From positions 1 to 39,522 of the forward strand of contig SUWE01000023.1 of assembly GCA_015061615.1 (NCBI GenBank): 39,522 nt of DNA. Reading direction: 5' to 3'. How positions within the stretch are numbered: the stretch's first letter is position 1; each line of letters begins with the position of its first letter. Positions 1 to 39,522 of this stretch are shown here, in pieces. The translations under genes and the position numbers were made by a program. Below the pieces are notes generated by a model, which saw nothing but the letters and a program-made list of their open reading frames with translations, ran no database searches and had not been told where the DNA came from. This DNA is from Lentisphaerota bacterium (GTDB taxonomy: Bacteria > Verrucomicrobiota > Lentisphaeria > Victivallales > Victivallaceae).

Positions 1-13
1 AAATCATCGCTGC

Positions 14-117
14 GATCTTAAAGCGGAGCGTTTTCGGTGGTTATTTATTCAATAGCCACGCTCAAACTACCGCTTTGATCTCATCAACGCTGATTTTTCA
101 ATCTCTTTTTGAATCAG
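14..117. other. Two imperfect stem-loops upstream of the marR operon
   Basis: Bases 20-26 (AAAGCGG) pair with 70-76 (CCGCTTT), flanked by GATC at 14-17 and 77-80. An inner arm at 37-44 pairs with 52-59. A second small hairpin pairs 90-95 (CTGATT) with 112-117 (AATCAG). No clear T-tract follows either, so a terminator is not demonstrated. I find no gene in bases 1-221; one frame stays open from base 3 to 203 but has no start or recognisable product. Confidence 0.3.
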
Positions 118-152
118 TTTTGAAATTGCCTCAAATAAAATCTTGTTTGGAC

Positions 153-181
153 TTGCAAAATGTTAGGAGTACATGTATATT
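153..181 (+). promoter_or_regulatory. Putative promoter of the marR-RND operon
   Basis: TTGCAA (153-158), a 17-base spacer and TATATT (176-181) sit about 40 bases ahead of the MarR start. The palindrome TACATGTA overlaps the -10 region at 170-177 and could be a MarR operator, but that is inference only. Confidence 0.4.
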
Positions 182-221
182 AAGTGTTGATTCATATTTT
201 TGATATTTTCTGGAGGGGTGT

Positions 222-719
222 ATGAACAAAGAAATATCAGGGGTGAATATCTGCCGTATGTTGAATGGGGTGGCTGAACATTTGCGGGAAGTGTGGCTGA
301 ATGCGCAAAGTTGCGGCAATCAGCGTGAAATTATGAAGTTGACTGTGAGCCAGCACAGACTGTTGCGGGTTGTGTGGCTTATGACCCCCCATTCGCCACG
401 GGGAATAATGTTGAGAGAATTGGCGGAAAAACTGAACTTGTCAAACAGTGCCGTATCGGTGATGGTTGACAACCTTGTCAAAAGAGGGATATTGCAGCGT
501 TCCGTTCAACCGGATGATCGCAGGAAAGTGATGATTGGTTTGAGCAGTGCGCAAATGGAATTGGTGAATAACGCTGAAAGCGGTCTGGGTTCTTTGATCA
601 ATGGATTCAGAGACCGGTATCCTGCTGAAAAGTTCAGATGTTTTGAAGAGGTTTTATCTGATTTGGATAATTTTTTAACAAATAAAGGTGTTTGCTCGAA
701 TCAACCGGATAATCTTTGA
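222..719 (+). CDS. MarR-family transcriptional regulator
   Basis: This 165-aa protein has the MarR-type winged helix-turn-helix. A helical N-terminus leads to a recognition region around residues 65-90 (LRELAEKLNLSNSAVSVMV) and a wing with the family signature DDRRKV near residue 106. MarR proteins are dimeric repressors that usually release DNA on binding a small phenolic or drug-like ligand. The start has GGAGG at 212-216. It is the first gene of a run encoding an adaptor and an RND pump 57 bases downstream, so it most likely controls that pump and itself. The ligand cannot be deduced. Length is normal for the family. Confidence 0.88.
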   Translation: MNKEISGVNICRMLNGVAEHLREVWLNAQSCGNQREIMKLTVSQHRLLRVVWLMTPHSPRGIMLRELAEKLNLSNSAVSVMVDNLVKRGILQRSVQPDDRRKVMIGLSSAQMELVNNAESGLGSLINGFRDRYPAEKFRCFEEVLSDLDNFLTNKGVCSNQPDNL

Positions 720-775
720 ACCGCCGTGTTGATTTTCAGGTAAATTGCCGCAATAGTAAAAAGGAGATTCTAAAA

Positions 776-1885
776 GTGAAGAAAAATTTGAAATTTTTTA
801 TGCTTTGCAGCATAAGTGCGGCATGTTTTATCCTTGCAGCAGCTCCTGCCGGGCGCCCGGCTGTTCCAGCCAGAGTAGGGCAGGTGAAAAATGCGGCTCG
901 AAATATTTCAAGAAAATATATCGCCAAAATTTCCGCAGTTGATGATGTTTCTCTTATTGCCCGTGTCCCCGGTGTTATTTTGGAACAGAAATTTGCCCAT
1001 GGGGATATGGTAAAAAAGGGTCAGGAACTTATCATTATTGAAGACACTACCTATGTCGCTGCAAGAAACTCCGCCAAAGCGAAATTACAGCAGTGCGTCG
1101 CCGAATATGATTTTGCCAAACGTAATCTTGCACGTCAGCAGACTTTGTGGAAAAATAAAGCTACTGCGGAAAGTACTTACGATGAAGCTGTCCGCAGCGA
1201 AGCTATCGCAAAAGCTGCTGTCGATGCGGCAAAGGCGGCTTTGCTTGATGCGGAAAACAATTTAAGCTATACTAAAATCATATCTCCCATATCCGGAAAA
1301 ACCGGTAAAGCTGCGTTTTCTCCCGGAAACTATGTTACTTCTTCCAGCGGAACTCTTATCAATATCGTTTCTATGGATGAAATGTATGTCAACTTCTTTA
1401 TCAGCATGAGTGACTACATGAGCATTTTCGGCGGCTCTTTCGATACGCTCCGTAAAGAAGGTGTTGCAAAGATAATTACTGCCGATGGAAAAGAGTTCGC
1501 AGGAAAAGCCGATATCGTTTTTATTGATAACCGCGTTGATAAAGATACCGATACCATCCGGGTACGCCTCAGAGTAAAAAATGATAATATGATTCTTCTG
1601 CCGGACAGTTTGGTATCAGTTCGTCTTTCCCGCGCAGATAAGCCCCGTCCGACAGTTCCGGTTTCAGCGGTCATGAATAATGGCAAAATGAGTTATGTTT
1701 ATGTTTTGGATGAGAAAAACATTGCTCAGATCCGTCCTGTTGAACTTGGTGAAGTTCAGGGCAAGAATCAGATAATTCTTAACGGTCTCCGCGCCGGAGA
1801 AAGGGTCGTCTTTGATGGAACTCATAAGATATTTCCCGGCAGCGAAGTAGCTCCCGTCCCGGTTGCAAAAGCGGAGAATAAATAA
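776..1885 (+). CDS. RND efflux periplasmic adaptor (membrane fusion protein)
   Basis: The 369-aa product is the periplasmic adaptor of a tripartite pump, bridging the inner-membrane transporter and an outer-membrane channel. A hydrophobic signal segment covers residues 6-25. After it come a lipoyl-like half-motif (ISAVDDVSLIARVPGVI), a helical hairpin around residues 85-150 rich in Ala and Lys, the second lipoyl half (YTKIISPISGKTG) and a beta-barrel/membrane-proximal region, the MexA/AcrA order. I chose the GTG at 776 because AAGGAG (761-766) sits 9 bases upstream and the signal peptide begins there. A TTG at 716 would extend the frame but has no ribosome site. The RND gene follows after 2 bases, so the two are co-translated. 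Confidence 0.9.
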   Translation: MKKNLKFFMLCSISAACFILAAAPAGRPAVPARVGQVKNAARNISRKYIAKISAVDDVSLIARVPGVILEQKFAHGDMVKKGQELIIIEDTTYVAARNSAKAKLQQCVAEYDFAKRNLARQQTLWKNKATAESTYDEAVRSEAIAKAAVDAAKAALLDAENNLSYTKIISPISGKTGKAAFSPGNYVTSSSGTLINIVSMDEMYVNFFISMSDYMSIFGGSFDTLRKEGVAKIITADGKEFAGKADIVFIDNRVDKDTDTIRVRLRVKNDNMILLPDSLVSVRLSRADKPRPTVPVSAVMNNGKMSYVYVLDEKNIAQIRPVELGEVQGKNQIILNGLRAGERVVFDGTHKIFPGSEVAPVPVAKAENK

Positions 1886-1887
1886 TC

Positions 1888-4800
1888 ATGTTTTCACAAA
1901 TATTTATTGAACGGCCTAAATTGGCAATAGTTATTTCCATTGTCACTGTTATTGCCGGTTTGCTTTGTCTTTCACAGGCACCTATCGCGGAATATCCGGA
2001 AATCGCGCCTCCCACCATCATGGTTATGGCAAATTACACCGGTGCAAGCAGTCAGGAATTGGCTGATACTGTCGCAACAGTTATCGAAGAACAGTGTAAC
2101 GGTTTGGAAAATCTTCTTTACTTTAACAGTACTTGCAGCAATACAGGTTTGTATCTTCTTGAAATTACTTTTGAATCAGGTTCCGATACGGATATCAACC
2201 TTGTAAACGTGCAAAATGCAGTGAAGCGGGCGGAACCGCTGCTGCCGGATGTTGTAAAGCGTAATGGTGTGCGCCAGTTCAAACGCAGCGGAGATATTCT
2301 TGCGTTTTATAATTTTTCCACAGACGGTTCCTCAATGTCTCTGACAGAGCTTTCAAACTTTATCCGCACCAACGTGCGCGATCCTCTTTCGCGCGTTCCC
2401 GGTATCAGTGAAGTATCCATTATGGGAGAGCGCAACTATTCTATGCGTTTGTGGTTGAATTCTGAAAAACTGGCAAATCTCGGCATTTCCATTGCAGAGG
2501 TTGCTGATGCAATCAGAAATCAAAATGTTCAGGCGGCTGCCGGTTCTATCGGTTCAGAAGGCAGCAGTGATTACATTCAGTTGAAAGTTTCCACCCTCGG
2601 ACGTTTGCACACAACTGAGCAGTTTGAAAATATCGTTGTCCGTTCCAAAGAAAACGGACAACAGGTGAAGGTAAAAGATATTGCCCGCGTCGAACTCGGT
2701 GCGGAAAGTTACTCCAACGGAAGTCGTTTTAATGGTCAGGATTCCATCGGTATGATGATTTACCGCAATACCGATGCCAATGCGCTTGATGTTGTCGAAA
2801 AAGCCAATGCTCTGCTTGATGAACTCAAGGCGACACAGTTTCCTGAGGGGGTGGATTATCAGATCGGCTATGATCCGACAGAATATATCCGCATTACTAT
2901 GATGGAAATTTTTGAAACATTGATCCTGACTCTGGTGCTGGTCGTCGCGATCACTTACCTCTTCCTGCAGGATTGGCGCGCTACTCTTGTTCCAACACTG
3001 ACAATTCCTGTCAGTTTGATCGGTACATTTATTTTCCTTATTCCGCTTGGATTCTCAATCAACCTGCTTACCATGTTCGGATTGATCCTTGTTATCGGTT
3101 CGTTGGTGGACGATGCTATCGTTGTTACAGAGAACTGTATACGGATCATTCAGGAAGAGGGTTTGTCCCCGAAAGAAGCTGCAATCAAAAGCATGAAGCA
3201 GATCACGGGTGCTGTTATAGCGACAACACTTGTTATTGTTGCTATTTACGTTCCTGTAGGTTTTTATGGCGGCATGGTCGGTACGATTTACTTGCAGTTC
3301 TCGGTGACGATGTGTATTTCGTTGTGTCTTTCAACCATAAATGCGTTGACTCTCAGTCCTGCTCTTTGTGCGCTTTTGCTGCGCAAGCCCAAAGAAAACA
3401 AGGTGTTCTGGCTCTTTAACAAATTTCTCAGCGGCTCATGTGCCGGCTACATGAAAATATCCCGTTTTTTGGTGCGCTATACAATAATCGCAATAGTTAT
3501 CTTTGCCGGTGTTATTTATATGAACTATCACTATCTGGCAACGATTCCGTCATCCTTCATCCCTTCCGAGGATAAAGGAGCCATCATGGGTATGGTTGAG
3601 CTGCGTCCCGGTGCAACATTGGCAGAAACCAACGCGGTTCTCAAACAAATTGAAAAAAATGTTGCCAATATTCCCGGTGTGGAAAATTGTATTACGATTT
3701 ACGGTTACAGCTTTATCAGCGGTGCCGGTGAAAATGCCGGTATGCTCATTGTTACATTGAAGCCGTGGGCAGAGCGTACAACTCCGGAAACGGCAATAGA
3801 TGCGATACAGATGAATTTGCAGAAAGAAGCTGCGAAAAGCCCGGAAGCACAAATCAACTTCTTCCAGCCGCCGGCGATCATGGGATTGGGCGTGACCGGA
3901 GGTGTGACGTTCATGCTTCAGACGAATGCCGGTCAGACTCCTGCGGAACTTTATCAGGCTATGAATAAGATGCTTTTGCGTCTTAATACTCAGTACAAAG
4001 ACAAAATATTGATGGCATTCGGTTCATTTGAAACCGGTACTCCTGAGTTGTTTGTTGATATAGACCGTGAAAAAGCAGAAGCATTGGGGGTTCCTGTCAA
4101 CAAAGTATTTTCCGTTCTTTCCGGAAATATTGCCTCTGACTATATCAATGACTTTAACCTTATGGGATATTCTTTCAAAGTTAAAATGCAGGCTGAAGAC
4201 TCTGAACGAGCGAATGCTAATGAAATGCTTCAGCTGATGGTGCAGAGCAACCGCGGAGCAATGGTTCCTTTAAGCTCCTTTGCTACACTGCGCCGTACAG
4301 CAGGATCGCGTTCATTGACCCGTTTTAATCAGCTGATGTCAGCGAAAATCACTGTTCAGGGCAAGCCCGGTATCAGCAGCCAGCTCATTATGAAAGAAAT
4401 CGAAAATATAATGAAAGAAGATTTTCCGCGTGGTTATCAGATCAGCTGGACCGATATGAGTTATCAGGAACGCGGCAACGAAGGCCGTATCATCCAGCTG
4501 CTGATCCTCGCGCTGGTGTTCGGTTATCTCTTCCTTGTCGGTCAGTATGAGAGCTGGACGATCCCGATTTCAGTTGTGTTGAGCTTCTTCTTCGCGATGC
4601 TTGGCGGATTTATCGGCATGAAATACAGTGGTCTTGATTTCAGTATCTACGCTCAGCTCGGAATCGTTATGTTGATCGGTCTTGCATGTAAGAATGCGAT
4701 TTTGATGGTGGAGTTTTCAAAACAGGAGCGTGAGTCAGGAAAATCTGTTGAAGAAGCGGCTCAGAACGGTTTCAGCCACCGTTACCGTGCCGTGTTGATG

Positions 4801-5016
4801 ACCGCGTGGTCGTTTGTTATCGGTGTGTTCCCCATGGTTATTGCGACCGGAGCCGGAGCCGGCAGCCGTCAGGCGATCGGTATAACGACATTCTATGGAA
4901 TGTTGCTTTCCACGATCATCGGTATCGTCTTTATTCCACCGTTGTATGCGTTCTTCCAGCGTTCACGTGAAAGAGTCTATTCCTGGTTTGACCGGAACAA
5001 GAAAACGCAGGAGTAA
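1888..5016 (+). CDS. RND multidrug efflux transporter (AcrB/MexB type, HAE1)
   Basis: A 1042-aa inner-membrane proton/drug antiporter of the hydrophobe/amphiphile efflux-1 family, full length for the group. It opens with FIERPKLAIVISIV in TM1, as in AcrB. It keeps the proton-relay residues: adjacent Asp408-Asp409 in TM4 (GSLVDDAIVV) and Lys935 in TM10 (GLACKNAILMVEF). Two large periplasmic porter/docking loops lie between TM1-2 and TM7-8, giving the usual duplicated architecture. It is encoded with its adaptor and a MarR regulator, but no TolC-type outer-membrane factor is in the window, so the channel must come from elsewhere. Substrates cannot be predicted; drugs, detergents or bile-like compounds are typical for the family. 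Confidence 0.95.
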   Translation: MFSQIFIERPKLAIVISIVTVIAGLLCLSQAPIAEYPEIAPPTIMVMANYTGASSQELADTVATVIEEQCNGLENLLYFNSTCSNTGLYLLEITFESGSDTDINLVNVQNAVKRAEPLLPDVVKRNGVRQFKRSGDILAFYNFSTDGSSMSLTELSNFIRTNVRDPLSRVPGISEVSIMGERNYSMRLWLNSEKLANLGISIAEVADAIRNQNVQAAAGSIGSEGSSDYIQLKVSTLGRLHTTEQFENIVVRSKENGQQVKVKDIARVELGAESYSNGSRFNGQDSIGMMIYRNTDANALDVVEKANALLDELKATQFPEGVDYQIGYDPTEYIRITMMEIFETLILTLVLVVAITYLFLQDWRATLVPTLTIPVSLIGTFIFLIPLGFSINLLTMFGLILVIGSLVDDAIVVTENCIRIIQEEGLSPKEAAIKSMKQITGAVIATTLVIVAIYVPVGFYGGMVGTIYLQFSVTMCISLCLSTINALTLSPALCALLLRKPKENKVFWLFNKFLSGSCAGYMKISRFLVRYTIIAIVIFAGVIYMNYHYLATIPSSFIPSEDKGAIMGMVELRPGATLAETNAVLKQIEKNVANIPGVENCITIYGYSFISGAGENAGMLIVTLKPWAERTTPETAIDAIQMNLQKEAAKSPEAQINFFQPPAIMGLGVTGGVTFMLQTNAGQTPAELYQAMNKMLLRLNTQYKDKILMAFGSFETGTPELFVDIDREKAEALGVPVNKVFSVLSGNIASDYINDFNLMGYSFKVKMQAEDSERANANEMLQLMVQSNRGAMVPLSSFATLRRTAGSRSLTRFNQLMSAKITVQGKPGISSQLIMKEIENIMKEDFPRGYQISWTDMSYQERGNEGRIIQLLILALVFGYLFLVGQYESWTIPISVVLSFFFAMLGGFIGMKYSGLDFSIYAQLGIVMLIGLACKNAILMVEFSKQERESGKSVEEAAQNGFSHRYRAVLMTAWSFVIGVFPMVIATGAGAGSRQAIGITTFYGMLLSTIIGIVFIPPLYAFFQRSRERVYSWFDRNKKTQE

Positions 5017-5020
5017 CCCT

Positions 5021-5698
5021 GTGGCAAAAACGTTGTTCACAATTCTGATTATTCTGATTCTCGGAGCCGCCGCAAAGGCGGAAACTCCGGAGTCAGAATA
5101 TGATCGTTTGCGCCGGGAAAACAGAGAACTCAGAAAAAAATTGCTCGCCGGAGAAAATGAAATTAAAAATTACCGTATCTGGTTGGCAAGTTTGGGAATC
5201 GATTTCCGCAAAAGCGATGCCGGACAACGTGAAAAACTCCTTCTTTATATTCTTGAAGAACTTGCAAAGCGGGGCAATATTCTTTCAATGTCTGCCTTGA
5301 CAGTCAGTGATGAGTGCCGCAAACTGCTTGCTGAATTGCCGGTCGGACCGGCAAAGAAGACGAGAATAGAACTGCGACTGGATGAATTGGAGCGCGCCGC
5401 TGCAGCATTAGCCGGTTTGACAATTCCCAATGATGCTCAAGCCGGCAGTTGCCGTATTCTTGCAGTTGACAATGGATTGCAGGCTGTTGTTTTATCAGCC
5501 GGAGCAGGGGCAGGGGTATTCCCCGGAATGGTTTTCCATGCAAAGAGCAAACCGGAACTGAAATTCCGTGTGATCGGAGCCCGCTTTGAAGGATCTGTCG
5601 CTGAATTAGCAGAAGGAAATTGGCAGGATGTTGTTCCCGGTATGGAAATGAGTGCTTTTCAGAAAGTAAAGGAAAATAATCCGCTCATCCGCCGGTAA
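5021..5698 (+). CDS. Exported coiled-coil protein of unknown function
   Basis: I do not recognise a family. The 225-aa product starts with a signal peptide (residues 1-20, hydrophobic LFTILIILILGAAAKA). A charged coiled-coil-like stretch follows (residues 24-50, repeated RRENREL/RKKLLAGENE). The C-terminal half is rich in Ala/Gly/Val (AVVLSAGAGAGVFPGMVF) and looks like a small beta domain. The GTG start at 5021 is supported by GCAGGAG at 5007-5013; a longer frame starting inside the RND gene at 4895 is unlikely. Four bases separate it from the RND stop, so it belongs to the efflux operon. A periplasmic accessory role is possible but unproven. Confidence 0.7.
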   Translation: MAKTLFTILIILILGAAAKAETPESEYDRLRRENRELRKKLLAGENEIKNYRIWLASLGIDFRKSDAGQREKLLLYILEELAKRGNILSMSALTVSDECRKLLAELPVGPAKKTRIELRLDELERAAAALAGLTIPNDAQAGSCRILAVDNGLQAVVLSAGAGAGVFPGMVFHAKSKPELKFRVIGARFEGSVAELAEGNWQDVVPGMEMSAFQKVKENNPLIRR

Positions 5699-5719
5699 AA
5701 AGTTTCTGAAAGAAACTGT

Positions 5720-5747
5720 TTGAAAATTGCTTTTCTTCGTTTATATT
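5720..5747 (+). promoter_or_regulatory. Putative promoter of the lipocalin gene
   Basis: TTGAAA (5720-5725), 16 bases, TATATT (5742-5747), lying 21 bases before the lipocalin ATG. A short hairpin (AGTTTC/GAAACT, 5701-5717) just upstream may end the efflux operon, though it lacks a U-tract. Confidence 0.5.
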
Positions 5748-5767
5748 GACCTTTGGAGGTTGTAAAC

Positions 5768-6271
5768 ATGAAAAGCAAATTTTTTTTGACGGCATTGGCG
5801 GTAATTTTCTTTTCCGGCTGTTATGAAACGAAAAATATTCCCGCTGTTGCCGGATTTGATTTGGAACGTTATCTTGGGAAATGGTACGAAATTTACCGGC
5901 TGCCCAACCGTTTTGAACAGGGAATGAGCAAGGTTTCCGCTGAATATATGATGACTCAGGATGGGGTGTGCAAGGTGATCAATCGCGGAATCCGTGACGG
6001 TGTGGAAAAATCCATCACCGGATTTGTTCGTTTTTCCGGGAAAAAGGATACCGGAGAATTGGAAGTTTCTTTCTTCCGTCCGTTCTACGGCCGTTACAGG
6101 ATCATCAAACTTGCTCCTGATTACCGTTACAGTGTGGTAACATCCGGTTCAAAAGATTATTTATGGATATTGTCCCGCACTCCACGGCTTTCAGCTGATG
6201 ATTTGGCTGAAATAACAGCATTTTTGAAACAAAATAATTTCCCGGTGGATAAATTGATTGCCGGACAGTAA
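5768..6271 (+). CDS. blc: Outer-membrane lipocalin lipoprotein (Blc-like)
   Basis: A 167-aa bacterial lipocalin. The N-terminus is a lipoprotein signal ending in the lipobox FFSGC (Cys near residue 18), so the protein should be lipid-anchored. It carries the lipocalin first motif G-x-W (YLGKWYEIYRLPNRFEQG). Later blocks include DGVCKVINRG, a strand ending in SVVTSGSKDYLWILSRTP, and a final helix with the ADDLAEITAFLKQNNF pattern typical of Blc. Blc-type proteins bind lysophospholipids or fatty acids and serve in membrane maintenance. GGAGG at 5755-5759 fixes the ATG at 5768; a TTG at 5753 is in frame but lies upstream of that site. Confidence 0.87.
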   Translation: MKSKFFLTALAVIFFSGCYETKNIPAVAGFDLERYLGKWYEIYRLPNRFEQGMSKVSAEYMMTQDGVCKVINRGIRDGVEKSITGFVRFSGKKDTGELEVSFFRPFYGRYRIIKLAPDYRYSVVTSGSKDYLWILSRTPRLSADDLAEITAFLKQNNFPVDKLIAGQ

Positions 6272-6286
6272 AAAACTGTTACAGTT
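6270..6286 (-). terminator. Possible weak terminator after mntP
   Basis: Read on the minus strand, AACTG-TAA-CAGTT is followed by a short T run. The stem is only 5 bp. A second small hairpin (GCGGA 6287-6291 with TCCGC 6300-6304) lies between the two convergent genes. The functional call is tentative. Confidence 0.3.
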
Positions 6287-6307
6287 GCGGAATATGAAAT
6301 CCGCTGC

Positions 6308-6907
6308 TCAAAAAAGAGGAATAAGCTCAAAATGTTGAAGCACTATTTTTACTCCGATCAAAATTATGACAACTCCTCCGGTTACCGCAAGTTTGTCTGC
6401 CATATTGCTTTTCCGTTCAGCCAGTTTTTTGCCAAGCATTACGCAAGTTGCTGAAACGGCAGCAGTAACGATTCCCATTGCCGCAGAAGGGAACCATATC
6501 GGTTTATCTGCAAAGGCCAGACCGGCTCCGATCGCCAGAGCGTCCAAACTGGTCGCAACTGCGGGGATGATCAAGTGTACCGGAGAAAAAAACTCTCCCA
6601 TCGGGCAGGAGTTTTTGTCATCTTCTTTCCGACAACTTTCCCATATCATTTTCCCGCCGACCATCGTGAGCAGAATGAAGGCGATGATATTGTCGAATTT
6701 ATCGGCAAATCCGGTCAGAAAACTTGCCGCATAGAATCCTGCGAGCGGCATAAAAAACTGAAACCCGCCGAAAAACAAAGCGGCATTGAACGCGCAATGC
6801 CGCTTTGAATATTTTCCCGGACAGAGGGAGCCGCTTGCTGAAACTGCTGCTGCATCAATGGATACTCCGAATGCAATCAGGAGAGTTTCGCAAAATCCCA
6901 TTGTCAT
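6308..6907 (-). CDS. mntP: Putative manganese efflux pump MntP
   Basis: This 199-aa polytopic membrane protein matches the MntP (YebN, DUF204) family in size and sequence. Two related halves each carry a conserved Asp-containing helix: GVSIDAAAVSASG near the N-terminus and ATSLDALAIGAGLAF near residue 120. About six transmembrane helices are apparent, with a polar cytoplasmic link (ESCRKEDDKNSC) between halves. Family members export Mn2+ and protect against manganese overload. The start codon overlaps the argF stop (TGATG), so translation is coupled to argF and the gene is the last of argD-argF-mntP. No yybP-ykoY riboswitch is visible here, unlike many mntP genes. Confidence 0.87.
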   Translation of the reverse strand: MTMGFCETLLIAFGVSIDAAAVSASGSLCPGKYSKRHCAFNAALFFGGFQFFMPLAGFYAASFLTGFADKFDNIIAFILLTMVGGKMIWESCRKEDDKNSCPMGEFFSPVHLIIPAVATSLDALAIGAGLAFADKPIWFPSAAMGIVTAAVSATCVMLGKKLAERKSNMADKLAVTGGVVIILIGVKIVLQHFELIPLF

Positions 6908-7812
6908 CAGCGATTACCGATCAAAAGAGCCATGAGTGCTTTCTGGGCATGGAGGCGGTTTTCCGCTTCATCGAAGACGATAGAACGGTTTGAATCCATG
7001 ACATCTGCGGCAACTTCTTCCCCGCGGTGAGCAGGCAGGCAGTGCATAAATTTCGCATTCGGTTTTGCCTTTTCAAAGAGCTGGGAAGTGACCTGATAAG
7101 GACGGAAAATTTCCATTCTTCTTGCACGTTCTTCTTCAAATCCCATGCTGACCCACACGTCGGTATAGAAGTAGTCGACTCCTTCGGCTGCTTTGACGGG
7201 GTCCTTTTCCCAAACAACATTTGCTGCATCGCCGATCAATTCTTTACAAGGAGCTTCTTCCTCCGGAGCGGCAATGACCAGTTCCATTCCGGAGAGCTTA
7301 GCTGCCAGAATCATTGAGTTAGCCATGTTGCTTCTGCCGTCACCGTAAAAAGCGATACGGATGGATTTGTCAACTTTTCCGGAGTATTCTTTGATCGTCA
7401 GCATATCCGCCAGAAGCTGGCAGGGATGATACTCGTCAGTCAGAGCGTTGATGACCGGAATCGTGGCAACCTGTGCCAGCTCTTCCACTTCTGCATGGGA
7501 GAAGGTACGGATAACGATTCCATGAAGATAACGGCTCAAAACATTTGCTGTGTCGGCAACTGTTTCACCTCTGCCGACCTGCATTTTGGATTGATCGAGG
7601 TAAAGAGCGCGACCACCAAGCTCACCGACACCGACTTCAAAGGAAACACGGGTACGGGTAGAAGATTTTGCAAAAATCAAACCGATGCTTTTTCCGGCAA
7701 GCGGAGCATAGCTTTGATTATTGCGGTCTTTTTTCATTTTGAGAGCCAGATCGAAGATATTTTCCAGATCATTTCTGTCGATATCTTTCAGAGTGAGAAA
7801 ATCTTTTTTCAT
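6907..7812 (-). CDS. argF: Ornithine carbamoyltransferase
   Basis: ArgF condenses carbamoyl phosphate with ornithine to give citrulline in arginine biosynthesis. The 301-aa length is typical. The carbamoyl-phosphate site S-S-T-R-T-R occupies residues 50-55 (FAKSSTRTRVSF). A second phosphate-binding region contains LSRYLHGIVIR and the HPCQLLADMLT block. The ornithine/catalytic loop HCLPAHRGEEV lies near residue 257. It follows argD after a 40-base gap and overlaps mntP by one base, so it is the middle gene of a three-gene operon. Ornithine rather than aspartate specificity is supported by HCLPA. Confidence 0.95.
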   Translation of the reverse strand: MKKDFLTLKDIDRNDLENIFDLALKMKKDRNNQSYAPLAGKSIGLIFAKSSTRTRVSFEVGVGELGGRALYLDQSKMQVGRGETVADTANVLSRYLHGIVIRTFSHAEVEELAQVATIPVINALTDEYHPCQLLADMLTIKEYSGKVDKSIRIAFYGDGRSNMANSMILAAKLSGMELVIAAPEEEAPCKELIGDAANVVWEKDPVKAAEGVDYFYTDVWVSMGFEEERARRMEIFRPYQVTSQLFEKAKPNAKFMHCLPAHRGEEVAADVMDSNRSIVFDEAENRLHAQKALMALLIGNR

Positions 7813-7852
7813 GTTGATTTTTCGACCTTATATTATTTATTGTTCAAATTTT

Positions 7853-9061
7853 TCAGCAAATAGATTCCTGCTTGGCAAATTCTGCCAATGCCCGGTCAAT
7901 TTTTTCGATTGCCAGTTTGGAGTCTTCACGGGTGATAGTCAAAGGCGGAACCAGACGGAGAACAGTTTCTCCGGCAGTGAGCGCCACCATATTATCCTTG
8001 AGCAGCAATGCGGCGACCGGACCTGCGGGACGGTCAAGCACCACACCGATCATCAAGCCCATTCCGCGGACACATTTTACGAAGGAGTATTTTTCTGCAA
8101 TTTTGCTCAGTTCATTCCGGAGAAACTCACCTTCTTTTGTGCAATTTTCCAAAACGCCATCTTTATCAAATGCCTCCTGCACAGCAAGTGCCGCCGCGCA
8201 GGCAAGCGGAGTTCCGCCGAAGGTGCTGGCGTGATTGCCTACCTCAAATACATCGGCACATTTCTTTCCGGCGATGATCGCTCCCATCGGGAAGCCGTTT
8301 GCGATAGCTTTGGCAAGGGAGATGATATCCGGTTCAACGCCGAACTGCTGGTAGGCAAAACGGGTTCCGAGACGTCCCATTCCGCACTGTACTTCGTCGC
8401 AGAGCAAAAGTATATCTTTTTCATCACAAAGAGCGCGGACTTTTTTCAGATATTCAACGTCAGCGGGGAAAACGCCGCCTTCGCCCTGAAGCATTTCAAG
8501 CATGATCGCACAGGTTTCAGGTGTGATTGCCGCTTTAAGTGCTTCAAAATCATTGAAGGGAACCTGTGAGAATCCGGTCACGTCCGGTTCAAATGTTTTG
8601 CGGTATTTCGCCCTGCCGGTCGCGGCAAGGGTTGCAAGTGTTCTGCCGTGAAAGCTGTTATCCATTGAAATGATATGATTTCTTCCGGTGCGGTTGCCGT
8701 AACGGCGGGCAAGTTTTATCATGCCTTCGTTGGCTTCAGCTCCGGAATTGCAGAAAAATGCTTTGCCGCCGGGGAGGGACTCTTTAACGAGTTTTTCAGC
8801 AAGACGGGGCATTAGTTCATTCATATAAAGGTTGGAAATATGAACCAGTTTTGTACACTGTTCCTGAATGGCACGGGTAACACGCTCATTGCAGTGCCCC
8901 AGCGAGCATACGGCAATCCCGGAGGCAAAATCAAGATACTCGTTTCCGTCATCATCCCACAAGCGTGCATCTTTTCCGCGGACAAACATGATCTGCGGAT
9001 TGTAAGTAGGCATCACATAAGACTTGAACTTATCAGCTGTTTCTTCAAAAAGTTTTCCCAT
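7853..9061 (-). CDS. argD: Acetylornithine aminotransferase
   Basis: A 402-aa class III PLP-dependent aminotransferase, here assigned to the N-acetylornithine/glutamate-semialdehyde step of arginine biosynthesis because argF follows. Visible hallmarks are YLDFASGIAVCSLGH near the N-terminus, FCNSGAEANEGMIKLAR (cofactor phosphate), SFHGRT, LLCDEVQCGMGRLG (Asp that contacts the pyridine nitrogen), and the Schiff-base Lys251 in SLAKAIANGFPMGA. THG-like STFGGTPLACAAAL follows. The related succinylornithine or ornithine aminotransferases share these motifs, so substrate choice rests on context. First gene of argD-argF-mntP. Confidence 0.93.
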   Translation of the reverse strand: MGKLFEETADKFKSYVMPTYNPQIMFVRGKDARLWDDDGNEYLDFASGIAVCSLGHCNERVTRAIQEQCTKLVHISNLYMNELMPRLAEKLVKESLPGGKAFFCNSGAEANEGMIKLARRYGNRTGRNHIISMDNSFHGRTLATLAATGRAKYRKTFEPDVTGFSQVPFNDFEALKAAITPETCAIMLEMLQGEGGVFPADVEYLKKVRALCDEKDILLLCDEVQCGMGRLGTRFAYQQFGVEPDIISLAKAIANGFPMGAIIAGKKCADVFEVGNHASTFGGTPLACAAALAVQEAFDKDGVLENCTKEGEFLRNELSKIAEKYSFVKCVRGMGLMIGVVLDRPAGPVAALLLKDNMVALTAGETVLRLVPPLTITREDSKLAIEKIDRALAEFAKQESIC

Positions 9062-9098
9062 TGTATAACCTCTGCAAATTTATATCAAGTAAACAGAT

Positions 9099-9127
9099 AA
9101 TATAATGTGTGTTTGTGAAAAAATCAA
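9099..9127 (-). promoter_or_regulatory. Putative promoter of argD-argF-mntP
   Basis: On the minus strand, TTGATT (9127-9122), 17 bases, then TATATT (9104-9099), about 38 bases ahead of the argD ATG. It lies back to back with the promoter of the metallophosphoesterase. Confidence 0.55.
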
Positions 9128-9147
9128 GTCAAAGTCGCATCATGCAC

Positions 9148-9176
9148 TTGACTTTTTCTGTTTTTTCAACTATATT
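9148..9176 (+). promoter_or_regulatory. Putative promoter of the metallophosphoesterase gene
   Basis: TTGACT (9148-9153), a 17-base spacer and TATATT (9171-9176): close to the sigma-70 consensus. Its position downstream of the longest possible start at 9105 argues for translation beginning at 9210. Confidence 0.65.
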
Positions 9177-9209
9177 AAAGCGTCAAGTCAGGATTTAATG
9201 GAGTTTTTT

Positions 9210-10013
9210 ATGAAAATCATTCACTTTTCCGATCCGCATGGCGGCGGACCGGCAGAAGATATGATGGCTTACTTTGATAAGCGTTGGGTCGGAGTTTTCA
9301 ACTATTCATTCCGGAGAAAATTCCGTCATGATCTTTCTCACTTGGCACGGGCAGTAGAGTATATTCTTGATATCAAACCGGATATTGCCGTCTGCACCGG
9401 GGATTTGACCAGTGCCGGGCAACCCGGAGAATTTGAAAAGGTTTTGAAAATAATCGAGCCGTTGTATAAATCCGGTATCCCACTGCTTTATACTCCGGGA
9501 AACCATGACTGTTATGTCCGCCGTCCCAAATGCATCGCCGCTGTAAAAAACGCTGTTTTACTGATGTCACAGGGGAAGTATTCTTTTGATGATCTTCCGC
9601 TGAAAATTCATCTCGACGGAGTTGATTTTATCGTTATCAATACCAGCGCCCCCTCAAACCTTCTCTGTTCCTGGGGATTTTTGAAAAAAGGTGACAGTGA
9701 ATTTGTGGAAAATATTTGCTCTCAGGATGATGGTGTCCCCAAAGTGCTTATTTCTCACTATCCGATGATTGAGGAACGCCCGTTTCTGAGGATTCGTCAC
9801 CGGCTTTTCGGACAGAAAAAAATCCTTCAGCTTATGGATAAAAAGAAACTTGACCTTGTCTTGTGCGGTCATGTTCACAAACCGTATCTGAAGGTTGACG
9901 AACAGGGCAGAGGAGAGTGTTGTGCCGGATCGGTAAGCAGCAATGCCTCCCTCGTTGAAATCAACTGTGAGCCGGGTAAGCACTGTTTTGAATTCAAGCC
10001 GGTAAAACTTTAA
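9210..10013 (+). CDS. Calcineurin-like metallophosphoesterase (cytoplasmic)
   Basis: The 267-aa product has the full dimetal phosphoesterase motif series: FSDPHGGG (D-x-H) at the N-terminus, GDLTSAG, GNHD, SHYPM and a closing GHVHKP. It lacks a signal peptide or membrane helix. Such enzymes hydrolyse phosphomono- or diesters, including cyclic nucleotides, lipid precursors or DNA; the sequence alone does not tell which. The ATG at 9210 follows GGAG (9200-9203) and the promoter at 9148-9176. Its stop overlaps the stop of holB on the other strand through a shared TTAA, so the two genes converge with no intergenic space. Confidence 0.85.
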   Translation: MKIIHFSDPHGGGPAEDMMAYFDKRWVGVFNYSFRRKFRHDLSHLARAVEYILDIKPDIAVCTGDLTSAGQPGEFEKVLKIIEPLYKSGIPLLYTPGNHDCYVRRPKCIAAVKNAVLLMSQGKYSFDDLPLKIHLDGVDFIVINTSAPSNLLCSWGFLKKGDSEFVENICSQDDGVPKVLISHYPMIEERPFLRIRHRLFGQKKILQLMDKKKLDLVLCGHVHKPYLKVDEQGRGECCAGSVSSNASLVEINCEPGKHCFEFKPVKL

Positions 10014-11068
10014 CGGCGCATATCCATTGCCGTATTTATGGCAAATGTCCGCAATGCCAGTTCATCACTGACATTGAACAGCAACGTGTATTCCAGTTCT
10101 TCTGCTTCTTTCAATATCCTTGCCGCACGTTCCTTGTCTATGGATACCGGAATCGCCAGATGATCAAAAAGTTCCGGATTAGGCAGATTTGCCGAATCAA
10201 CACCGTTTGCCAGCAGAAAAATCTGAGACGCAAAAGTGGTTATTGCTGAAATGAAACTGCGGCGGTCGCGTATATATGCGCCGTTTGCCGCATCGTTTTT
10301 TCTGGCTTCTGTGCGTTTGATATACACAGCGTCTTCGCTTTTTACTGCGGCTTCCATTATTCCGGAAAATTCTTCTTCTGCCGCATCTTTTGCCGCGTCG
10401 GCAAGTGACGCTGCCACTTTTATCAATCTGCTTGCAGCATCTTCAACTCTTGTCAAATCACAGCCGCAGGTGAAACACAAGTCAAAAAGCGCCTCCCGTG
10501 TCTCGTCAAAACCGGCGAAGTCAAAACGGTATTTGTTATCAGGCAGGGGCAATATCTGACAGCGGGAACGGGTCGTCGGCAGAAGGGCTGACGGATTTGC
10601 ACTGGTCAATATCATAGTCGTTTCCGCCGGAGGCTCTTCAAGGGTTTTTAAAAGCGCGTTTTGAGCTTCTGTATTCATTCTGTCTGCATCGTGGATCAAT
10701 CCGAATTTGCGATGGCTTCCAGAGGTGTATCCCAGGTGATCAAGCATATTTCTCAATGTGTTCGGTTCCGGATTCAGCCGGTCACCGACTTTTATCTGGA
10801 ACATTTTGCCGACAGGGGTGACTGTGTGACAATCTGAATAAGTCCCGTTTGCGATTTGATTGCAGAATGTACAGCTGCAATCCGGTTTCCCGTTATGGGA
10901 ATTTTTGCACCCGGCAAGCTGCATAAGCACAATGGCGAACTCTTTGCGAACGATAGGATCGGGGGAATGAATAAGAAATGCGTGCGAAAGCCTACCGGAA
11001 CTGCGGGCATTTTCCAGACAGGCGATTATGTCACCGAAGCGTTTTGAATATTCAGAATAAAGAGTCAT
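10010..11068 (-). CDS. holB: DNA polymerase III delta' subunit
   Basis: This 352-aa AAA+ clamp-loader protein is the delta' stator. The Walker A position is degenerate (IHSPDPIVRKEFA), as expected for delta' and unlike tau/gamma. It has a cysteine cluster consistent with the clamp-loader zinc module (CKNSHNGKPDCSCTFC), a Walker B-like IHDADRMNTEAQNALLKTLEEP stretch and the SRC motif (TRSRCQIL) that supplies the arginine finger. The C-terminal half is helical and divergent. The gene overlaps the 3' end of tmk by 17 bases, the common tmk-holB arrangement. Confidence 0.9.
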   Translation of the reverse strand: MTLYSEYSKRFGDIIACLENARSSGRLSHAFLIHSPDPIVRKEFAIVLMQLAGCKNSHNGKPDCSCTFCNQIANGTYSDCHTVTPVGKMFQIKVGDRLNPEPNTLRNMLDHLGYTSGSHRKFGLIHDADRMNTEAQNALLKTLEEPPAETTMILTSANPSALLPTTRSRCQILPLPDNKYRFDFAGFDETREALFDLCFTCGCDLTRVEDAASRLIKVAASLADAAKDAAEEEFSGIMEAAVKSEDAVYIKRTEARKNDAANGAYIRDRRSFISAITTFASQIFLLANGVDSANLPNPELFDHLAIPVSIDKERAARILKEAEELEYTLLFNVSDELALRTFAINTAMDMRR

Positions 11069-11690
11069 TTATCACCTGTCTGATTTTTTCAGCGATAGCA
11101 TCGCGGTCACATGCTGCATTGATCACAATGATTCTCTGCGGTTCTGCCTTTGCATTATCAAGAAACGCTTGACGTACCTGACGGTGAAAGTCGATCTTTT
11201 CGTTTTCAAAACGGTCGAACCCCTCTTTCTCTCTGGTCGATATGCGCTTGAATCCTTCTTCCGGAGAAAGGTCAAGTAAAAATGTCAAATCCGGCTTTCT
11301 GCCGGCTGAAGCGTAATTGTTGAGATAGTCGATGACTGACATATCCATTTTTCTTGCTCCGCCCTGATAGGCGCACGTAGAGTCTGAAAAACGGTCGCAA
11401 ATCACGACTTTGCCTTCTTCCAGTGCCGGGAGTATTTTTTCCCGGACATGCTGGGCGCGGGCAGCTTCTATAAGAAGCAGTTCTGTTGCATCGTGAACTT
11501 TTTCGGCAGTGTTGTGTGATTTTACAACCTGCCGGATAACTTCCGCCAATCCGGTTCCGCCGGGCTCCCTTGTGATAAGACATTCTCTGCCCATGCTTGT
11601 CAAATATTCGGCAAGCCGGGTGACCTGTGAACTCTTTCCAGCCCCTTCCGGACCTTCAAAAGTTATGAAAAAACCTTTGCTTTTTGACAT
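11052..11690 (-). CDS. tmk: Thymidylate kinase
   Basis: Tmk phosphorylates dTMP to dTDP for DNA synthesis. The 212-aa product has the P-loop GPEGAGKSSQ near residue 13, the DR[FY] motif (CDRFSDSTCAYQGGAR) and a LID region (STREKEGFDRFE). I selected the ATG at 11690 because GGAG lies just upstream and the protein then begins 7 residues before the first beta strand. A longer frame reaches 11759 but would place the start within the predicted promoter. It is followed by holB with overlap and is divergent from the AICAR transformylase gene. Confidence 0.93.
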   Translation of the reverse strand: MSKSKGFFITFEGPEGAGKSSQVTRLAEYLTSMGRECLITREPGGTGLAEVIRQVVKSHNTAEKVHDATELLLIEAARAQHVREKILPALEEGKVVICDRFSDSTCAYQGGARKMDMSVIDYLNNYASAGRKPDLTFLLDLSPEEGFKRISTREKEGFDRFENEKIDFHRQVRQAFLDNAKAEPQRIIVINAACDRDAIAEKIRQVINDSLF

Positions 11691-11746
11691 GTTTGCTCCA
11701 TTTTTGACGGATTTTTGATAAATTAATGAGGAAATCCGCCTTTTAT

Positions 11747-11775
11747 AACATAGTTCCATTTGCTCATAAGTTCAA
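11747..11775 (-). promoter_or_regulatory. Putative promoter of tmk-holB
   Basis: Minus strand: TTGAAC (11775-11770), 17 bases, TATGTT (11752-11747), about 57 bases upstream of the tmk ATG. Its -35 lies inside the inverted repeat shared with the divergent promoter. Confidence 0.45.
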
Positions 11776-11779
11776 ATGG
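11756..11779. promoter_or_regulatory. Inverted repeat over two divergent promoters
   Basis: CCATTTG (11756-11762) and CAAATGG (11773-11779) form a perfect 7-bp inverted repeat with a 10-base spacer. It covers the -35 regions of both the tmk promoter and the AICAR transformylase promoter. It is a candidate operator coordinating the two nucleotide-synthesis operons; the binding protein is unknown. Confidence 0.4.
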
Positions 11780-11788
11780 TGTTATATT
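11760..11788 (+). promoter_or_regulatory. Putative promoter of the AICAR transformylase operon
   Basis: TTGCTC (11760-11765), 17 bases, TATATT (11783-11788), about 56 bases ahead of the ATG. The alternative -10 TATAAA at 11790 has no matching -35. Confidence 0.4.
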
Positions 11789-11844
11789 GTATAAAATGAA
11801 TTTTTTTCAATTTTACATAAAACCTAACAAAAGGATGAGAAAAA

Positions 11845-12963
11845 ATGGCAGAATTGTCACGCTCCAGCTATCTGGAAAAAAATGTCGGCAGCTTCCCGGA
11901 AGTTATCGAAGTCGCAGGAAAACGTTATGAGAAGGTCGATGACCTGCGTTACGGAACCAATCCCCATCAGCCTGCGGCGTACTACCGTCCGGTAGGCGAA
12001 GCCGGAGTCATCGGCGGCATGGAAATTCTGAAAAACGGAAAAAGCGGTCTTTCCCAGACCAATCTTGAGGATATTTCCGGAGCGTTGAATATTGTCAAGT
12101 TCTTTCCGGAAGTTCCTGCATGTGCGGTTATGAAGCACGTCAACCCTTCCGGCGCGGCGATCGCCTGCCCGGGGGAATCTCTCTGTGACGTTTATCTTAA
12201 AGCCCGTGATGCCGATGCCCGTGCTGCTTTCGGCAGTGTTATTGCTTTCAACGTTGAAGTTGATGCCGATACTGCAAACGCGATTATGAGTACATTTGTT
12301 GAATGCGTGGTAGCTCCCGCGTTTACAGAAGAAGCTCTGGCGATTTTCCATGATTCAGAGAAATTCAAACTCAACAAGCATGTCCGTATTATCCGCTGCG
12401 GTGATATCAGTCGGCTGCCCAAATATTGTTCTGATGCAGAAAAAGCTGTTGATACGGTGAAAGTTCTTGCTGACGGTTCGCTTATCGTTGCTGCTCCTTT
12501 ACTCACCTCACTTACCGGTATCGAAGACCTTAAACCTGCGCGCGGCGAAAACAGCCGTTGCGGAGAACAGGTATCCAATGTGTCGTGCAGTGATGAGATG
12601 AAGCGTGATCTGCTCTTTTCATGGTATGTCAATATCAGTGTCCGTTCCAATGGCGTTGTGATCTGTTCCAACGGTCAGACCCTTTCTGTCGGTACCGGTG
12701 AACAGGATCGCGTCGGTGCCATCGAACAGGCTATCGCCAAATTTGAACAGAAATATGAAGGTCCCGGAACTCTGGAAAATTCCGTCATGTCCAGCGACGG
12801 TTTCTTTCCCTTTGAAGATGGCGTTGAGACTGCCGCAAAAGCAGGAATCAAGGCAATCATCGCTCCCGCCGGAAGTCTCCGTGATGCCGATGTCATCAAA
12901 CGTGCCAATGAACTTGGTGTCGCTTTGTTCCATGCTCCTGAACGAATCTTTTCACACCACTGA
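11845..12963 (+). CDS. purH: AICAR formyltransferase, stand-alone (PurH C-terminal domain only)
   Basis: The 372-aa protein corresponds to the AICAR transformylase half of PurH, which formylates AICAR with 10-formyl-THF in purine synthesis. Family features include LRYGTNPHQPAAYYR near the N-terminus, the catalytic Lys97-His98 pair in MKHVNPSGAA, RDADARAAFGSVIAFN, SNGQTLSVGTGEQDRVGAI, and the C-terminal SDGFFPFEDGVETAAKAG and AIIAPAGSLRDADVI blocks. The N-terminal MGS-like IMP cyclohydrolase domain of bifunctional PurH (about 529 aa in E. coli) is missing. The ATG has AAAGGATGAG upstream, so no truncation is evident. IMP cyclohydrolase must be encoded elsewhere. First gene of a four-gene run. 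Confidence 0.9.
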   Translation: MAELSRSSYLEKNVGSFPEVIEVAGKRYEKVDDLRYGTNPHQPAAYYRPVGEAGVIGGMEILKNGKSGLSQTNLEDISGALNIVKFFPEVPACAVMKHVNPSGAAIACPGESLCDVYLKARDADARAAFGSVIAFNVEVDADTANAIMSTFVECVVAPAFTEEALAIFHDSEKFKLNKHVRIIRCGDISRLPKYCSDAEKAVDTVKVLADGSLIVAAPLLTSLTGIEDLKPARGENSRCGEQVSNVSCSDEMKRDLLFSWYVNISVRSNGVVICSNGQTLSVGTGEQDRVGAIEQAIAKFEQKYEGPGTLENSVMSSDGFFPFEDGVETAAKAGIKAIIAPAGSLRDADVIKRANELGVALFHAPERIFSHH

Positions 12964-12984
12964 TAAAAAAAAGGAATTTCTGTT

Positions 12985-13617
12985 ATGGCTGATAAAAAAA
13001 ATAATGTCGATAAAAATATCTTTGCCGATGAAAAAATGGCAGAGGTTTGGTTTGAAAAAAACTGGAAGAAAGTTGCTGCTGTCGTTGTTCTGGCAATTCT
13101 TGCGGGAATGGCAGTTTTTGCATCCATCTATCTCAATAAGCAGAAAAATACCGGTATGATGAAGAAGTTTGCCGCCGCAGAAACTGCGGAACTTGCAGCG
13201 CTTCTGGAAAAAAATCCGGATGCCGCAGGAGCCTCCGCAGCCCGCGCCCGTCTTGCAGATGCTCTCCTGGCAAAAAAAGATTATACTGCCGCAAAAGCTC
13301 AGTTCGGCGCGCTTGCTGCCGATCTTTCTGCGGCTGCGGAACTTCGTTCCAGAGCAAAACTTGGTATCGCCGCATGTGATGAGTTGAGCGGAAATAAAAA
13401 AGCTGCTGCTGAAAGTTATATGCTTTTGTCCAATGACTCAACAGTTCCCCGGCGTGTTCGTGATGAAGCGGCATTTCATGCCGGCCGTCTTTTCGCGGCT
13501 GTTGCTGATTCCCGCGGAAAAGAGATCCTGAAAAAACTTGCAGACTCCCCAATGGATTCATCCATGGCTAATCCGTGGAAAGCTCATGCGGCGGCTCTGC
13601 TTAAAAATCTCAAGTAA
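12985..13617 (+). CDS. Membrane-anchored TPR-like protein (YfgM-like)
   Basis: The 210-aa protein has a short, charged cytoplasmic N-terminus (MADKKNNVDKN...). One transmembrane helix at about residues 30-50 (VAAVVVLAILAGMAVFASI) is followed by an Ala-rich helical periplasmic domain. Paired helices such as AAGASAARARLADALLAKKDYTAAKAQF resemble tetratricopeptide repeats. The arrangement is that of YfgM/DUF2659 proteins, which assist envelope protein assembly with the Sec machinery. The similarity is architectural and I cannot confirm the family. AAAGGA precedes the ATG. It lies 21 bases after the AICAR transformylase gene. Confidence 0.6.
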   Translation: MADKKNNVDKNIFADEKMAEVWFEKNWKKVAAVVVLAILAGMAVFASIYLNKQKNTGMMKKFAAAETAELAALLEKNPDAAGASAARARLADALLAKKDYTAAKAQFGALAADLSAAAELRSRAKLGIAACDELSGNKKAAAESYMLLSNDSTVPRRVRDEAAFHAGRLFAAVADSRGKEILKKLADSPMDSSMANPWKAHAAALLKNLK

Positions 13618-13631
13618 TTGTTGTTTGCCGT

Positions 13632-14387
13632 ATGGAATTATCCAGAAAAGAACTTGCTTTACTGCGCGCTCTTGCCACCCGGCAGGGGCGTAAAAAATCC
13701 GGTTGCTGCCGCTGTGAAGGTCTGCGCGCAGTCAGGGAATTGCTTGCTTTTTATCCGGAAAAGGTGAAGTTTGCAGCGGTAAGCGAATCAGCTTCCGGGG
13801 TGTTTGAATGCGCCCCGGAGCTTTTGCGTATCGTTCCGGATAAGTTGTTTTCTGAAATTTCCGGTACGGTTTCCACTCAGGGAATAATTGCTGTCGCTCA
13901 AATCCCCCCTGAAGCAAGCGGTGAAATAAAAGGAAATTTTGTCCTTGCGCTTGACCAGCTCGGTGATCCGGGGAACTTCGGTACGATTGCCCGCAGTCTC
14001 CGTGCCGCAGGCGAATATGAGCTTTGGTATACAAAGGGTTCTATTGACCCATGGGGAGACAAAGCTATCCGTTCCGGAATGGGGGTTCAGTTCGGACTCA
14101 ATCTCCGCCGTTTTGAAACGCTTGAAGAATTGGCGCTTGCGGGGGTGCGCATGGGGGTGAAGAATGTTTTTATTGCTGATCCACATCAGGGGGAAAGCTG
14201 TTTTACCTGTAATGCCCTTTTTGACCGCTCAATAATCGTCATCGGCGGTGAACCCAATGGCGTAAAAGGAGCGTATCCGGATGCCCGCAGAGTGATTATC
14301 CCCATGCCGGGCGATTACGAGTCCATCAATGCTGCTCAGGCGGCTACCGTGCTGATTTTTGAATCTGTCCGGCGGAAGATGAATTGA
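13632..14387 (+). CDS. SpoU/TrmH-family RNA 2'-O-methyltransferase
   Basis: The 251-aa SPOUT enzyme contains the three conserved family motifs: motif 1 in ALDQLGDPGNFGTIARSLRAAG, motif 2 in IVIGGEPNGVKGAYPDA, and motif 3 in IPMPGDYESINAAQAATVLIFE. Together these form the trefoil-knot AdoMet site. The first 90 residues, basic and with two cysteines at the start (KKSGCCRCEG), match the L30e-like substrate-binding domain of RlmB/TsnR-type enzymes. The target nucleotide, 23S rRNA or tRNA, cannot be assigned. No convincing Shine-Dalgarno site precedes the ATG, which lies 14 bases after the preceding stop, so translation may depend on the upstream gene. Confidence 0.87.
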   Translation: MELSRKELALLRALATRQGRKKSGCCRCEGLRAVRELLAFYPEKVKFAAVSESASGVFECAPELLRIVPDKLFSEISGTVSTQGIIAVAQIPPEASGEIKGNFVLALDQLGDPGNFGTIARSLRAAGEYELWYTKGSIDPWGDKAIRSGMGVQFGLNLRRFETLEELALAGVRMGVKNVFIADPHQGESCFTCNALFDRSIIVIGGEPNGVKGAYPDARRVIIPMPGDYESINAAQAATVLIFESVRRKMN

Positions 14388-14396
14388 GGAATTTTT

Positions 14397-15524
14397 ATGA
14401 TTGACAAATGGCTGCTTATATATGTTATCGTCTTTACCGGCGGTTTGTGTCTTGCGTTGCTTTTTACTCCATTGTTCCGTTCACTTGCACATAAAACCGG
14501 TTTTCTTGACCGACCGGCGGATAATCACAAAGGACATGCCCGTGCAACTGCTCTGCTCGGCGGTGCGGCGATGTTTACGGCATGGATCACCGCAATTCTT
14601 TGCGGAGTTATTCTGGTGTTGACCCATGCTCTGCCCGGATATTTTGCAGAAACTCTTCCCTCGCACCTCGTTGGATTTCAACTTGCGCTTGTCAAACAGT
14701 TGTCATTCGTTATTCTCGGAGCGCTTTTGGCTGTTGTTCTCGGATTGATCGACGACAAGTGGGCTTTGAAAGCCAAATGGAAATTTCTCGGTCAGTTTAT
14801 TATTGCGCTTATTCCCGTTCTCTGCGGCGGATTGCGGATAAACTTTTTTGTTGACAGCCAGATATTTTCCATCTGTGTGACGATATTCTGGATCATGCTC
14901 ATGATGAATTCCATTAATTTCTTTGATAACATGGATGGACTTGCTGCCGGAACGATTGCTATTGCAATGGGATTTTTTACTGTCATCGCCGCATTGAACA
15001 ACGAGTACTTCTTTGCTGTTTTTACGGCGTTGAACTTCGGTGTCTGTTGCGGATTCTGGTTTTACAATGCCAATCCTGCATCTGTTTTTATGGGAGACTC
15101 CGGCAGTCACTTTATCGGATATCTTGCTGCGGTTGCCGCTGCCGGTGTGACTTACTTTGATAAAAGTTTTTCGCTTTCACGTTTTCCGGTACTGATTCCG
15201 CTTCTGATTCTGGCTTTGCCGCTTTTTGATACAATGATGGTAGTGCTTATCCGCACTGTGAATAAAAAACCGTTCTGGATCGGGGATCACAATCATATAT
15301 CTCACCGTTTTGTCAGAATGGGATTATCCCGGAAAACGGCGGTTTTTCTTGTTCACTTGCTGGCATTGACTATCGGTCTTGGTGCGTTGCCGGTTTACTG
15401 GGGAGATTTCAAAACTGCGGCTGTCGTGCTTTTGCAGGCATTTCTGCTCCTCGGAATCATCACGATTCTGCAATTCCGTCTTGAAGAACGTAAAGATGCA
15501 GCAGAAAAGGTTGAAAAAGAGTAA
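14397..15524 (+). CDS. Polyprenyl-phosphate N-acetylhexosamine-1-phosphate transferase (WecA/TagO-like)
   Basis: The 375-aa polytopic protein belongs to the MraY/WecA superfamily, which transfers a sugar-1-phosphate from a UDP-sugar to undecaprenyl phosphate to begin a surface glycan. About ten hydrophobic helices are visible. Catalytic landmarks are GLIDDKWALKAKWK (the acidic DD motif), NFFDNMDGLAAGT, ANPASVFMGDSGSHFIG, and the cytoplasmic HISHRFVRMGLSRK loop that distinguishes WecA/TagO-like enzymes from MraY. The start is nine bases after the methyltransferase stop with GAGGAA ahead. It likely initiates O-antigen or another polysaccharide, though no other polysaccharide genes are beside it. 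Confidence 0.9.
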   Translation: MIDKWLLIYVIVFTGGLCLALLFTPLFRSLAHKTGFLDRPADNHKGHARATALLGGAAMFTAWITAILCGVILVLTHALPGYFAETLPSHLVGFQLALVKQLSFVILGALLAVVLGLIDDKWALKAKWKFLGQFIIALIPVLCGGLRINFFVDSQIFSICVTIFWIMLMMNSINFFDNMDGLAAGTIAIAMGFFTVIAALNNEYFFAVFTALNFGVCCGFWFYNANPASVFMGDSGSHFIGYLAAVAAAGVTYFDKSFSLSRFPVLIPLLILALPLFDTMMVVLIRTVNKKPFWIGDHNHISHRFVRMGLSRKTAVFLVHLLALTIGLGALPVYWGDFKTAAVVLLQAFLLLGIITILQFRLEERKDAAEKVEKE

Positions 15525-15539
15525 AACACAGGTTATATT
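15511..15539 (+). promoter_or_regulatory. Putative promoter of the aldolase-kinase-lon run
   Basis: TTGAAA (15511-15516) lies in the last codons of the transferase gene. After 17 bases comes TATATT (15534-15539), 45 bases before the aldolase ATG. Confidence 0.5.
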
Positions 15540-15583
15540 TAACACGTTATATTGATTTTTTGTAATTACAGGAGGAAAAAATC

Positions 15584-17479
15584 ATGTCACTTCAAATCAT
15601 TACACAGTTATCCAACCGTTATGGTGCCGATCCGGCTTATGTGCTTGCCGGCGGCGGAAATACCTCTTATAAAGACGATAAGTATCTTTATGTCAAACCA
15701 AGCGGTGTTTCTCTTGCCGCAATCAAAGAAAATGATTTTGTAAAAATGGATCGTGAAATCGTCCGCAGCTGTTTTGCTCTGCCGGAATTTGCTGACAAAG
15801 ATGAACGCGAAGCCAAAGTAAAAAGCCTGATGGCGTATGCAATCGTCGGTGACGGACGCCGTCCTTCTGTTGAAGCACCGATGCATGAGATACTTCCCTT
15901 TACCTTTGTCGTCCATACTCATCCGGCGCTGGTAAACGGTATGACTTGCGGCAATGACGGTAAGGCTGTCGCAGAAAAGCTCTTTCCTGAAGCACTCTGG
16001 GTGGATTATTGTGATCCCGGTTTTATCCTCGCCAAAGTTGTTTTCGATCGTTGTGAGGAATACAAAAAATCTTTCGGCAAAGCTCCGCAGGTTATTTTCC
16101 TTCAGAATCATGGTATTTTTGTCGGTGCTGACAGCGCTGAAGAAATCACTGCGATTTATGACTCCATAATGGCAAAACTTTCTGCTTTCTGTGCAGATAA
16201 AGGCGTGGATACCGCAGATATCGTTCCCGGTGATGCCGATATAGATACGGTGATGGCTGTCGCCCCCGCTCTCCGCGGATATTTGCGTGGAAATGATTGC
16301 GGCAAACCGTTGACAGTAACTTCCTGCGGTGCTTTTGCCATTCCCCGCGGTCCGTTGACTCCCGATCATCTGGTGTATGCAAAAGCCTTCGGATTGGTAG
16401 CCGATACCCCGGACAAGGCGGCAGTCGATGCGTTTGTTGCGGAACGTTCTTATGCTCCGCGGATGGTGGAAGTTCCCGGCAAGGCTGTTTTCTGTTCCGG
16501 AAAGAACCGCGCTGCCGCCGCTACTGTTCAGGCGCTTGCGCTCAACGGCGCATTGATCGAGAAAATCGCCGCCGCTTTCGGCGGAGTTCACTATCTTACT
16601 GATGCTCAACGTGAATTTATTGAAAACTGGGAGGTCGAATCCTACCGTGCCAAAGTTGCATCCGGCTGCGCTGCCGGATTGACCGGGCTGGTTGCTGTCG
16701 TTACCGGCGGCGCGCAGGGATTCGGCTACGGAATCGCTGAAAGTCTGGCAGAGCAGGGCGCAGATATCGTTGTCGCTGACATGAATGCCCAGGGCGCAGC
16801 TGATGCCGCCGCCAAACTCGGTGCCGGTGCGCGTGGTTTTGCGGTAAATGTTTCTGACGAAGAATCTGTTGCAAAACTTGTTCAGGATATCGTCAAAGAG
16901 TATGGCGGTGTTGATCTGCTCGTTTCCAATGCCGGTGTTGCCCGTGCCGGAAGCGTAAAAACATTTGCCATGAAAGATTGGGAATTTGTTACCAATGTCA
17001 ACTACAACGGATTCTTTCTCTGCACCAAATATTTTGCACAGGTCATGAGTGTTCAGAATCAGGCAACCGGGCTGTGGAGCGATATCGTTCAGGTCAACAG
17101 CAAAAGCGGTCTTGCCGGAAGTAAGAACAACGGTGCTTATGCCGGAAGTAAGTTCGGCGGTCTCGGTCTTGTTCAGAGTTTTGCTCTGGAACTTGTCAGT
17201 GACAAAATCAAAGTCAATGCCGTTTGTCCCGGCAACTTCCTCGACGGTCCGTTGTGGAGCGATCCGGAACGCGGACTTTTCGTTCAGTATCTTGCAGCCG
17301 GAAAAGTTCCCGGAGCCAAAACTGTCGCCGACGTCCGCCGTCACTATGAAAGTCTTGTGCCGATGAATCGCGGTTGTTTCCCTGCCGACGTTGCAAAAGC
17401 CATCGTTTACGCGGTTGAACAGCAGTATGAAACCGGTCAAGCGATCGCTGTTACCGGCGGTCAGATCATGTTGAACTGA
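15584..17479 (+). CDS. Bifunctional class II aldolase / short-chain dehydrogenase
   Basis: The 631-aa protein fuses two enzymes. Residues 1-250 are a class II (zinc) aldolase/adducin domain with GGGNTSYK near residue 22, zinc ligands His111 and His113 in HTHP, and His176 in QNHG. Residues about 365-631 are a Rossmann short-chain dehydrogenase with TGGAQGFG (374-381), SNAGVARAG, and the catalytic Tyr519-x3-Lys523 in AYAGSKFG. The layout resembles rhamnulose-1-phosphate aldolase/dehydrogenase fusions (COG3347), which cleave a ketose phosphate and oxidise the aldehyde. A PfkB kinase gene follows after 22 bases, so the pair could phosphorylate and cleave a sugar. AGGAGGA ahead of the ATG is a strong ribosome site. 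The sugar is unknown. Confidence 0.87.
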   Translation: MSLQIITQLSNRYGADPAYVLAGGGNTSYKDDKYLYVKPSGVSLAAIKENDFVKMDREIVRSCFALPEFADKDEREAKVKSLMAYAIVGDGRRPSVEAPMHEILPFTFVVHTHPALVNGMTCGNDGKAVAEKLFPEALWVDYCDPGFILAKVVFDRCEEYKKSFGKAPQVIFLQNHGIFVGADSAEEITAIYDSIMAKLSAFCADKGVDTADIVPGDADIDTVMAVAPALRGYLRGNDCGKPLTVTSCGAFAIPRGPLTPDHLVYAKAFGLVADTPDKAAVDAFVAERSYAPRMVEVPGKAVFCSGKNRAAAATVQALALNGALIEKIAAAFGGVHYLTDAQREFIENWEVESYRAKVASGCAAGLTGLVAVVTGGAQGFGYGIAESLAEQGADIVVADMNAQGAADAAAKLGAGARGFAVNVSDEESVAKLVQDIVKEYGGVDLLVSNAGVARAGSVKTFAMKDWEFVTNVNYNGFFLCTKYFAQVMSVQNQATGLWSDIVQVNSKSGLAGSKNNGAYAGSKFGGLGLVQSFALELVSDKIKVNAVCPGNFLDGPLWSDPERGLFVQYLAAGKVPGAKTVADVRRHYESLVPMNRGCFPADVAKAIVYAVEQQYETGQAIAVTGGQIMLN

Positions 17480-17501
17480 TTTATTGAAAGGATTTGTGAT
17501 T

Positions 17502-18521
17502 ATGAAAAAAGGTATTATCGGAGCCGGCAACTGGATCCAGGACAGAGTCAAAACTATTGACCGCTGGCCCGGCGAAGGCAATCTCTGCAATGTTTTGAAA
17601 GAAGAAGCCGCCCCCGGCGGCGGACCGGCAAATGTGCTTTTTGACCTCAATGCTGCGGATCCGTCATTTCCGCTGTATGCTGCCGGCAGAATCGGAATGG
17701 ATGCAGAAGGGGATTACATGCTCAATGAAATCACCCGCCGCGGAATCGATGCAAAATATATGCTCCGTACTCCCGGACGCACCAGTTACACAGATGTTAT
17801 GTCCGGCGAAGGCAAGCGCACATTCTTCCATTGCCGCGGTGCAAATGCAGAACTGTGCTATGATGACCTCTGCAATATAGATGCTCCTGCCAAATATTTT
17901 TATCTGGCTTATCTGCTGCTGCTCGATACTCTGGATTCACCAGATCCGGTTTACGGCACTCAGGCGGTTCATCTTTTGAAGACAATGCAGGAAAAAGGTT
18001 ACGAAACTGTTGTTGACTTTGTTTCTGAAGCTCCGGAAAAATTCCGTGCCAAAGTTCTGCCCGCACTGCCTTATATTGATCACCTTATCGTCAATGAGGT
18101 TGAAACAGCGTGCTGTTCAGGAGAAGCTCTCCGAGATGAAAACGGTAAACTGCTCTGGGAAAAACTTCCTGCTGCGGTGAAGTTCCTCTTTGACAGCGGT
18201 GTGAAAAAGACTGTTGTTATCCACTTCCCCGAAGGTGCATGTGCCGGTTTGCCCGATGGAACATATCTTTATGTTCCGAGTTTTTACATCGACCGTGCCG
18301 ATATCGTAGGAAGCAACGGCGCCGGGGACGCTTTCTGCGCCGGTGTTCTTTATGGTCTGCATGAAAACTGGGATTTGAAAAAATGTCTGACTCTCGGTGG
18401 AGCGTTCAGCAACTTCAACCTTCATTCTGCAACTGCCAGCGGCGGTGCGGTCGAGTTGGAAAAAATGCTCAAATTCATGGAAAATGCACCGCTTTCACCC
18501 CTGCCTGAAGGCATGGCGTAA
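17502..18521 (+). CDS. PfkB-family carbohydrate kinase
   Basis: The 339-aa ribokinase-fold kinase has the N-terminal glycine-rich block GGGPANVLFDL followed by AAGRIGMDAEGDYML (PfkB signature 1). The C-terminal signature is DIVGSNGAGDAFCAGVLYG, with the anion hole G273-A-G and catalytic base Asp276. It phosphorylates a sugar or nucleoside, but the substrate cannot be read from sequence. I chose ATG 17502, with AAAGGAT upstream, over a TTG at 17484. It lies between the aldolase/dehydrogenase and Lon. Functional pairing with the aldolase is inference from adjacency. Confidence 0.87.
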   Translation: MKKGIIGAGNWIQDRVKTIDRWPGEGNLCNVLKEEAAPGGGPANVLFDLNAADPSFPLYAAGRIGMDAEGDYMLNEITRRGIDAKYMLRTPGRTSYTDVMSGEGKRTFFHCRGANAELCYDDLCNIDAPAKYFYLAYLLLLDTLDSPDPVYGTQAVHLLKTMQEKGYETVVDFVSEAPEKFRAKVLPALPYIDHLIVNEVETACCSGEALRDENGKLLWEKLPAAVKFLFDSGVKKTVVIHFPEGACAGLPDGTYLYVPSFYIDRADIVGSNGAGDAFCAGVLYGLHENWDLKKCLTLGGAFSNFNLHSATASGGAVELEKMLKFMENAPLSPLPEGMA

Positions 18522-18539
18522 GCAGGAGAAATTTATTTT

Positions 18540-20939
18540 ATGTCCGATGTCAACAATATAAATATATCTATTGACAATGGAATGGGAGAACCGGTTTGTT
18601 TGCTCAGAGTGCGCGAACCGGTCGTCTTCCCTTTTGCTCTTACCAGTATTTCGGTGGAATCCCCGGAAAATATTGAAGCTGTTTCTGCCGCTGTTAAAAG
18701 TGACAGAATGCTTGCTGTATTCAATGAAATTCCGACCGCTCAGGAGCTTGAAATGCTCCAAATAAAAGGAGTTCTGCCTCAGTTTAAGGATGGTGTCATT
18801 CAGCGTTGTGCAATTGGGACCCTCGTCCGGGTCGTAAAAGATATGCGGCTGCCGGACAACTCCCGCAGGATCGTTGTGCGCGGTATTAAACGCATTGTCG
18901 GTGCAAGTATATTCCGAAACAATTCCGGAATAGAAATGATTCGTTACCGTTCTATGCAGGATGAGGCATCGAATGCCGGATATGACGCCGTCGGCCGCCA
19001 AAAAGGTGTTTTGAGAATGTTTCAGGAACTCATGCTGCTTCAGCCGGGAATCCCTGAAGAACTGCAAGTTACAATAAATGCTTCTCCCACTCCATCGCGA
19101 TGTGCCGATTCGATTGCGGATTCAATCAATTTTTCCTATGCCGAAAAATTGATTTTGCTCACAGCGCCGTCTGTTGAAAACCGTTTGGAACTGCTGGCAA
19201 TACTCCTTAACCGTGAACTTGAAACCTGCCGCATGGGGATGCAGCTGCAAAATGAAGTGCAGGAAAGTATGGGCGCATCTCAGCGGGAATTTTTTCTGCG
19301 TGAACAGCTCAAAGCCATTAAGCAGGAACTCGGTGAATTCAGCGGAAATTCCGATGTTGCCGATCTTACTGAAAAAATGGAAAAATCGATCCTTCCGGAA
19401 ATTGTTGAGGAGACAGTAAAGCGGGAACTTGAACGTCTTGAACTGCTTCCGCAAAATGCTCCGGAGTATCATATCAGCTACAACTACATCAATACAATGC
19501 TGGATATCCCCTGGCAGATCACGACAGAAGACCGTTTGGATTGCCGTACTGCGGCAAAGATCCTTGATGCTGACCATTTCGGTCTTGAGGATGTAAAAGT
19601 CCGCATCCTTGAGTTCCTGTCGGTCATGGAACGTCGGCAGAATGATGATGAATGCCGCGCTCCGATCCTTTGTCTTGTCGGACCGCCCGGAGTCGGAAAG
19701 ACTTCTATCGGCAGATCCATCGCCCGCGCAATGGATAGAAAATTTATCCGTGTTTCTTTCGGCGGAGTGCGTGACGAAGCTGAGATTCGCGGTCACCGCC
19801 GTACATACGTCGGCGCTATGCCGGGAAGAATCGTTCAGAATTTGAAACGTGTCGGCAGCAGCAATCCGGTATTCATGCTTGATGAAGTTGATAAACTCGC
19901 CCATGATTTCCGGGGTGATCCGGCTTCTGCGCTGCTTGAAGTTCTTGACCCGGAACAGAATAACGCTTTCAATGATAATTTTGTTGAACTGCCGCTTGAT
20001 CTTTCAAAGGTGTTCTTTATCGCGACTGCCAATGTTCTGGAGGATATTCCCGGACCATTGCGTGACCGCATGGAAGTTATTTCTCTGTCCGGTTACACCG
20101 CCTTGGAGAAGAAAGAGATCGCCAAACGATACCTTATTCCGCGCCAGTTGAAAGAAAACGGCATTGATACCGGTAATGTTAAGTTCAAAATATCCGCGGT
20201 AAACGAGATCATTGAAGGCTATACTATGGAAGCCGGTGTCCGTGAACTTGAACGTGTGATTGCCCGTGTCTGCCGCCGGATTGCCCGCAAGTACACTTCC
20301 GGTGAATGGAATGAAGCAGATCCGGTCTCTCTTGATAATTCAAAGATCAATGAACTTCTCGGTGCAAGAAAATTCCTGAAAGATACAGCGTTGGCTCCCG
20401 TCCCCGGCTGTGCCACCGGAATGGCTTGGACCAGTGTCGGCGGGGTTATTCTTCCCGTGGAAACTATCGCTTTGCCGGGAGGAAAGGGGAATTTGAAGTT
20501 GACCGGTTCTCTCGGAAAAGTCATGCAGGAATCTGCAGAAACAGCCTTTACTTTTGTGCGCGCCAATGCGCCTGAAACGATAAAGCCGGAGTTCTTCAAC
20601 GAACATGATTTTCACATTCATGTTCCGGATGGAGCAACACCGAAAGATGGTCCGTCCGCAGGTATAACGATCACGCTTGCGTTGATGTCTTTGCTGACAG
20701 GCAAGGCGTTGATTCCCAAACTTGCGATGACAGGAGAGATCACATTGCAGGGCAGGGTGACCGCTATCGGCGGAGTACGGGAAAAACTGGTCGGAGCGAT
20801 CCGTGCCGGAATAAAGACCGTTCTTGTTCCGAAAGAAAATGCCAAAGATGTTGCAGAACTTCCTGATAACATACGCGATGCTTTGCAAATCCATTTTGTC
20901 AGCAATTATGCGGAAGCCGCCGCTGTGGCTTTCAAATAA
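18540..20939 (+). CDS. lon: ATP-dependent protease Lon
   Basis: Full-length LonA, 799 aa. An N-terminal substrate-binding LON domain (residues about 14-205, LLRVREPVVFPFALTSISV) leads through a coiled linker (REFFLREQLKAIKQELGE) to the AAA+ module. Walker A is GPPGVGKT (381-388) and Walker B is VFMLDEVDKLAHD. The S16 protease domain has catalytic Ser706 in DGPSAG and Lys749 in REKLVGAIRAG, 43 residues apart as in E. coli. The N-terminal 13 residues are an unusual Asn-rich leader. Lon degrades misfolded and short-lived regulatory proteins. It follows the sugar kinase after 18 bases, so it may be read from the upstream promoter; no separate heat-shock promoter was recognised. Confidence 0.96.
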   Translation: MSDVNNINISIDNGMGEPVCLLRVREPVVFPFALTSISVESPENIEAVSAAVKSDRMLAVFNEIPTAQELEMLQIKGVLPQFKDGVIQRCAIGTLVRVVKDMRLPDNSRRIVVRGIKRIVGASIFRNNSGIEMIRYRSMQDEASNAGYDAVGRQKGVLRMFQELMLLQPGIPEELQVTINASPTPSRCADSIADSINFSYAEKLILLTAPSVENRLELLAILLNRELETCRMGMQLQNEVQESMGASQREFFLREQLKAIKQELGEFSGNSDVADLTEKMEKSILPEIVEETVKRELERLELLPQNAPEYHISYNYINTMLDIPWQITTEDRLDCRTAAKILDADHFGLEDVKVRILEFLSVMERRQNDDECRAPILCLVGPPGVGKTSIGRSIARAMDRKFIRVSFGGVRDEAEIRGHRRTYVGAMPGRIVQNLKRVGSSNPVFMLDEVDKLAHDFRGDPASALLEVLDPEQNNAFNDNFVELPLDLSKVFFIATANVLEDIPGPLRDRMEVISLSGYTALEKKEIAKRYLIPRQLKENGIDTGNVKFKISAVNEIIEGYTMEAGVRELERVIARVCRRIARKYTSGEWNEADPVSLDNSKINELLGARKFLKDTALAPVPGCATGMAWTSVGGVILPVETIALPGGKGNLKLTGSLGKVMQESAETAFTFVRANAPETIKPEFFNEHDFHIHVPDGATPKDGPSAGITITLALMSLLTGKALIPKLAMTGEITLQGRVTAIGGVREKLVGAIRAGIKTVLVPKENAKDVAELPDNIRDALQIHFVSNYAEAAAVAFK

Positions 20940-20949
20940 AGGTACGGAA

Positions 20950-21678
20950 ATGAAAAAAAGAAATATACTGCTGTCCTTGATGCTGCCGGTACTTTTGCTG
21001 GCAGCTGACGGGAAAGATTTGCCGATGGAAGAGTTTGTGGCGCAAGCTCGTGGCAGTGCCCGGCGTCAGGATAAGGCAACCTATGCCAAACTTCGTGGCG
21101 TGCTTCAGCACCGCCGCCGTGGCAAAGACGCGGAGACTATGCCGATCTATTTCAGTACGATCATTCATTCTGACCGTACTATCGGACAGTTGGTTTTGAA
21201 TGGGAATGAAGGTTATATTCTTTCTCAAGCTCAGCGCTCCGGTTTGACAACGGTTCAGCCGATGGGTGACTCCGCAAAAAAAGACAAACTCGGATATGTC
21301 GGTGTGAGAGCATCAGATTTGATGATGAGTTTTCTTTTCTGCAAAGTTGAAAAAGAACTTGAAAGCGAATCTTTGCGCGGAATCGTTCAGTGCCGGGTAT
21401 TTCAGTTTGATGATCCGGACAATAAGGAAAAAATCAAAGTATGGATATCAAGTGAACACGCGTTCCCGTTGAAAGCAGAATTTTACCGCTACGGTGAAAA
21501 CAAACGTTTCCGTGAACTTGAAGCCGGTGCGTTGACTAAGAAAAACGAGCTTTATTATGTGCGCCATTTGCGTCTTGAAGGTCCCGGCTGGATCACCAAG
21601 ATCGATTTTGATAACGATAAAGCAGAAATAGGTGTGCTGCCGGATAAGGTTCCGAATATTTTTATTCCGCTTAAATAG
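20950..21678 (+). CDS. LolA-like exported outer-membrane lipoprotein-sorting protein
   Basis: The 242-aa protein begins with a signal peptide (MKKRNILLSLMLPVLLLAADG). The mature part alternates short strands with Arg/Lys-rich loops and includes WISSEHAFPLKAEFYRYGENKRFRELE, a pattern like the LolA/outer-membrane lipoprotein-sorting fold (DUF4292/PF17131-like). Such proteins carry lipids or lipoproteins across the periplasm, but that function is not shown here. The start lies ten bases after the lon stop; GGTACGGAA is a weak ribosome site, and translational coupling to lon is likely. A strong terminator follows at 21720. Confidence 0.6.
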   Translation: MKKRNILLSLMLPVLLLAADGKDLPMEEFVAQARGSARRQDKATYAKLRGVLQHRRRGKDAETMPIYFSTIIHSDRTIGQLVLNGNEGYILSQAQRSGLTTVQPMGDSAKKDKLGYVGVRASDLMMSFLFCKVEKELESESLRGIVQCRVFQFDDPDNKEKIKVWISSEHAFPLKAEFYRYGENKRFRELEAGALTKKNELYYVRHLRLEGPGWITKIDFDNDKAEIGVLPDKVPNIFIPLK

Positions 21679-21711
21679 CTGAATAAATGGAGTTAATTGC
21701 AAAAATTCATC

Positions 21712-21757
21712 AAAAAAAAGTGCTGTCTTCCCAATAATGGGGACAGCACTTTTTTTG
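21712..21757. terminator. Bidirectional Rho-independent terminator
   Basis: GTGCTGTC (21720-21727) pairs with GACAGCAC (21742-21749), and an inner CCC/GGG extends the stem. It is flanked by a run of As (21712-21719) and a run of Ts (21750-21756), so it works on both strands. It sits between convergent genes ending at 21678 and 21770. Confidence 0.9.
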
Positions 21758-21769
21758 ACTTCTATGTTA

Positions 21770-22699
21770 TTACATGAGCTTGAAACATGCAGATTGGATT
21801 TCTGCCACACACGGTCTGCCGGCTCCGTCACAAACAGGGTTGCTGCTCATTTCTCTGGTAACACCGTGCAAATATGTGCTTTTACTGCCGTCGATTTTGA
21901 TCGTTCCGTCATCACTCAAGGTAACGACCGCACTCAGGGGAGCTTCAAAAATAACCTCATGATCCGCCAATTCATAAGCCTTGCAAAGATCTTCCGGATA
22001 ATGATTATGCGGAATGCTCAACCAGTCAAAACTTGCTGAGTTTACATCGAAGTATGCCACATTATCCAAAATACGGATATTATCCCGGTGATGGTGTCCA
22101 TTGCAGGAGAGCATTACTTTTCTGCCTTTTTCATTGGCTTTACGAATCATTTCACGCAATTCAGGCTGATTGTAAATCCCTGAACCGCCCAACGGGTGAC
22201 GCTCAAGTGAAGCATGACTGAAGAAAACACACGGACCGGGAGCGGTTTCAAGCGCATCAGCAATAAAGTCCATTTCTTCCTGAGGCAGTGTTTCTCTGGT
22301 CTTGGGGAAGTCGAAGTAGTTACGGTATTGGAAATGGGTTTGACCACCTGCATGACCGTAATAGTTCGTATCCACTACGATAAAACGGAAGCCATTCACA
22401 TCAAAATAATAATATTCTTTGGGCATATTATATGCCTTGAGAACTTCTTCCAAAGCGGCACCGTCAGTATCGTGATTGCCCATCGTATGATACAGAGGAA
22501 CTGAATATTTTTTGATATCTTCCATTATTTCAGTGAATGTGCCGACCGAGTGATTGAAGTCACCGAGACTCACCGCAAAATCGACTTTTTCATCTTCGGC
22601 GCGTTTCATTATCACTTCAAGTTTTTTGCATGCATCAGTAAAGAATACGCCGGGGTAGTGGTGCAAATCGGCAAACACCAGAAATTTTACTTGCTTCAT
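21770..22699 (-). CDS. Calcineurin-like metallophosphoesterase
   Basis: The 309-aa enzyme shows all dimetal phosphoesterase motifs: FADLHHYPGVFF (D-x-H) at the start, GDFNHS, GNHDTDG, SHASLERHP and NGHHHRDN. The middle GSGIYNQPELREMI pattern and the absence of a signal peptide fit cytoplasmic YfcE/CpdA-like or Icc-like phosphodiesterases, but no substrate can be named. It is encoded 103 bases downstream of the glycosidase-like operon and has its own predicted promoter. TCTGGAG lies ahead of the ATG. It differs clearly from the other metallophosphoesterase in this window (9210-10013). Confidence 0.85.
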   Translation of the reverse strand: MKQVKFLVFADLHHYPGVFFTDACKKLEVIMKRAEDEKVDFAVSLGDFNHSVGTFTEIMEDIKKYSVPLYHTMGNHDTDGAALEEVLKAYNMPKEYYYFDVNGFRFIVVDTNYYGHAGGQTHFQYRNYFDFPKTRETLPQEEMDFIADALETAPGPCVFFSHASLERHPLGGSGIYNQPELREMIRKANEKGRKVMLSCNGHHHRDNIRILDNVAYFDVNSASFDWLSIPHNHYPEDLCKAYELADHEVIFEAPLSAVVTLSDDGTIKIDGSKSTYLHGVTREMSSNPVCDGAGRPCVAEIQSACFKLM

Positions 22700-22739
22700 T
22701 TTTGTTTTCTCCAGATTATTATGGCAAATGCTTGTGCTT

Positions 22740-22767
22740 AATGTAGCACAAATGCGGTACTTTTCAA
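22740..22767 (-). promoter_or_regulatory. Putative promoter of the minus-strand metallophosphoesterase
   Basis: Minus strand: TTGAAA (22767-22762), 16 bases, TACATT (22745-22740), 40 bases before the ATG. It separates this gene from the upstream operon. Confidence 0.5.
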
Positions 22768-22802
22768 GGAATTTCCCGCATAAATGCCAAGATAAAAATT
22801 AA

Positions 22803-25685
22803 TTATTTATCTGCAGGAGTGAAAATGAACCAGTATGTTGAACCGGCTTCTGCGTTGATTTTTATCTTATCAACATTTTTGAATTCCTGTCCGTTAAAAA
22901 CATTTTTTACATTAACTTTGCCGGGCAGAAGGATTTCTCTTTCGCCATTCACCATGCTGTGCAGCATCATGAAGTTGCCGTCTGTTGCACACTGGAATCC
23001 GGGAGTGGATACAGCATAAGCTCCTGCTTCGCGTACCAGATGATTGAAATAATCTGGACTCAAACTGCCGGGTTCGCCGATATAAACCGATTTCCATGTG
23101 CCGTTGTTGCGTTCAACGATAGCAGCTTTTTTGTTATATGCAAAACTGGCAAGGATTTTATCACCGTAACGGGGAACAACGTAAACCTTTTTCATGGAAT
23201 CATACCACGCCGGTTTGACTTCCGGATGCGGATCCTTCAGGTTCATATATGATGACAAGGTGAGGAATTTTGAATTTTTACTCTTTATCAGGTGGTGATT
23301 GGTCGTACGGTCGGTTGCAACGACTTTGAATTCACTGCCTCTGTTCATGCCTCCAAGGCGTCCTGTTCCGGAAAGGAATATCAATGTCCGGTTACTGTTT
23401 TTCAACGAATCAAGCAGTTTCTGTCTGGGCTTATCAATATAATACATTCCGGCAAAGACCAGAACCTTGAAGGATTTTGCCAATTCCGGATTTGCGATCA
23501 GGTCGTTAAGGGAATAGTATGCGTACGGAACACTGGCTGAACCGAGTTTATTGTGCTGTTCTGCAACCAGTTGGGTCATATCAAACATCCACTCAGGAGA
23601 GGGCAAGTTGCGCAGGAACATCTGGTCATCGTCAACAACAAAAGCAGTATCCGCTTTCCAGTCAGACGGTTTCATGTTTACCAGCTGATTTCCAATTTCA
23701 TTGACCTGTTTGATATCTTCAAGTATTTGAGGATGATTGAACCAGCCCGGAGCCATATCCAGATACCAGAATCCCATGCTTTTGGCAAACATACTTCCCG
23801 CAAGTTTGCGGTTGGCTGCCTGCCACATCGGGAAATCTATCATCAATCCCCAACCGATGCTCATGATCTCTTTTTCCCACGACGGCGCTGCACACCAGGT
23901 GCGGATATCAAATTCATCGGTGTACATTTTGCCGTGCAGATGGAATGAATCCAACGGAACTCTGCTCATTGTCGGTGATGAGGGCGGGCGCAGATTGTAC
24001 GGAGCCTGCGCAACGAGAATATCAAACTTCTGATTGGTCATGAAGTCGTAAATATCCAGTGAAGACCCGGGATTGCCGGAGTATGGCCCCATGCACCAAC
24101 GCATGGTAAACACATCCTTGCCCATCATCTTGCGGGCGTGTTCGCCCATCTCGTCAGCCATGCGCCAACCGGCAAATTTATTGAATTTGAAGAAATCTAT
24201 GTAGTTGCGTTCTGTTACCGGATTCAGGCAGTCATCGTTCCCATTGAACACCGGCGCCTGGGCATTTTCAAATGTCACAGTCGGGTTGTTCCACGCTTTG
24301 CGCAGAGCTTCAACGGTTTTGTATTCTTCTTTGAGAAATTTGCGGAAGGCTTTTATCGCCGGTTTACTGTAATCGAAGTGAGTAACAACCATCTGATTGT
24401 CATGTCCGCCAGCCATGTGGATACCCACGATTGCTTTGCTCAATTTAGCTTTTTTCAAACCGTTGATAATATTGGTGATCTGTTCTTTATAGTGCGCCTT
24501 TAACACTTCGGATTGATAAGAGGGCCAAATGTAACGGGTATCACGTTTATCGGGGCCGAGACTCTCATTGATATGGATACCGGTTCCGTAGACGAACTGA
24601 CCGTTTTTACCGACCCATGATTCTTCCGGATAATCTTTGGTAAATTGCCAGTAAGGATGCAACCCGATTGAGAGAATGATTTTAGCATCCGGGTTGAGCC
24701 GCAGGGAATTGCGGATCTGCTCAATGGCACCATCCAGATTGAATTTGTCTTTTCCTGCCCAGCATCCGCGATAGGTGTTTTCAGGATACCCCTGACCGAG
24801 ACGGATCGCAACCTTGCTCAAGTTCACTCCGATTGCTCCGAAATCTTTTACATTGGAGTAAGTTTTGCCGAGAATGAATGCTCCATAAGGACCGTCAATC
24901 ACGGGGGCAGTTATTTTACCGTCAATAAGCAGACGGCTTTTCCCATTGATTTTTACAACTTTACCGGTATGGTCAATGGATTTTTCCAGAATCTTATCCA
25001 ATTCTTCGTTGGAGATCATCTCCGGACTTCTGTCAACCGGAGGGCGGCGGTTGAGGTTTTTATTCCAGTTTTCTGCCGAAATATTATCATCTTCGATATA
25101 GAAGTCATCCCAAACCGCAACAGAAGGGGCGCCGGCAAGGATCAATGTCGGTTCTAAGACGCTCGTATCTTTTTCCACCTTGCGCTGGGTGAATTTGCGC
25201 TCCCAGGTGTTTTTCGGAGTCATGATGATCTCCTGCATTCTGTCTCCACCGTTGAGACCGGGATAAAAGCTGAATACTTTGAAGTTTTTCTGTCCCGGGG
25301 TCTGCATACGGAGCATCGCTTTTGAGTAAAGCGGGGTGTTTTTTCTGCCCTGATAAAAGGAGTTGAATTGCAGTTTTTCGCCCTCTTTTACCTGAATCGT
25401 TTTTTTGAATTTGATAACAATAAAACCATCGCTGTTGCTTTTTACTGTCCGCAATGCTTTTTTTCCGGTACGGGCATCGGATTCAATGATTTCAACTTTT
25501 CCTCTGGCTCCGCCGAAATATTTTACTTCGTAAGGTATTTCACTGCCTTCAAAACTTTCGTGCCAAATGGCGTTTTCAAAAGTTGTTTTACCGTATCGTT
25601 CCGGATTGGAACTGCTCCACGCTTCGCCGGCGGAGAGCATCGCACCGGTAATAACAGCTGTCGAGCATAAAATTCTTTTTACCAT
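22803..25685 (-). CDS. Large secreted protein with GH42-like (clan GH-A) glycosidase domain
   Basis: A 960-aa exported protein. Residues 1-25 form a signal peptide. Residues about 30-200 look like a carbohydrate-binding beta-sandwich (FENAIWHESFEGSEIPYEVKYFGG... VWDDFYIEDDN). A TIM-barrel region follows. Its stretch AIVGIHMAGGHDNQMVVTHFDYS and then KPAIKAFRKFLKEEYKTVEALRKAWNNP resembles the beta-galactosidase (GH42) pattern in which the chain after the acid/base strand reads AFxxWLxxKYxTxxxLxxAW. The C-terminal third includes a trimerisation-like segment (VLVFAGMYYIDKPRQKLLDSL) and a terminal beta domain. The acid/base glutamate of typical GH42 is not obvious at that position, so catalytic activity is uncertain. 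Last gene of the LacI operon, three bases after its neighbour; AGGAG lies ahead of the ATG. Confidence 0.65.
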   Translation of the reverse strand: MVKRILCSTAVITGAMLSAGEAWSSSNPERYGKTTFENAIWHESFEGSEIPYEVKYFGGARGKVEIIESDARTGKKALRTVKSNSDGFIVIKFKKTIQVKEGEKLQFNSFYQGRKNTPLYSKAMLRMQTPGQKNFKVFSFYPGLNGGDRMQEIIMTPKNTWERKFTQRKVEKDTSVLEPTLILAGAPSVAVWDDFYIEDDNISAENWNKNLNRRPPVDRSPEMISNEELDKILEKSIDHTGKVVKINGKSRLLIDGKITAPVIDGPYGAFILGKTYSNVKDFGAIGVNLSKVAIRLGQGYPENTYRGCWAGKDKFNLDGAIEQIRNSLRLNPDAKIILSIGLHPYWQFTKDYPEESWVGKNGQFVYGTGIHINESLGPDKRDTRYIWPSYQSEVLKAHYKEQITNIINGLKKAKLSKAIVGIHMAGGHDNQMVVTHFDYSKPAIKAFRKFLKEEYKTVEALRKAWNNPTVTFENAQAPVFNGNDDCLNPVTERNYIDFFKFNKFAGWRMADEMGEHARKMMGKDVFTMRWCMGPYSGNPGSSLDIYDFMTNQKFDILVAQAPYNLRPPSSPTMSRVPLDSFHLHGKMYTDEFDIRTWCAAPSWEKEIMSIGWGLMIDFPMWQAANRKLAGSMFAKSMGFWYLDMAPGWFNHPQILEDIKQVNEIGNQLVNMKPSDWKADTAFVVDDDQMFLRNLPSPEWMFDMTQLVAEQHNKLGSASVPYAYYSLNDLIANPELAKSFKVLVFAGMYYIDKPRQKLLDSLKNSNRTLIFLSGTGRLGGMNRGSEFKVVATDRTTNHHLIKSKNSKFLTLSSYMNLKDPHPEVKPAWYDSMKKVYVVPRYGDKILASFAYNKKAAIVERNNGTWKSVYIGEPGSLSPDYFNHLVREAGAYAVSTPGFQCATDGNFMMLHSMVNGEREILLPGKVNVKNVFNGQEFKNVDKIKINAEAGSTYWFIFTPADK

Positions 25686-25688
25686 AAT

Positions 25689-26891
25689 TTACTCCTGTTG
25701 AAAGATGTTAAATGTATCAATCAATGAAAATTTATTATCTTCGGAAACCGCAGAAAGTTTATATTTCCCTGCGGGAATCGCACTGCGGATACCCAACTCA
25801 ACAGTTGCGGCTTTTTCCGGTTTCAGCTCCGGAAATTGCAATTTACCCACTGTATACATTTTGCCGTTTTCCGCAGTCAGAGTCAACTCCCATGTTTTTG
25901 CAGAAACCGGAGCTGAACTTTGCATCGTAAAAATGAATTTTCGCGGGGCGGAACTTATTTCGGCATAAAATCCTACTGGAATATCATCAACTTTGAAAAC
26001 CTCTGAAAGGTTTTTCAGTTCAGAAAAATAGATGTAGTCGAATTTGAATTTTTTACTTTTCTGTGACGGGATTTCTTTTGCCGCGGCAATAAACTCCATT
26101 GTATGCACTCTGATTGTTTTGTAGGTGTAAAAAAGAGCGCCGTCTGCGGCAAGATCATCTGTTGTCAGCAGGACAAACAATCCCGGTTTGCGGTCATCTT
26201 TTGCGGCTATCCACGGACGGGCAGGAACTGCAAAAACTTCGCGGTCGGCAAGATCTTTTTCCGGAAAAACCATATCTGTTTTTACAAATTTAACTCCGCG
26301 TCTGCCGACAAGTTTAATACCGCCTTTTATCGGCATTATGATCGTGTCGATCGCCGGTTCCTGACTGAGACACTGGATTATATTTTGCCACACAGCAGCA
26401 CTGAACGGCTTTTTTGCATGATTGAAAAGTTCGATTTCAACCTGAAATGCCGTAGAATCCTTTTTCAACGATACAGTTTTGGTATATTCCAGATTCTGCA
26501 TCCGGTACCAGCGGTCTTTCACCTGGATGAGAGATTTTTCAGGATCACTTTCCAATCTGGTGATTTTTGCAGGAAGTTTGCCGAAAGTTGTAACTTTCCA
26601 GAGAAAGTCATTTATCATTCCTCCCTCCGGAATACAGTTCGGCGGAAGCAAATCATCCGTTTCCACGTTCAGTATCAACGGTTTCATCAGCTCGCGTTTT
26701 TCGGGCAGATATTTGAATCCGGCAGTGATTGCTCCGAGTTTCGGAACAATATCAAAAGTTATCAAGCCGTTGTTGAAGTTATAAGCTGTATAACCATCAT
26801 TGAGTTCGCGTTCTGTCAGGGCGCTGACCGATCGTGTTGCACAACCGGTCAGCAAAATGGCAGCAAGAAGAGAGAATAGAAAATTTTTCAT
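25689..26891 (-). CDS. Lipoprotein with mutarotase-like domain, unknown function
   Basis: The 400-aa product has a lipoprotein signal with lipobox LLTGC (Cys near residue 17), so it should be membrane-anchored. The section GYTAYNFNNGLITFDIVPKLGAITAGFKY resembles the opening of galactose-mutarotase/aldose-epimerase-like beta-sandwiches. The C-terminal 110 residues (FTMQSSAPVSAKTWELTLTAENGKM...) look like an immunoglobulin-like domain. I do not recognise a named family. AAAGGAG is upstream, and the start overlaps the preceding stop (ATGA), so it is translationally coupled to the 929-aa gene. Sugar binding or anomer handling is inference from fold resemblance and operon context. Confidence 0.55.
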   Translation of the reverse strand: MKNFLFSLLAAILLTGCATRSVSALTERELNDGYTAYNFNNGLITFDIVPKLGAITAGFKYLPEKRELMKPLILNVETDDLLPPNCIPEGGMINDFLWKVTTFGKLPAKITRLESDPEKSLIQVKDRWYRMQNLEYTKTVSLKKDSTAFQVEIELFNHAKKPFSAAVWQNIIQCLSQEPAIDTIIMPIKGGIKLVGRRGVKFVKTDMVFPEKDLADREVFAVPARPWIAAKDDRKPGLFVLLTTDDLAADGALFYTYKTIRVHTMEFIAAAKEIPSQKSKKFKFDYIYFSELKNLSEVFKVDDIPVGFYAEISSAPRKFIFTMQSSAPVSAKTWELTLTAENGKMYTVGKLQFPELKPEKAATVELGIRSAIPAGKYKLSAVSEDNKFSLIDTFNIFQQE

Positions 26892-29677
26892 TCAAAGTAT
26901 CTCCTTTCCGGAATATATTTGCCATTCATCCCGAAATGAGCAAGCTGATCTCCGTAGATTCCCATGCTGCCGTAAAATTTGAAAATGTGGGGGAATTTGA
27001 TATCCATCACAAAAGCGAACTGCCGGATCATTTCTTCGAGTGTCTTTGTATTTTTGGCGCGGATGAGTATTGCTCCGTTTGCAAGTTTTTCGATGGTATT
27101 GGCTTTATCCGGAACGATCTGTAAAGAAATTGCATCTTTGCGGTTCAAGCTGGAGTCATTGCGGGAAACCGGAGGAGTTCCCCCTTCCGGCAGAACCTTG
27201 TACTTGTAACAGAATGCAAAATATTCATCAAAACGCTTGCTGAGTTTCATAGCCTCTTCATCGCTTTTAGGCACATGTATGCGGAATGAAAGTTTCTTAT
27301 TGGCATCAACAAACGGGAAACTGAGGATCTCATCCTGTGTAATATTGAAGAAATCCGACTTGTAACGGATCGTCAATACACTGTTTGCTTTCAAATCCAC
27401 ATTTTCCACCTTGTATTCATTGCCGTTATCTTTGAAAGAAACTGTTTTGCCATCGACATCGACCGCAGCAAGGTGAAAAAATCTTATTTTTCTGAATACC
27501 GCAGAAGTTGAAAACGCTTTATCAACTTTTACAGAGAAGGTCATCTTTTCAAGTTTCTTATCCCCGTTTGCAACTGCTGAAAACGCGGCAGGTGCATTTT
27601 CAAAACCGCAAACGGTTTCATAAAGAACAGGAACACGCGACGGCAGAACAGTATCAACTTTTGTAAAGTTGTCTGCAATATTATTGACTGTCTCAGATTT
27701 ATTGCGGAGCTTTTTCAAAAACACAAAACGGGGCTTGCCGTCTGCGGTCAGGTCAATATTGTCAATACTGAGCGTTCCGGCAGAATCTTTTTTAGAGGTG
27801 TTGCCGAAGAAGAAGAAAGTGTTTGCGCCTTTGCCGTAACGGGAACAGTACGGTACATAAAGGTCTTTGCTGAATGCTACCGGGGTTGAACTCTGCCAAC
27901 CGGCACGGATCAATTCCAGTGACTCCGGAATGATGTAAACCTGCTGGGGGTTGCCGTAGAATGTGACAAATGTCTGATTCAAACCCCATTTGAATTGATT
28001 CATGATCTGATAATCAGAAAGCCGCTGGATCAGGTCGATAAATTCCGGAGTGGTACGGTTACGCCAGTCGGGCATCATCTCTTTGAAAAGGAATCCGTGA
28101 CCGTGAACATTGCCGGGACGCGGTCCGATGAACCAGCGGTAAAGCGGCAGCATTGACCGATGAGCAGCAACATTGAGGAACGGACGTTCGAGCATGCAGA
28201 TATCCCCCTTCAAGCTGCCGTTGTTATGAACAGTGAGCTGATTCGGGGCAGGGCGCAGAGAGTGGATATAATCCACCACATGGTTGACCGCCACACTCTG
28301 ATCAATGAATACTCCTTCATTATCCCATGCTCTGCCAGCAAGCGGCTTTTTAACAGCAGGACCACGATAGTAAGCACCGCCGCCACCGCAATCCAGTGCA
28401 AATCCAGGCAAGTCCAGCTCTTCAGTCAGAAACTTCATATCTTCTTCAAATACTTTTGCCCAGCTGGTTCCCATCGGGAATACGCGAACTTCCCAGTCAT
28501 GGCCCGTACTCCAGCCTTTTATCAAGGTTACAGTCTTTTTATCTTTAGTAAGTGAATCAGGGTAATGTTTTTCAGCAAGCTGTCTTTCACACCATGTGCC
28601 AGAACAGCTGTTGTAGAACATCCAGCCGTAACGTTTGCCGTGTTTGAGATAATTCTCTTTGCGGATCTTGCGGTACTCTTCAGCTGTATTATGTTTGTAA
28701 TTGGTTGAAACGCCGCCGAATTTCGCACGGTTTTTATCCTCGATCGGATTGTCAGGGGTATACTTCATCAACTCATCTTTGATTACCATATCACCTGCGC
28801 GGAAATAAGGGGCGTATGCCCATTCGTGGGTATAATAAAGACGGCGGGATTCCTCTGGACGCGGGGTGCTCCACCAGTTACGGTAATGGGCGCAGTTACC
28901 CCATGCGTAAGGGTTATCCTGTCCACCGACAACAGCCCACACTTCAGGAAATGAATCATAATGCTGCTGAATGATACGCTCGGCAGCCCCGTAGGCGCTT
29001 TCAGAAGCAGCAATCACATGACGGAGAGGCACTGTCTGTCTGGGGGAAATAACAAAACGCTGACTGTAGCTGTATTTATTGACAGAGGGAATATATTCAA
29101 CAGCCGTATAGCTTACTGGATCAAAAGTTACATGACCTATGGATATGGCATTTTTATCACTGAATACGGCAGTGGCAGCGAAAGCAATGGCACTTGATGC
29201 AACATGTTTCAAAACTGCGCCTTTTATCCCTTCGCGGGAAACTGGTCCATTGGTAACAGGGCGGCTGCTGCCAAAACCATCCCACAAATTCAGTTTTTTA
29301 TTTTTCCAATCAGGCGCAAGTGAAAATATCTGCTCGATAAAAAGTTCTTCATTTCCTTTATTGACAAATACTGATTCACCGAGAATAACGCGTTCTCTAG
29401 CAGAAAATGTCAAATTCCATGTCAGATCGGGCATCTTGTAAACAACTGTTATTTTTCCATTATTTTCGGAAATTTCAGGTGAGGGAAGTTTTATAAATTT
29501 CTTCGCCTTACCGTCATAAAGAGACATTGTCAAAGGAGCACTCTTCCAGTCTCCGCCAATCTTGTTTTTGAGAACAAGTTTACCGTTGTCAACAGACAAT
29601 TCAGCTGTTCGCACTGATACAGAGGCATAAAGTGCCGCTGCACAAAAAAGGAGTAAAGATATCCAGATATGTTTCAT
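26888..29677 (-). CDS. Large secreted protein, glycoside-hydrolase-like, family not recognised
   Basis: The ATG at 29677, with AAAGGA upstream, gives a 929-aa protein; a longer in-frame start at 29725 overlaps the previous gene and lacks a ribosome site. Residues 1-19 are a signal peptide (MKHIWISLLLFCAAALYAS). The first 250 residues resemble the beta-sandwich that precedes catalytic barrels in GH31/GH36/GH97-type enzymes. The central region is rich in Trp, Tyr and Gly and has acidic strand ends (GFALDCGGGGAYYRGP, GVFIDQSVAVNHVVDYI) that suggest a TIM barrel. A C-terminal beta domain follows. I cannot name a family or point to catalytic residues with confidence. It overlaps the downstream lipoprotein gene by four bases. 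Confidence 0.6.
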   Translation of the reverse strand: MKHIWISLLLFCAAALYASVSVRTAELSVDNGKLVLKNKIGGDWKSAPLTMSLYDGKAKKFIKLPSPEISENNGKITVVYKMPDLTWNLTFSARERVILGESVFVNKGNEELFIEQIFSLAPDWKNKKLNLWDGFGSSRPVTNGPVSREGIKGAVLKHVASSAIAFAATAVFSDKNAISIGHVTFDPVSYTAVEYIPSVNKYSYSQRFVISPRQTVPLRHVIAASESAYGAAERIIQQHYDSFPEVWAVVGGQDNPYAWGNCAHYRNWWSTPRPEESRRLYYTHEWAYAPYFRAGDMVIKDELMKYTPDNPIEDKNRAKFGGVSTNYKHNTAEEYRKIRKENYLKHGKRYGWMFYNSCSGTWCERQLAEKHYPDSLTKDKKTVTLIKGWSTGHDWEVRVFPMGTSWAKVFEEDMKFLTEELDLPGFALDCGGGGAYYRGPAVKKPLAGRAWDNEGVFIDQSVAVNHVVDYIHSLRPAPNQLTVHNNGSLKGDICMLERPFLNVAAHRSMLPLYRWFIGPRPGNVHGHGFLFKEMMPDWRNRTTPEFIDLIQRLSDYQIMNQFKWGLNQTFVTFYGNPQQVYIIPESLELIRAGWQSSTPVAFSKDLYVPYCSRYGKGANTFFFFGNTSKKDSAGTLSIDNIDLTADGKPRFVFLKKLRNKSETVNNIADNFTKVDTVLPSRVPVLYETVCGFENAPAAFSAVANGDKKLEKMTFSVKVDKAFSTSAVFRKIRFFHLAAVDVDGKTVSFKDNGNEYKVENVDLKANSVLTIRYKSDFFNITQDEILSFPFVDANKKLSFRIHVPKSDEEAMKLSKRFDEYFAFCYKYKVLPEGGTPPVSRNDSSLNRKDAISLQIVPDKANTIEKLANGAILIRAKNTKTLEEMIRQFAFVMDIKFPHIFKFYGSMGIYGDQLAHFGMNGKYIPERRYFE

Positions 29678-29700
29678 GATTTTTCCTTTAAAATACAAAA

Positions 29701-30348
29701 TCAGTTTTTCTTCCAATTTACCCAACGGACTTTGTCATATTTCCATCCCTTTATCGGAGCGACAAGACCGAGGGTTTTCTGAGAGTGATTTTCGACATGG
29801 CCATCAAGCATTGCGTAATTTGCAGATTTATTCTGGTGAATTGGATTGTGATCCTGATCCCAGCAGCTTGTCGGTCGCAGTTGAATTGTTCTTGCATCAC
29901 CGAAATAAACTACATAAGAAGGATTGACCACTTTTTTGATATTGCAGGGCCAGCTTTTCATGTGCTTTTCACCGGAATCACTCAAATAGTAGTTCATTCC
30001 GTAACTGATATAACCGGCGTTGTAAAAGCGGGGGAGCAATTCATCGACTTCAAATGCTCCGGCACCACGCCGGGAATCTGCCGGACAGGAAAAGTGGATG
30101 AAGTCTTTCGCATACGGCTTGAGATACTGCGGCCAGTATTCCCAGGTGCGTTTACGCACGATCATCGGCTGGAACTGCCCGTCATGCTCTTCCTGATACA
30201 TGAATCCCATTTTTGCCACCTCTTTCAAGTGGCTGGCACAGGTCAGCTGCTTATTCTGTTCCGACATATATTGCAACATCGATCCCCCGGCGGTAAATAA
30301 ACCGCCGAGGATGACGCATACAAGGATCAATTCCCGGAAATCTCTCAT
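29701..30348 (-). CDS. Divergent pseudopilin-like protein (type II secretion/prepilin family)
   Basis: The 215-aa protein has a hydrophobic N-terminal helix (ELILVCVILGGLFTAGGSML). It continues like the pseudopilin proteins common in Lentisphaerae: CASHLKEVAKMGFMYQEEHDG, then FSCPADSR, YGMNYYLS, VVYFGDA, and the tail IHQNKSANYAMLDGHVEN. That tail corresponds to the H-X9-DG domain, here with ten residues between His and Asp. The usual FTLIELL cleavage motif is lacking: the start reads MRDFRELILVC. It may be unprocessed or processed differently. The ATG overlaps the SGNH-hydrolase stop (ATGA). Confidence 0.7.
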   Translation of the reverse strand: MRDFRELILVCVILGGLFTAGGSMLQYMSEQNKQLTCASHLKEVAKMGFMYQEEHDGQFQPMIVRKRTWEYWPQYLKPYAKDFIHFSCPADSRRGAGAFEVDELLPRFYNAGYISYGMNYYLSDSGEKHMKSWPCNIKKVVNPSYVVYFGDARTIQLRPTSCWDQDHNPIHQNKSANYAMLDGHVENHSQKTLGLVAPIKGWKYDKVRWVNWKKN

Positions 30349-31883
30349 TTTAAAGGTGAACCTTTCTCTGCCAGAGCTTTGAGGATCAATCCGGCAACCT
30401 GCTGATTACCGGCAGGGGTGAAATGGATGCCGTCTCTGACGAACCATTTCGGAATATCGGCATTGCCTTTCATTGCGGAATAAAGGTCGATGAAATAGCA
30501 GTTGGTTTCAGCGGCAACTTTTTTCAGCATGGCATTGAAGGGCAGGACAAACTCCGGCAGACCGAAGATCGCACCGGGGCCGCCGTATTTGGCAGAGAGC
30601 GCACCCTGTTTTTTGCTGACTTCCACGTTGTTGGCAACCGGAGTAATCAGCACGATGGGAGCTTTGCTTTTTGCCCGGAGTTTTTCGATCACGCGTTTGT
30701 ATGATGCCTCGGCATCTTTGAGGGCGACCTGCGGCACTTTGTACTGGGCTTTGTAGAATGAAGCACAATCATTGTGACCGAGGAAGATCAGGATCAGGTC
30801 ATAAGGACGGTTGAAGATGGGATCATACATATACTGACGCCACTGATTTTGGGAACCGGGCAGATTGGCTTTTTTATCCATACGTCCTTCAACACGGGTG
30901 ATGAAGTCGCCGCCGACAGCAAGATTCTGGAAAGATGCTTTGCCGGGATTGTGTTTATTGAGCCAGAAAGAAAGTTTGTCGGCATGGTTGTTGTCACGCT
31001 CAAAATCGGTGACGCTGTCGCCGATATAAAGGATATGAAGCGGTTTGGCAAGTTTGATGGAAGCGGCAACTTTATCCAGTTCATCATATTCAGCTGCCGG
31101 CATCACATAACCGTAAGTCACGGCATTGCGTCCTCCGGCAGCGGCGATCAGGGTGACTTCTCCGGCGGGAAAAGTGGCGGCACCTTCATAAGTGACATTA
31201 CCTTTTTCATCATTAATGGCAGATGTGATCACCGGCATATTTTTGGTATTGCCGGAAATTGCGAAAAAGGTAATGGTTTCATCGGGAGTGGTAAAGTTGA
31301 ATTTGACCTTCGGCAGAGCTGCCCCCTCTCTGATGATCTGATGACCGTCAAGAGATTTCATGACCACAGCTTTGGGTTTCTCAAAAATGATGTCAAGGTC
31401 ATCAATGTAAGCTGTTCCTTCACCTTCTATGCGGATAGCAGGAGAACATCTTTCGACAAAAGAGGTCGTATAATCGGCGATATATTCAACTTTCTGCCAC
31501 TGGTCATTGAGTGTTACCGGCTGACAGTATACCCAATCCATTTTTTCTCCGCCTTTGCCGTTGCGGGTATAGTTGAGTACACCGGCTTTGATGTTTCCGG
31601 TACCTTTTGCATAAAAGGAAAGTCTGACTTTGGTTCCGGAAAGATTTTTTGCCGTAAGCGGGCAGATTGCCAGAGCATAAACTTTTTTGTATTTTTCCGT
31701 GGCAACCATTTTCATCGAACCTTTACCGGTTCGGGCAGCTTCCGTGGAACGGGTCGTTTTTCCGCCCCAATAGTTGTATGTTACCCAGCCGCCAGTATTG
31801 CGTTCAAAGGTGTGGTGAAAATCTGCGGATGCCGAAAAAGCAGTTGCAGCTGCTATGACTGTCAAAACTTTTGAAATTTTCAT
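30345..31883 (-). CDS. Secreted SGNH/GDSL hydrolase with N-terminal carbohydrate-binding-like domain
   Basis: A 512-aa exported esterase/lipase-like enzyme. Residues 1-20 are a signal peptide. Residues about 22-175 form a beta-sandwich with a family-typical FHHTFERNTGGWVTYNYWGG start and an AYIDDLDIIFEK end, as in carbohydrate-binding modules. The SGNH fold follows a linker: block I ILYIGDSVTDF (nucleophile Ser290), block II LAVGGDF (Gly), block III IFLGHNDCA (Asn) and block V DGIHFTPAG (Asp484, His487). Such enzymes often remove acetyl groups from polysaccharides. ATG 31883 has AAAGGAG upstream; the in-frame codons before it are not needed. It is the third gene of the operon and overlaps the divergent pseudopilin gene. 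Confidence 0.82.
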   Translation of the reverse strand: MKISKVLTVIAAATAFSASADFHHTFERNTGGWVTYNYWGGKTTRSTEAARTGKGSMKMVATEKYKKVYALAICPLTAKNLSGTKVRLSFYAKGTGNIKAGVLNYTRNGKGGEKMDWVYCQPVTLNDQWQKVEYIADYTTSFVERCSPAIRIEGEGTAYIDDLDIIFEKPKAVVMKSLDGHQIIREGAALPKVKFNFTTPDETITFFAISGNTKNMPVITSAINDEKGNVTYEGAATFPAGEVTLIAAAGGRNAVTYGYVMPAAEYDELDKVAASIKLAKPLHILYIGDSVTDFERDNNHADKLSFWLNKHNPGKASFQNLAVGGDFITRVEGRMDKKANLPGSQNQWRQYMYDPIFNRPYDLILIFLGHNDCASFYKAQYKVPQVALKDAEASYKRVIEKLRAKSKAPIVLITPVANNVEVSKKQGALSAKYGGPGAIFGLPEFVLPFNAMLKKVAAETNCYFIDLYSAMKGNADIPKWFVRDGIHFTPAGNQQVAGLILKALAEKGSPLK

Positions 31884-31922
31884 TTTTTTTACTCCTTTCT
31901 GCAATTAGAAATTAAATTTTTA

Positions 31923-32666
31923 TTAAATATCCTTGGAACCCCATACTTCATGAGAGGGGCTGAAGGGCCATGGCGGAGTGAATGCTCCAACATGACCGTC
32001 AAAATAGGTGAAATTTGCTGATTTTCCGTGGCGGATATCGATTCCCTTGGTCAGAAGAGCGTTGGCATCGGCCATTGATCCATCCCAAGACCATACAGCC
32101 GCATTGGTACGGGTATAGGCAAATGTTCCGTCGCCTTTTCTGGCAGAAGTGTCGGTTATTGCCATGATCACAGACGGATTTTTAATCTGATTCATTTTAT
32201 ACTGAGGATTGGTATTGTTGCTGTCAAAATAACCGAAGAAACGATTGCCGCTGTTACTGCTGGTTCCTCTTTCTCTGCCGTTGACAGTGTAACTGCAGAA
32301 ATATCCCGCTGGACGGATATATTCTTCTGCTGGTTGAGAGGGACAGAGTAAAACTTCTTCTCTGTAAGAATTAACACCTCGACTGCGGTCAACAGAGACA
32401 TTCGATACGCCGAGATAAGGCAGAAGTGTTGTGTGCCAAACATCCTGTTTTCTGCCTTTATCAAAAAAGCATGAATAAGTATTATAATTATCGTTATCAT
32501 CGTGATAAAGACTCAAAGCATTACTCATTTGCTTGAGATTGTTTATACAGCTGGCCGCACGGCCTCTTTCTCTTGCTGAATTAAGTGCCGGGAGCAGGAT
32601 CGCCGCCAGTATTGCAATAATGGCAATAACGACCAGCAGCTCGATCAGGGTAAAATGTTTTTTCAT
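31923..32666 (-). CDS. Pseudopilin-like protein with H-X9-DG tail
   Basis: A 247-aa type IV pilin-like/type II secretion protein. The N-terminus is [20 protein letters not shown]: a short basic leader, the FTLIE class III motif and a long hydrophobic helix. Position -1 is His rather than the Gly usually demanded by prepilin peptidase. The body holds the [20 protein letters not shown] segment. The tail [21 protein letters not shown] contains the H-X9-DG motif (TIGR04294-type) exactly. Large numbers of such proteins are typical of Lentisphaerae/PVC bacteria and are thought to form surface structures, though their cargo is not established. It starts four bases after the LacI stop with AAAGGAG upstream. 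Confidence 0.87.
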
Positions 32667-32670
32667 TGTT

Positions 32671-33714
32671 TTATTCTCCTTTGTTAGGGGTTGTTGTTTT
32701 ATTTTCGGGTCTCAAATGAAGTTTCAGTTTCAAATGCCGGCTGAAAGGCTGATTTTTATCCATTTGTTCAAGCAGTATTTCTATTGCCTCTGTGACCGGA
32801 TGTTCCGCAGAAGCCACCGGATAGGGATTGGTGCATATCGCTTCGATGTTGTTGAATCCTGACAGAAAAACATCTTTGCCAATGCGGATGTTATGTTCAT
32901 GTAACCACATGATTCCGCCCAATGCAAATTTATCGGTAAAATATGCCAATGCTTTCGGTGGAGTATTTCTTGAAAATGCGATTTTTGTTCCTTTGTATCC
33001 GAGTTCAAATGCTTTGATGTTGAAGTTTTTTTCTTCCCAATCAAGCTGGGGAGTGCTTATAATATAGTCATTTATTGAATCTGAAATGTTTTTTTCTGCC
33101 AGAATTGTTTGCAGTGCCAAGTATCTGGCACAGTTTGTGCTGACCGGCGCAGGCAGTATCAACTGCGGAATTTCTCCGGTTTGCTCTATTAAAAAACGGA
33201 GGATATCTGTCGAAGCCTCTATTGAGCCGGATTGTAAATTGCGGGAAAAATAGGAGTTCCAACCGATAAAAGTACGGTTGTTTTTCAACAATTCAGCTTC
33301 GATTTCAAAATGTCCCATCGGACTGCCGATGAAAATAAAGTGTTCAGCTCCGCGGGTGATCAAATCCCTGATTTCGCGGAGATTATTATCGGCATCAGGA
33401 GTCATCATATTGTTGAAGTAGGTGGCATATCCGCGGCTGTTGAGTTCCTGCATCAATTTCAAAAGCAATTCCCGCACATGTTCATCGCTTTCGATTTGCC
33501 GCATTCCGGAAACGATAGCAACCGTATGAGTGGCTTTCCCCCTCATCAGCCTGTAACCGAAATTCGGGCGGTAGCCGCTTTCTCTGGCAATACGCAGAAT
33601 TTCTTCCCTCCGCTGCGGAGAGACCCGGCAATTTGTCTTGCCGTTCAATACAGCAGAAACTGCCTGATAGGATACTCCCGCTTCGGCGGCTATGCTTTTT
33701 ATTGTTGCAGGCAC
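32671..33714 (-). CDS. LacI-family transcriptional regulator
   Basis: The GTG at 33714 gives a 347-aa protein beginning with the LacI-type helix-turn-helix [25 protein letters not shown], the hinge region [15 protein letters not shown], and a periplasmic-binding-protein-like effector domain with [14 protein letters not shown] sits about 6 bases upstream. An ATG at 33753 is in frame but would place the start before the helix-turn-helix and inside the predicted operator. The recognition helix is normal; hinge Leu-type contact residues are less clear. Its gene is the first of the seven-gene operon and an inverted repeat near its promoter suggests it represses itself and the operon, released by a sugar ligand that cannot be predicted. 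Confidence 0.87.
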
Positions 33715-33736
33715 TTTATTCCCCCTGAAATCAAAT

Positions 33737-33757
33737 TTGATTGCATCGTTCAATCAA
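33737..33757. promoter_or_regulatory. Candidate LacI-family operator
   Basis: TTGATTG (33737-33743) and CAATCAA (33751-33757) are a perfect 7-bp inverted repeat with a 7-base spacer. A second palindrome, TCAAATTTGA, lies at 33731-33740. They fall just downstream of the predicted -10 box, where a bound repressor would block initiation. It is a candidate site for the adjacent LacI protein. Confidence 0.5.
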
Positions 33758-33759
33758 TA

Positions 33760-33787
33760 AATATAGTCAAGATTTTGAAAAATGCAA
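33760..33787 (-). promoter_or_regulatory. Putative promoter of the LacI operon
   Basis: Minus strand: TTGCAT (33787-33782), 16 bases, TATATT (33765-33760). Transcription would start near 33753, inside or next to the inverted repeat. Confidence 0.5.
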
Positions 33788-33820
33788 TAGCAAACTTGAA
33801 AAAAAGTCAAAAAAAGTCAA

Positions 33821-33861
33821 AAAAAAAGTCCCGAAAACTTTTGAGCAAAGATTTCGGGACT
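33821..33861 (-). terminator. Rho-independent terminator of the rubrerythrin operon
   Basis: AGTCCCGAAA (33827-33836) pairs with TTTCGGGACT (33852-33861) across a 15-base loop. On the minus strand the stem is followed by a run of Ts (As at 33821-33827). It lies 20 bases after the rubrerythrin stop. Upstream the A-rich unit AAAAAGTC recurs three times (33801-33830), without known role. Confidence 0.85.
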
Positions 33862-33881
33862 CAGCAAAAATGTCTGCCGTT

Positions 33882-34460
33882 TTACCAGTTTTCAGCGAGA
33901 ATTTCAAAGTATCCACGCTCATGGTCGCAGGATGGACATCTTTCCGGAGCTTTGGTTCCGGAGTGGAGAAATCCGCAATTCAAACACCGCCAGACAACCG
34001 GGGCAGGACGTTTGAACACCAGATCGTTTTCAAGGTTCCACAAAAGGTCGCGGTAACGTTTTTCGTGCTGCTTTTCTGCGACACAGACAAAATCAAATAC
34101 GGCGCCGATTTTTGCAAAACCTTCTTCTCTGGCAATTTCGGCAAATTCAGGATAAAGATCGTGCCATTCATCGTACTCGCCGGCGGCGGCAGATGCAAGA
34201 TTATGCGCAGTGTCACATATCATACCTGCCGGATATTCCGCCGTGATGGTGGTCAGACCGCCTTCCAGAAATTTGAAAAAGCGTTCTGCGTGTTCTTTTT
34301 CCTGATTTGCCGTTTCTTCAAAGATCGCAGCTATCTGCATCAGTTTTTCCTTTCTTGCCTGTGAGGCAAAATAGGTATACCGGTTGCGTGCCTGCGATTC
34401 TCCGGCGAACGCTTTGAGCAGATTTTCTCCGGTTCGCGTATTACGGACAGAGTGTTCCAT
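33882..34460 (-). CDS. rbr: Rubrerythrin
   Basis: A 192-aa peroxide-scavenging protein of anaerobes and microaerophiles. The N-terminal ferritin-like four-helix bundle has the diiron ligand pattern: FAGESQARNRY with the first Glu, FEETANQEKEHAERFF with Glu and ExxH, and CVAEKQHEKRY with the second ExxH. A C-terminal rubredoxin domain holds two CxxC pairs (WRCLNCGF and ERCPSCDH). It reduces H2O2 with electrons from a rubredoxin or reductase. I chose ATG 34460 with AGGAG five bases upstream; the longer frame starting TTG at 34484 is less likely. Preceded by a small Cys-rich lipoprotein gene in one operon. Suggests an anaerobic lifestyle. Confidence 0.94.
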   Translation of the reverse strand: MEHSVRNTRTGENLLKAFAGESQARNRYTYFASQARKEKLMQIAAIFEETANQEKEHAERFFKFLEGGLTTITAEYPAGMICDTAHNLASAAAGEYDEWHDLYPEFAEIAREEGFAKIGAVFDFVCVAEKQHEKRYRDLLWNLENDLVFKRPAPVVWRCLNCGFLHSGTKAPERCPSCDHERGYFEILAENW

Positions 34461-34480
34461 AATATCTCCTGAATGATGAA

Positions 34481-34780
34481 TCAATTATTCGCGGGGGCGG
34501 CATTCTGAGCCGGAGCTTTCTTCGCCGCTGCCGGAGCTTTTTGAGCAGGAGTGCCGGAAGTACCATCCTGATTGCCGACGGGGATAACTTCAACTGCTTC
34601 CACTGTCATCGTTTCAACAGTGTCATCAGCGTTGGCAGGACAGTTTTGGGTATTGCAATTCTGTTTGTGATGGCAATGCCCGGAACAGGGTGAACAATGT
34701 GTGGTGGTGTAGTAACAGCACCCGACGAAACAGAGTGCCAATGCAATCAGCACTCCCCAGACCAGAAGACTTTTTCTCAT
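34481..34780 (-). CDS. Small Cys/His-rich lipoprotein, unknown function
   Basis: The 99-aa product begins with a lipoprotein signal ending in CFVGC (Cys near residue 20). A cluster of Cys and His follows (CCYYTTTHCSPCSGHCHHKQ then NCNTQNC), then a low-complexity tail rich in Ala, Pro and Lys. The cluster is suited to binding metal or forming disulfides. No family is recognised. ATG 34780 has AGGAG upstream; a longer start at 34813 would add an Arg/Lys-rich leader. The rubrerythrin gene follows after 20 bases, so a role in iron or redox handling is plausible but inferred from context only. Confidence 0.65.
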   Translation of the reverse strand: MRKSLLVWGVLIALALCFVGCCYYTTTHCSPCSGHCHHKQNCNTQNCPANADDTVETMTVEAVEVIPVGNQDGTSGTPAQKAPAAAKKAPAQNAAPANN

Positions 34781-34799
34781 TTTTCTTCTCCTCTTTTTT

Positions 34800-34822
34800 A
34801 TCAGCCGGACCATCCGACTGAT
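34800..34822 (-). other. Stem-loop in the 5' leader of the lipoprotein-rubrerythrin mRNA
   Basis: On the minus strand, ATCAGTCGGA-TGG-TCCGGCTGAT forms a 10-bp stem with a single G-U pair and a 3-base loop, followed by an A-tract and the ribosome site AGGAG. It lies between the predicted promoter and the start codon and may modulate translation. Confidence 0.4.
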
Positions 34823-34836
34823 CTCCTCTGTTATGT

Positions 34837-34864
34837 ACTATAAATTATTAGCCGAAAAAATCAA
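34837..34864 (-). promoter_or_regulatory. Putative promoter of the lipoprotein-rubrerythrin operon
   Basis: Minus strand: TTGATT (34864-34859), 16 bases, TATAGT (34842-34837), 57 bases ahead of the lipoprotein ATG. It is divergent from the nuclease promoter. Confidence 0.5.
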
Positions 34865-34874
34865 GACTTAAGAC

Positions 34875-34903
34875 TTGTTTTTTTATCAAAGTGCGGTTAT
34901 ATT
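34875..34903 (+). promoter_or_regulatory. Putative promoter of the nuclease gene
   Basis: TTGTTT (34875-34880), 17 bases, TATATT (34898-34903), 38 bases before the ATG. Confidence 0.5.
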
Positions 34904-34941
34904 TTCTGAAATACAAATAATACTCAAGGGAAAACTTTACT

Positions 34942-35619
34942 ATGGCAATCAAGAAAAAAGGTAAAACAGTTGCTCAAAAAGCATCTTCATTCCTCATCGG
35001 CAAAATTATCGGACGCTCATTCCTGGTCGTATTTCTTCTGATTTGCGGCGGAATAATTTTCAATCTTGACCGGATAACCGGCAGTTATGATTATAAAGAT
35101 TATCTGCCTTCATTTATTACCAGATGGCTGCCATTGGAAAAAACTTCTCCTCAGCCGACGGAAATTCCGGAAGCCGTTCCCGGCAGTGAAAAATTTCTTA
35201 TCGGCAAGGTAATAAGTGTCTATGACGGTGATACCCTCACTCTCATTTCAGGGCAGGGGGAAACGGCTAAAAAATGCAAAGTCCGTTTTTTCGGGATAGA
35301 TGCTCCTGAAGCCAAGCAGGAGTATGGAATCAACTCCCGCGATTCTCTCCGGGATAAAGTTCTCAATAAAGAGGTGAAAGTCGAAATTGTCAGTATCGAC
35401 CGGTATCAGCGTTATGTCGGTAAAATTTTTGTCGGTCCCAGATATATCAACCGCGAAATGGTATCTGAGGGCAGCGCATGGTATTACCCTGATTATGCTG
35501 AGCATGAAAAGGACTTGGAAGCTGCCCAACAGCTGGCAAAAGAATCACGTTCCGGCTTGTGGCAGAGTTCCGCACCTCAGCCGCCGTGGCTCTATCGCAA
35601 GGAAATGCGTAAAAGGTAA
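34942..35619 (+). CDS. Membrane-anchored thermonuclease-like (SNase) nuclease
   Basis: A 225-aa protein with a basic N-terminus and one transmembrane helix (IIGRSFLVVFLLICGGIIF, residues about 19-37). The staphylococcal-nuclease domain follows at about residues 85-210. It opens with ISVYDGDTLTL, holds FFGIDAPEAKQEYG (the Asp/Arg region that contacts calcium and phosphate), VSIDRYQRYVGKIFVG (second Arg) and ends with SRSGLWQ. Such nucleases cut DNA or RNA with Ca2+ and would face the periplasm here. AAGGGA lies 10 bases upstream of the ATG. No neighbouring gene obviously explains its function. Confidence 0.87.
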   Translation: MAIKKKGKTVAQKASSFLIGKIIGRSFLVVFLLICGGIIFNLDRITGSYDYKDYLPSFITRWLPLEKTSPQPTEIPEAVPGSEKFLIGKVISVYDGDTLTLISGQGETAKKCKVRFFGIDAPEAKQEYGINSRDSLRDKVLNKEVKVEIVSIDRYQRYVGKIFVGPRYINREMVSEGSAWYYPDYAEHEKDLEAAQQLAKESRSGLWQSSAPQPPWLYRKEMRKR

Positions 35620-35631
35620 GCTCTTTTTCGC

Positions 35632-35660
35632 TTGAAAAAACAGCAGTTTGGCGCTATTTT
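35632..35660 (+). promoter_or_regulatory. Putative promoter of the alaS gene
   Basis: TTGAAA (35632-35637), 17 bases, TATTTT (35655-35660), 53 bases before the ATG of alaS. Confidence 0.45.
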
Positions 35661-35713
35661 ATATCAATGTAGTATATGCGGCTTGTGTGCCGGAAATTTT
35701 GGAGAAATAAAAA

Positions 35714-37501
35714 ATGTTGACAGCTAACGAATTAAGAAGAAAATATATCGAATTCTTCAAATCCAACGGTCATGCGGAAATCAAAAGTGCTTCGCTTATT
35801 CCCGATAATGACCCGACCTGTTTGTTCACCACTGCGGGAATGCACCCCCTGGTTCCCTATTTGCAGGGCGCCAAACACCCCGCCGGCAGAAGATTGACCG
35901 ACTGCCAGAAGTGTATCCGTACCGGAGATATCGACGAAGTCGGTGATGCAGTGCATTTGACTTTTTTTGAAATGCTCGGCAACTGGTCGCTGGGTGATTA
36001 TTTCAAAGAAGAAGCTATCAACTTCAGTTTCAATTTCCTGACCAAAGAACTCGGCATTCCGCTTTCTCAGTTGGCAGTTACGGTTTTTGCCGGTGACGAA
36101 GATTGTCCTTTTGATGAAGAAGCGTGGAATATCTGGCACAATCTCGGAGTTCCTGCGGAACGCATTGCCAAACTCGGCAAAAAAGATAACTGGTGGGGCC
36201 CTGCGGGAACGACCGGTCCTTGCGGTCCTGATACCGAAATGTTCTACTGGACCGGACCGGCACCTGCGCCGGAAGTTTTTGATCCTTCCAACAAACTCTG
36301 GGTCGAAATCTGGAACGACGTCTTTATGCAGTACAATAAAAATGCAGAAGGCAAGTTTGAACCGCTTGCCCAGCGCAACGTCGATACCGGCATGGGATTG
36401 GAACGTATCACCGCAGTCCTTCAGGGGAAAACCAGCTGCTATGAAACGGAAGTTTTTGCTTCGCTGTTTGCAGAACTTGATGCGATCCGCGGAGTGGAAT
36501 CGATCCCTGCCGATCAGCGCACCTCAAGTGAACGGATCATCGTCGACCACCTGCGTGCCGCGACCTTCATCATCGGTGACGGAATCACTCCGGGCAGAGT
36601 CGATCAGCCTTATGTGCTGCGCCGCCTGATCCGCCGTGCCATCCGTGAAGGCAGAAAGATCGGTATTACAACTGAATTTGCCTCACGCATTGCCAAACGC
36701 GTCATTGAGCAGTGGGGTGAGTTTTATCCTGAACTGAAAAACAATGCTGAAATGATCACCGGCGAACTTGAACGCGAAGAAAAACAGTTTGCCGCCGCAT
36801 TGGAACACGGAACCAAGGAGTTCCAGAAACTCATCGACCGGGTTCCGGCGCATATTGCCAAAAAAGTTATCAGCGGAAAAAATGCGTTCAACCTCTATGA
36901 AACTTACGGATTCCCGCTTGAATTGACCGTTGAAATGGCTAAAGAGCAGGGCTTTGAAGTCGATATCGACGGTTTCCAGGCGGCATACGCCAAACATCAG
37001 GAACTTTCCCGTGCCGGAGCTGAACAGAAGTTCAAAGGCGGTTTGGCGGATAATTCCGTGGAAACAGCCAAACTTCACAGCGCGACTCACTTGCTTCATG
37101 CGGCATTGCGCAAGGTTTTGGGAACTCACGTTGAACAGCGCGGTTCAAATATTACTGCGGAACGTCTCCGTTTTGACTTCTCTCACCCTGACAAAGTCAC
37201 ACCGGAGCAGCTCAAAGAGGTCGAAACTCTGGTGAATGATGCCATTAACCGTAAACTTCCTGTCGTCTGCGAAGAAATGAGCGTGGAAGCGGCAAGAGAA
37301 GCCGGAGCAATGGGACTTTTCGGTGACAAATACGGCGAAGTCGTAAAAGTTTATACCATGGGCGATGTCAGCAAAGAAATTTGCGGCGGACCTCATGCGG
37401 AAAATACCGGTGACCTTGAAGCGTTCAAGATCCTTAAAGAGGAAAGTTCCAGCCGTGGAGTCCGCCGGATCAAGGCGGTCATCGGCGCGGCGGCAAAATA
37501 A
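35714..37501 (+). CDS. alaS: Alanyl-tRNA synthetase, short form
   Basis: The protein charges tRNA-Ala. Class II catalytic core features include FFKSNGHAEIKSASLIPDNDPTCLFTTAGMH at the N-terminus, TFFEMLGNWSLGDYFKEEAI and DTGMGLERITAVLQ. The tRNA-recognition and editing parts follow, including the zinc motif His455-x3-His459 (HSATHLLH) and CGGPH at Cys557 to His561. It ends at 595 aa, whereas E. coli AlaS has about 876: the C-terminal DHHA1/C-Ala domain is absent. The stop is followed at once by the next gene, so truncation by frameshift is not evident. GGAG lies 9 bases ahead of the ATG. Editing core is intact by motif. Confidence 0.93.
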   Translation: MLTANELRRKYIEFFKSNGHAEIKSASLIPDNDPTCLFTTAGMHPLVPYLQGAKHPAGRRLTDCQKCIRTGDIDEVGDAVHLTFFEMLGNWSLGDYFKEEAINFSFNFLTKELGIPLSQLAVTVFAGDEDCPFDEEAWNIWHNLGVPAERIAKLGKKDNWWGPAGTTGPCGPDTEMFYWTGPAPAPEVFDPSNKLWVEIWNDVFMQYNKNAEGKFEPLAQRNVDTGMGLERITAVLQGKTSCYETEVFASLFAELDAIRGVESIPADQRTSSERIIVDHLRAATFIIGDGITPGRVDQPYVLRRLIRRAIREGRKIGITTEFASRIAKRVIEQWGEFYPELKNNAEMITGELEREEKQFAAALEHGTKEFQKLIDRVPAHIAKKVISGKNAFNLYETYGFPLELTVEMAKEQGFEVDIDGFQAAYAKHQELSRAGAEQKFKGGLADNSVETAKLHSATHLLHAALRKVLGTHVEQRGSNITAERLRFDFSHPDKVTPEQLKEVETLVNDAINRKLPVVCEEMSVEAAREAGAMGLFGDKYGEVVKVYTMGDVSKEICGGPHAENTGDLEAFKILKEESSSRGVRRIKAVIGAAAK

Positions 37502-37522
37502 CAGGGCAGGGGAGTAGATAAA

Positions 37523-38017
37523 ATGCGCAGTGAAGATTTGCAGATAACCCAACTTGAAGGTGGTTACAGTGTAACAGTTTCAGGCAGAGCAAATTTTGAC
37601 TATGCCGTTCCTTTGCGGACTTTGGCTGAAAAACTTGCTCCCGGCAACTGGATACAGATCGATCTTGAAAATTGCACAGCGATGGACAGCACCTTTATGG
37701 GGGTGCTGACCATGATTGCTTTGAAATTGCGCAAATCCGGCAGCAGAGCGATGATATTGGGAGCAGATGAAAATTTGCAGAAACTTCTTGATGATCTCGG
37801 AGTTTTGAAACTTTTCAACCTGGTGACCGAAGATGAAAACACTTCAGGCGGAAAAAGTGTAGAAATTGCTTCTAACAGCGATATGCTTACAACTGCCCAA
37901 ACTGTTGCAGAAGCTCACCGCGCCCTTGTCGGTGCGGACAGCAGCAATGCGGAAAAATTCAAGCAGGTCATTGAATTTGCCGATCAGGATGTGGAACGTT
38001 TGTCAAAAGAAAAGTAA
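37523..38017 (+). CDS. STAS-domain protein (anti-anti-sigma factor-like)
   Basis: The 164-aa product has a STAS domain of the SpoIIAA type in residues 1-110. It has IQIDLENCTAMDSTFMGVLTMIALKLRKSG, where the Ser of DST is the position phosphorylated by anti-sigma kinases in characterised family members, followed by ILGADENLQKLLDDLGVLKLF. The last 50 residues form a helical tail (NAEKFKQVIEFADQDVERLSKEK) that is not part of the domain. It begins 21 bases after alaS with GGGGAG upstream and so is likely co-transcribed. No cognate kinase or sigma factor is present in the window, so its partner is unknown. Confidence 0.8.
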   Translation: MRSEDLQITQLEGGYSVTVSGRANFDYAVPLRTLAEKLAPGNWIQIDLENCTAMDSTFMGVLTMIALKLRKSGSRAMILGADENLQKLLDDLGVLKLFNLVTEDENTSGGKSVEIASNSDMLTTAQTVAEAHRALVGADSSNAEKFKQVIEFADQDVERLSKEK

Positions 38018-38044
38018 CGGCGTTCTTAATTTCTTAAAAAATTC

Positions 38045-38078
38045 AGCACATGGGTTGCGAAAACCGCAATCCTGTGCT
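38045..38078. other. Long stem-loop between the STAS gene and tRNA-Ser
   Basis: AGCACA (38045-38050) pairs with TGTGCT (38073-38078). The inner GGGTTGCG (38052-38059) pairs with CGCAATCC (38065-38072), with one bulged T and one G-U pair. There is no T-tract, so it is not a classical terminator. It overlaps the predicted tRNA promoter, reaching into its -10. Confidence 0.45.
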
Positions 38079-38083
38079 ATATT
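38055..38083 (+). promoter_or_regulatory. Putative promoter of tRNA-Ser
   Basis: TTGCGA (38055-38060), 17 bases, TATATT (38078-38083), 12 bases ahead of the mature tRNA 5' end. Confidence 0.5.
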
Positions 38084-38095
38084 ATCAAATACCAC

Positions 38096-38185
38096 GGAGA
38101 GATGGCTGAGTGGTCTAAGGCGGCGGTCTCGAAAATCGCTGTGGGGGCAACCTCACCGAGGGTTCAAATCCCTCTCTCTCCGCCA
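38096..38185 (+). tRNA. tRNA-Ser (anticodon CGA)
   Basis: A 90-base gene with an encoded CCA (38183-38185). The acceptor stem is GGAGAGA (38096-38102) with TCTCTCC (38175-38181). The anticodon stem GCGGT/ATCGC encloses the loop CTCGAAA with anticodon CGA (38130-38132), reading UCG codons. The long variable arm (GTGGGGGCAACCTCAC) is typical of serine tRNAs and the T-loop is GGTTCAAATCC. The 3' end runs straight into an inverted repeat. Confidence 0.97.
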
Positions 38186-38208
38186 TTTTTTTTGTCAAAA
38201 AAATGGCG
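38181..38208. repeat. Perfect inverted repeat overlapping the tRNA-Ser 3' end
   Basis: CGCCATTTTTTT (38181-38192) and AAAAAAATGGCG (38197-38208) form a 12-bp stem with the 4-base loop TGTC. The left arm contains the tRNA discriminator base and CCA. It could act as a transcription terminator for the tRNA or mark an element joined to the tRNA end. Confidence 0.6.
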
Positions 38209-38211
38209 AAC

Positions 38212-38509
38212 GAAGACGTAAGTCTTCTCTTCTCGCTTTTTGCAACTTGCCGCAAGCGGCAATCGCAAAAGCTCTTCACTCAAAAGGCGCAGCCTTTTCT
38301 TCACATCTTCACCAAACCCCAGAGAAGACTTACTTGCTTGTCCCGCCATAGCCTTGGCGACGGCGGATGAAGTCGTTTCATTCCGCTATCGCTCCATTTC
38401 ACCTGTGAAGAGGTCAGCTTGCGCTGCCCGTGAAGTTGCCGCCTGTCGGCGGGTGGATGTGTTTCTGATTAAAAGCGCACCTGCGATGCTTAAACGGCGG
38501 CAAGCCGCC
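38212..38509. repeat. Hairpin-dense, apparently non-coding stretch
   Basis: Bases 38186-38560 hold no gene I can support. At least five short palindromes follow one another: GAAGAC/GTCTTC (38212-38227), TTTTGC...GCAAAA enclosing TTGCCGC/GCGGCAA (38238-38270), AAAAGGC/GCCTTTT (38282-38298), a GC-rich box at 38342-38366, CCGCC/GGCGG near 38440, and GGCGGC/GCCGCC (38496-38509). The density is far above the neighbouring intergenic DNA. It directly precedes the promoter and gene of the four-helix-bundle protein. Function unknown. Confidence 0.6.
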
Positions 38510-38537
38510 TTGATTTTTATTTTTGCAATGCTATATT
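38510..38537 (+). promoter_or_regulatory. Putative promoter of the four-helix-bundle gene
   Basis: TTGATT (38510-38515), 16 bases, TATATT (38532-38537), 23 bases before the ATG. Confidence 0.5.
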
Positions 38538-38560
38538 AAACTCCGAAAGGAGATAATCTT

Positions 38561-38914
38561 ATGGCAGAAAGCAGACTGCGTACACTTTCCATTGACTTTG
38601 CTGTGCAGATACTCAATCTGATAAAATTCCTGAAAAGTCAGCACGAAACGATCGTTTCCAATCAAATCGGCAGAGCCGGAACCAGTATCGGAGCCAATAT
38701 TCACGAAGCGCAATATGCTCACGGCAAACCGGACTTTATCGCAAAACTGCAAATTGCCCTCAAAGAAGCCAACGAAACAAGTTACTGGCTGGAACTCCTG
38801 CTGAAAACAAATTATATTGACGATGCAAGATATCAGGAATTGGATAATGCTTGTTCTCAAATTCGTGTCATGCTGATAAAATCCATCAATACGGCAAAAG
38901 GGGACGAAAAATGA
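38561..38914 (+). CDS. Four-helix-bundle protein (23S rRNA intervening-sequence/S23 family)
   Basis: A 117-aa, wholly helical protein of the TIGR02436/PF05635 family. Its core pattern is NQIGRAGTSIGANIHEAQYA, where the family has a conserved RR/RA-xTSIxxNIxEG-like stretch, followed by the helices DFIAKLQIALKEANETSYWLELL and YQELDNACSQIRVML. Family members are encoded in 23S rRNA intervening sequences or free in genomes and resemble Avd of diversity-generating retroelements, which binds nucleic acid. Their biological role is not settled. AAAGGAG (38546-38552) gives a clear start. No rRNA or reverse transcriptase is near. Confidence 0.87.
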   Translation: MAESRLRTLSIDFAVQILNLIKFLKSQHETIVSNQIGRAGTSIGANIHEAQYAHGKPDFIAKLQIALKEANETSYWLELLLKTNYIDDARYQELDNACSQIRVMLIKSINTAKGDEK

Positions 38915-39095
38915 TTGTTTGGCGGGGGAAGATAAAAAACGCTGACCATTTTTTCAAGTCTAATAAAAATTCTGTGAAGTTTTTTCACAAAATCGCTTCA
39001 CAAGGGCGTTTTCGCTGCTTTTTGCCACATCCTCGACCTTTGCAGCAACTGCCGAGACATGCCCCTTAAAACGCAAAAAAATTGCCTTTTCACAG

Positions 39096-39124
39096 TTGTA
39101 AACGCTGGCGGGAGATGGTATATT
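39096..39124 (+). promoter_or_regulatory. Putative promoter of the terminal membrane-protein gene
   Basis: TTGTAA (39096-39101), 17 bases, TATATT (39119-39124), 38 bases before the ATG at 39163. The 248-base gap before it shows only a weak TGTGAA/TTCACA hairpin at 38973-38989. Confidence 0.45.
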
Positions 39125-39162
39125 ACCTGTGAGATGGTTGATTTGACGATGGAGGAATGAAT

Positions 39163-39522
39163 ATGAAAAGTTTTCTGAAAAAAGTTTTCTTTTGGGATGA
39201 TTCCGCCGCCGGAGCAGGATTTGCTTTGATACTCTCCGCGGTTGTCGGTTTATGTACCGCTAATTTAGCGTGTTTCAATCAATTTTTCTTCCATTCGCTT
39301 TTTTATGGAGTAATGATATTCCCCGATCCATTATTGAATTTTTCCTTATATATACCGTTGATTTTGAAGTTTTTATTTTGTATATATATCGCATTTTTAT
39401 TTTTAAGATTTTTCTTTATTCAAGATAAAAGCCGTTTCAAGTTGATTTTCTGGCTGATTTTGCTTATTGAGTTTGCACTTCAATTTGCAGCCGATACCCA
39501 CCGGGGCAAATTATTGATCGCA
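39163..39522 (+). CDS. Membrane protein of unknown function (truncated by window edge)
   Basis: An open frame of 120 codons runs to the end of the window with no stop. GGAGG (39151-39155) lies 7 bases before the ATG. The N-terminus (MKSFLKKVFFWDDSAAGAGF) is amphipathic. At least three hydrophobic stretches follow: ALILSAVVGLCTANLACF, LYIPLILKFLFCIYIAFLFL and LIFWLILLIEFALQF. Phe content is very high. No family is recognised and the rest of the protein is not in view. Confidence 0.6.
   Translation, partial: MKSFLKKVFFWDDSAAGAGFALILSAVVGLCTANLACFNQFFFHSLFYGVMIFPDPLLNFSLYIPLILKFLFCIYIAFLFLRFFFIQDKSRFKLIFWLILLIEFALQFAADTHRGKLLIA

Follow-up and report, generated by a model that had tools for sequence, protein, structure and literature searches.

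A seven-gene operon on the minus strand, running from a LacI-family regulator to a GH42-like protein, is confirmed in a 39,522-nucleotide stretch of DNA (the window) from the genome of a Lentisphaerota bacterium. Sequence comparisons point to a conserved core cassette of four genes within it, encoding a pseudopilin (PIL), a leaderless pilin-like protein (F4), a large exported protein (F0b) and a lipoprotein (F3), with an SGNH (esterase-like) hydrolase and the GH42-like protein as accessory members. Whole or in part, the core occurs eight times in this genome (eight F0b loci) and also in other Lentisphaeria. Such recurrent sets of pseudopilins and secreted proteins suggest that sugars are handled by a system that may have no need of transporters of the Bacteroides type.

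Organization of the operon

The features of the operon and its upstream region are as follows.

33826..33862, minus strand: intrinsic terminator in the rubrerythrin/LacI intergenic region (hairpin of -20.1 kcal/mol, then a T-run)
33760..33787, minus strand: promoter-like TTGCAT-16-TATATT upstream of the palindrome (identified by eye; conserved with the relative L056 in an alignment)
33737..33757, minus strand: candidate LacI operator, palindrome TTGATTG-N7-CAATCAA (conserved at the L056 LacI promoter)
32671..33714, minus strand: LacI-family regulator, 347 aa, GTG start (PF00356 at 43.2 bits and PF13377 at 32.2 bits, both above cut-off)
31923..32666, minus strand: PIL, H-X9-DG pseudopilin, 247 aa (PF07596, TIGR02532, exact H-X9-DG)
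30345..31883, minus strand: secreted SGNH/GDSL hydrolase with an N-terminal CBM4_9-like region, 512 aa (PF13472 at 71.7 bits)
29701..30348, minus strand: F4, leaderless pilin-like membrane protein, 215 aa (family alignments, start context)
26888..29677, minus strand: F0b, 929 aa, exported; its family has no Pfam model (19-member alignment)
25689..26891, minus strand: F3, lipoprotein, 400 aa, possibly of supersandwich (mutarotase-like) fold (lipobox LTGC; weak YidC_periplas match)
22803..25685, minus strand: GH42-like exported protein, 960 aa (PF02449 at 27 bits, cut-off 21)

All seven reading frames are open and complete, and the gaps between them, from LacI to the GH42-like gene, are 4, 39, -4, 23, -4 and 3 bases. 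The order of seven minus-strand genes and the gap range of -4 to 39 bases that an earlier note had read from this DNA agree with these measurements; of the three ATGA overlaps it counted, two exist (SGNH/F4 and F0b/F3), the F3 and GH42-like genes being separated by 3 bases. It had also ascribed export features to every product except the regulator, and by eye we see them in all six: signal peptides on the SGNH hydrolase, F0b and the GH42-like protein, the lipobox of F3, a prepilin-type N-terminus on PIL and an N-terminal membrane helix on F4. At L056 all seven genes lie in the same order, the last being cut by the contig end. Because this order recurs there and a shorter cassette is found in more genomes, the operon is more than a chance arrangement.

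Upstream, the hairpin and T-run (33862-33826) form the boundary between LacI and the rubrerythrin gene. Downstream, hairpins form in the 103 bases before the phosphoesterase gene, with no T-run, and our scan listed no terminator 3' of the operon in this interval. LacI has both its HTH and its sugar-binding domain, and TGATTG-N7-CAATCA occupies the same place upstream of LacI in the window and in L056; no further copies with arms of six bases and a spacer of seven occur elsewhere in all the sequence that we fetched. The promoter-like element, whose -35 is weak, was not listed by a consensus scan; with 25 sites where 20.9 were expected, we do not count that scan as evidence.

Two pilin-like proteins, one of them leaderless

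PIL scores above the cut-offs of PF07596 (46.7 bits against 23.3) and of the prepilin N-terminal model TIGR02532 (22.8 against 16.3), and just below that of the Pfam N_methyl model (20.9 against 21.2). The H-X9-DG motif, exact in the window PIL, is exact in 32 of the 54 pilins of the genome and present in a looser form in 44 of 54. A prepilin cleavage site is expected to have Gly at -1; the residue is His in the window PIL, which therefore departs from this expectation. Gly is found at -1 in 4 of 54 pilins of the genome and 2 of 26 in relatives, and the four pilins of the type II secretion cluster lack it as well.

F4 begins at Met (M-R-D-F-R-E), retains the pilin-like glutamate and carries H-X10-DG close to its C-terminus. 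It has no Pfam match, and TIGR04294 gives 13.7 bits, under the cut-off of 19. Homology to PIL can still be seen: a profile built from PIL proteins gives 24 to 69 bits on the F4 sequences of relatives. Alignments and start context place no prepilin leader on the window F4. A gene-call artefact with an overlooked leader is out, as an in-frame stop lies 2-7 codons before the Met at 9 of 23 loci; in others the frame extends further upstream. Among the seven copies in this genome one has a leader and six have none, and F4 appears to be a pilin lineage caught in the course of losing it. Pfam and TIGR models recognized no binding module in either PIL or F4.

F0b, F3 and the accessory proteins

The 19-member alignment of F0b yielded no credible Pfam match: three families appeared, each from a single one of the 19 members and at E 0.015 or worse. 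There is likewise no credible PDB sequence match, those found being at E 0.2 or worse, and for lack of a credible match the identification of F0b as GH42 or another known hydrolase was dropped. By profile comparison F0b and the GH42-like protein are unrelated (probability 0.2%); their grouping is a single-linkage artefact, which probably arose via a module of ~250 aa shared by other members. F0b copies were absent from plasmids at E 1e-5. This work on F0b omitted L059, whose frame is disrupted and was not read through, and L075, a partial near copy of L069.

No known family was matched consistently by the 21 members of the F3 family, and YidC_periplas reaches 16.5 bits on F3 against a cut-off of 24. 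The earlier note had called this protein a mutarotase-like lipoprotein; the lipobox is present, but the fold label is soft, all fold matches being sub-threshold. Its GH42-like label for the 960-aa protein is soft as well. PF02449 matches above cut-off, spanning 126 residues only, and the profile of the protein finds PDB GH42 chains at E 7.5e-6. The acid/base of GH42 enzymes lies in an Asn-Glu pair, but this pair is missing: VSNEYGCH of the GH42 chain is aligned with AGGHDNQ of the window protein profile, in a weak part of the alignment. The SGNH hydrolase, above the PF13472 cut-off, contains IGDSVTD and DGIHFT, and we take GDS and DxxH blocks to be hallmarks of SGNH/GDSL proteins; CBM_4_9 falls just short of its cut-off on this protein (25.5 bits against 25.9).

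Recurrence, co-occurrence and co-divergence of the cassette

The order PIL-F4-F0b-F3 is kept in many loci, and pseudopilins and hydrolases adjoin repeatedly in related genomes. The earlier note had held that its system idea would fail if they did not, and this check turned out favorable to it. F4 above 75 bits occurs in at least 17 of the 137 genomes of the order, all of them within the 19 that have F0b above 700 bits (Fisher 8e-20, with both bit limits chosen after the lists were seen). The F4 survey scored the best 22 candidates per genome and the F0b survey the best six matches per genome, so that two of the eight copies in our own genome lie outside the latter. Genomes G082 and G083, with a strong F0b and F4 missing, carry a variant that has a second F3 in the place of F4.

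Across 25 of 33 loci, with near copies collapsed, F0b distances correlate with those of F4 (r 0.88), F3 (0.90) and PIL (0.86), values reached in 0 of 5000 permutations each. Shared descent explains part of this co-divergence between species. Among paralogues within the genome, tested by exhaustive permutation, the correlations with F0b are 0.83 for F4 (17 of 5040 permutations), 0.78 for F3 (4 of 5040) and 0.71 for PIL (11 of 120).

The cassette also varies. At L057, C52, L069 and L075 the operon encoding F0b contains no standard pseudopilin, the C76 operon has a pilin-like gene without a leader, and L062, L063 and L064 run to contig ends, where some neighbors cannot be judged. The cassette pilins are not supported as one clade: a quick, non-bootstrapped tree, with three rows relabeled non-cassette by hand, needed 9 changes against 19.2 when shuffled.

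Pseudopilin loci across the genome

The window operon is one of dozens of such loci in the draft genome (84.65% complete), which contains 56 pseudopilin genes. A regulator of LacI, GntR or AraC type lies within five genes upstream of 36 of these, divergently in 17 cases, and none is in range for the other 20. The next gene is a pseudopilin for 5 of 14 LacI genes (binomial ~1e-5 for an assumed 2400 genes in the genome), and four of the five GntR-type regulators scanned have a LacI-type sugar-binding domain. Immediately downstream of a pseudopilin, 37 of 49 genes look exported; for genes outside these operons the figure is 28 of 151. As proposed, pseudopilins are associated at many loci with exported proteins, often carbohydrate-related ones, and with regulators of the sugar type. 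Partner proteins alone were scanned for a Pfam tally, covering 73 of the 82 listed (the nine left out being cassette members). Carbohydrate-binding and lectin-like domains are included, as are a phosphatase, a DNA methylase, a beta-lactamase fold and an endonuclease/phosphatase without evident tie to glycans.

Genome-wide, the tendency of similar pilins to have similar neighbors is weak: the observed value is reached in 39, 102 and 42 of 2000 permutations. The test took in four genes on each side and therefore left C41 and C11 uncounted as a pair; their GH42-like genes match each other at 54.7%, but the one in C41 lies five genes away. Support for co-divergence of all pseudopilins with their neighbors being weak, we keep that claim for the cassette. 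From this weak matching, and from cassette pilins not being one clade, it follows that the pilin can be exchanged.

Secretion machinery

A type II secretion cluster on C65 has a gspD to gspK layout, with Pfam matches for the ATPase and secretin and four consecutive pilin genes; the gsp names of its other genes are putative, going by layout. Prepilin peptidase has one match in the genome, and additional PF00437 ATPases and secretins are found beyond this cluster. The TonB plug (PF07715) has 0 matches in the draft genome, the control having matched in 3 of 14 genomes, which supports the absence of SusC asserted in the earlier note. No SusD is present among the Pfam matches of the window operon genes.

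A proposed role and its alternatives

We propose, at somewhat short of an even chance, that pseudopilins are dedicated to single glycan-active sets and rely on secretion or pilus machinery that they have in common. A sugar-responsive LacI would close its own promoter via the palindrome, and in the presence of a glycan fragment the whole unit would be expressed. Prepilin peptidase would trim PIL, and the type II secretion or pilus machinery common to the loci would insert it; F4, needing no trimming, would remain in the inner membrane and pair with F0b. Together PIL and F4 would serve as an adaptor dedicated to F0b and the glycan-active proteins encoded with it, either exporting them or keeping them at the cell surface, and every locus would bring a separate pilin subunit to suit its particular cargo and glycan. 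Physical contact between pilin and F0b, the direction of transport, and repression and induction are steps that we infer. Judging from the types of neighboring enzymes, the substrate is probably an acetylated, arabinose- or galactose-rich plant polysaccharide.

The earlier note had instead inferred a glycan capture or display system, an alternative to the SusCD-type locus. Developed as a capture filament, this idea would have PIL and F4 build or tip a surface fiber that binds glycan and, on retracting, brings it close to F0b, F3 and the enzymes. We consider this unlikely. The extra ATPases and secretins outside the C65 cluster speak for it, as do the partners with carbohydrate-binding and lectin-like domains and the pili-like fibers of planctomycetes that bind gold-labeled dextran; in the sections of that paper drawn on here, however, the fibers are not tied to H-X9-DG pseudopilins (PMC5394234). 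Moreover, PIL and F4 are without a recognized binding module, and F4 is not processable as a normal fiber subunit.

General surface variation is a decidedly less probable account, with the pseudopilins as passengers, a multigene surface family co-exported and co-regulated with the operon proteins and without mutual action. It is consistent with the large copy number across the order (PF07596 counts that are lower bounds, the best ~34 candidates per genome being scored), with the weak matching of pilins to neighbors and with the swapping of pilins between cassettes, but it leaves unexplained both the co-occurrence of F4 with F0b and the PIL-F4-F0b-F3 order kept in many loci. We would give very little credence to a role in sensing, with membrane pilin-like proteins reporting glycan contact and helping to switch the adjacent regulator as anti-repressor or sensor. 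Regulators do lie near pseudopilins, at the 36 of 56 positions counted above and 17 times divergently, but the sugar that a LacI protein recognizes is normally cytoplasmic and bound by the protein itself, and the GntR-type regulators mostly have a LacI-type sugar-binding domain too (4/5). With three regulator types in use, sensing would require several signal routes.

Comparison with known systems

Sus-type PULs of Bacteroidota, many per genome, are inducible operons in which a regulator is joined by glycan-active proteins, both secreted ones and lipoproteins. The loci that we describe are alike in bringing these components together in one operon, many times per genome, and differ in that pseudopilins occupy the place of SusC/SusD, with no TonB plug found in the draft genome. 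The type II secretion pseudopilus (GspG-K) has an N-terminal pilin helix with F1 and E5. The helix is shared, and a gsp-type cluster exists in this genome, but the PIL genes of the cassette are located apart from those of the machine and have the H-X9-DG ending, F4 is leaderless, and the window PIL has 247 aa whereas the first pilin gene of the C65 cluster encodes 139 aa. Another group, the Verru_Chthon cassette, consists of pilin-type proteins of PVC bacteria; the window PIL is not a member (TIGR02596, 23.5 bits against a cut-off of 70). The fibers of planctomycete crateriform structures are alike in being pili-like, polysaccharide-binding and from a PVC bacterium, but they belong to another phylum and their protein goes unnamed in the sections consulted (PMC5394234).

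In Verruconatronum alginivorum a pulG-like pseudopilin with 67 homologues in the genome lies inside an alginate gene cluster that is up-regulated on alginate; a pseudopilin elsewhere is also over-expressed, with one proteome replicate per treatment, and the authors propose export of the alginases by the T2SS (PMC13274419). The likeness to our loci is a multicopy pseudopilin with one copy within a polysaccharide gene cluster. That account concerns one locus of one isolate in which TonB genes are present, and in the parts of it used here no general rule is drawn and the leaderless pilin, the F0b family and the LacI-pilin pair go unmentioned (PMC13274419). A pseudopilin in a polysaccharide cluster of Verrucomicrobiota is of a known kind; the cassette, F4 and F0b look new.

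Implications

PVC bacteria carry H-X9-DG/DUF1559 pseudopilins in greatly expanded numbers, with 56 here, 74 DUF1559 genes in Rhodopirellula and the 67 homologues in Verruconatronum. That each pseudopilin goes with one regulator and one secreted glycan-active set is a testable claim, and the cassette offers a compact conserved unit for testing the role of pseudopilins, together with a ~930-aa family without a Pfam model. If that claim is right, it gives another way for a Gram-negative bacterium without SusC/D to handle plant polysaccharide. A broader proposal, which as a whole we consider rather unlikely, is that Lentisphaeria practice a modular, SusCD-free glycan utilization in which each locus would contribute a pseudopilin of its own to a common secretion/pilus machine; in the F0b branch the leaderless F4, without prepilin-peptidase processing and with its pilin glutamate kept, would pair obligately, in the membrane, with a new surface protein of ~930 aa that processes glycans.

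Gene content and 5′ boundary of the operon

The earlier note described seven minus-strand genes (window 22803-33714), running from a LacI regulator through an H-X9-DG pseudopilin (PIL), an SGNH hydrolase, a second pilin-like protein (F4), a 929-aa protein (F0b) and a lipoprotein (F3) to a GH42-like protein. All seven were recovered as described, with two ATGA overlaps rather than the three it had counted. The window is one contig (C41) of a 2.71 Mb draft genome in 109 contigs, estimated to be 84.65% complete. At the 5′ boundary of the operon, a terminator 3′ of a rubrerythrin gene is followed by a promoter-like site and then by a palindrome. The nearest F0b locus, L056 from sheep colon (70% identity), keeps the seven-gene order in full, the last gene being interrupted by the contig end, and a promoter-like site upstream of its LacI gene matches that of the window. 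The palindrome lies 5′ of the LacI gene in both syntenic operons:

Window 33737-33757, palindrome TTGATTG-N7-CAATCAA, containing TGATTG-N7-CAATCA
L056:2977-2995, palindrome TGATTG-N7-CAATCA

No further copy with six-base arms was found in the rest of the fetched sequence. In the GH42-like protein (window 22803-25685) the aligned Asn-Glu acid/base pair is missing; the protein may be a binding protein or may use other residues.

Distribution and gene order of the cassette

PIL, F4, F0b and F3 form a core cassette. The 20 named loci with an F0b relative (L056-L075) all come from genomes titled Lentisphaeria, Lentisphaerae or Victivallaceae, several of them from ruminant guts. Among 137 genomes of the order, 19 have a strong F0b match (>700 bits) and 17 an F4 match above 75 bits, every one of the latter falling, among the matches listed, within the 19; both limits were chosen once the score lists were known. 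At E 1e-10 the F4 profile matches 69 of the 137, the weaker matches presumably being ordinary pseudopilins. In an even sample of the phylum, F0b is found at E <1e-50 in 18 of 387 genomes, all of the same class; a plasmid search at E 1e-5 gave no F0b match.

Our draft genome carries eight close F0b copies (C1, C40, C41, C47, C52, two on C55, and C76), with F4 ahead at all except C40. These were compared by eye with the 20 named loci and with L127, L129, L130, L132 and L133. F4 lies next to or near F0b in 26 of the 33 loci (on the opposite strand in L069 and L075), is missing from four, all of a variant type, and was not seen in three that are each cut or disrupted (L059, L062, L063); a fragment of F4 stands at the end of a contig, G099:C106, that is presumably the same as L062. 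F3 is present in 29 loci, undecidable in L059, L064 and L075, and missing at the first C55 copy. The variant order, PIL-F3-F0b-F3, occurs at C40, L067, L073 and L074, where a second F3 takes the usual place of F4 and a gene of about 612 aa lies ahead; this is GH127 by Pfam in C40, and in the other three loci the gene at this position is alike in size. The two strong-F0b genomes without F4 (G082, G083) both carry this variant, presumably that of L074 and L073, respectively. The standard pseudopilin is missing from the F0b operon in L057, C52, L069 and L075, and C76 has a second pilin-like gene without a leader. LacI heads one of our eight copies, that of the window, and is also upstream in several relatives. 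Three distant F0b relatives (C92, C70, C8) likewise sit inside pseudopilin operons.

Co-divergence of the cassette proteins

Once F0b copies less than 20% apart are merged, distances among the cassette proteins are correlated across 14 to 21 loci (r = 0.88 for F0b-F4, 0.90 for F0b-F3, 0.88 for F4-F3, 0.86 for F0b-PIL and 0.73 for F4-PIL; 0/5000 permutations each). Species history is a contributor to these between-locus values. Among paralogues of our own genome, correlation with F0b is 0.83 for F4 (17/5040 permutations), 0.78 for F3 (4/5040) and 0.71 for PIL (11/120). When every pseudopilin locus of the genome is considered, pilins and their neighbours are weakly tied. Cassette pilins are spread over several clades yet clustered (9 changes versus 19.2 when shuffled; 0/500 as low). 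That the pilins are simply passengers seems to us rather improbable.

F4 as a leaderless pilin

The mature chain of a normal pilin has Glu at residue 5. All 11 aligned F4 sequences share Met1 and Glu6, and Glu stands five residues past the start codon in 23 of 24 inspected loci (L042 via a GTG start, and with the upstream frame used for L064 and L069; the start is out of view in L072); in L142 it is four residues past the start. The window F4 was unrecognised by NCBIfam and Pfam models, but a profile built solely from PIL proteins gives scores of 24 to 69 bits for the F4 proteins of relatives. By these sequence features, F4 is a leaderless pilin. Because the C52 copy (L141:9488-10123) keeps a prepilin-like leader, MKKARRFS, ahead of FSMVELLLV, leader loss looks derived, and this copy is a possible evolutionary intermediate.

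Regulators and partners of pseudopilins

The draft genome has 56 matches to the pseudopilin model PF07596 and 14 to LacI, two of these below the Pfam cut-off. For five LacI genes (C7, C41, C47, C55, C77) a pseudopilin is the immediate next gene (binomial ~1e-5, assuming 2400 genes); this figure alone is drawn from the whole-draft list, the other neighbourhood statistics coming from stretches picked around pseudopilins, with genes called by our own simple dicodon finder and starts approximate. A regulator lies within five genes upstream of 36 of the 56 pseudopilin-labelled genes: AraC-type for 16 (15 divergent), GntR-type for 11 (2 divergent) and LacI for 9, the remaining 20 including contig ends and regulators outside profile coverage. 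AraC and GntR labels were initially given by eye and five proteins of each were checked with Pfam, which bore out AraC in 5/5; three GntR-type proteins were above the GntR cut-off and two below, and four of the five have a LacI-type sugar-binding domain above a model's cut-off:

L028:197-1279, GntR-type regulator with LacI-type sugar-binding domain, near a pseudopilin
L046:5367-6443, the same
L023:5298-6338, the same
L039:14283-15281, the same

These regulators thus have a sensor part in common with LacI and a different DNA-binding part. That the pilins themselves serve in sensing we regard as highly improbable.

By our own crude signal-peptide rule, 37 of 49 first downstream genes look exported, as do 95 of 181 genes in pseudopilin operons and 28 of 151 outside them in the same stretches. 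Pfam matches among 73 partner proteins, scanned with no control set and numbering one to five proteins per family in each set, include GH78, GH106, GH28, GH42, GH123, GH38, GH2, GH35, DUF6259, a laminin-G-like lectin, CBM4_9 and CBM9. Families of oxidoreductases, phosphatases, DNA methylases, beta-lactamase-fold proteins and transporters are matched as well. Long proteins with 'SGGxxxNTTV'-like repeats (C7:25583, C46:92640, C47:7598 and C97 [L138]), several adjoining pseudopilin loci, resemble adhesin or autotransporter passengers. Elsewhere, a short called frame of 196 aa (C21:12533-13123) opens MKRVLGIDLGTNSLGWAIIEGNKI, which we take to resemble the start of Cas9.

Export machinery and possible function

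A cluster on C65 contains a secretin, an ATPase, a GspF-like gene and four adjacent pilin genes, arranged as in gsp clusters; apart from the ATPase and the secretin, the genes are named from this layout. Other ATPase matches are on C7 and C97, and other secretin matches on C10, C12 and C96. The one prepilin peptidase match keeps its Cys pairs and GxGD motif and looks canonical; a search of the draft genome for TonB plug domains gave no match. Phe occupies +1 of the cleavage site in 54/54 of our pseudopilins. The residue before the site is Gly in 4 of these, Ser in 17, Cys in 9, His in 7 and Arg in 6, and Gly in 2 of 26 pseudopilins of relatives; in the T2SS cluster pilins (L134:11459-13581) it is R, V, K and N.

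Excerpts of published work describe comparable expansions. Rhodopirellula baltica has 74 DUF1559 genes (PMC2754498), and Verruconatronum alginivorum has a pulG-like pseudopilin within an alginate-induced alginate cluster, 67 homologues in the genome and a second over-expressed pseudopilin outside the two main clusters, its authors proposing alginase export via T2SS (PMC13274419). The cassette, an F4-like leaderless pilin and the regulator-pilin pattern are undescribed in the top-ranked titles and abstract openings on PVC pseudopilins and pili, a set with few subscription papers. Planctomycete pili-like fibres bind dextran, according to an excerpt (PMC5394234); that the cassette pilins form capture fibres is rather unlikely in our estimate. 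With slightly less than an even chance, dedicated pseudopilin adaptors export glycan-active proteins or hold them at the surface. Because of the GH127 of the C40 cassette, an AXE1 esterase by C1, GH2 at C76 and the SGNH and GH42-like proteins of the window, we would guess that the substrate of such a system is a plant glycan that is acetylated and rich in arabinose or galactose.
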